Assembly (NCBI GenBank): GCA_902795825.1
Contig: CADBML010000193.1
Coordinates: 1 to 36,407 of the forward strand
Reading direction: 5' to 3'
DNA length: 36,407 bases
Origin: an uncultured Bacteroidales bacterium
GTDB taxonomy: Bacteria > Bacteroidota > Bacteroidia > Bacteroidales > Muribaculaceae
The position numbers and the translations under genes are program-made. Positions 1 to 36,407 of the stretch are shown piece after piece. The notes under the pieces are model-generated. The model saw only the letters and a program-made list of their open reading frames with translations. It did not search any database and was not told the DNA's origin. Each line of letters opens with the position of its first letter. The first letter of the stretch is position 1.

Positions 1-429
1 CTGGCGGCAGGCGAGGGCTACGACCCTGCGGCGATGGCCGACTTCAGGCAGACGCTCGTGAACAACGTGGCCGACGGCGGCGCGGCGACGATGAACGTGA
101 CTGACGCTGACGTGAGGCTGGCGATGTTCGAGGCGACGAAGAACGAGAAGGGCGGCGTGAGTGAGATTGCCGAGGACGCACGGACGGAGCGGCGGCTTCG
201 GGAGGAGGCGGCGGCGAGCCACGACGAGATGGAGGACGTGTTGAGCCAAGAGTTGCGGTTCTCGCTGTTCGGCGGGCTACACCGCAAGCAGGCGATACTT
301 GACTTCAGCTACCTGAACTACGGCTTGAACGATGCCGACATAGCCGGGCTTGAGGCCGTGAGGCGGGCGATGGAAGAGACACCGCTTGCGGATGCTAACC
401 GTCACGGGCTTTTGCCAATGATCCACTAA
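1..429 (+). CDS. 3' end of an unidentified GC-rich gene (partial)
   Basis: The reading frame is open from base 1 and ends with TAA at 427-429, so this is the C-terminal 142 residues of a gene that begins outside the window. The ATG at 34 is probably internal. The peptide is charged and helical-looking, with no signal peptide, membrane segment or motif that I recognise. A hand count of the first 420 bases gives about 65% G+C, far above the rest of the window, and codon use is strongly biased to G/C third positions. GC-rich genes of this kind in Bacteroidales are often carried on conjugative or mobilisable elements, which would fit the palindrome-rich DNA that follows, but this is inference. 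Function unknown. Confidence 0.6.
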   Translation: MAAGEGYDPAAMADFRQTLVNNVADGGAATMNVTDADVRLAMFEATKNEKGGVSEIAEDARTERRLREEAAASHDEMEDVLSQELRFSLFGGLHRKQAILDFSYLNYGLNDADIAGLEAVRRAMEETPLADANRHGLLPMIH

Positions 430-502
430 TTATTGAAATAAATGGATAATAGGCTCTTTGGTAAATTCCGTTGTTTCCTATTTCACAAAAACAATTAAAA
501 CA

Positions 503-624
503 CTTTTACTGATTTCAATCTTTTCAAGATAATCGGTTGGTTGGTGGCGTATGCCCGTAAACAAGTTTACGTCATTTGCCACCAACACCAACCGACGCAT
601 TTCATGCTCTGAAATCAGTAAAAG
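503..624. repeat. 122-bp extended imperfect palindrome
   Basis: Outer arms CTTTTACTGATTTCA (503-517) and TGAAATCAGTAAAAG (610-624) are perfect 15-bp complements. A second pair lies inside (CGGTTGGTTGGTGGC at 534-548; GCCACCAAC-ACCAACCG at 578-594), and the centre is GTAAAC-AA-GTTTAC (557-570). All three pairs share a centre near 563.5, so it is one symmetric structure rather than chance hairpins. It begins about 75 bp after the end of the GC-rich gene. Function unknown; a cruciform recognition site or a structured transcript are both possible. Confidence 0.75.
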
Positions 625-667
625 CAAAAACATAAAAAACGGCGCAAGTCATGTCGTAGGATACAAT

Positions 668-690
668 AAAGGCAATTTATAGAAATCCCC
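668..690 (+). repeat. Isolated tail fragment of repeat R1
   Basis: These 23 bases are identical to the tail of the R1 copy at 17993-18015 (core GGCAATTTATAGAAATCCCC). The rest of R1 is absent; instead the 122-bp palindrome at 503-624 lies 43 bp upstream. A match of this length in one window is very unlikely by chance. No gene starts directly downstream on the plus strand, unlike the other copies. Confidence 0.7.
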
Positions 691-806
691 GATAGGGATA
701 TTATTCGACTTAGTTCTATTTCATTGCCATTGTGAACGTTATTATTAGGACAGGGCTACGGGGAATATGTATATGTTCCGTCGTCGTGGCATTTTTTTTG
801 TTTTTG

Positions 807-930
807 CTTGGAAGTGCTGCCAGCCGAAGGCTATTCTGTGACATTCGGTCAAAGGCTGTTATGCCCCGGCATAAACAGGACTTGAGCGAATGGCTCAGAA
901 TGTGCTCATAGAGCCAACAGCATTTCCAAG
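807..930. repeat. 124-bp extended imperfect palindrome
   Basis: Outer arms CTTGGAAGTGCTG (807-819) and CAGCATTTCCAAG (918-930) match at 12 of 13 positions. Inner pairs are TTCTG/CAGAA (834-838, 896-900), ATTCGGTCAA/TTGAGCGAAT (843-852, 882-891) and CTGTTATGCC/GGCATAAACAG around 866. The nested symmetry and size resemble the palindrome at 503-624, although the two sequences are unrelated. Confidence 0.65.
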
Positions 931-1009
931 TGTTATTTATTGTTTTTGTTTATTCAGCGACACAGGTTTATGCAAGTGACCCGACATTTTCTCTCAATTT
1001 TATCAAACA

Positions 1010-1336
1010 ACAAGGTTAACAGGATTAACAGCCGCGGCGGTGGTGATGTGGATTAACACGAATTGCCATAAATGATCCACGAATTTTAGAAATTAATGGA
1101 GAATTACTGATAATTTATGTTTATATCCTCGATGTCTGTTAACCTTGTTAAGGGGTTAACAAGGTTAACAGGGTTAACAGCCTCGGAGCGAAGCGGCAAG
1201 CCCGTCTTTTCTTACTAAATGACTGTGAAAGAGGAATATAGCATCGGATTGGCTTGTGGGATTGAGATGGCGGCAATCGGTTTTGTTAACCTTGTTAAGG
1301 GGTTAACAAGGTTAACAGGGTTAACAGCCGCGGCGG
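1010..1336. repeat. Three copies of a GTTAAC-rich intergenic repeat
   Basis: Copies at 1138-1180 and 1285-1327 are identical over 43 bp. Each starts with a perfect 14-bp inverted repeat, GTTAACCTTGTTAA and TTAACAAGGTTAAC, separated by GGGG, and then continues as 9-bp units of the form GGTTAACAR. The third copy (about 1010-1030) lacks the left arm. Two copies run into the same GC-rich end, CCGCGGCGG. The DNA between copies is unique. No flanking gene explains them. Confidence 0.8.
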
Positions 1337-1355
1337 GCGCAAGCTGGCGATACTG

Positions 1356-1391
1356 AAAAAAGACAAGCCCCAACTGGGGCTTGTCTTTCTG
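1356..1391 (-). terminator. Rho-independent terminator of the six-module secreted protein gene
   Basis: AAGACAAGCCCC (1360-1371) and GGGGCTTGTCTT (1376-1387) form a perfect 12-bp stem with loop AACT. On the minus strand the stem is followed by six T residues (1361-1356), so it should terminate the gene that stops at 1434. The plus side has only a short T run. Confidence 0.85.
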
Positions 1392-1433
1392 TGTGATAAT
1401 TTGCAATTATGGATTTTGCAAATAAAAGAGGCG

Positions 1434-3887
1434 TTATCTAACGTTTATTTTCGATGCGCGTACGGAGCCGTCGCTAAGGCGAGAAATGACGATGTTTATT
1501 CCAGAGAACGGACGTTCGGACATCTGGCCAAGAGCGTTGACATATTTCGTGGAAACGACTTTTGTGTCAGATTCGACGGCGTCAACACCTGCGCTGGGCG
1601 AAACGTTAACCCAAAGCATGTCAACATTGACAGTCACGTTGTAATATCCCGGGGCAATCTTGAACGAGTGGGGGCTAGTGCTATAGGGCACGATGCTAAC
1701 ATTCGTATGCATATTGCTTTCGTCGATAAGGACATCCTCGGTGCCGTCAGCACATAGGCGATATCTCCAGATTGCGTCCCAGTCGTCGGCGGTGTCGGCG
1801 AGTTTCGAAGTGAAGCTGAAATAGGAGAATTCGCTTTCATATTCGGGAGTGAAATTGACGTTTTCAGCGGAGAATGTCACGTTGTCGGTAGTTGTCATTG
1901 CGAGTCCGAGGTTGGGTTGCCAACCTTGGCTGTCGATATTTCCGAGAATATAGAGCGCAGTGATGGGCTCGGGCGAGGCTTTGCTGAATGTGACGGTTGA
2001 CCGGTCGGCAGGAATTGTGAGCGTGTAGTCGCCGGCTTCGAGCTGGAACGAGCGATAGTTTTCCTTGCTCAGAGCGAGCGGGTTGTCGAGAAAGTCGTCA
2101 GAAACGACAAAGTTTTCCTCCTCGCCAGGTTCGGCGCCGAAACGGAAGCCGGCTATAGAATCCCAATCATCTGACGATTCGGAGAGGGCGGTAGTGAAAG
2201 CGATGTAGCCATAACCTTCGTTGGCGTTGTCAACATTGACAGTGGCTGTATAGAATTCACCGTCGAAGTCCATGAGAGTGCCCACGTTAGGCCACCAGCC
2301 TTGCGCATTGACGTTGCCAAGGATGTAAACGGGCCAGTTCTGTTCCGGGTCGAGGCTCACGGGCTCCATTTGGAGGGTCATTTCCGTAGTGTTGACGGTG
2401 AATTTCCATTCTCCGGCATGGGCGCGGAATGCCTGGTAGTCGGTTTTTGTAAGCTCGTATGTGCCTAATTCATCAGCGATTGTGTAGTCAGTTTCGCCTT
2501 TTGCTCCGAAGCGGTAGGAGGCAATGGCATCCCAGTCGGTGGGGTCGGAAGCGAGACGGGTGGTGAATCCGAAGAACCCGTATCCGTCGGCCACATTTTC
2601 AATGCGCATTTGGCCAGTGTAAACACCTTCGCTTTCTTTGGTGAGGAGAGTGCCGAGATCGGGCGACCAACCATGACCACCGTTGATTGTGCCAAGGACA
2701 TAAACATTGTCGTCGCCAGGTTCGGGCGGCGTCGGGGTGTCGCCTTCGACAGTAAGAGTACCGGCCACGAGGTCCACGTTAAGCGTGAATTCGCCGGCGC
2801 CGATTTTGAAGGCGTTTTCGCCTGCCTGAAGCGTCATGGCTTCGCCAATGACAACGTCTTTGTCGTTGGAGTCAGCGCCGTAGCGAGCGCCGGCAATTGC
2901 ACTCCAGTCGTCGGCGCTGTCGGCCAATTTGGATGAGAATGAGAAGTAGTTGTAGCCGTCGTTATGGCCATCGGAAGAGACTGTTGCGGTGAATTTGCCC
3001 GTTTCAAGGGCAGTCATTTCGACTCCGACGTTCGGAGCCCAAGAGTTGCCGTTGACTTCTCCGAGCACGTAGAGTGAAGTGGGATAATCAACCGTCACCT
3101 GTTCGAAAACAACCTTAAGGTTTGCGAGGTCGAAAGTGGCTTTGACTTTTCCGGGATAAATTTGGAACGGAGCGCCGTTTTCCCTGACTGACACTTCGTC
3201 GCCAAACGCGAAGTCGCCTCCTCCGGGGAAGCCTATGTAAGCCTCGTCAAGGCCGCCGAATCCGTAGGATGTGCCGGTGCCGTAACCGCCGAGAGAAGTG
3301 GAGAATTCAACTGCGCCACCCATGTTGGTGTCGCCGTTGACGGTGAATGTGGCGGAATATTTGCCGTCGGAATATGTCATTTCGACGCCTTTATCCCAGG
3401 CGAAAGATGTGCTTTCTTCGATTTGACCGATTACATAGAGCTTTTCGGGTTGACCACCCTTGCTTGTTACGGTCAGAGAGCCTTCATTCAGGTTAACTGA
3501 AAGATCGTAGGTGCCAGCCGAGAGTTTGAAGGCGTTTTCGCCCTTTTTGAGCACCATGGCTTCGCCTAAATGAGAATCGACGGGATAGTCGTTGGTGTCG
3601 GCGCCCCAACGCGATGAGGCGATTGACCCCCAGTCGCTTGCGCTCTCGGCAAGTTTTTCGGTGAAACTGAAGTAGTTGTAGCCAGAGTTTTTGCCGGAGA
3701 GGGAAACCGTGGCAGTGTACACGCCGGGATTGCCGGTGTCGGCAGTCATCTCAGTGCCGAGATTCGGGGCCCAAGTGTCGCCGTTGCCATCAACTTCGCC
3801 AAGAATCCACAGTTGAGCCATAGCTCCAGTAGAGGCGGCGAGTGAGAATAGGGCAATCGTTGCGAGTGAAAGTAATCTATTCTTCAT
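1434..3887 (-). CDS. Secreted six-module repeat protein with C-terminal sorting-like domain
   Basis: This 817-residue protein begins with a clear signal peptide (residues 1-25, cleavage after AMAQ). Six related beta-rich modules follow, starting near residues 26, 150, 272, 395, 520 and 650. Most share the pattern LYxLGxVNxxxWxPNxG, an aromatic strand (YxxFxF), a DDWxxIAxxRxGA motif and a G-E/D-Y/F-x-L-x-V strand. Module 2 lacks the DDW and RxGA motifs. The module style recalls the starch-binding modules of SusE/SusF-like proteins, so carbohydrate binding at the cell surface is a reasonable inference, not shown. The last 50 residues (GQMSERPFSGINIVI then SDGSVRASKI) resemble a type IX secretion C-terminal domain. 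It lies 38 bp downstream of the porin gene on the same strand and ends at a strong terminator. Confidence 0.7.
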   Translation of the reverse strand: MKNRLLSLATIALFSLAASTGAMAQLWILGEVDGNGDTWAPNLGTEMTADTGNPGVYTATVSLSGKNSGYNYFSFTEKLAESASDWGSIASSRWGADTNDYPVDSHLGEAMVLKKGENAFKLSAGTYDLSVNLNEGSLTVTSKGGQPEKLYVIGQIEESTSFAWDKGVEMTYSDGKYSATFTVNGDTNMGGAVEFSTSLGGYGTGTSYGFGGLDEAYIGFPGGGDFAFGDEVSVRENGAPFQIYPGKVKATFDLANLKVVFEQVTVDYPTSLYVLGEVNGNSWAPNVGVEMTALETGKFTATVSSDGHNDGYNYFSFSSKLADSADDWSAIAGARYGADSNDKDVVIGEAMTLQAGENAFKIGAGEFTLNVDLVAGTLTVEGDTPTPPEPGDDNVYVLGTINGGHGWSPDLGTLLTKESEGVYTGQMRIENVADGYGFFGFTTRLASDPTDWDAIASYRFGAKGETDYTIADELGTYELTKTDYQAFRAHAGEWKFTVNTTEMTLQMEPVSLDPEQNWPVYILGNVNAQGWWPNVGTLMDFDGEFYTATVNVDNANEGYGYIAFTTALSESSDDWDSIAGFRFGAEPGEEENFVVSDDFLDNPLALSKENYRSFQLEAGDYTLTIPADRSTVTFSKASPEPITALYILGNIDSQGWQPNLGLAMTTTDNVTFSAENVNFTPEYESEFSYFSFTSKLADTADDWDAIWRYRLCADGTEDVLIDESNMHTNVSIVPYSTSPHSFKIAPGYYNVTVNVDMLWVNVSPSAGVDAVESDTKVVSTKYVNALGQMSERPFSGINIVISRLSDGSVRASKINVR

Positions 3888-3925
3888 AATGAAATTGATT
3901 TTGGTTAATAAAATATGTTTGAAGA

Positions 3926-5941
3926 TTAATTTTTGAAATTGATAGAGACACCCATTTGGAATTTGCGCGGATTGAGCGGGTAGTGGGGGGCGGAAAAGTA
4001 GTTCTTGCCGGTTAACCCCTGATTAATGTGGGAGAACATCACATAGAACCGTGCCTGCTTAAGATTCATATTTGCGTAGATGTTCATAAAAGGATAATTG
4101 CCAATCTTCAATTCGTTTTGCGAGTGGAAAGACATCGTGGCCGGTTGATAGGCTGGGGCGTAATATTTAGTGTAGTAGTTGCAATCAGCTCCTAATTCGA
4201 CATCGAGGACATGCGCCACTTTGAAGTTGATGTAAAGATTGGAATATATGGCGAATTTTGGCAGGGAAAGCACACTTTCGTTTGTTGACGTTTGGTAGGT
4301 GAGTTTGTTGTCGAAATGAAGAATCCCAAAATGGAAATTTTGGCAGAGTGATGCGCTGAACACTTGAACGCTTCCGCTTTCTTGGACCGGCATGGCGTCG
4401 GTGCCGAAGTAGATTAGGTTCTGAATATTTTCCACACCGACATTAATGTTGGTCCCTGATTGCGGCACAGACACTTGACCGCCGAATCTTACTCTTCGTG
4501 TTTTTCCAAAGTCATTTTTCCAGATGAAATGGTTTGATCGGTAATTTTCAAGGAGGTAGGGAGGCGCTTGATTTTTGAAAAAACCATAGCCCGAAACGGC
4601 CACCGAGTCGCCCAGCAAAGGTATTCGGGTTTCGATATTTCCGGAAATGTCGATATCGCCCGCCACAGGTCCGACGGCGCCGAATTCGGCGGTCGCTTCA
4701 TAACGCAGAATCGAGCCGCGCTGCTTGGTCAGTTGGCCGCCAATCCAAAGAAGGTTTTGAGTGGCCTTGTCGGCGATGAGGTCGTGGTCGTGCGGCGTCA
4801 GGCCTTCGGGAAGAGTCTCGCAGCGATATATGGTGTCTGTTGTCTGTGAATACCGCCGGATTTGGTGCTTGGCATAAGCAGCCAGTCCGAATTTGGCATA
4901 TTTGTGGAATCCTTCAAGCAGAGAAACCCCCAAAGTGTTGGTGAGCGAATAATAAGATGTTCGGTCGTTTGTGCCTGAATTGTCGAGATAAATGTTATCT
5001 GATATGACAGAGGCTTCACCCGGAGCTTTGTTGAGGAAAATGTGCTTTGCTCGGTGGAAGTCGAGAGTCCAAATAAAGCTCGACACGGGAATATATGTGC
5101 GTTTCGTCGTAGTGTCGTTGACTTGCTCTTCGTGATAGTAGCCCACTTTGTAACGGTGGTTCATCAAGAATTGTTGTCCGACAATCTTGGAGTGAGCCGC
5201 TGTAAGATTAGTAGGAATGGTCTTTGCGTCGATACTTGATCGACCTCCGCCTTGAATCTGTTCGGGAGCAGTGATGTAACGGTCGTCAGTGATGCCTCCG
5301 TTCTCTTTGTTCAGAAAATTGTAGTGATAATAGAAAGCCTGTACTTCGTAGCGGTCGCCAATATGCGATCCGGAAAGACCCCAAGTGAGATCCTTTGTCG
5401 ATTGATAGTTGTAACTTCCTTTGGAATAGAGATAGTCGATCATAGCGCCAAATTGTGTGCGCTTGTTGGCGTTCGCAGAGAATTGTGCATTGAAGCGGTC
5501 CTGAACGTTTTGTCGCCCGCCGCCGGTGTTGTACGACAGAAGAGTCATCGGGGTGGGGGTGTTGTAGAATCTATGCGTGGTCTCGTCAGGAATCCAAGCA
5601 TAAAGAGCGTCGCGGAAGAAGAAATCCGACGTTTGTTTCCGGTTGAAATAAATCATGTCGATTCCCTCAGCGCCGAAGTTTCCGGTAGTCGCATAGGCAT
5701 GAGAGACAGCCGAAGGTATAAACCTGTGGTAGTAGGAGTTATATAGAGTGTCGATGTCGGCCGGCTTGTGAAGACCGAGAGGCTGGATTATCTGCCATGC
5801 CGACGGGTTGACGACGACGGCGGGCTTTTCGTCGGCTTCGTGACTGTGGCCCTCCGCATGACCGTCGTCGATGCGCGGCGACTGCCCCGCCATCATCATG
5901 ACGGCGGAAAAAAACACCGATATAATCACTGCTCGTTTCAT
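3926..5941 (-). CDS. Putative outer-membrane porin (Porin_10-like family)
   Basis: The protein has 671 residues if it starts at the ATG at 5941-5939, which gives a signal peptide (MKRAVIISVFFSAVMMMAG). The open frame extends upstream, but that part overlaps fmt on the other strand and lies before the promoter, so it is not used. After a short His-rich segment (GHAEGHSHEADEK), the body alternates hydrophobic and polar residues with many Tyr/Phe, as expected for an outer-membrane beta-barrel, and ends in a strand finishing with INFKN. Length and layout fit the Bacteroidetes putative porin family (PF14121). Substrate unknown. The gene is probably transcribed together with the secreted repeat protein 38 bp downstream. 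Confidence 0.75.
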   Translation of the reverse strand: MKRAVIISVFFSAVMMMAGQSPRIDDGHAEGHSHEADEKPAVVVNPSAWQIIQPLGLHKPADIDTLYNSYYHRFIPSAVSHAYATTGNFGAEGIDMIYFNRKQTSDFFFRDALYAWIPDETTHRFYNTPTPMTLLSYNTGGGRQNVQDRFNAQFSANANKRTQFGAMIDYLYSKGSYNYQSTKDLTWGLSGSHIGDRYEVQAFYYHYNFLNKENGGITDDRYITAPEQIQGGGRSSIDAKTIPTNLTAAHSKIVGQQFLMNHRYKVGYYHEEQVNDTTTKRTYIPVSSFIWTLDFHRAKHIFLNKAPGEASVISDNIYLDNSGTNDRTSYYSLTNTLGVSLLEGFHKYAKFGLAAYAKHQIRRYSQTTDTIYRCETLPEGLTPHDHDLIADKATQNLLWIGGQLTKQRGSILRYEATAEFGAVGPVAGDIDISGNIETRIPLLGDSVAVSGYGFFKNQAPPYLLENYRSNHFIWKNDFGKTRRVRFGGQVSVPQSGTNINVGVENIQNLIYFGTDAMPVQESGSVQVFSASLCQNFHFGILHFDNKLTYQTSTNESVLSLPKFAIYSNLYINFKVAHVLDVELGADCNYYTKYYAPAYQPATMSFHSQNELKIGNYPFMNIYANMNLKQARFYVMFSHINQGLTGKNYFSAPHYPLNPRKFQMGVSINFKN

Positions 5942-5947
5942 TCTAAC

Positions 5948-5978
5948 TTGCAAAGTTACGTAATTTAGATTATTTTTG
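5948..5978 (+). promoter_or_regulatory. fmt promoter
   Basis: TTG (5948-5950) and TATTTTTG (5971-5978) are separated by 20 bp, matching the Bacteroides -33/-7 arrangement. Transcription would begin near 5985. This decides the fmt start: the upstream TTG at 5976 would lie inside the promoter, so the ATG at 6009 is used. Confidence 0.65.
5951..5958 (-). promoter_or_regulatory. -7 element of the porin promoter
   Basis: On the minus strand this reads TAACTTTG, a full match to the Bacteroides -7 consensus TAnnTTTG, 9 bp before the porin start codon. No good -33 TTTG is seen at the usual spacing. It lies inside the spacer of the fmt promoter on the other strand. Confidence 0.5.
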
Positions 5979-6008
5979 CATAAAATTTTGCCAAAAAACA
6001 ATTTAATA

Positions 6009-6944
6009 ATGAGAAAAGACGACTTAAGAATAGTGTTTTTGGGCACTCCTGAATTTGCGGTCGAAAGCCTACGCCGTCTCGTTGACGGCGGGTATAATGT
6101 GGTTGGCGTTGTGACGATGCCCGACAAGCCGGCGGGCCGTGGCCACAAGATGTTTGAATCGCCTGTTAAACTATATGCAAAAGAGCATGGTCTCCACGTC
6201 ATGCAGCCAGCGAAATTGAAGGAAGAATCATTTATAGAAGAACTTGAAAGTTTGCATGCCAATCTGTTTATTGTCATCGCATTCCGTATGTTGCCTGAGG
6301 TAGTGTGGAGAATGCCCGAATTAGGCACATTCAATCTGCATGCTTCCCTGCTCCCGAAATATCGAGGCGCGGCTCCGATAAATTGGGCTGTTATTAACGG
6401 CGAGACGGAAACTGGCGTTACCACATTTTTCCTCAAGCACGAAATCGACACCGGCGACATCCTCCGGCAAGAGAGAATCCCGATTAAACCTGACGATAAT
6501 GTCGGTGATGTTCATGACCGTCTGATGATGCTTGGAGCTGATTTGACAGTTGACACTGTTGAACACATCATTGCAGGGACACTAAAGCCGATTCCCCAAG
6601 ACCAGCTGCTAAACGGGGCAGAGCCTACACCTGCGCCAAAAATATTTCGTGAAACATGCCATATTGATTGGAATAAACCTGCCGCGTCAATCCACAATTT
6701 AGTTCGTGGATTATCGCCTTATCCTGCAGCATGGACCGAAATCGAGGGAAACGTGGTCAAAATTTTCAGGACACGCCTATCAGAGAGGAAATCAGAAGTC
6801 GTGCCAGGCACTGTCGTTGTAGAAGGGCGCCGTCTTTTCGTGGCTGCGATCGACAAACTTCTCGAAGTGGAGGAGCTTCAGCCTGCAGGGAAAAAGCGGA
6901 TTTCGGCTTTAGATTTCATCAATGGTTATAGGGGCTTTCTATAA
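6009..6944 (+). CDS. fmt: Methionyl-tRNA formyltransferase
   Basis: Fmt transfers a formyl group from 10-formyltetrahydrofolate to Met-tRNA(fMet) in the cytoplasm, producing the initiator for translation. The 311-residue protein has the usual family length. The N-terminal Rossmann-type domain starts with RIVFLGTPEFA (7-17). The catalytic region shows NLHASLLPKYRGAAPINWA (109-127) with Asn109 and His111, and Asp147 in HEIDTGD. The C-terminal tRNA-binding OB-like domain follows from about residue 205 (PAPKIFRETCHIDW, LVRGLSPYPAAW). The gene is transcribed away from the porin gene, and an R1 repeat begins right after its stop. Confidence 0.97.
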   Translation: MRKDDLRIVFLGTPEFAVESLRRLVDGGYNVVGVVTMPDKPAGRGHKMFESPVKLYAKEHGLHVMQPAKLKEESFIEELESLHANLFIVIAFRMLPEVVWRMPELGTFNLHASLLPKYRGAAPINWAVINGETETGVTTFFLKHEIDTGDILRQERIPIKPDDNVGDVHDRLMMLGADLTVDTVEHIIAGTLKPIPQDQLLNGAEPTPAPKIFRETCHIDWNKPAASIHNLVRGLSPYPAAWTEIEGNVVKIFRTRLSERKSEVVPGTVVVEGRRLFVAAIDKLLEVEELQPAGKKRISALDFINGYRGFL

Positions 6945-7187
6945 ATTGCACGTTCAACAAGATTTTATAAAGAACGATAATGAACTCTTTCGCAAAGAGG
7001 TCAACTAAACAGCAACAGTAATGAACTCTTTCGTAAATTCAGGATTATATTCGAATCTACTTGGCGGTCAGTCGGTCACAATGCCCGCATTGCTCCCTCT
7101 TTCCTGCCAAGCATCTTCCAAATATCCTCTCTGAATTTCGTGAAAGGCAATTTATAAGGCATTTTAAGACATCTTATAGAAATCTCC
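6945..7187 (+). repeat. Dispersed intergenic repeat R1, copy B (upstream of rpsP)
   Basis: The copy has a head (GCACGTTCAA near 6949, AACAGCAACA near 7010), a nested palindromic core at 7035-7138 and a tail containing GGCAATTTATA. From 7022 to 7099 it matches copy D (17870-17950) with about one difference. Core pairs: AAATTCAG (7035-7042) with CTGAATTT (7131-7138), CTTGGC (7060-7065) with GCCAAG (7106-7111), CAATGC-CC-GCATTG (7079-7092). Two changes are specific to this copy: an extra partial duplication containing a CTCTTT/AAAGAG hairpin (6985-6999), and an insertion of about 20 bp in the tail. The rest of the 343-bp gap holds the rpsP promoter. Confidence 0.85.
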
Positions 7188-7209
7188 TATAAAAAATAAG
7201 TTAAAACCG

Positions 7210-7240
7210 TTTGCGGAATCAAAAAAAAGTTGTAATTTTG
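7210..7240 (+). promoter_or_regulatory. rpsP promoter
   Basis: TTTG (7210-7213), 19 bp, then TAATTTTG (7233-7240) is a full match to the Bacteroides -33/-7 consensus. It lies 23 bp downstream of repeat R1 copy B and gives a leader of about 40 nt. Confidence 0.85.
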
Positions 7241-7287
7241 CGGTCGCAATTTTTCAATACAAACTCTTAATTATTTTTTTTAACGAA

Positions 7288-7824
7288 ATGGCAACAAAAA
7301 TCAGATTACAACGTCATGGCCGTAAGAACTATGCGTTTTATCCTATTGTTATCGCCGATAGCAGGGCACCACGAGATGGTAAATTTATTGAAAGGATAGG
7401 TTCTTATAATCCGAACACTAATCCTGCTACAATAACTTTGAATTTCGAAAGGGCTTTGTATTGGGTAAATGTAGGAGCTCAACCCACCGACACCGTGCGC
7501 AACATCCTTTCGCGCGAAGGAGTCATGCTTATGAAGCACCTCCAAGGTGGAGTAAAGAAAGGTGCTTTCGACGAAGCAGAGGCACAGCGCCGCTTCGACG
7601 CATGGAAGAACCAAAAGCAAGCCGCTCTCGACAAAGTTAAGGCTGGCGAAGCTGACAAAAAGGCTAAAGAGGCAAAGGAACGCCTTGACGCAGAAAAGGC
7701 TAAGAACAAAGCGAAAGCTGAAGCTCTTGCCAAGAAAAAAGCTGAAGCCATCGAAGCCGCAAAGGCTGCCGCTGAGGCTGAAAATGCAGAAGAAGCTCCT
7801 GCCGCAGAAGAAAGCGCTGAATAA
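7288..7824 (+). CDS. rpsP: 30S ribosomal protein S16 with Lys/Ala-rich tail
   Basis: S16 binds 16S rRNA in the body of the small subunit and helps its assembly. Residues 1 to about 85 are a normal S16 domain: [38 protein letters not shown], the strand [22 protein letters not shown] cut short here, and the end of the fold around residue 80. The total of 178 residues is about twice the Escherichia coli protein. The extra C-terminal part (about 100-178) is a Lys/Ala/Glu-rich helical extension seen commonly in Bacteroidetes S16, so it is not a fusion artefact. The gene stands alone with its own promoter and terminator. Confidence 0.97.
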
Positions 7825-7842
7825 TCGTTTTTTTCGAATGTC

Positions 7843-7877
7843 AAACGCGGACGGCCATTGGCTGCCCGCGTTTTCTT
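7843..7877 (+). terminator. Terminator after rpsP
   Basis: AAACGCGGACGGCC (7843-7856) pairs with GGCTGCCCGCGTTT (7860-7873) at 12 of 14 positions across a loop of about three bases, followed by a short T-rich stretch. It lies 18 bp after the rpsP stop. Confidence 0.75.
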
Positions 7878-8005
7878 TGCGCACTCAAAAAACTTTACCG
7901 GAATATTTTCGTCAATTTCTTCCAGCAAAGCGACAGAGCCGACAGACATTTCGCAATTAACCGAAGTCAGCCATTAGGCAGTTTATGGATTAACTAACCT
8001 TTTTT

Positions 8006-8127
8006 GGCGCCTGTTTCACCGTTTTTTCCAGTAAGAATAAAATCCCATGTAGTCCGCAAAGCGTCAAAACATCAGTTGGATGTTATCATCAAAACGTAAA
8101 TGACCGTTTCGGGTTAAAACGATGTTG
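8006..8127 (+). repeat. Dispersed repeat R2, copy 1 (upstream of sppA)
   Basis: This segment matches 13654-13806 in the same order and orientation: a CTGTTTC-CCG-TTTT block, CAAAGCGTCAAAACATC (8057-8073, identical 17 bp) and ATCATCAAAACG (8085-8096, identical 12 bp), then diverged GGGT and GATG pieces. AACATC and GATGTT near 8068-8084 could form a small hairpin. It ends about 180 bp before sppA and about 55 bp before that gene's -33 box. The remaining part of the 482-bp gap holds the rpsP terminator and the sppA promoter. Confidence 0.7.
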
Positions 8128-8181
8128 TTTAAAAAAATCAGGCAGTTTTCCTGTTAATTTTGGTCAAAATTACATTATTTA

Positions 8182-8213
8182 TTTGCTTATTGTAAATATG
8201 TTGATTAAATTTG
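8182..8213 (+). promoter_or_regulatory. sppA promoter
   Basis: TTTG (8182-8185), 20 bp, TAAATTTG (8206-8213) matches the Bacteroides promoter consensus in both boxes. The leader to the ATG at 8307 would be about 85 nt. Confidence 0.75.
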
Positions 8214-8306
8214 CATATTGAATTATTATGGACAGTCGATTCGGGCTTTTGCCCGCGGAATGTGTGCCATTATGATTGCTTGTTTGATAAACATTTTGAT
8301 TGAAAT

Positions 8307-10091
8307 ATGAAGCAATTCTTTATCTCGTTTTTTGCAACTATCGCGGGAATTTGGGCCTCCGCATTGCTTGGCTTTTTTGTGCTTATTTTAGTAATCGGTT
8401 TCTCAATCGCTAATATGTCGATTGGCGAAAACGTTCCCGTTAAAGTTGAGAAGCATTCAGTGCTTTACATGGATCTTGGTTGTACTGTCACCGAGCGCAA
8501 AACCACGCCCAACATTTTGGATGACTTTTACGGCAACAATACCGCCACCATGGGGCTTAACGACATGGTCAAGGCTATACGTGAGTCGGCAAGCGACGAC
8601 CGTGTCGAGGGCATCTATCTCGACTGCAACGGTGTTTATGCCGGCGCGGCTACACTTAAATCAATTCACGACGAGCTAAAGGAATTTAAGAAATCTGGGA
8701 AATGGATTATTGCGTATGGCGATTCCTACAGTCAGAGCGACTATTACCTGTCGAGCCTTGCCGATTCAGTATATCTTAACCCCGTGGGTGCTGTAGATAT
8801 CCACGGAATGGCCGGCATGATAATGTTCTATAAGGACCTCCTCGACAATGTGGGCGTTGATATGGAAGTGTATAAAGTCGGGACCTACAAAAGCGCAGTA
8901 GAACCATTTATTCTAAGCGACATCAGTGAGGCCAACCGTGAACAAGTGACGGCATATATTTCAGCCGTCTGGCATGAAATTTCAGCCGACATCGCTGTCA
9001 ACCGTTCGCTTACCGAAGAGAAAATCAATCAGCTCACCGACAGCATAGTTTCAACCTACGACCAGAAGCGCCTTGTGGGCGAAAAATTGGTTGATCGCCT
9101 ATGCTATCGCCACGAAGTGGAGGATGTCCTCGCTAAATTGACCGGTAAAGACACCCCCGACGATGTTAACTTCGTGCCCGTAGAGGACTATGTCGCCACC
9201 ATCAACGATCACAACTCATCTAAGAACCCGACAATAGCTGTTCTCTATGCGGAGGGTGACACTGTCGATACGGCATCGAGGGGAGTGGGCAGCACTCAGA
9301 TTGCAGGCGATGAGTTTGCGCCTCAAATTCTTGACTTGGCCGAAGATGAAGATATTGATGGCTTGGTGTTGCGCGTCAATTCAGGCGGCGGCAGCGCATT
9401 CGCGTCAGAGCAGATTTGGGAGGCTCTTGAGGTGTTCAAGGCGAGCGGCAAACCGTTCGTCGTATCTATGGGCGACTATGCTGCCTCAGGCGGTTATTAT
9501 ATATCAACGGGTGCAGACGAGATTTATGCCGAACCCACTACAATAACCGGCTCAATTGGCATATTCGGACTCAAACCCACGGTCAGCAAGGCGATGAAGA
9601 AAATCGGAGTCAATGTGGCCACGGTTAGCACAAGTCAGAACAGCATCATTATGAACATCATGCAGCCTTCGACACCCCAGCAGGCAAAAGCGATTCAAGA
9701 GTCGGTCAATAGAGGGTACGAGACTTTCGTTGGCCGTTGCTCTACGGGGCGTAAAATGCCGGTCGATTCCATAAAGGCCATTGCTGAAGGTCGTGTTTGG
9801 GACGCTGTCACAGCAAAAAAAATCGGCCTTGTCGATAAACTCGGTTCACTCGACGACGCAATTAAGGCTGTTGCTAAAAAGCTAAACTGTTCCGATGATA
9901 AATATAATGTTGTTGAATATCCCGACCAAAAATTCGAGTGGTGGGAGCAACTGATGAATATGTCGTCGCAGTACCACGCATCGATATTACAGAAAGAACT
10001 GGGTGAATCGTACAAATACTATTTGGCTATCAGACGTTTCAACAATATAGAAACATTGCAATGCCGTATGCTGCCAGTCGAAATTAAATAG
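8307..10091 (+). CDS. sppA: Signal peptide peptidase SppA, 67-kDa type
   Basis: SppA is a membrane-anchored serine protease that degrades cleaved signal peptides with a Ser/Lys dyad. The 594-residue length fits the long, duplicated type. One N-terminal membrane segment spans about residues 5-34. The Lys of the first half is Lys195 in VGTYKSAVEPF, equivalent to Lys209 of the E. coli enzyme. The nucleophile is Ser363 in RVNSGGGSAFASEQ, followed by MGDYAASGGYYIS and the TGSIGIFG stretch. The usual NSPGGS is NSGGGS here. The start ATG fits a promoter about 95 bp upstream. lpxK follows after 127 bp that contain a shortened R1 repeat. Confidence 0.95.
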   Translation: MKQFFISFFATIAGIWASALLGFFVLILVIGFSIANMSIGENVPVKVEKHSVLYMDLGCTVTERKTTPNILDDFYGNNTATMGLNDMVKAIRESASDDRVEGIYLDCNGVYAGAATLKSIHDELKEFKKSGKWIIAYGDSYSQSDYYLSSLADSVYLNPVGAVDIHGMAGMIMFYKDLLDNVGVDMEVYKVGTYKSAVEPFILSDISEANREQVTAYISAVWHEISADIAVNRSLTEEKINQLTDSIVSTYDQKRLVGEKLVDRLCYRHEVEDVLAKLTGKDTPDDVNFVPVEDYVATINDHNSSKNPTIAVLYAEGDTVDTASRGVGSTQIAGDEFAPQILDLAEDEDIDGLVLRVNSGGGSAFASEQIWEALEVFKASGKPFVVSMGDYAASGGYYISTGADEIYAEPTTITGSIGIFGLKPTVSKAMKKIGVNVATVSTSQNSIIMNIMQPSTPQQAKAIQESVNRGYETFVGRCSTGRKMPVDSIKAIAEGRVWDAVTAKKIGLVDKLGSLDDAIKAVAKKLNCSDDKYNVVEYPDQKFEWWEQLMNMSSQYHASILQKELGESYKYYLAIRRFNNIETLQCRMLPVEIK

Positions 10092-10104
10092 GGGATTTTC
10101 TGTT

Positions 10105-10202
10105 AATTTCACGTTTGAATGGTTTAATAAAGAACAGTAACAACAATTAATTTTAACAACATCCTCTCTGGATTTTCGAAAGGCAATTAATAGAAATTCC
10201 CA
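10105..10202 (+). repeat. Repeat R1, copy C (internally deleted, upstream of lpxK)
   Basis: The head (TTTCACGTTTGAA, AACAGTAACAACAA) and the end of the element (ATCCTCTCTG, CGAAAGGCAATTAATAG, AAATTCCC) are present, but most of the palindromic core is missing. The element ends 16 bp before the lpxK ATG and fills almost the whole sppA-lpxK gap. It supports the idea that head and tail are retained when the core is lost. Confidence 0.75.
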
Positions 10203-10218
10203 TAAGAGTTTCCCCATA

Positions 10219-11307
10219 ATGGCAAAACGAAACAAATTTATTGCGCTTTTCCTTCTGCTTCCCATTTCAAAAATTTATGGGTTTGTGGTGGCTGTGCGCA
10301 ATAAATTGTTCGACTGGAAATTTTTCAAGCAGGAAACCTTTGATATCCCGCTTGTGTCGGTGGGCAATCTTGCCGTCGGCGGCACGGGCAAAACGCCTCA
10401 TGTGGAGTATATTGTCAACGCTTTCCGCGCACGTTATAACATAGCCGTTCTCTCGCGTGGCTATAAGCGTCACACAAAGGGATTTGTCCTCGCTACCATG
10501 AAATCGGCTCCGACGGACATTGGCGACGAACCCTATCAAATGTTCCATAAGTTTGGCGGCAATGTGAAGGTGGCTGTGTGTGAGAAGCGCAAGGAGGGCA
10601 TTGAGCGACTCCGCGAAATTGATCCGACGATAAACCTTATCGTGCTCGATGACGCGTTTCAGCATCGTTACGTGAAGCCTAAAGTGTCGATACTGCTCAC
10701 AGAATACAATCGTCCTATATACGATGACTATATGTTGCCTCTCGGCCGATTACGTGAGTCGGCAAGTGCGGTGTCGCGTGCAGAAATGGTTATCGTAACA
10801 AAATGCCCGGCTGAGATGGCTCCTCTGAAATTCCGCCTGTTTAAGAAGGGATTGAATCTGTATCCATATCAGCAACTTTATTTCTCTGAATATGCCTACG
10901 AGCCTATTCAACCCGTGTTTCCTGAGAATGTGTCGGGCATGCCCAATCTTCAAGAGCTGACTTCCGGAGATTCGCTGATGGCTCTTTGTGGAATCGCCAA
11001 CCCACGCACATTCAACCGCTATGTTAAATCGTACGGCACCAAAGTGAAGAGCCTGCATTTCCCTGACCATCACGTTTACACCCGCGAGGACTTTGACCTG
11101 ATAGAGGAGCGATTCGCCAAGTTGGCTGGCCGGAAATATATAATAACAAGCGAAAAGGATGCTGTCCGCCTTGCAAGTTCGCCATATTTTCCGCATAAAC
11201 TCAAACCATTTATTTTCTATGTGCCCATCACGGTGAAATTTAAAGATTACGAGACCGGCGATTTCGACAATAATCTTGAAAAATTGATTAAGGAAGTTCC
11301 GCTTTGA
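10219..11307 (+). CDS. lpxK: Tetraacyldisaccharide 4'-kinase
   Basis: LpxK phosphorylates the 4' position of the lipid A disaccharide precursor at the inner face of the cytoplasmic membrane, using ATP. The 362-residue protein has an N-terminal hydrophobic stretch (about 8-26), a Walker A motif in VGNLAVGGTGKTPHVE (48-63, GGTGKT at 54-59), and the family signatures LSRGYKR, DIGDEPYQM and DDAFQHR. PLGRLRES is also conserved. The presence of lpxK implies lipid A with a 4'-phosphate intermediate. It sits downstream of sppA in the same direction and is followed by thiL after 68 bp. Confidence 0.95.
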   Translation: MAKRNKFIALFLLLPISKIYGFVVAVRNKLFDWKFFKQETFDIPLVSVGNLAVGGTGKTPHVEYIVNAFRARYNIAVLSRGYKRHTKGFVLATMKSAPTDIGDEPYQMFHKFGGNVKVAVCEKRKEGIERLREIDPTINLIVLDDAFQHRYVKPKVSILLTEYNRPIYDDYMLPLGRLRESASAVSRAEMVIVTKCPAEMAPLKFRLFKKGLNLYPYQQLYFSEYAYEPIQPVFPENVSGMPNLQELTSGDSLMALCGIANPRTFNRYVKSYGTKVKSLHFPDHHVYTREDFDLIEERFAKLAGRKYIITSEKDAVRLASSPYFPHKLKPFIFYVPITVKFKDYETGDFDNNLEKLIKEVPL

Positions 11308-11375
11308 CACATAATCGGCGGCTCCGCTTTGAGTGGGGCGATACGCTTCCGTTTATAACAACCTATACATCCGCA

Positions 11376-12404
11376 ATGCAAGAAACAGAAATTTCCTCTT
11401 TGGGCGAGTTTGGATTAATCGATCGCCTTACTTCTGATTTGACTAATTCCAATCCCACGACCAAGAAAGGCGTCGGTGACGACGCCGCGGTTATTTCGCT
11501 AGACGATAAAACCGCTATGCTAGTGACAACCGACATGCTTGTTGAGGGCGTGCATTTTGATTTGACTTATGTGCCATTGAAGCATCTAGGCTACAAGTCG
11601 GCAGTCGTTAACTTTTCCGATATATTCGCCATGAATGGACGTCCTGAGCAAATCGTCGTGTCGCTGGGAATTTCCTCCCGTTTCACAGTCGAACATATTT
11701 CGGAGTTGTACTCGGGAATAAAACTCGCATGCCAAATCTATGGAGTTGACCTCGTCGGCGGCGACACGACCGCCTCACATTCAGGCCTTGTTATATCCGT
11801 AACTTGCGTGGGGCGGGCGGCAGTTGACGACATAATCTATCGTAGCGGCGCCGGAGATTCCGACCTTTTATGTGTGAGTGGCGACCTTGGTGCGGCTTAT
11901 ATGGGCCTTCAATTGCTCGAACGGGAGAAATTGGCTTCTCAAGGGCGCCCCGACTTCATACCTCAATTTGACGGGAAAGAATATATCGTTGAACGTCAAC
12001 TAAAGCCGGAAGCGCGAGCCGACATTGTCAGGATCCTGTCAGAAAACGGGGTGCGCCCAACGGCCATGATTGATGTCTCTGATGGCTTATCCTCCGAATT
12101 GCTTCACATCTGCACTCAGTCGCACTGCGGTTGTCGCATTTACGAGGACAAGATACCGATTGACTATCAAACAGCCATTATGGCCGAGGAGTTGAATATG
12201 AACCTTGTGACGGCGGCTCTCAATGGGGGTGAAGACTATGAGCTTCTTTTTACCGTGCCTCTCTCCGACCATGATAAGGTGAAGAATATAAAAGGTATCG
12301 CGGTCATAGGCCACACGACGAAAGAGTCGTTGGGATGTGCGATGATCACTCGCGATAATACGGAAATTCCCATCCGTGCCCAGGGCTGGAACCACCTTGC
12401 TTAG
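11376..12404 (+). CDS. thiL: Thiamine-monophosphate kinase
   Basis: ThiL phosphorylates thiamine monophosphate to the active cofactor thiamine diphosphate with ATP. The chosen ATG at 11376 gives MQETEISSLGEFGLIDRL, the usual N terminus, and 342 residues; an in-frame TTG at 11304 would add an unrelated 24 residues and overlap lpxK. Family motifs include GVGDDAAVI (32-40), TTDMLVEGVHF, LVGGDTT, VSGDLGAAYMG, MIDVSDGLSSEL and LNGGEDYELLF. It is probably the last gene of an sppA-lpxK-thiL unit, with a bidirectional terminator 54 bp downstream. Confidence 0.95.
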   Translation: MQETEISSLGEFGLIDRLTSDLTNSNPTTKKGVGDDAAVISLDDKTAMLVTTDMLVEGVHFDLTYVPLKHLGYKSAVVNFSDIFAMNGRPEQIVVSLGISSRFTVEHISELYSGIKLACQIYGVDLVGGDTTASHSGLVISVTCVGRAAVDDIIYRSGAGDSDLLCVSGDLGAAYMGLQLLEREKLASQGRPDFIPQFDGKEYIVERQLKPEARADIVRILSENGVRPTAMIDVSDGLSSELLHICTQSHCGCRIYEDKIPIDYQTAIMAEELNMNLVTAALNGGEDYELLFTVPLSDHDKVKNIKGIAVIGHTTKESLGCAMITRDNTEIPIRAQGWNHLA

Positions 12405-12457
12405 CCGTGGTGGCCACTTCTCCTAACACGGACTGAGAATAACCCAGGCTTAACAGC

Positions 12458-12482
12458 AAAAGCGGCCGATAAGCCGCTTTTG
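12458..12482. terminator. Bidirectional terminator between thiL and prs
   Basis: AAAAGCGGC (12458-12466) and GCCGCTTTT (12473-12481) form a perfect 9-bp stem with loop CGATAA. Both strands end with a T run, so it can serve the converging thiL and prs genes. Confidence 0.85.
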
Positions 12483-12522
12483 TCGATTGTATGGGGATGA
12501 GTCTTCTGATTCGGACTGGCCT

Positions 12523-13476
12523 CTATTTGATGACATAGTGTTCGGAAATAGACTCGTTAGAGTGTACCGACAGAATTGTGCGGGCAAACATGGGCGCTAC
12601 ATTAAGCACCTTCACCTTGTCGCAATCGCGATTGTAGGGGATGCTATTAGTGAATATGATTTCAGTGATACGGCTGTTTTGAATGCGCTCGGTGGCCGGG
12701 TCGCTCATAATGGCGTGGGAACAGACCGCACGCACTGATTTTGCGCCATGTTCCATCATTAAGTCGGCAGCCTTTGTGATTGTGCCGGCAGTATCGACCA
12801 TATCGTCGAGAAGGATGACGTTTTTCCCTTCTACTTCACCAATCACCACCATTTTTTCGACCACGTTGGCTTTTGCCCTTTGTTTGTGACAGAGAATAAG
12901 GGGCGCGTTGAAATATTTCGCGAGCTTATTGGCGCGCTTGGCGCCGCCGACATCAGGGGTGGCCACCACGAGATCCTTTAGCTTGAGCGACTCAAGATAT
13001 GGCACGAAAGTGGTGGACGCGTAAAGGTGGTCGAGCGGAATATTAAAGAATCCCTGAATTTGATCAGCGTGAAGGTCCATCGTAATCACGCGGTTTGCGC
13101 CTGCGGCAGTGATAAGGTCGGCCACTAATTTTGCGGCAATCGACACGCGCGGCTTGTCCTTTCTATCCTGACGCGCCCAACCGAAGTAGGGAATGACAGC
13201 GATAACAGACTTCGCCGAAGCGCGCTTAGCCGCATCAATCATTAAGAGCAGTTCCATGAGATTGTCAGAGTTGGGAAATGTGGACTGCACGAGGTAAACT
13301 TCACATCCACGAATCGACTCTTCGTAGGAAACTTCAAATTCGCCATCAGCGAAATGGTCAACTTTCATTTTCCCAAGATCAATTTCGTGATTAAAATCTT
13401 CACGCAGCGATTTGCAGACAGCCTCGCCAAAATATAACGACTTTGTCCCTGCGAAAACTTTCAATTTAGATGACAT
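12523..13476 (-). CDS. prs: Ribose-phosphate pyrophosphokinase
   Basis: Prs makes phosphoribosyl pyrophosphate from ribose 5-phosphate and ATP, feeding purine, pyrimidine, histidine and tryptophan synthesis. The start at 13476 (MSSKLKVFAG) gives 317 residues, near the family norm; an ATG at 13503 would add nine residues. Motifs: the ATP-binding FADGEFEV, VIPYFGWARQDRKDKPR, VITMDLHADQIQGFF (divalent metal/PRPP binding), VATPDVGGAKRA, and the PRPP loop VILLDDMVDTAGTI. The gene has its own promoter and converges with thiL. Confidence 0.96.
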   Translation of the reverse strand: MSSKLKVFAGTKSLYFGEAVCKSLREDFNHEIDLGKMKVDHFADGEFEVSYEESIRGCEVYLVQSTFPNSDNLMELLLMIDAAKRASAKSVIAVIPYFGWARQDRKDKPRVSIAAKLVADLITAAGANRVITMDLHADQIQGFFNIPLDHLYASTTFVPYLESLKLKDLVVATPDVGGAKRANKLAKYFNAPLILCHKQRAKANVVEKMVVIGEVEGKNVILLDDMVDTAGTITKAADLMMEHGAKSVRAVCSHAIMSDPATERIQNSRITEIIFTNSIPYNRDCDKVKVLNVAPMFARTILSVHSNESISEHYVIK

Positions 13477-13531
13477 AGCTTTTAGAGATGGAATCAGTGA
13501 CATTAAAAGAAAAGAGGGAATAATCCCACCA

Positions 13532-13563
13532 CAAAATTACGATTTTCGTTGGGAACAAGCAAA
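13532..13563 (-). promoter_or_regulatory. prs promoter
   Basis: On the minus strand TTTG (13563-13560), 20 bp, TAATTTTG (13539-13532) match the Bacteroides consensus in full. The leader would be about 20-50 nt depending on the start codon. Confidence 0.8.
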
Positions 13564-13653
13564 TTTAATTGGGGCAAATTGATGGGAAAAATCATCGTTT
13601 CCATTTTCGTTATCATTTTGCCTTAATGTTATGCCGTGAGAATCTCCGTTCTT

Positions 13654-13806
13654 TGGCTTCTGTTTCGCCGCTTTTCGATTGCAATTGAACCGTTTAGCTC
13701 TCAAAGCGTCAAAACATCCGCCAGGGTGCTTCCCTTGAAATCCACTTCAAAAATAGAATCGCAATCATCAAAACGAGAATGACAGATTTGGGTGAACAAA
13801 TGATGA
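13654..13806 (+). repeat. Dispersed repeat R2, copy 2 (upstream of gyrA)
   Basis: It shares CTGTTTCGCCG-TTTT, CAAAGCGTCAAAACATC (13702-13718) and ATCATCAAAACG (13764-13775) with the copy upstream of sppA, in the same order. The distance from the end of the repeat to the start codon is about 174 bp here and 180 bp at sppA. It is about 30 bp longer than copy 1, the difference lying mostly between the two identical blocks. The rest of the 475-bp prs-gyrA gap holds the two promoters and AT-rich DNA. Confidence 0.7.
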
Positions 13807-13896
13807 AATAATAGTCGCATTGAAAACATAAAAAAACATATGTTATTTGGCGTTTTTTTTGTGATAAAAAAAGTGGTATATATCGGAAAAAATTAG

Positions 13897-13904
13897 TAAT
13901 TTTG
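13897..13904 (+). promoter_or_regulatory. -7 element of the gyrA promoter
   Basis: TAATTTTG matches TAnnTTTG exactly, 75 bp before the gyrA ATG. No clear TTTG lies at the -33 position. Confidence 0.55.
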
Positions 13905-13979
13905 TAAGAAAAAGGGTCGGTTATGGCATTCAGTGCTTAATCGACTGAACCAAAGCAATATAACGTATAAAACAAATAA

Positions 13980-16544
13980 ATGTCAGATCAAGATCGAATT
14001 TTAAGAGTGGACATTGAGAACGAGATGAAGTCGGACTATATCGATTATTCCATGTCGGTGATAGTGGCTCGCGCTCTTCCTGATGTCCGTGACGGCTTGA
14101 AGCCGGTTCATCGTCGCGTGTTGTTCGGAATGAACGAAATGGGCAATACGTCGGACAAACCCCACAAGAAATCAGCCAACTGTGTGGGAGAGGTGATGGG
14201 TAAGTATCACCCTCATGGCGATTCATCAATCTACGGCACAGTTGTGCGAATGGCTCAAAACTGGGCCATGCGCTACACCCTCGTTGACGGCCATGGCAAC
14301 TTCGGCTCAATTGACGGCGACGGCCCTGCCGCCATGCGTTACACCGAGGTTCGTCTGCGCCAAATCGGAGAGGAGATGCTTAGCGACATCGATTCCGACA
14401 CGGTGGATTTCGTGCCCAACTACGACAATCAACGTCGTGAACCCGTTGTGCTTCCTACCCGCATTCCCAATTTGCTCATCAACGGGGCTTCGGGCATCGC
14501 CGTGGGCATGGCCACAAATATGCCCACCCACAACCTTACCGAATCGATTAACGCTTGCGTTGCCATAATCGACAACCCCGACATCACAATTCCGGAGTTG
14601 ATGCATTACATCACAGCTCCTGACTTCCCGACTGGTGGCATCATTTACGGCTACGACGGAGTGAGGGAGGCTTTCGAAACAGGCCGCGGCCGCATTGTGA
14701 TCCGCGCCCGCGCCGAAATCGAAACACACGATAACCATGACGAAATAATCGTCAAAGAGATTCCTTATGGAGTGAATAAGGCAGAGCTTATCAAGCAAAT
14801 TGCTCAGCTTGCCATCGACAAGAAAGTTGATAGCATTGCCGATGTCAACGACGAAAGCGACTATACGGGAATGCGTATTGTGGTCAAGGTAAAGGCCGGT
14901 GAGAACGCAAATGTGCTTCTCAATAAGCTCTATAAGATGACTCAACTTCAGTCGTCGTTCAGTGTGAACAATGTGGCGCTTGTCAAAGGCCGTCCCCGCA
15001 CACTCAACCTTAAGGAGATTCTTAACGCCTTTGTGGAGCATCGGCACGAGGTGGTTCTCCGGCGCACCAGATTCGAACTTGGAAAAGCGGAAGAACGCGC
15101 CCACATTCTTCAGGGATTGATTGTAGCAGTTCAGAATATCGACGAGGTTATCGAAATAATACGCAGTTCCTCATCTACCGATGACGCTAAGATTCGTCTT
15201 GGCGAGCGTTTCAACCTTGACGACATTCAGACCCAAGCAATCGTTGACATGCGACTGAAGCAACTCACTCAACTTGAGATTGATAAGTTGCAACAAAACT
15301 ATGACGAGATTATGGAGCTTATCCGCCATCTCAACGAAATCCTTGACAATCCTGAGGTGTGCTGGTCGCTTATTAAGGATGAACTTATCGAAATCCGCGA
15401 CAAATATGGCGACGAGCGCCGCACGTCGATTGACTACACAGCCGGCAATTTCAATGCCGACGACTTCTATGCCAACGATGAGATGGTAATCACAATCTCA
15501 AACCTCGGTTACATAAAGCGCACTGCCTTGCAGGAATACCGCACACAAAACCGCGGCGGGGTCGGCTCGAAAGGAAGCGACACTCGCGATGAAGACTTCA
15601 TCAAGCATGTGTTCACAGCAACGAACCATAATTATATGATGTTCTTCACACAACGTGGCAAATGCTATTGGATGAAGGTGTACGACATTCCCGAGGGAGC
15701 AAAGAACACAAAAGGACGCGCCATCCAGAACCTTCTCGACATTGACAAAGATGACTCCGTGAAGGCTTTCATTGCTTTACGTGATTTAAAGAACGAATTT
15801 GTGGATAACTACAACTTTGTGTTCTGCACTAAGAAGGGCTTCATCAAGAAAACCTCACTCAAAGAATATATCCGTTACGACCGCAATCAGGAAATCTACA
15901 CCAAACCAAAGACTAATGGATTGTCGTCAATCGTTATCCGTGATGATGACGAGCTTCTTCAAGTGGAACTTACCGACGGCAACTATAGTGTGCTCCTTGC
16001 CAATCGCAACGGACGCGCCGTGTGGTTCAACGAAGCGCAAGTGCGTAATATGGGGCGCAACTCCATGGGCGTAATCGGTATGCGACTTGACAACGATGAT
16101 GATGCGATTGTGGGTATGATTTGTGTGCCGACCGACACAACCGACGACATCATGGTCATTTCCGAAAACGGATATGGCAAGCGTTCCAAACTCGAGGACT
16201 ATCGCATGACCAACCGTGGCACTAAAGGCGTGAAGACGCTCAATATCACTGATAAAACGGGCTATCTCATCGCCTTCAAGAATGTTAACGACAACAACGA
16301 CTTGATTGTCATCAATAAGTCGGGAATCACTCTGAGGGTTAAGGTCGCCGACTTCCGAGTCATGGGTCGAGCTACTCAGGGCGTCAAGGCAATTAATCTT
16401 GAGAAACGCAACGACGTGATAGCGTCGATTTGCCGTGTCGATTCCTCGTCGGATGACGAAGAGACCGAAGCCAACGATGCTGATGCTCCTACGAACGACG
16501 GCGAAGAATTAAACCAGTTGCCGGAAAATGAATCTAACGAATAA
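13980..16544 (+). CDS. gyrA: DNA gyrase subunit A
   Basis: GyrA is the breakage-reunion subunit of gyrase, which introduces negative supercoils together with GyrB. The 854-residue protein has the winged-helix/tower core with [11 protein letters not shown] (38-48), the quinolone-region motif [16 protein letters not shown] (76-91) and the catalytic Tyr121 in AAMRYTE. The C-terminal beta-pinwheel runs from about residue 500, with the GyrA-box-like stretch of [10 protein letters not shown]. The tail is acidic (about 830-854). Residue 82 is Ser (the common resistance site) and residue 86, equivalent to E. coli Asp87, is Gly. A TPR gene follows after 27 bp, probably on the same transcript. Confidence 0.98.
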
Positions 16545-16571
16545 AATTATAACATTTAATAAATTACGACA

Positions 16572-17717
16572 ATGAAAAAAATCATTCTTTCATTATTTGC
16601 CCTTGCAATGGCATCATCGCTTTTTGCGCAAGAAGATGTTAAGGCCGTATTTGAAGCAGGAAAAGCCGAATTTGCCAAATTCGACACGCTCTACAAACAA
16701 AAAGCGATTGGGCAGCCCGTTGATGAGAAAGCCATGGGCGAGGCTCTTGTGAATTGTTACGAGCTTTATTTCAAAGCATTGCCTCTTGACTCCATGCCCA
16801 ATGAAAAAGGCAAAATTAAGCCCAAATATTCGAAGGAAATCATTAAAACTTTGGGCGAAAACTACAACGACCTGCTTACTTGCGGTCAAGCGTTGTGGGA
16901 CAGCAAGGACTATATGGCTTGCTACAAGTGCTGGAATCTCTATACCTCACTTCCCACCAATACGAATCCTGAAATTCAGAAAGCTTTGAAAGGTAAAGTC
17001 CAGTCTGATTCAGTGACATCGGAAATCGTTTATTTCCAGGGTCTTGCCGCTTGGCAAGCCGATGAACTTGATTTAGCACTCGAACGCTTCGATGAAGCAT
17101 ACGGTCGTGGCTTTGACCAGGAATCGCTTTTCAACTATGGAATGAGTGTTTCGGCTCAGGCTGCGCAGAAAGCAGAACAGGCTGGAAAGAAGGCCGAAGC
17201 GGATGCCTATAACGCTCGTATCATCGACTTCGCCGAAAAAGCATTCCAACGCTATGGAACGAAGGATATCAAATACATCGGTTTCATAATTAATGACAAA
17301 ATTGACAAGAAAGATTTCAAAGGCGCGATAGACAAACTCAACACTGCCATTGCCGCCAATCCTACTAACGGACAGCTTTACGATGTGCTTGGCGTGGTTT
17401 ATGAGAATTCCGATGGCGATGCCGAGGCAAACTACAACGAAGCGTTGAAGAATTATTTGAAGGCTATCGAATACAGTCCCGACGATGCAAAATCGAACTA
17501 CGACCTTGGCCGCATTTACTACAACCGTGCCGGTTCGATTGAGGACGCAAGCGCTCAACTGTCGAGGAAAGAATACGAAAAGGTCAGAAATGAGCAAATT
17601 CTGCCACTTTGCCAACAGGCTATGCCCTATGCAGAAAAGGCACTGAATTCCGACCCCGACAATCAAGACTATAAATTGCTTATGCGCAATCTCAAGTACA
17701 AACTTGGAATCGAATAG
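16572..17717 (+). CDS. Periplasmic tetratricopeptide-repeat protein
   Basis: The 381-residue protein starts with a signal peptide (MKKIILSLFALAMASSLFAQ). TPR-like helical pairs are recognisable from about residue 150 onward: GLAAWQADELDLALERFDEA, AIDKLNTAIAANPTNGQLYDVLG and ALKNYLKAIEYSPDDAKSNY, each of the A-helix/B-helix type with Pro after the second helix. Such proteins usually hold partners together; no enzymatic motif is present. It lies 27 bp after gyrA and ends at a terminator, so it is the second gene of a gyrA operon. I know this neighbourhood from other Bacteroidales, but the protein's role is not established. Confidence 0.8.
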   Translation: MKKIILSLFALAMASSLFAQEDVKAVFEAGKAEFAKFDTLYKQKAIGQPVDEKAMGEALVNCYELYFKALPLDSMPNEKGKIKPKYSKEIIKTLGENYNDLLTCGQALWDSKDYMACYKCWNLYTSLPTNTNPEIQKALKGKVQSDSVTSEIVYFQGLAAWQADELDLALERFDEAYGRGFDQESLFNYGMSVSAQAAQKAEQAGKKAEADAYNARIIDFAEKAFQRYGTKDIKYIGFIINDKIDKKDFKGAIDKLNTAIAANPTNGQLYDVLGVVYENSDGDAEANYNEALKNYLKAIEYSPDDAKSNYDLGRIYYNRAGSIEDASAQLSRKEYEKVRNEQILPLCQQAMPYAEKALNSDPDNQDYKLLMRNLKYKLGIE

Positions 17718-17739
17718 GCAATAAAAGATATTTGATTAT

Positions 17740-17782
17740 GTTTAGCGGGAACCGGCATCTGGCCAGTACCCGCTAAACTTTT
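17740..17782 (+). terminator. Terminator after the gyrA-TPR unit
   Basis: GTTTAGCGGG (17740-17749) pairs perfectly with CCCGCTAAAC (17769-17778), followed by TTTT. The 19-base loop can fold further through CCGG/GGCC-like pairs. Confidence 0.85.
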
Positions 17783-17830
17783 GAGTGGATATGGGAAGCT
17801 ACGTTATATTGTTATGCGGCATTCTATATA

Positions 17831-18015
17831 TTCCACGTTCATAGTGATATCAAATTAAACAGCAACAATAAAGAACTCTTTCGTAAATTCAGGATTATAT
17901 TCGAATCTACTTGGCGGTCACTCGGTCACAATGCCCGCATTGCTCCCTCGCCCCCGTCAAGTATCTTCTAAATATCATCTCTGAATTTCCTGAAAGGCAA
18001 TTTATAGAAATCCCC
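17831..18015 (+). repeat. Repeat R1, copy D (upstream of the DUF1599 gene)
   Basis: A complete copy: head TTCCACGTTC and AACAGCAACAA, palindromic core (AAATTCAG 17885-17892 with CTGAATTT 17981-17988; centre CAATGC-CC-GCATTG 17929-17942) and tail GGCAATTTATAGAAATCCCC. It is nearly identical to copy B through the core. Together with the terminator before it and the promoter after it, it accounts for most of the 387-bp gap. Confidence 0.85.
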
Positions 18016-18078
18016 TTGTATAATATCGCATAGAAAAGGATTTTTCACGTGAAATTTCCATAAATGAAGATTTATGAG

Positions 18079-18086
18079 TATTTTTG
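18079..18086 (+). promoter_or_regulatory. -7 element upstream of the DUF1599 gene
   Basis: TATTTTTG matches TAnnTTTG. The best -33 candidate is TTTC near 18055. It places the transcript start just before the ATG at 18105 and argues against the in-frame TTG at 18084. Confidence 0.5.
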
Positions 18087-18104
18087 CGAAAAGATTCGTC
18101 AGAA

Positions 18105-18662
18105 ATGGAGAAAGATACAAACAAACAGTTCGACGCAGCCATTAAGGCATGTCGCGACATATATATGAAAAAGTTGACCGATTACGGGCCATCGTGGAGA
18201 ATACTTCGTGCGTCGTCGCTTACCGACCAAATTTTCATTAAGGCGAACCGTATTCGCAATCTCCAGATAAAAAAAGTGTCGAAAGTAGGGGAGGGTATTC
18301 TTCCCGAATTCATAGCCATTGTCAATTATGGCATTATTGGGCTGATACAACTTGAATTGGGTGATACAATTCTTCTTGATATTACGTCAGATAAGGCCGC
18401 GGAGCTATATGACCGACACGTGGAGACGACACGAGAACTGATGACCCGCAAAAATGCCGACTATGATGAGGCCTGGAGGTCGATGCGTGTGTCGTCTTTT
18501 GCCGACATTATTCTTCAAAAAATCATGCGTACAAAACAAATTGAGGATAATAAGGGCCAGACAATAATCTCGGAGGGCATTGACGCCAACTACCAAGATA
18601 TGATAAACTATGCCATTTTCGCAATAATCAAGCTGTCAGAGAATGATGGCGGAGAAGCGTGA
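18105..18662 (+). CDS. DUF1599 protein with two tandem domain copies
   Basis: The 185-residue protein contains the same domain twice: YMKKLTDYGPSWRILRASSL...VNYGIIGLIQLE (about 21-88) and LMTRKNADYDEAWRSMRVSSF...INYAIFAIIKL (about 111-178). Each has a K-x-x-DY-x-x-(S/A)WR-x-x-R-x-SS signature, as in the DUF1599 family (PF07659, also named nucleotide modification associated domain 1). The biochemical activity of the chromosomal members is not known. The ATG at 18105 is preferred because a promoter -7 box lies just upstream. Its last 20 bp overlap the start of the DoxX-like gene, indicating coupled translation. Confidence 0.8.
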   Translation: MEKDTNKQFDAAIKACRDIYMKKLTDYGPSWRILRASSLTDQIFIKANRIRNLQIKKVSKVGEGILPEFIAIVNYGIIGLIQLELGDTILLDITSDKAAELYDRHVETTRELMTRKNADYDEAWRSMRVSSFADIILQKIMRTKQIEDNKGQTIISEGIDANYQDMINYAIFAIIKLSENDGGEA

Positions 18663-19938
18663 GAATAGGGTCCTGTTTTTAGTGGTGCTGCTCCGGATTC
18701 TTGTGGGTGGCGCTTTTGTTGTGTCGGGGCTGTCAAAAGCGATCGACACATGGGGCTTTGTTTATAAGATAGAGCAATATTTCGCCGTGTGGGGAGTTGA
18801 AATCGAACGTCAGCTGTCGATTCTTCTTGCATCGTCGTTGTCGATTGTGGAATTTTTGATGGGTGGGATGATACTCTTCGGTTGTTATCGACGGGTAAGT
18901 GTGTGGTTCGCGTCGGCATTTATGGCTGTGATGACCTCTTTCAGCTTGTATCTCGTTGTGGCGAATCCCGTATCCGACTGCGGCTGCTTTGGCGAGCTTG
19001 TCAAAGTGGGAAATTGGCCCACACTAATAAAAAACATTGTGCTGAGTGCGGCGTTGTTTTTACTTGTTAAACACAATCGTAAGATAAAAGGCTTCTACAA
19101 CACCTATCTAAACTGGGTGGTGTTGGTGTTGCTCGTTGTTTACGTCGCGGTCGTGACTGTCGAGGGCGTAACTGTTCAGCCCATAGTTGACTTCCGCGAT
19201 TACAAAATCGGCACAAATTTGTTTGCCGACGACAGCGATTATACAGAGGTGGTCTATTCCCGCGATGGGGTGACTAAACGGTTCACTCCCGACAACCTTC
19301 CCGATAGCACATGGGCTTTTGTCGAGGTTGTTGCTTCCGAGGATTCGAGGATGTCGCTCTCAGTATTTGCAGGCGATGAGGAGGGTGACGAAGTGACTGA
19401 AGAAATAGCCTCACAGTCGGATAAAATGATGCTTGTGAGTCTGCCTGAACTGGAGCACGTGGCTGTCTCAAATGTGAAGAAGCTGCAAAATCTCAAGGAA
19501 AAAGCGGAACAATCGGGCGTGAGTTTTGTGGCGATAACAGGCAGCGGCAACGAATTGAGAAATAAATGGAAGGCGTTGTCGCTCGACGCTTATCCGCTAT
19601 ATGTAACAGACGACACGCTTCTCAAAGCTATTGTTCGAGGAGAGGTGGGACTAGTATATGTCGAAGGAGGGCGTGTGGTTTGGAAATCAACAGCCGACAA
19701 TTTTTTTGCAGGCGACATTCCCGACGACTTATCGGCTGATCCGACCAATCGTCGGCTATTCATGGCGTTAAACATAGCGCTATTGCTGGCTTTGTCGCTG
19801 TTGAAAATCATCGATGCGTCAGGTCGAGCATTAAAACCGCGTTTTTATGGCAAAAGTCAAAAAAAGTTGGTAAATTTGCCGGTTGAAAATACAGGCATGT
19901 CGGAAAGTGCCGACGATACAACATCGGATACAAACTAA
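18643..19938 (+). CDS. DoxX/MauE-like membrane protein, BT_3928 type
   Basis: The 431-residue protein begins with four hydrophobic helices (about 10-30, 55-78, 84-104 and 122-142) of the DoxX/MauE kind. A CGCFG motif in SDCGCFGELVKVGNWPT lies between helices 3 and 4, and a fifth helix (about 152-172) precedes an extracytoplasmic region of 180 residues. That region may be a divergent thioredoxin-like domain (VSFVAITGSGNELRNKW, AYPLYVTDDTLLKAIVR, GLVYVEGGRVVWK), but the usual CxxC is absent. One more helix (about 368-385) is near the C terminus. A redox role at the membrane is plausible but unproven. The gene overlaps the DUF1599 gene and lies 24 bp before tpiA. Confidence 0.75.
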   Translation: MMAEKRENRVLFLVVLLRILVGGAFVVSGLSKAIDTWGFVYKIEQYFAVWGVEIERQLSILLASSLSIVEFLMGGMILFGCYRRVSVWFASAFMAVMTSFSLYLVVANPVSDCGCFGELVKVGNWPTLIKNIVLSAALFLLVKHNRKIKGFYNTYLNWVVLVLLVVYVAVVTVEGVTVQPIVDFRDYKIGTNLFADDSDYTEVVYSRDGVTKRFTPDNLPDSTWAFVEVVASEDSRMSLSVFAGDEEGDEVTEEIASQSDKMMLVSLPELEHVAVSNVKKLQNLKEKAEQSGVSFVAITGSGNELRNKWKALSLDAYPLYVTDDTLLKAIVRGEVGLVYVEGGRVVWKSTADNFFAGDIPDDLSADPTNRRLFMALNIALLLALSLLKIIDASGRALKPRFYGKSQKKLVNLPVENTGMSESADDTTSDTN

Positions 19939-19962
19939 TAACAATAATTAATAACCAACAAA

Positions 19963-20718
19963 ATGAGAAAAAACATTGTAGCAGGAAACTGGAAAATGAA
20001 CACCACTCTACAGGAGGGCGTTCAGCTTGCAAAAGAAGTAAACGAATCGCTTAAATCATTCAAGGCCAATTGTGGCGTAGTGATAGCTGTTCCCTTCACG
20101 CATTTGGCATCAATCAACGACGTTATCGATAAGAATCTTCTTGGACTTGGCGCGGAGAATTGTGCCAATAAAGTGTCGGGCGCGTTCACCGGAGAAGTGT
20201 CGGCCGCCATGGTGGCATCGACTGGGGCCAACTATGTGATTCTTGGTCACTCAGAGCGTCGCCAATACTATGGAGAAACTTCGGAAACGCTCAAGGAAAA
20301 AGTGGCACTTGCCCTTGAGAATGGCCTGACTCCAATTTTCTGCATTGGCGAAGTGCTTGAAGAACGTGAAGCCAATGTCCATTTCGATGTCGTAAAGCGT
20401 CAAGTGGAAGAGGCTCTGTTTGAACTTTCCGCTGAAGATTTTTCAAAACTCGTTCTCGCATACGAACCGGTATGGGCAATCGGCACAGGCAAAACTGCCA
20501 CCGACGATCAGGCCGAAGAAATGCATGCGTTTATCCGCAACACAATCGCCAAAAAATACGGAAAAGAAATCGCCGACAACACTACGATTCTTTATGGAGG
20601 CAGCTGCAAGCCGTCGAATGCCGCACAACTATTTGCGAAACCGAATGTTGACGGTGGTCTGATAGGTGGCGCTTCGCTAAAGTCAGAATCGTTTATTGAT
20701 ATCGTTAAGGCATTCTGA
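19963..20718 (+). CDS. tpiA: Triosephosphate isomerase
   Basis: TpiA interconverts dihydroxyacetone phosphate and glyceraldehyde 3-phosphate in glycolysis and gluconeogenesis. The 251 residues match the family length. Catalytic residues are visible: Asn9 and Lys11 in GNWKMN, His96 in ILGHSERR, and Glu168 in [14 protein letters not shown], followed by the phosphate-binding loop region and [11 protein letters not shown]. It is the third gene of a co-directional cluster (DUF1599, DoxX-like, tpiA, SPOR, folE). Confidence 0.98.
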
Positions 20719-20760
20719 TTTTGAGTCTTTTTGGCGCTTTTTGACAATCTATTGCCGAAA

Positions 20761-20804
20761 TTTACGGCTACAAAAGAAATTTTTATTACTTTTGTAGCCG
20801 TAAA
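20761..20804. repeat. Perfect 16-bp inverted repeat between tpiA and the SPOR gene
   Basis: TTTACGGCTACAAAAG (20761-20776) and CTTTTGTAGCCGTAAA (20789-20804) are perfect complements with a 12-bp AT-rich spacer. The right arm contains most of a -7 box, TACTTTTG (20787-20794), for the SPOR gene. It could be an operator over that promoter, or a terminator of tpiA, although no T run follows directly. Confidence 0.8.
20787..20794 (+). promoter_or_regulatory. -7 element of the SPOR-folE promoter
   Basis: TACTTTTG fits TAnnTTTG and lies 25 bp before the ATG at 20820, inside the right arm of the inverted repeat. No good -33 box. Confidence 0.45.
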
Positions 20805-20819
20805 CTTATTTTGTTTAAG

Positions 20820-21314
20820 ATGAATCTGACCAAAATCAAACATTTATTGGCGATTTGCATGATAACAGCTCCGCTGACTATAATGGCCGACGAGCAGAAT
20901 GCCACACCAGTGCCCATTGTCGAAGAAATCACATCGGATGGTAATAACTCTATAGTGATGCCTGAAATGCTTTTAAAGCGGCTGATGCCCGCCACGGGCA
21001 GTGATGGCTCTACGGCAACAGAAACAGACCCTGCCGCAAAACCTTCAGGCAAATCAAAAGTTGTGGGTTTTCGTGTGCAGATTTTTTCGAGCAATAATGC
21101 CGCATCGGCAAAGAGCGAAGCAAATTCCAAAGCTCGACAAAGCATGAGCCGATTCCCTCAATATCGTTCCTACGTCACCTATTCATCGCCCTATTGGAAA
21201 GTGCGTGTCGGCGACTTCAGGACAAGTCAAGAGGCCTCGGCGGCTGCATCGTCGTTGCGAGGTACATTTGGCAATCAGGTGTGTGTGGTCAGAGACTATG
21301 TATATGTAAGATAG
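20820..21314 (+). CDS. SPOR-domain protein
   Basis: The protein has 164 residues from the ATG at 20820; an in-frame TTG nine bases earlier is less likely. It has a signal peptide (about 1-23, ending TIMA), a variable linker, and a C-terminal SPOR domain (about 80-164: VVGFRVQIFSSNNAASAK, YVTYSSPYWKVRVGDF, AAASSLRGTFGNQVCVVRDYVYV). SPOR domains bind denuded peptidoglycan at division sites, so a role in the periplasm at the septum or in wall remodelling is likely. folE starts 11 bp downstream. Confidence 0.85.
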   Translation: MNLTKIKHLLAICMITAPLTIMADEQNATPVPIVEEITSDGNNSIVMPEMLLKRLMPATGSDGSTATETDPAAKPSGKSKVVGFRVQIFSSNNAASAKSEANSKARQSMSRFPQYRSYVTYSSPYWKVRVGDFRTSQEASAAASSLRGTFGNQVCVVRDYVYVR

Positions 21315-21325
21315 TCGTTGCTGTA

Positions 21326-21901
21326 GTGAAATCAGACGTTGAAAAAATCATCCTTAGACTTTTGGAGTCAATTCCAAATGAGGATTCCCGTCGTGAAGGG
21401 CTCATAAAGACGCCTCTTCGCGTGGCCCAAGCGATGGATTTTGTTTTGTCGGGATACGGCAAAGATCCGCGACAAGTGTTAAGGTCGGCTGTTTTCGCAC
21501 ACGAGAGCCGTCAAATGGTGGTGGTCCGCGACATCGAATTCTACTCTCTTTGTGAACATCACCTTCTTCCCTTTTTTGGCCATGTGTCGATAGGATATAT
21601 TCCCGATGGCGAAGTTGTCGGACTTAGCAAACTCTCGCGTGTCGTTGAGATTTACGCTCGTCGGCTTCAGATTCAGGAGCGTATGACAAACGAAATATGC
21701 AACGCAATAAGCGAAGGCATATCCAATAAGGGTGTGATAGTTCGTTGTGAGGCTCGTCATCTATGCATGCAGATGCGCGGTGTGGAGAAATCCGACAGTG
21801 TGACGGTGACATTGGAGGCAACAGGTTGTTTCGCATCAGATGCCGCCATGAAGCAGGATTTTCTTTCACTGTTGACCAAGCCCGAAGAAAAGCGCGATTG
21901 A
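21326..21901 (+). CDS. folE: GTP cyclohydrolase I
   Basis: FolE converts GTP to 7,8-dihydroneopterin triphosphate, the first step of folate (and related pterin) synthesis. The start is taken as GTG at 21326, because no ATG is available before the domain and this gives a normal 191-residue protein starting MKSDVEKIILRLLE. Longer frames would run through the SPOR gene in another frame. Zinc ligands are Cys76 and His79 in SLCEHHLLPF and Cys147 in CEARHLCMQMRGV. GLSKLSRVVEIYARRLQ is also characteristic. It is the last gene of the cluster and converges with the lipoprotein gene, leaving 28 bp with no visible terminator. Confidence 0.95.
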   Translation: MKSDVEKIILRLLESIPNEDSRREGLIKTPLRVAQAMDFVLSGYGKDPRQVLRSAVFAHESRQMVVVRDIEFYSLCEHHLLPFFGHVSIGYIPDGEVVGLSKLSRVVEIYARRLQIQERMTNEICNAISEGISNKGVIVRCEARHLCMQMRGVEKSDSVTVTLEATGCFASDAAMKQDFLSLLTKPEEKRD

Positions 21902-21929
21902 GAGCGTTCTATAACAACTTTGGCGGATA

Positions 21930-22751
21930 CTAATGTTTGCGAGCATTGAAATCGCGAACCACTTGAAGTTTGCGCTCGAGAAGAATGCTGTCACGCCGAA
22001 GTTTGTCGATTGATATTGTGGTTTTTGCCAGTTTAGAGCTTAGATATAAAGCCTTAATCTCGCTTTCTGAGATAGGCAATGTCAACGATTGTTTGCCATT
22101 GAATCGAAGCGACAATTTTTCGTTTTGGTGAATGGCAGCAAAATCCGCCAGTGCCTGACATTGAGAGGCTGTATAAGTGATAAGTTCCGAGCCGTTTTCA
22201 CGGAAATTTTGTTCACCGTCGAAAGGAATGTCGTCGGTCGAAGCCGATGCTCCATTTTGAGAGATCAACGACACCGAGGTGTGCATTACATTCCGTCCAA
22301 CGACGGAAGAAATCATCGTCATGTTGCCTTCATCGGTGACGCGGGGCTCGATGCCGGAGCGCAAGATTATTGACCCTGCGGGAAGAGACTTATAGATGAA
22401 ATATGGTCGGAAAAGTTCGGGAGAGTCAACCTTTTTGAAATAATGTAAAATGGAGTCGAGGCGGATTTGCTCATCGACGAGTAGGCTGTCGGTAAGTTGT
22501 TTGTCGGCAATAGTTTTTTTATAGTCAACCTCGTTGCGGAGAGAATAGGCCTCCTGCCGTTGGTCGAAAGCGTCGGGAAAGGCTTTGTGGATTGAGTCAA
22601 GGAGCGTGATGGCTCTTGAGTAGTCGGCTATGCTGACTGACGATTTGGCTTCATCGAGCAGTGACGATGCGCCGTCGTTATTTTTGTCGGTGCAGGCAAT
22701 TCCTCCAAGCAATAAGGCAACGACCGCTATGTTGTTAGCTCCTTTCCACAT
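21930..22751 (-). CDS. Predicted lipoprotein of unknown function, coupled to the RelA/SpoT homologue
   Basis: The 273-residue protein starts with a short positive N terminus, a hydrophobic stretch and a lipobox-like LLLGGIAC with Cys20, so it is probably a lipoprotein. Residues 28-60 look like a TPR-like helical pair (EAKSSVSIADYSRAITLLDSI). The middle part (about 115-190) is beta-rich, and the C terminus (about 220-273) is a charged helix likely to form a coiled coil. I do not recognise the family. Its start codon overlaps the end of the upstream RelA/SpoT gene by 17 bp, so translation is probably coupled. Confidence 0.6.
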   Translation of the reverse strand: MWKGANNIAVVALLLGGIACTDKNNDGASSLLDEAKSSVSIADYSRAITLLDSIHKAFPDAFDQRQEAYSLRNEVDYKKTIADKQLTDSLLVDEQIRLDSILHYFKKVDSPELFRPYFIYKSLPAGSIILRSGIEPRVTDEGNMTMISSVVGRNVMHTSVSLISQNGASASTDDIPFDGEQNFRENGSELITYTASQCQALADFAAIHQNEKLSLRFNGKQSLTLPISESEIKALYLSSKLAKTTISIDKLRRDSILLERKLQVVRDFNARKH

Positions 22752-25011
22752 CTTTCACACCTTTAACAGTTTTAATTTTCTTTATGAGATTGTTGAGGGT
22801 TTGCCTGTCGCTGACACCCACGACAAGGTAACCCTGGAAAAGTCCGTCGTTAGAGTCGATTGAAATATTTCTCAGGCTGACGTTGTTTTCTTTGTTAATT
22901 ATTGAGGTGATGTTTGTCACGATGCCAATGTCGTCATGTCCCACCACGCGGAGCGTAGCACCGAACTGTGTGCCGATTTTACCCGACCAACGGGTGGCGA
23001 TAACACGGTAAGGATATCGCTGGCGGATATTGGCAGCATTCGGACAATTAGATTTATGCACCTTAACAATGCCCTCGGACGAAATAAAACCGAAAACGTC
23101 GTCGCCATAAATTGGATTGCAGCATTTGGCGAGTTTATAGTTGAGCCCTTTGATGTCGTTCGCACCAATGACTAGGACATTGTCGGATTGGGCTTCGTCG
23201 GCTTCCGACTGCATGACGAATGTGTCGGCGGAGCGGCTTTCCTGCTCGTCGTTCCTAACGTCGATGGTTTCGTATAGAGCGATGACGTCGTTTGGGTCAA
23301 TCTCTTCTTTGGCGATGGCTTGATAAAAGTGGGTGTTTGTTTTATAGCCCAAACGCTTGATGACTCGGGTTAATTTCGATTCCGAGACTTCTATTTTCCT
23401 GTTTTTGAAGCGGCGGGAGATGAGTTCTTTGCCAAGCTCGGCCGACTTGCTGTTCATCTCCTTAATGGTCGTTCGGATTTTGTTACGTGCTTTTGACGTG
23501 ATTACGAAGTTGAGCCAGTCGAGTTTTGGCGTTTGATTAGGCGAGGTGAGGATTTCGATAATGTCGCCGTTGTTGATCTTGTAAGAAATCTTTTGGTTTT
23601 TGCCATTCACAATACCGCCGGTACATTTTGAGCCGAGATTTGAATGGATGGCGAAAGCGAAGTCAAGAACCGATGCTCCCAGCGGGAGTTTAACCACTTT
23701 CCCTTTGGGAGAAAAAGCGAATACTTCTTTATCGTAGACGTCGATTTTCAGGTCCTTGATAAGTTCCATGGGATGCTCCTTCGCGGTGTCGAGTACATCT
23801 CGCACGTTTTTCATCCACTCGTCAAGGTCGTCTTCCTTTTTGACACCCTTATAAAGCCAGTGGGCGGCAATGCCTTTTTCTGCCACTTCGTCCATACGCT
23901 TAGTGCGAATTTGGACTTCCACCCACCTATTTTCCGGTCCGAGCACAGTGGTGTGCAGCGACTGATAACCGTTGCTTTTTCTGATTGTCAGCCAGTCTTT
24001 TGTCCGTGATGGGTTTGGAGTGTACATGTTGGTTATCTCGGAGAAAACACCCCAGCAATCCTTGATTTCATTCTCGGGTTCGGAGTCGAGAATGATGCGT
24101 ATGGCAAAGAGGTCGTAGATCCCTTCTATATTAATTTTTTGTTTGAGAAGCTTGTTCTGAATCGAGGAAATAGACTTTGTCCGACCCTTAATGTCGAAAA
24201 CATATCCGCGCTCAATAAGCCGCTGTTTTACAGGCGCAATGAACGAGGCGATATAAGCATCGCGTTTGGCTTTTGTCTGTTTGAGGTCGTGGGCGATTCG
24301 GTCGTAGGTTTTGCGCTCTCGATATTTCAGCGACATATCCTCAAGCTCGGATTTGATTGAATATAATCCGAGCCGATGGGCGAGAGGTGCGTAAAGCGTC
24401 TCCGTCTCTTTGACAACTTGTCGCACGTATTCCTGGTCAGGATTGTGGTTGATAGAGTACATTAAGTAAAGCCAATCGACAATCATGACGATCACCACAC
24501 GGATGTCTTCGGCGAAAGTCAACATCATGCCTCGGAAATTGTCCTCGGATTCTTTCTTTTTCTTTTTCTTTTCCTTTTCCTTTTCCTTTTCGCTTATAGC
24601 AATCTCCGGAGTGCCGTGTTGCTGGATTTTCCATCTTTTTTTGTAAATTGACGACACTTTGAGGAGACCTCTAACCAACGAAGAAACATCATCACCAAAA
24701 CGCTTCGTCACCTCTTCGATAGTAACGCCTCCTTCCTCTGTAAGTTCGGATAAAATGATGGCAAAAGCCATATTTTTGTCGGGACTGACTTTGTCGCATA
24801 GCAAAAGAGCGGTGTTTAGTTTGCGGAATATGGGGTTTACGCCGCGAATACTGCGGCGACAAAGGTCGTTATCGAAAATGTAATTGATTCTGTCACGAAT
24901 AAACCTGACATCCGCAAAATCGACATCGACAAGTTTTGCATAAGAAATCAGCTTGCTGACTGTTATGGATAATGTTTTTATTTCGTTGGGTGTCAGAAGA
25001 TTCCTGTCCAT
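22735..25011 (-). CDS. Long RelA/SpoT homologue with a degenerate hydrolase domain
   Basis: The 758-residue protein has the full long-RSH layout: HD-type domain (about 40-185), (p)ppGpp synthetase (about 235-385), TGS (424-487), a Cys-containing zinc-finger region (AKCCNPIYGDD, 628-638) and ACT (about 684-756). The synthetase looks active: GRTKS (276-280), YDLFAIRI, RTKD (336-339, the RxKD type) and NGYQSLHTTV. The hydrolase looks dead: the HD pair of LLHDxxED is Ser88-Glu89 in IILSELTEE, the early His is Asn59, and the later motif DRLHNMR reads DWLYLMY. A KE/KK tract interrupts the domain (141-153). It probably makes but does not break down (p)ppGpp. It lies 13 bp after engB. Confidence 0.9.
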   Translation of the reverse strand: MDRNLLTPNEIKTLSITVSKLISYAKLVDVDFADVRFIRDRINYIFDNDLCRRSIRGVNPIFRKLNTALLLCDKVSPDKNMAFAIILSELTEEGGVTIEEVTKRFGDDVSSLVRGLLKVSSIYKKRWKIQQHGTPEIAISEKEKEKEKKKKKKESEDNFRGMMLTFAEDIRVVIVMIVDWLYLMYSINHNPDQEYVRQVVKETETLYAPLAHRLGLYSIKSELEDMSLKYRERKTYDRIAHDLKQTKAKRDAYIASFIAPVKQRLIERGYVFDIKGRTKSISSIQNKLLKQKINIEGIYDLFAIRIILDSEPENEIKDCWGVFSEITNMYTPNPSRTKDWLTIRKSNGYQSLHTTVLGPENRWVEVQIRTKRMDEVAEKGIAAHWLYKGVKKEDDLDEWMKNVRDVLDTAKEHPMELIKDLKIDVYDKEVFAFSPKGKVVKLPLGASVLDFAFAIHSNLGSKCTGGIVNGKNQKISYKINNGDIIEILTSPNQTPKLDWLNFVITSKARNKIRTTIKEMNSKSAELGKELISRRFKNRKIEVSESKLTRVIKRLGYKTNTHFYQAIAKEEIDPNDVIALYETIDVRNDEQESRSADTFVMQSEADEAQSDNVLVIGANDIKGLNYKLAKCCNPIYGDDVFGFISSEGIVKVHKSNCPNAANIRQRYPYRVIATRWSGKIGTQFGATLRVVGHDDIGIVTNITSIINKENNVSLRNISIDSNDGLFQGYLVVGVSDRQTLNNLIKKIKTVKGVKDVERS
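24551..24592. repeat. Hexanucleotide microsatellite inside the RelA/SpoT gene
   Basis: On the plus strand two short arrays of 6-bp units adjoin each other, of the form CTTTTT (about three units) and CCTTTT (about three to four units). They encode the KEKEKEKKKKKK-type tract at residues 141-153. Gain or loss of one unit keeps the frame and changes the tract by two residues. Confidence 0.8.
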
Positions 25012-25024
25012 AATTCAGAGCATA

Positions 25025-25636
25025 TTAATTAATGTCGATTTTTGGGAGGGCGTTTAGTTGTTGGATGTAATCGAGAATATCTTCACGGCCACGCTTGTCA
25101 ACACTCGAAGTCATAAAGATTGGCGGCAGTTCCTCCCATGTTTCACGCAGTTTATCGCAATAAGCGTCGATTTTATTTTTCACAGCCACAGGCCCCGACT
25201 TGTCTATTTTTGTGAAAACAATGCTGAAAGGGACTTGATTCTCACCCAGAAACTCCATAAATTCTAGGTCGATTTTCTGCGGCTCGTGACGCGAATCGAT
25301 TAGGAGGAAAAGGTTGGTCATCTGCTGACGACACAGGATGTATGACTCGATGATGTTTTTAAGCCGATCACGATTCTCCTTTCCTGCGCGGGCATAGCCA
25401 TAGCCTGGCAAGTCAACGATAAACCATTCGTCGTTGACTAAGAAATGGTTGATAAGCACGGTTTTGCCTGGCATCGACGAAGTCATAGCCAATCCTTTAT
25501 GGTTGGTCAGCATATTAATAAGCGATGACTTCCCAACATTTGAACGGCCAATAAAGGCATATTCATGACGATTGCCCGACGGACATTTCTCTACATCTGT
25601 GTTACTTATAACAAATGTGGCTTTGTGAATCTGCAT
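25025..25636 (-). CDS. engB: Ribosome biogenesis GTP-binding protein EngB (YihA/YsxC)
   Basis: EngB is an essential GTPase for late assembly of the 50S subunit. The ATG at 25636 gives 203 residues; the TTG two codons earlier is not needed. GTPase motifs are present: G1 GRSNVGKS (30-37), a threonine-less switch with PGKT (about 56-59), G3 [10 protein letters not shown]4 TKID, and G5-like TSS near the C terminus. The gene is first in the minus-strand unit engB, RelA/SpoT homologue (13-bp gap), lipoprotein, and has a good promoter. The link between a 50S assembly factor and a ribosome-stalling alarmone synthetase makes functional sense. Confidence 0.95.
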
Positions 25637-25658
25637 GTGCAATAGTTGTTTCAGTTCA

Positions 25659-25690
25659 CAAAGATAATATTATTATTTCAGATTTGCAAA
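25659..25690 (-). promoter_or_regulatory. engB-RSH-lipoprotein operon promoter
   Basis: On the minus strand TTTG (25690-25687), 20 bp, TATCTTTG (25666-25659) match the Bacteroides consensus in both boxes. Confidence 0.8.
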
Positions 25691-25721
25691 CTTGGAATGA
25701 CGGATGAAAATCTCAAGAATC

Positions 25722-25747
25722 AAAAGCAGTCAACAAAAGCAGTCAAC
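25722..25747. repeat. Two perfect tandem 13-bp units
   Basis: AAAAGCAGTCAAC is repeated exactly at 25722-25734 and 25735-25747, a few bases after the end of the CYTH gene (minus strand). No hairpin; probably a local duplication. Confidence 0.8.
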
Positions 25748-25752
25748 ACTCG

Positions 25753-26211
25753 TCATTGCAATTTTGCGAGATTTGAGTTGTAGTAGCGAGGGTCGGAAGT
25801 GACTTCTTTGCCGATGAAGTTCGGTAAAATCACATCGATAGATTCGTCGGGAAGTTCGATTTCCGCCAATATTAGACCTTCATTTCTGTCATGGAATCGG
25901 TCTATCTCCCACGACAAGCCGCGTCCGGCGTCCACTTTGTATCGAGTCTTTTCAATCGTTCCAACTATCGGCAACGACTTCAACATCTCTACTGCGTCTG
26001 ATTTTGAGATCTTACGTTCCCACTCGTAGCGGACTGGCCCGTTGTTTTTTCCCTTAATAGTGAGGAATGCTTTGTCATCAATCATCCTGATACGAACTAC
26101 AATGTCGTCCTCTGCCACTAAATATGACTGAGTGATGTGATGCTTCTCACAAGCAAGTGATTCGAAAGAATTGTCGTTGACGAGGTATTTTTTCTCTATT
26201 TCTTTTGGCAT
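25753..26211 (-). CDS. CYTH-domain protein (triphosphate tunnel enzyme family)
   Basis: The 152-residue protein starts at the ATG at 26211 (MPKEIEKKYLV), since the ExExK signature must lie at the N terminus; the longer frame adds only a hydrophobic leader without a fitting start. Motifs of the CYTH fold include EIEKKYL (4-10), RIRMIDDKAFLTIKG, YEWERKI, KTRYKV, WEIDRF and LAEIELP, the alternating charged strands that line the tunnel. Members hydrolyse inorganic triphosphate or nucleoside triphosphates, or act as class IV adenylate cyclases; a short stand-alone form such as this is most often annotated as inorganic triphosphatase. The substrate cannot be told from the sequence. It is divergent from the DUF5686 gene. 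Confidence 0.85.
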   Translation of the reverse strand: MPKEIEKKYLVNDNSFESLACEKHHITQSYLVAEDDIVVRIRMIDDKAFLTIKGKNNGPVRYEWERKISKSDAVEMLKSLPIVGTIEKTRYKVDAGRGLSWEIDRFHDRNEGLILAEIELPDESIDVILPNFIGKEVTSDPRYYNSNLAKLQ

Positions 26212-26281
26212 AATTATAACTTTTCCGACATTTTGACAAATAATAATGCAACAAAAACAAAGAACAATCAAATATTGTTTG

Positions 26282-26289
26282 TAACTTTG
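26282..26289 (+). promoter_or_regulatory. -7 element of the DUF5686 gene promoter
   Basis: TAACTTTG matches TAnnTTTG, and the surrounding TTTGCGGTCGC is shared with the rpsP promoter (7237-7247). It lies 30 bp before the proposed TTG start at 26320. Confidence 0.55.
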
Positions 26290-26319
26290 CGGTCGCTTAA
26301 CGCAAATTTACGAATTATT

Positions 26320-28866
26320 TTGAAAATATCTACTATAATACGCCATATATTATCGCTCGTTACATTGATTTTTGGTTGTTTGCAGTTATCGGCAACGGAT
26401 TACGAAATCGTAGGAACGGTGGTTGATTCCATAAGTGGAGAACCAGTGCCATACGTTGCCATATATTCCCAAAAACGTCGAGGGGGATTCATGAGCGACG
26501 AAGAGGGCCGTTTTAAAATCACGCTTCAGTCGCCCACCGATGAGTTTACTGTGACAGGATTGGGTTTCGTAAAGAAAAAAGTCAAGCTTAATGCCGCCGA
26601 TTCGCCTATAATAATAGCCATACTTCCGAAGAATCTCACTTTTGATGAGATTGTTGTCAAGCCGAAGAGGGAGAAATACAGCAAAAAAAACAATCCGGCG
26701 GTTGACTTTGTTAATAAAATCCGTAATAGTCGTAATGAAAACGACCCACATAACCACGACTACTACCACTATCAGAAGTATGAAAAATTCACGCTTGCCC
26801 TTAACGATTTTAAGATGGAAGATGTCAGCAAAGGCTTAAACAAAAAGTTTAAGTTTATGAAGGAATACATCGACACGTCAGAGGTTTCGGGAAAGCAAAT
26901 ATTGAATGTTTCGATAAAGGAAAAAGTGTCGGACACTTATTATCGAAAAGAGCCAGAAAAGGAACGTGAGGTGGTGTCGGGAGTGAGGCGCGTTGGCATT
27001 GACGACATAATAGATCAAGAGTCGATGCAGACGTTCATTGACGATATGGTCAGAGAAATCGACATATATAAAAATGATGTGACCATACTAAGGAATAGAT
27101 TTGTCAGTCCACTCTCCAAAATAGGTCCGGATTTTTATAAGTATTATCTTTCCGACACAATTAACGTTAACGGCGAGACTTGCATAGAGCTTAGCTTCAC
27201 GCCGCGGACGGCTGAATCATTCGGATTTCATGGACGCCTGTATGTGCCCGTTAACGACACGACAATGTTCGTAAAAAAAATTGTCATGGGTGTCCCTAAG
27301 TCGATTAATTTAAACTTTGTCGATAAACTATATATAAATCAAGAATATGTGAAGGCCGACAATGGTTCTCGCCTGAAGACAAGGGAAGACATGACGATGG
27401 AATTGAGCGTGATTGGTAAGGGCCAGGGCTTGTATGTGCGCCGCAATACCACATACGACAATCATGATTTCGAGCCGCCGACCAATATGGCGATATTCGA
27501 TTCCGGCAAGCGCTCGTTTGAAATAATGGGGGCGCGGTCGAGAGATGATGATTTTTGGGATGAAAACAGAAAGACAAGAATAACGAATAACGAACGTCAA
27601 ATCGATAAGTTAATCGATGCATTGCGCCGCACGCCGATTTATTACTACACTGAAAAAACTCTTAAATACGCTGTGACGGGCTATGTGCCTAATTCTGCAA
27701 AAAGCAAAATTAATTACGGCCCGCTTAACACCACCTTTAGTGGCAATGCGCTTGAGGGGTTCCGCATTAGGGCTGGCGGCATGACAACAGCCAATTTGTC
27801 GAAGCATTTGTTTTTTCGGGGCTACATGGCTTACGGCTTCAAAGACAAAAAATTGAAGTACAGTGCCGAAATTGACTATTCATTTACCCCCAAGCGCTAT
27901 CATTCGGAGGAATTCCCTATCCATGGCTTTCGTTTAACGCACACTTACGACGTTGATAAACTCGGACAACATTACTTGTTCACTAATCAGGACAATGTTT
28001 TCCTTGTTTTGAAACGAAAATCTGACCGACAAATGACATATCGCCGCTTGACCAAGGGGGAATATATACTTGAAATGGATAATGGATTCTCTTTGAAGGC
28101 CTCGATTGAACAAAAGCAACAACAGGCCACAGAGTTTATCCCATTCGTGAATGGTAACGGAGAATCGTTTGACCACATCAACACATCGTCATTAGGAATT
28201 GAGCTTCGTTATGCTCCGGGTGAAAAGTTTTTTCAAACAAAAACCGAGCGAATACCAGTGAATCTCGATGCCCCCGTTTTAGTCCTTTCACACAAATTTG
28301 CCCCAGCCGGCAGTTTTGGCAACAGATTCACGATAAACCGCACAGAAATCAGTGCCCAGAAGCGATTTTGGTTTTCGGCTTTTGGCTACACTGATATTAT
28401 TGTTAAAGCGGGAAAAGTGTGGAGTAAGGTGCCATTTACTGAATTGCTGATACCAAACGCCAACATGTCATATACGATTCAGCCCGAATCATATCCGCTG
28501 ATGAACCCGATGGAGTTCATCAACGACAGTTATTGCTCGTGGGATTTGACCTATTGGGCTAACGGAAACATATTGAATCATGTTCCCTTGTTAAAGAAGC
28601 TTCGACTACGTGAGGCGTTTTCATTCCGAGGCTTGTTTGGCGACTTGTCCGACAAGAATAATCCATGGCTTAATCCGGGGCAAATCCAATTTCCTCAGGG
28701 AGCTGGCACCCGATTGATGACCCGCCGACCATACATGGAAGCTGGCGTTGGCATTGATAATATTCTGAAATGTCTGCGGGTGGATTATGTGTGGCGTCTA
28801 TCTTATAGGGATACTCCAGGCGTAAACCGTTCGGGAGTCAGAATCGCCTTTCACATGACATTTTAA
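26320..28866 (+). CDS. DUF5686-family outer-membrane protein with carboxypeptidase-regulatory-like domain
   Basis: The proposed start is TTG at 26320, giving a signal peptide (MKISTIIRHILSLVTLIFGCLQLSA) and 848 residues. The open frame continues upstream to an ATG at 26233, but that one lies before the -7 box and would put the hydrophobic segment deep inside. After cleavage comes a carboxypeptidase-regulatory-like Ig fold (YEIVGTVVDSISGEPVPYVAI through KKVKLN, about 28-110), then DUF5686 with a long aromatic-rich beta region ending in a strand with RIAFHMTF, suggesting an outer-membrane barrel. The family is common in Bacteroidetes and its function is unknown. Converges with the GH3 gene. Confidence 0.8.
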   Translation: MKISTIIRHILSLVTLIFGCLQLSATDYEIVGTVVDSISGEPVPYVAIYSQKRRGGFMSDEEGRFKITLQSPTDEFTVTGLGFVKKKVKLNAADSPIIIAILPKNLTFDEIVVKPKREKYSKKNNPAVDFVNKIRNSRNENDPHNHDYYHYQKYEKFTLALNDFKMEDVSKGLNKKFKFMKEYIDTSEVSGKQILNVSIKEKVSDTYYRKEPEKEREVVSGVRRVGIDDIIDQESMQTFIDDMVREIDIYKNDVTILRNRFVSPLSKIGPDFYKYYLSDTINVNGETCIELSFTPRTAESFGFHGRLYVPVNDTTMFVKKIVMGVPKSINLNFVDKLYINQEYVKADNGSRLKTREDMTMELSVIGKGQGLYVRRNTTYDNHDFEPPTNMAIFDSGKRSFEIMGARSRDDDFWDENRKTRITNNERQIDKLIDALRRTPIYYYTEKTLKYAVTGYVPNSAKSKINYGPLNTTFSGNALEGFRIRAGGMTTANLSKHLFFRGYMAYGFKDKKLKYSAEIDYSFTPKRYHSEEFPIHGFRLTHTYDVDKLGQHYLFTNQDNVFLVLKRKSDRQMTYRRLTKGEYILEMDNGFSLKASIEQKQQQATEFIPFVNGNGESFDHINTSSLGIELRYAPGEKFFQTKTERIPVNLDAPVLVLSHKFAPAGSFGNRFTINRTEISAQKRFWFSAFGYTDIIVKAGKVWSKVPFTELLIPNANMSYTIQPESYPLMNPMEFINDSYCSWDLTYWANGNILNHVPLLKKLRLREAFSFRGLFGDLSDKNNPWLNPGQIQFPQGAGTRLMTRRPYMEAGVGIDNILKCLRVDYVWRLSYRDTPGVNRSGVRIAFHMTF

Positions 28867-28893
28867 CAGGCTAGGTACCGTCATTGCGTGTGC

Positions 28894-31824
28894 CTAAATT
28901 TTCAGGTCACGGTAGATGGCGTTGAAAACGGCACTTCGAGGACTAAGTTTCGAGAAGGCCGCATTATTGCGTGATGGAAGCACACGATTTGACAAAAACA
29001 CATAGACAAGTCCTTCTTTTGGGTCGATCCAGAAGCAAGTGCCAGTAAACCCAGTGTGCCCATAAGTGTTGTTGTCGTTGGTGTCAAATCCGAGCCCGCG
29101 TTTTTTCGATGCGCTTTTTGTGGTGGTGAAAAGGCGGACTGTTGATTCGGAAAAGATTCGCTCACACCCGTAAGAGCCTCCGTTCAGCCAGAGTTGACAC
29201 ACTTTTGCCACATCTTCCGCATTAGCGAACAGGCCTGCGTTGCCTTGCACTCCGCCGGAGAAATTCGCCAATTCGTCATGGACATAACCGTGAACCACTT
29301 GCTTGCGGAGGAAGTTGTCGGTTTCGGTGGGAGCGATATGTCGGGCGGCGACATGCTGGAGTGGCCGATAGAAAGTGTGGTATGCGCCGAGCGGTGAAAA
29401 CACCTCTTTGTCGATCCAAATGTTGTGTTTCTCGCCTGTGATTCGCTGCTCGATGTCCATGAGGAGACAAAAATTGAGGCAAGAGTAGCAGTAGGATTTG
29501 TTGGGACGTAATATTGATGTGTATATGGTTTTGAAAACCGTGTCGATTGTGGCTTCAGAAACATATATGCCTTTATCCGCTTCGATGAGAAATTTTTCGG
29601 TTTTTGTGGGAGATGTCAAATCGGCTCTAAGCTTAGCCGAGTTGTGGCCATAAGCGCCTTTTTCAATCAAAAGGGAGTGGGTGGAGTCCTTTTTGGGGGC
29701 AATCAGTTTGCCTGTATAACTGGCGGTGTCCATCATCAAAGAAAACATATTAAGCGACGGTTGCATTCCCGACTCGTGAAAAAGAAGTTGGCGGATAGTG
29801 ATAGAGGCCTTGTCGCCTGATTTGAGCTCGGGGATGAAGTCGGACGCTTTGTCGTCGAGTTTGATTTTCCCCAAATCGAAAAGTTTCATCACACCAGGAA
29901 GAGTGCCGATTGTCTTGGTCACAGAGGCGAGGTCGTAAATAGTGTTTTCATCGACTGCAATACCCGAAGTATAGTCGGTGTGACCATACGACTTCGACAA
30001 TATGACATTTCCATTTTTAGCCACCAGCACTTGGCATCCTGGAAATGCTTTCGCCTTGATGCATCCGCGGGCGATAGAATCCACTTTTGCTTCAAACAAT
30101 GGAGAAAAACCCTCTTCAACGGGCGTGGAGTAGGCGAGGCGAACTTTTTTCAGAGAGATGCCATCGCCCGACTTGGCAACTCCGGCAATACCGACAGGCA
30201 ACCTGCCGTCAACTTCAATTCCGCCAAAGATTGCTTGAGCGGCCATTTCTTGCGATATGAGGTCGTCGTCGTAAGCCATGAGCAGGGCTGCGTTTTTATC
30301 GACGCCGACAAACTTGGCCACTTTATATGGGTTGACAAAGAACACATCAACAACGCGGCGACCTTTGAGTGATTTTTTTAGCTGTGCGTAACCAGACATT
30401 GACGCGGCCTTGTCGGAATGTACGGCTATCACCACCAAGTCAGCTTTTCGTATTCCGGAAATTTGATTTTGCGTGAAGCTTCCTATGGTGGATGAATAGA
30501 CATTCTCCTTTGCGTATTTGGCGCAAAATGTTGTGAACGAATTGGCCGATTGTCCGCCAATATTGACAATGGCAATCGATGTGGTGTCGAGCCGCTTTAT
30601 TGGAAGAAGGGAATTTGGGTTCGTCACAACCGTCATCATCGCTTTTCGCAGTTTGCGGTTTACCGCCACAGAGTATGGGGAATTTATGCGCATTACGATT
30701 CCGGTTTTGCTTGGAAATATTGCGTTGGATAATCCTAAGGCATATTTATAACGAAGCATTTTTTTGCACTTGGATTCAATGACATCCATCTTTATTTCAC
30801 CGTTTTTGACGGCTCTTTCTACGGCGTCGATGTCGTGATGCGGCGAAGATGTCTGAAGGAGAATATCGACTCCTGCTTTTAGCGCAATGACGCAGTTGTT
30901 TTTTCCGTTGGCGCTTTTAGCACCCTTCATCGCAAGAGCATCAGTGAAAATTAAACCGTCGAAATGCATATTGTTTTTCAAAAGTTCGGTTACGGCTTTT
31001 TTCGAAAGCGAAGCGGGCGCGCCGGAGTTGTCAATGGCGGGCACATTTATATGTCCGATCATAACGCTGGAAAGCCCGCTCTTTATGTAGTCGGCGAATG
31101 GGACGAGGTCGTTGTTGACAAGTTCTTTCAGGCTATGGTTGACTGTGGGGAGAGCCTTGTGGGAATCGATGTCGGTGTCGCCGTGACCAGGGAAATGTTT
31201 GGCACAGGAAAGCACGCCGCCATCCTCCAGTCCTTTTGAAAAAGCGGTTCCTAACATTGCTACCCGTTGAGGATTGTCGCCAAATGAGCGATAACCGATG
31301 ACCGGATTCTTGGGGTTGGTGTTGACATCAAGCACAGGGGCGAAATTGGCCGTGATGCCAAATTCGCGGCATTGTCGGGCAACTTCTTTGCCATATTCGT
31401 AAAGCAATCTTTCGTTGCGGATTGCTCCGAGTGCGATGTTGTATGGAAAAGGATTGGCTTCTTTGATTCTCATGGCCATTCCCCATTCGCCATCGACTGT
31501 CATCATGAGAGGCACTTTGCTTTGCGACTGCGCATAGCTGATCATTTCGACATAGTCGTCGGCATCGGCGGAGTTGAAAATCAAACCGCCAACTTCGTCT
31601 TTAACGACGTATTGGTTGATTACGCCTTTTGCCGAAGACAAATTCCGAGGATTGACGCAGGGGATGAAAATCTGGGCGATTCGCTGGCGGAGCGACAATT
31701 TTTGGTAAACGGAATCGGCATAATGCACGGCGGCGGCCGACCGCGACTTTTCCATTACAGTCGCTGCCGCTGAGGCTGATATTATGACGGATGTGGCCAA
31801 AAGCAATGCTAAACGTTTGTACAT
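28894..31824 (-). CDS. Glycoside hydrolase family 3 fused to a class C-type serine hydrolase
   Basis: The 976-residue protein has a signal peptide (about 1-21), a GH3 domain (about 35-560) and a beta-lactamase-fold domain (about 575-970). The GH3 half carries the NagZ signature KHFPGHGDTDIDSH (209-222) and the likely nucleophile Asp295 in FTDALAM, so it should cleave beta-N-acetylglucosaminides of peptidoglycan or related glycans. The second half has SVTK (634-637, the SxxK motif), YSCLNF where the family has Tyr-Ser/x-Asn, and HTG (923-925) in place of KTG. Known Bacteroidetes homologues carry the same fusion. It probably works outside the cytoplasm in wall turnover; the serine hydrolase substrate is unknown. 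Confidence 0.88.
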   Translation of the reverse strand: MYKRLALLLATSVIISASAAATVMEKSRSAAAVHYADSVYQKLSLRQRIAQIFIPCVNPRNLSSAKGVINQYVVKDEVGGLIFNSADADDYVEMISYAQSQSKVPLMMTVDGEWGMAMRIKEANPFPYNIALGAIRNERLLYEYGKEVARQCREFGITANFAPVLDVNTNPKNPVIGYRSFGDNPQRVAMLGTAFSKGLEDGGVLSCAKHFPGHGDTDIDSHKALPTVNHSLKELVNNDLVPFADYIKSGLSSVMIGHINVPAIDNSGAPASLSKKAVTELLKNNMHFDGLIFTDALAMKGAKSANGKNNCVIALKAGVDILLQTSSPHHDIDAVERAVKNGEIKMDVIESKCKKMLRYKYALGLSNAIFPSKTGIVMRINSPYSVAVNRKLRKAMMTVVTNPNSLLPIKRLDTTSIAIVNIGGQSANSFTTFCAKYAKENVYSSTIGSFTQNQISGIRKADLVVIAVHSDKAASMSGYAQLKKSLKGRRVVDVFFVNPYKVAKFVGVDKNAALLMAYDDDLISQEMAAQAIFGGIEVDGRLPVGIAGVAKSGDGISLKKVRLAYSTPVEEGFSPLFEAKVDSIARGCIKAKAFPGCQVLVAKNGNVILSKSYGHTDYTSGIAVDENTIYDLASVTKTIGTLPGVMKLFDLGKIKLDDKASDFIPELKSGDKASITIRQLLFHESGMQPSLNMFSLMMDTASYTGKLIAPKKDSTHSLLIEKGAYGHNSAKLRADLTSPTKTEKFLIEADKGIYVSEATIDTVFKTIYTSILRPNKSYCYSCLNFCLLMDIEQRITGEKHNIWIDKEVFSPLGAYHTFYRPLQHVAARHIAPTETDNFLRKQVVHGYVHDELANFSGGVQGNAGLFANAEDVAKVCQLWLNGGSYGCERIFSESTVRLFTTTKSASKKRGLGFDTNDNNTYGHTGFTGTCFWIDPKEGLVYVFLSNRVLPSRNNAAFSKLSPRSAVFNAIYRDLKI

Positions 31825-31871
31825 GAGCTGATATGTGTCTGGTTACTGGTGGAATGTTTCGATAAGTTTCA

Positions 31872-31879
31872 CGAAATTA
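31872..31879 (-). promoter_or_regulatory. Possible -7 element of the GH3 gene
   Basis: On the minus strand TAATTTCG, one mismatch from TAnnTTTG, about 48 bp before the start codon. The flanking TTTGTAATTT is mirrored by the plus-strand box at 31922-31931, giving a near-symmetric divergent pair. Confidence 0.35.
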
Positions 31880-31923
31880 CAAATTTTTGGCGTGATTTAC
31901 AACGAAGTGCGAAAACTTTTTTG

Positions 31924-31931
31924 TAATTTTG
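31924..31931 (+). promoter_or_regulatory. -7 element upstream of repeat R1 copy E
   Basis: TAATTTTG matches TAnnTTTG exactly. A transcript from here would include R1 copy E in its leader before the MBL-fold gene at 32179. A second TAnnTTTG, TATATTTG (32017-32024), lies inside the repeat itself. Confidence 0.5.
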
Positions 31932-31950
31932 CGATATGGGAAGTTCTATT

Positions 31951-32136
31951 AATTCCATGCTCAACAGTTTTCATAACAGGCAGTAACAAAAATGCACTTT
32001 TTCGTAAATTCAGGATTATATTTGCATCATGTTGACATTCATTCGGTCAGAATGCCCGCATTGCTCTCTCGCTCCTGCCAAGCATATTCCAAATATCCTC
32101 TCTGAATTTCCTGAAAGGCAATTAATGGGAATCCCC
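31951..32136 (+). repeat. Repeat R1, copy E (upstream of the MBL-fold gene)
   Basis: A complete but more diverged copy: head TTCCATGCTCAACAG and GGCAGTAACAA, core AAATTCAG (32006-32013) with CTGAATTT (32102-32109), centre AATGCCCGCATT (32051-32062), and tail GAAAGGCAATTAATGG. The middle CTTGGC arm is lost while its partner GCCAAG remains. The tail ends 42 bp before the start codon. Together with the two divergent promoters it fills the 354-bp gap. Confidence 0.85.
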
Positions 32137-32178
32137 TTATGACTTTACCGTTGAATAGACCAAATCAATTTTTTAAAT

Positions 32179-32934
32179 ATGTCAGTCAATATTAAAGCAG
32201 TAAGAATGTACGACGGCGGTTTTATGACCCAGCCGTTCGCTTTTGGCGGAGAAGAAGGCAAAGACGCTTTCGACGACCAAATTATCTATCGCAGTTCGCT
32301 TCAAAACTTCCTCATCGACATGGGCGATGATGTGATATTGGTGGATACGGGTTTCCCTGCGGGGTCGCCTGTACCGACAAAGAAATTGGGCGCGCCTCTT
32401 TACATGGGTGAGTTAGTCGACGATTACCTGTCGGCTTTCGAGAAATTGGGTTACAAAACAGAACAAGTGACAAAAATTCTGGTCACGCACAAGCATCCCG
32501 ACCACTCAGCCGCATTGTCGCTATTCCCGAACGCTAAAATCTACATTTCGGCAGAGGATGCCGCCGCGTTGAAATTGACGGGAGAGAACGTCGTTATTGC
32601 CGATTATGCCGATGGCAGCTACCACAACTTCCCACGCTCGACAAAGGTGGCCGATGGCGTTTATTTCATTGAGGCTAAGGGCCATACAAAAGGCAACAGT
32701 ATTGTCGTTGTTGAAGATTCGGGGTTGTTCTATCTCCTTCACGGCGATGTGACATACTGCGACGCCGCACTGAAAGCCAACAAGCTTTCGGTTGTTTTCG
32801 AGGACGTCGCAGCCGCGCGCGCCACTCTCGACAAAGTGAGGGAATTCATCGCAGAGAATCCAACCGTTTATCTGTCAACACATTGCCCAGAGGGATATGA
32901 AAACCTCGAAATGAAGAGGATAATGAGGCTGTGA
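32179..32934 (+). CDS. Metallo-beta-lactamase-fold hydrolase, N-acyl homoserine lactonase-like
   Basis: The 251-residue cytoplasmic protein has the complete metal site of the superfamily: HKHPDH at 104-109, His169 in KGHTKGN, Asp190 in LHGDVTY and His235 in STHCPEGYENL. The N-terminal part LVDTGFPAGSP and the overall length fit the lactonase-like branch. The natural substrate is not predictable; members include lactonases and other hydrolases. The stop codon touches that of the convergent methyltransferase gene, with no base between them. An R1 repeat lies just upstream. Confidence 0.88.
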   Translation: MSVNIKAVRMYDGGFMTQPFAFGGEEGKDAFDDQIIYRSSLQNFLIDMGDDVILVDTGFPAGSPVPTKKLGAPLYMGELVDDYLSAFEKLGYKTEQVTKILVTHKHPDHSAALSLFPNAKIYISAEDAAALKLTGENVVIADYADGSYHNFPRSTKVADGVYFIEAKGHTKGNSIVVVEDSGLFYLLHGDVTYCDAALKANKLSVVFEDVAAARATLDKVREFIAENPTVYLSTHCPEGYENLEMKRIMRL

Positions 32935-34137
32935 TCATTTCCTCCGTGTGCAGACGATCAATACTTTATTAGAATCTTGTAGGGTGGTGGCAAACAGATA
33001 ATGATTGCCGCCATCTTTTGTTTTTAACCTTTTTCGCAACTCTTCGGGCGATAGCATGAAATTGCGAGTGGCAATGTTGATTTGGGGATGTTGTGCTGAG
33101 AATTTTTTGATTTCTGCTTTTGTGAAAGGAACAACACTCTCTATACTATATATGTGTCCGGGGAACGGCTCTGAATATACTGGCGACGCATATATGTGAG
33201 AATTAACAGCGAGTTTTCCGATTCCAAACCTTTCAGACAACAGCTTGAATGGCATGAGCTTAGAAACAGAAGGGTAGGGGACATATAGAAAATTTCCTGG
33301 CAGAGGCGTTTGGTATGTTGGCGACGACGATATTTCGTCATTCAAATAAAAAGTCATTTTTTCAACCCCTTCATCATAGGAACCTTGCATTGTTACAGCC
33401 TGTAGTTCTATATCATCGTTAGCCTCGTCAAATATAATTTCTGCTACAAGTTCTTTGCACTCGTTGCTCGTTCCGATAGAATATAGACGTTTAATATTTG
33501 GCAGTTCTTTAATTATCTGTTGCGGGTCGAGCATGGGCGACATTTTAATAATCAGTCGCTTAGCCACACGCTTTATGAGTGGCATCAATTTCACGACATC
33601 GGGCTGACAGTCGGATAGCGCATATACTCGGCCGCCTGATAAAGAGCGACGGGCAGGATCGATAAACACGACATCGTATTTGTCGTTGTTCGCTTGCAGA
33701 AACTGCGCACAATCTTTGCACACTACATCAATGTTGTCGATGCCCAATATGGTGGCGTTATGTCGAGCACATTCAACTGCGCTTGGATTGATGTCAATGG
33801 CAGTAACCGATTTGGCCGACTCGGCAATATGAAATGCGTCAATGCAAAGGCCGCATGTCAGATCCAAAACAGAAGAACATCCAGAAATTAACGATGCGTG
33901 AAAAGAGGCAACCAAGTCGGATGTTGATTGCTCGGCCGACAAAAGTGAGGGAAAAACGAATCGGCGATTTTTAAGCGTCTCAGACAGTTTTTTTGAGGCG
34001 CGTTTCCTACATTCGATTTGAGTGACGGCGAAAGGAATCCAGTCGGCTTTACCCGAATACTTTAGGGCGAGCGATTTCGGGTCGTCGTCAAGATGACGTT
34101 CAATCCAGTCAAATATTTCGTCGTCCAAATAAACCAT
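32935..34137 (-). CDS. Class I SAM-dependent methyltransferase with THUMP-like domain
   Basis: The 400-residue protein has an N-terminal helical part (about 1-85), a Rossmann methyltransferase core with VLDLTCGLCIDAFHIA (motif I, near 90-105), AIDINPSAVECARHN and DVVFIDPARRS (catalytic loop, near 155), and a C-terminal region from about 290 with PYPSVSKLMPFKLLSERFGIGKLAVNSH. This arrangement matches the Bacteroidetes/Firmicutes family with a THUMP-like C-terminal domain, which suggests an RNA substrate, though none is proven. The gene is third in the minus-strand unit and begins 6 bp after the small regulator-like gene. Confidence 0.8.
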   Translation of the reverse strand: MVYLDDEIFDWIERHLDDDPKSLALKYSGKADWIPFAVTQIECRKRASKKLSETLKNRRFVFPSLLSAEQSTSDLVASFHASLISGCSSVLDLTCGLCIDAFHIAESAKSVTAIDINPSAVECARHNATILGIDNIDVVCKDCAQFLQANNDKYDVVFIDPARRSLSGGRVYALSDCQPDVVKLMPLIKRVAKRLIIKMSPMLDPQQIIKELPNIKRLYSIGTSNECKELVAEIIFDEANDDIELQAVTMQGSYDEGVEKMTFYLNDEISSSPTYQTPLPGNFLYVPYPSVSKLMPFKLLSERFGIGKLAVNSHIYASPVYSEPFPGHIYSIESVVPFTKAEIKKFSAQHPQINIATRNFMLSPEELRKRLKTKDGGNHYLFATTLQDSNKVLIVCTRRK

Positions 34138-34143
34138 AAGAAA

Positions 34144-34710
34144 TCACTTGTTAATGCTGACACCCGACTTCTTGCCAATAATATAAATGATGGGCTCTTT
34201 AGCCTCAGGCATCAAAAGATCGGTCAATATCAACGGCTCTCCCGAAATAATCACTGCACAGCGGAATTTTGAGCCGACAGCTATTCGCGTGCCTTCCGCC
34301 TTAATCACGGAAAAACGGCTGTTGCCTTCATAGCGGATTGTCATGATTCTTGAAGGTTCCCAGCATAATGTGATTTCTTCACCTATGGCAAGCGAATCGG
34401 CGGCAATATGTTTGCTTATGACCTCATCGCTTTGGAGTCCGTTCAGAAATGATTGGAAGTCGGAAAAGCCGACATATCGTGATAGAATGTTCAGAGTGGT
34501 GACCGACGGGCTAAAGTGGTCGCGCATATATCCGAATAAGCGCTTAAGGGTTGACGCACTGACACTGTCGGCTTTGTTCCCATGACGGAAGGCAAAGTCG
34601 CCTATGGCTTCGCTCAACAGCGAATAGTCTTTTTCTGTTTCTAACGGAGAGCCGTATTTTTCAACGATAGCCTCTTTTAGCCGTTCTATAGTCTCATTTT
34701 TTATTTCCAT
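34144..34710 (-). CDS. Small protein with HTH-like N-terminal region, linked to a Ser/Thr kinase
   Basis: The 188-residue protein has no signal peptide or membrane segment. Residues 1 to about 92 are helical, with SASTLKRLFGYMRDHFSPSV followed by TLNILSRYVGFSDFQSFL; this pattern recurs at the N termini of many Bacteroidetes proteins and resembles a helix-turn-helix. Residues about 100-185 form a small beta-rich domain. The name of the family is not known to me. The gene overlaps the end of the kinase gene by 17 bp and lies 6 bp before the methyltransferase gene, so it may be a substrate or regulator connected with the kinase. Confidence 0.6.
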   Translation of the reverse strand: MEIKNETIERLKEAIVEKYGSPLETEKDYSLLSEAIGDFAFRHGNKADSVSASTLKRLFGYMRDHFSPSVTTLNILSRYVGFSDFQSFLNGLQSDEVISKHIAADSLAIGEEITLCWEPSRIMTIRYEGNSRFSVIKAEGTRIAVGSKFRCAVIISGEPLILTDLLMPEAKEPIIYIIGKKSGVSINK

Positions 34711-35953
34711 TTTCCGTTTTATTGCGTCGTGACAGATAAATTTCCCTTACTTTCAATATTACTGCATTGCGAATCTCACCCAACTCCTTCTGTGAGATGT
34801 CGGAAGTGGCAATTGATGCCACGTAATCCTCGGCAATCTGTGTCAAATCGGCGTTAAGGTCGTTTCTGTAACGCTCAACACGGCGATTCCCGGCTGCGAT
34901 TATATCAGCAATTTTTCGTCGATGGGCTTCTTCAGCATCAAATTTTTGTTGAAGTTCGTCGGCGGTCTTTTTGATAGCGGTGTTCTCTTCCGAGAGTGCG
35001 CGATTGGCCTTGCTAACTGATGAAAGGGAGTCGTTGAGAGTTGTTATCACGTTGTCGAACGAGTCTTTCAGTGCGATATTTGCCTTTTGAATCTGCGAAA
35101 TTTGCTCCGAATCAGCGGTGGGGGAGATGTGTCTGTATAATAATGCGACTACTGTTGCCGCTACGGCTGCAAAAAACATGAATGCAATGCCTCTGCGGAA
35201 GTTCTTTCTTATTCTGTCGGCCGACGCCAATGCCTTTTTTAAATCACCGACACTTTGAAACCGGCGGTCGATTGGTTCCAAACATCGTTTTATTATCCGA
35301 CTCCGCGAGCAGCCGAGATTCATGCATTTTGCGATAGCTCCAAGGCTGAAAATGTCGTTTCTCGTATCGGGCACATTGCCAACAGTCTGTTCAGGGGCAA
35401 TGAACGCCGCAGTTCCGGCTGGCTGTTTGAGTGTGGCGTGTGAGTCGGAATCCGCAAGACCGAAGTCAATTATCTTGGGATAACCTCCGGCACGGTTAAC
35501 GATGATATTCGAAGGCTTCAGGTCGCGATGTACAACCGCCGAGGCATGAATGTCTTCAACGGCATTGAGGATTCTGACAAACATGATATTGCGTTGCCGG
35601 CGAGAAGAAGTGGCCGTAGTCCACGAATCAAGCGTTTGCCCCTCGATGTATTCCATTATAATGCACATTCCATAGTCGTCGACAGGCTCCATCGAGTAAG
35701 CTTTTACTACGAAAGGGGAGTCGATTGACATCATCAAATCAAATTCCTTACGGAGTTTTTGCTGATATCCACCATCATTGGCGACATCTTTGGCAAGACA
35801 CTTTAATATCCACCATTTGCCGTAACGCTTGGCGTTGAGAATAATATTGGTTTTGGACTCCGACAACTTTTGGATGTCGGTGAACGAACTTGTCACGCCT
35901 TCAAATGGACTGACAATCTGACCAGAAGCGGAAGTGTCAATAAATTCTTTCAC
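34694..35953 (-). CDS. Transmembrane Hanks-type Ser/Thr protein kinase with coiled-coil sensor region
   Basis: The 419-residue protein starts at a GTG (35953). Residues about 20-248 are a compact protein kinase domain: Lys51 in WILKCL, Glu70, HRDLKPSN (142-149) with catalytic Asp144, DFG (163-165), and IAPEQ (185-189). The Gly-rich loop is not recognisable (SESKTNIILNAKRYGK in its place), which is unusual. The C-lobe is short after the activation segment. A single membrane segment (about 255-273) is followed by a coiled coil (about 282-345) and a helical end outside the cytoplasm, which could sense a periplasmic signal. It leads an operon with the small HTH-like protein and the methyltransferase. 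Confidence 0.85.
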   Translation of the reverse strand: MKEFIDTSASGQIVSPFEGVTSSFTDIQKLSESKTNIILNAKRYGKWWILKCLAKDVANDGGYQQKLRKEFDLMMSIDSPFVVKAYSMEPVDDYGMCIIMEYIEGQTLDSWTTATSSRRQRNIMFVRILNAVEDIHASAVVHRDLKPSNIIVNRAGGYPKIIDFGLADSDSHATLKQPAGTAAFIAPEQTVGNVPDTRNDIFSLGAIAKCMNLGCSRSRIIKRCLEPIDRRFQSVGDLKKALASADRIRKNFRRGIAFMFFAAVAATVVALLYRHISPTADSEQISQIQKANIALKDSFDNVITTLNDSLSSVSKANRALSEENTAIKKTADELQQKFDAEEAHRRKIADIIAAGNRRVERYRNDLNADLTQIAEDYVASIATSDISQKELGEIRNAVILKVREIYLSRRNKTENGNKK

Positions 35954-35957
35954 GATG

Positions 35958-35988
35958 TAAAATTATAACAAAAACCGCAAATGGCAAA
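35958..35988 (-). promoter_or_regulatory. Possible kinase-operon promoter
   Basis: On the minus strand TTTG (35988-35985), 19 bp, TAATTTTA (35965-35958): one mismatch in the -7 box. It lies so close to the GTG start that the message would be leaderless or nearly so, which makes either this promoter or the start codon doubtful. Confidence 0.3.
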
Positions 35989-36100
35989 ATTGCGGCGATA
36001 TTGGTGGGCTTTTGGTAGGATGCCGCTTGTGAAGAGTTGCTATTTTTGCGACTGACAACAATAATGAAATGGGAAAATCGACAAATATTTTTTCGCAAAG

Positions 36101-36131
36101 TTGCAAAATATCGGAACAATCACTAATTTTG
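36101..36131 (+). promoter_or_regulatory. Promoter for the unit at the right end
   Basis: TTG (36101-36103), 20 bp, TAATTTTG (36124-36131). The two boxes are part of a 9-bp inverted repeat, TTGCAAAAT (36101-36109) and ATTTTGCAA (36126-36134), which could be an operator. A weaker TATTTTTG at 36041-36048 lies upstream. Confidence 0.6.
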
Positions 36132-36137
36132 CAAAGT

Positions 36138-36401
36138 CAACCCACCCGATGGGTTGCGCGACATATTGAGAGCGAGATTCTCTCCTGCGACGCCAGTAAA
36201 CGTGGAAAATTTATATGTGATCGCAAGGATGGACGAATCGCTTTACTGTTGTGGCTAATTCCACAACGAGATGGTGTTTGTTATAGAATGCCAGCTTGTA
36301 GTGAAACGATAGCCGACAGGGGCGGGTCGATTTTCCCATTCTTTCACATTAAGGTTTTTCCACGGCCGACTGGCGAAGAATGAGTCGGCCGCGCCCTTTT
36401 T
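36138..36401 (+). ncRNA. Candidate structured non-coding RNA at the right edge
   Basis: Between the promoter at 36101-36131 and the terminator at 36363-36401 no convincing protein frame exists. A 104-residue open frame (36069-36383) crosses the promoter, has no good start after it, ends inside the terminator loop and resembles nothing I know. The segment instead contains hairpins: AACCCA/TGGGTT (36143-36159), GAGAG/CTCTC (about 36169-36185) and GTTGTGG/CCACAAC (about 36248-36267). I could not match it to RNase P RNA, tmRNA or SRP RNA by their core sequences; 6S RNA or a riboswitch-type leader of a gene beyond the window cannot be excluded. Confidence 0.35.
36363..36401 (+). terminator. Terminator-like hairpin at the right edge
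   Basis: CGGCCGACT (36363-36371) and AGTCGGCCG (36383-36391) form a perfect 9-bp stem with an 11-base loop; five T residues follow after five bases (36397-36401). Confidence 0.6.
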
Positions 36402-36407
36402 ATGTGC

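Follow-up and report, generated by a model that had tools for sequence, protein, structure and literature searches.

Insertion sequences (ISs) with DDE transposases are usually viewed as being recognized through double-stranded tips, and it is in HUH elements that conserved, covarying, strand-specific, and rigidly spaced hairpins at both ends are known. IS200/IS605 elements encode an HUH transposase and carry subterminal strand-specific hairpins at both ends, without inverted tips or target duplications. In IS10 and IS50, fold-back structures give protection against outside transcription. The elements examined here are, by analogy, like IS200/IS605 in having strand-specific subterminal hairpins at both ends, but differ in their DDE transposase, true inverted tips, target duplications, and far longer hairpins.

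The closest described miniature transposable elements (MITEs) are those of Porphyromonas gingivalis, in which BrickBuilt, MITE239, and MITE464/PgRS derive from the IS5 family, represented by ISPg1, ISPg3, ISPg4, and ISPg9 (PMC4596501). The hairpin MITEs described below share with them a host in the Bacteroidales and the lack of an internal transposase and, in the class with GAG tips, also GAGNCTGTT-type tips matching those of IS5-family ISs (PMC4596501). The published text on the P. gingivalis MITEs does not contain the word hairpin and gives the BrickBuilt interiors as tandem repeats (PMC4596501). In the MITEs found here, by contrast, a conserved hairpin stands at a constant spacing from one of the tips; the two groups are set apart by description.

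MITE copies in the window and its genome

The window analyzed is a stretch of 36,407 nucleotides from an uncultured Bacteroidales bacterium of the Muribaculaceae (contig CADBML010000193.1). The repeat R1 found in it is a MITE, being short and non-coding, with terminal inverted repeats (TIRs) and target duplications. An earlier note on this DNA had called the element MITE-like, which is borne out both by these termini and by related hairpin elements that share tips with IS5-family transposons. Copy B, on the minus strand at 6931–7187, is 257 bp long and corresponds to the 200-bp type with insertions. Its TIRs are GGGGCTTTCTATAAATT and TATAGAAATCTCC, and the 4-bp target duplication TATA flanks it on the left (6927–6930) and on the right (7188–7191). 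The element overlaps the 3′ end of fmt (5976–6944) and lies between this gene and rpsP (7288–7824), just upstream of the latter.

Two further copies are also on the minus strand. Copy D (200 bp, 17816–18015) has its hairpin at 17880–17991, exactly 24 bp off the right tip, and the diverged copy E (199 bp, 31938–32136; core at 32046–32067) obeys the same 24-bp spacing between hairpin and right tip; in copy B, a 22-bp insertion lies in this interval. A 111-bp deletion derivative with two TIRs and no hairpin (10091–10201) and a solitary right TIR fragment (669–690) lie on the same strand.

Complete elements elsewhere in the genome measure 199–200 bp, or in some cases 238–257 bp with insertions, and end in the TIRs GGGGNTTTCTATWAATT. 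Tip matches numbered 172, versus 3 for a reversed control, and at least 42 separate matches to the hairpin region were found in the 2.15-Mb genome. The target duplications are AT-rich and 4 bp long (TATA/TATA at copy B, AATA/AATA at L002, and TTAA/TTAA at C115), with one mismatch in several copies. The hairpin elements explain a type of interspersed repeat that is abundant in genomes of the Muribaculaceae and other Bacteroidales and that lies at many contig ends in this assembly, where many of the 220 contigs begin or terminate within a MITE copy. Head-to-tail MITE dimers with a near-constant CCCC-TC-GGGG junction were observed at six loci of this genome (L003, L008, L009, L011, L018, and L026), an arrangement that abutted-end intermediates would produce, as would a dimer that had spread as a unit.

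Fold, conservation, and covariation of the palindrome

Three complementary pairs are present in copy B. The outermost, AAATTCAG (7035–7042) with CTGAATTT (7131–7138), is centered at 7086.5, and both the middle pair, CTTGGC (7060–7065) with GCCAAG (7106–7111), and the innermost, CAATGCCCGCATTG (7079–7092), are centered at 7085.5. The earlier note had placed all three on one center near 7085.5; they are nested, but not perfectly concentric. The nested palindrome is real and far above chance expectation, and it forms part of a longer hairpin of 112 nt (7030–7141), whose internal loops are tandem G.A mismatches. Folded as RNA, the minus strand of this stretch reached −46.5 kcal/mol (z = −8.25), a value equaled by 0 of 200 dinucleotide shuffles, and as ssDNA it reached −19.9 (z = −5.4), whereas the plus strand folded to −30.9 only. 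Copy B matched the R1 covariance model over the same coordinates with 86.5 bits, which is the match of a training member, copy B being among the sequences from which the model was built. The outermost and innermost pairs, said to be present in copies D and E also, are both kept in D, where the middle pair is altered (CTTGGC with GTCAAG, a G.T pair). In copy E, the outermost pair is kept and the middle pair altered, and the innermost is short by its first base pair (GAATGC-CC-GCATTG).

Outside the genus, only about 28 bp of the element could be matched. The sole part conserved between families is a 22-bp core, GGAGC-N-ATG-CGGG-CAT-N-GTGAC on the minus strand of copy B (7075–7096; plus strand GTCACAATGCCCGCATTGCTCC), which is the only survivor in other Bacteroidales. 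It occurs there in some 30 families of repeats whose arms and tips are unrelated. A search of 297 genomes from the window's bacterial family found the pattern GTCACNATGCCCGCATNGCTCC in 40 (reversed control, 0), and the core pattern was also found in records named as Muribaculaceae, Prevotellaceae, Bacteroidaceae, Paludibacteraceae, Barnesiella, and others; phage contigs did not yield the core. Among Muribaculaceae isolates, Paramuribaculum intestinale DSM 100749 has copies. Most core columns are fixed by construction through the patterns with which the families were collected. Although left unconstrained by the search, both N positions pair in 28 of 28 exact-core representatives (G-C 14, A-T 11, T-A 2, G-T 1), the lone G-T being a chance match within a Sphingomonas gene, and the next pair outward is G-C in 17 and A-T in 9. 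Nearly all family representatives fold into one minus-strand 112-nt hairpin with G.A/A.G tandems as its loops; the second loop, which the search did not select for either, reads GA/GA in 24 of 29 representatives. One complete genome, from a different family, has cores with a re-paired stem (GGAG-GATAG-CGGG-CTATC-TGAC) within 174–180-bp elements that are mostly decayed. Under strict filters, the R1 model matched in 11 of 295 genomes of the order, and among 392 genomes of the phylum it gave no match beyond the window's own genome.

Compensatory change between families is massive, in keeping with the selection on a folded strand that the earlier note had suggested. In 29 family representatives, 86% of the cells were paired (66% when shuffled), double-change cells numbered 155 (53 when shuffled), and covariation was 0.524 (0.165 when shuffled), with 0 of 500 shuffles equal on each of the three measures. 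This between-family signal was lost when the partner was slid by 1–3 columns. An alignment of IS ends, fitted to the model, had 94.6% of its cells paired and 160 double changes versus 49 in shuffled alignments. Among the 23 copies of the window's own genome, covariation was 0.091 versus a background of 0.088, and double-change cells numbered 15 versus 6.7. Covariation was thus clear across distant families and autonomous ISs but nearly absent among own-genome copies, so selection would appear to have acted on the IS-end lineage and not visibly on the resident copies.

The strength of fold and covariation would also suit a small RNA that stands on its own, or a mini-gene coding for an SVTMPA peptide, that MITEs carry and that is under selection for a function in trans in the host. 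A 37-codon ATG frame (MNSFVNSGLYSNLLGG..SVTMPALLPL; 7022–7132, plus strand of copy B) does cross the core in most copies of the own genome. This frame is not conserved between families, however, is barely more open than the other two (medians of 66, 56, and 55 nt), and contains an in-frame TAG in the families with a T/A core. No Rfam model matched the hairpin at its gathering threshold, with two weak chance matches lying outside it; insertions are unbiased relative to genes, and many copies are decayed. A host function of this kind is therefore considered unlikely.

Hairpin MITEs and autonomous IS5-family elements

Automatic detection of tips and duplications under strict scoring solved 61 MITEs. 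The hairpin-side tip lay 90–92 bp off the core start in 58 of these, a distance that holds over at least five tip sequences, and the opposite tip lay 79 to 115 bp from the core (outliers, 49 and 151). R1-type MITEs therefore have one hairpin end at a fixed distance, whereas the distance to their other inverted repeat varies. The tip classes of hairpin MITEs are GGGG/GGTG..TTCTATAAAT with 4-bp duplications, GAGNNTGTTT with 3-bp TNA duplications, CCCAAATCGGTCATTA with 5-bp duplications, GTAAT/AGTA, and GAAGTTGTTT. Three Prevotellaceae loci (L080, L124, and L133) are hairpin MITEs of the CCCAAATCGGTCATTA class with its 5-bp duplications, and no partner was found for these tips. An IS4-family element of ~1.2 kb (L344, G113:C3) has tips AGTASATGACAAAAATT that resemble the hairpin-MITE class AGTAGSTGNTCAAAATT, suggesting that some hairpin MITEs may also use IS4-type transposases.

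Searches of the window's genome (G000) with PF01609 and NF033580 gave no match, and neither transposase profiles nor tip pairs led to an autonomous partner for the family with GGGG tips and 4-bp duplications. Among the genes beside core copies, no recurrent transposase or other partner was found. Of the tip pairs considered as candidates, that on C81 encloses polysaccharide genes, those at L259, L096, and L061 contain ordinary genes, and a pair at 704–706 kb in G520 is a decayed MITE.

Parent ISs were located in related bacteria through their transposases, by the NF033580 model and then as relatives of one transposase, with no use made of the hairpin. An intact 1259-bp IS in G316 (L386/L398) has the tip GACCCCATCCCACAAA, a TTA duplication, two inverted hairpins, and a 263-aa IS5 transposase that scored 141.6 bits against an NF033580 cut-off of 110. 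L399, L400, L402, L404, and L410 resemble it, and L408 has one model-detected hairpin. Like the IS1031-like group of the IS5 family (NF033580), these elements have a DDE transposase, tips that are of the GAGNNTGT type or related to it, and TNA duplications of 3 bp (TTA, TGA, or TAA in L386, L399, L400, L402, L404, and L410). Unlike that group, they carry two 112-nt hairpins 24 bp inside the tips, and twin-hairpin ISs that are intact measure 1.02–1.28 kb, whereas sisters from the same bacterial family that lack the hairpin measure about 0.87–0.90 kb.

The ends of this clade share one architecture, a TIR followed, from 24 bp inside the tip, by a hairpin of ~112 nt on the inward-reading strand. 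In seven tip-solved autonomous ISs, the covariance match started 24 bp from the tip in 13 of 13 solved ends, and the folded strand read inward from the tip at all hairpin ends. When the inward strand was compared with its complement at the 14 ends of seven ISs, it was more stable by 12–25 kcal/mol at 12 and by 10 kcal/mol at one more. The remaining end, on the left of L408, lacks a hairpin. MITEs would have derived from twin-hairpin elements through internal deletion, a route supported by two partly deleted 650-bp intermediates (L389 and L392) in which both hairpins are kept.

In a transposase tree, the eight hairpin-bearing members form one clade (support 97/95), and 20 others, including short IS5 elements from the same bacterial family, fall across the branch. 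A model scan of 16 sister or outgroup IS5-type loci gave zero hairpins. Sister IS5 clades transpose without a hairpin, as seen from multiple copies with intact target duplications, and the short hairpin-less clade shares identical or near-identical tips with several hairpin MITEs of the GAG-tip class (L419 is identical to L145, and L417 is close to L173). Because of these matching tips, the hairpin seems to persist in elements that appear to use the transposase of another clade.

The earlier note had proposed a search for a RAYT or other transposase gene flanked by the same ends. IS5-family parents with hairpin ends were found in related bacteria, but neither a RAYT recurring beside cores nor a partner belonging to the window family was. 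The putative IS5 origin of the window family draws on the common hairpin and geometry, not on common tips. A REP-like element, with a RAYT (Y1) transposase that moves or binds it, would account for GGAG at the 5′ foot of the hairpin on the minus strand and for a general form like that of tetranucleotide-tagged REPs (PMC3733652). Like the GTAG-/CGTC-tagged REPs (PMC3733652), R1 has a short tetranucleotide-flanked palindrome in many intergenic copies, but its tag is GGAG/TGAC, its palindrome forms the apex of a 112-nt hairpin within a TIR element, and no RAYT was found with it. The Y1 profile PF01797 found no transposase in G000, G049, G238, G113, G292, G275, or G145, all unclosed assemblies; at E 0.001, it was absent from the window's genome and from the near-complete, core-rich G049, G113, and G292, yet present in many core-free genomes. 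A RAYT gene never recurs beside cores, and the long inverted repeats, the target duplications, and descent from DDE ISs also speak against this origin. With no Y1 match in the own genome and source elements that encode DDE (IS5-family) transposases, the REP-like assignment is highly improbable.

Candidate roles of the hairpin

The hairpin has the look of a structural component of transposon ends that had not been described before, and not of a REP or an RNA gene of the host; no description of it was found in the open-access literature, a search whose scope falls short of proof of absence. We think it somewhat probable that the palindrome represents the hairpin found subterminally in IS5-type transposon ends, serving mobility rather than the neighboring host genes. 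A role of the end in mobility is favored over host regulation or control of the transposase by the symmetry of the two ends, the rigid spacing, the fact that gene-less MITEs retain the hairpin, and the lack of a host-gene orientation bias. Orientation relative to neighboring genes was unbiased (65 of 124 and 68 of 124), which disfavors a host-regulatory role. DDE transposases would mobilize the MITEs in trans through tip recognition, and the transposase or a host factor would recognize the folded single-stranded hairpin, as inward-strand ssDNA or as RNA, within the transposon end. Strand polarity and the G.A loops indicate that the folded single strand is what matters; they fit RNA and ssDNA alike and do not tell between the two. 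Against a need for the hairpin, the sister clades move without it, one suffices in MITEs, and several hairpin MITEs have tips identical to those of the hairpin-less clade, so that the hairpin may go unread by the transposase responsible for their movement.

An alternative role is that of an RNA insulator. Transcripts entering from outside on either side would fold the inward strand, transposase read-through would be blocked (with an antisense effect at the other end), and MITEs would keep the hairpin as baggage. The stable strand is the inward-reading one at both ends, the tandem G.A loops and a bulged A look RNA-like, and the upstream hairpin sits between the tip and the transposase gene, so that a structured inward-reading transcript at an IS end would recall IS10/IS50. 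In contrast to IS10/IS50, the twin-hairpin ISs have hairpins at both ends, and these do not overlap the transposase start. The downstream hairpin is just as strong, yet unable to shield that start; in L398, the upstream hairpin stops about 100 nt short of the likely start codon and leaves it uncovered. Insulation does not call for a rigid 24-bp spacing, and the hairpin is kept in MITEs that have no gene. Insulation against read-through is possible but doubtful, and a structural end module for mobility is most likely.

A stronger form of the mobility role, proposed tentatively and with rather low confidence, is that IS5-type ends are partly read as folded strands and that the strand-specific 112-nt hairpin 24 bp inside each tip is required for, or gates, transposition. 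Such gating could couple transposition to replication or to RNA, and the module would be old enough to persist in MITEs that switched to the tips of other transposases. If functional, the hairpin would give the transposase class that is most common a further checkpoint, a structural one. The covariance model is ready for use in annotating hairpin repeats in Bacteroidales genomes.

Other repeats were also observed in the window. Three partly palindromic units (TGTTAACCTTGTTAAGGGGTTAACAAGGTTAACAGGGTTAACAGCC..) lie at 988–1333 with a spacing of 147–149 bp, and an unrelated second interspersed repeat at 8045–8117 and 13690–13796 consists of two similar segments of 29–33 bp in conserved order (CCATGTAGTCCGCAAAGCGTCAAAACATC; ATCATCAAAACGTAAATGACCGTTTCGGGTTAA).
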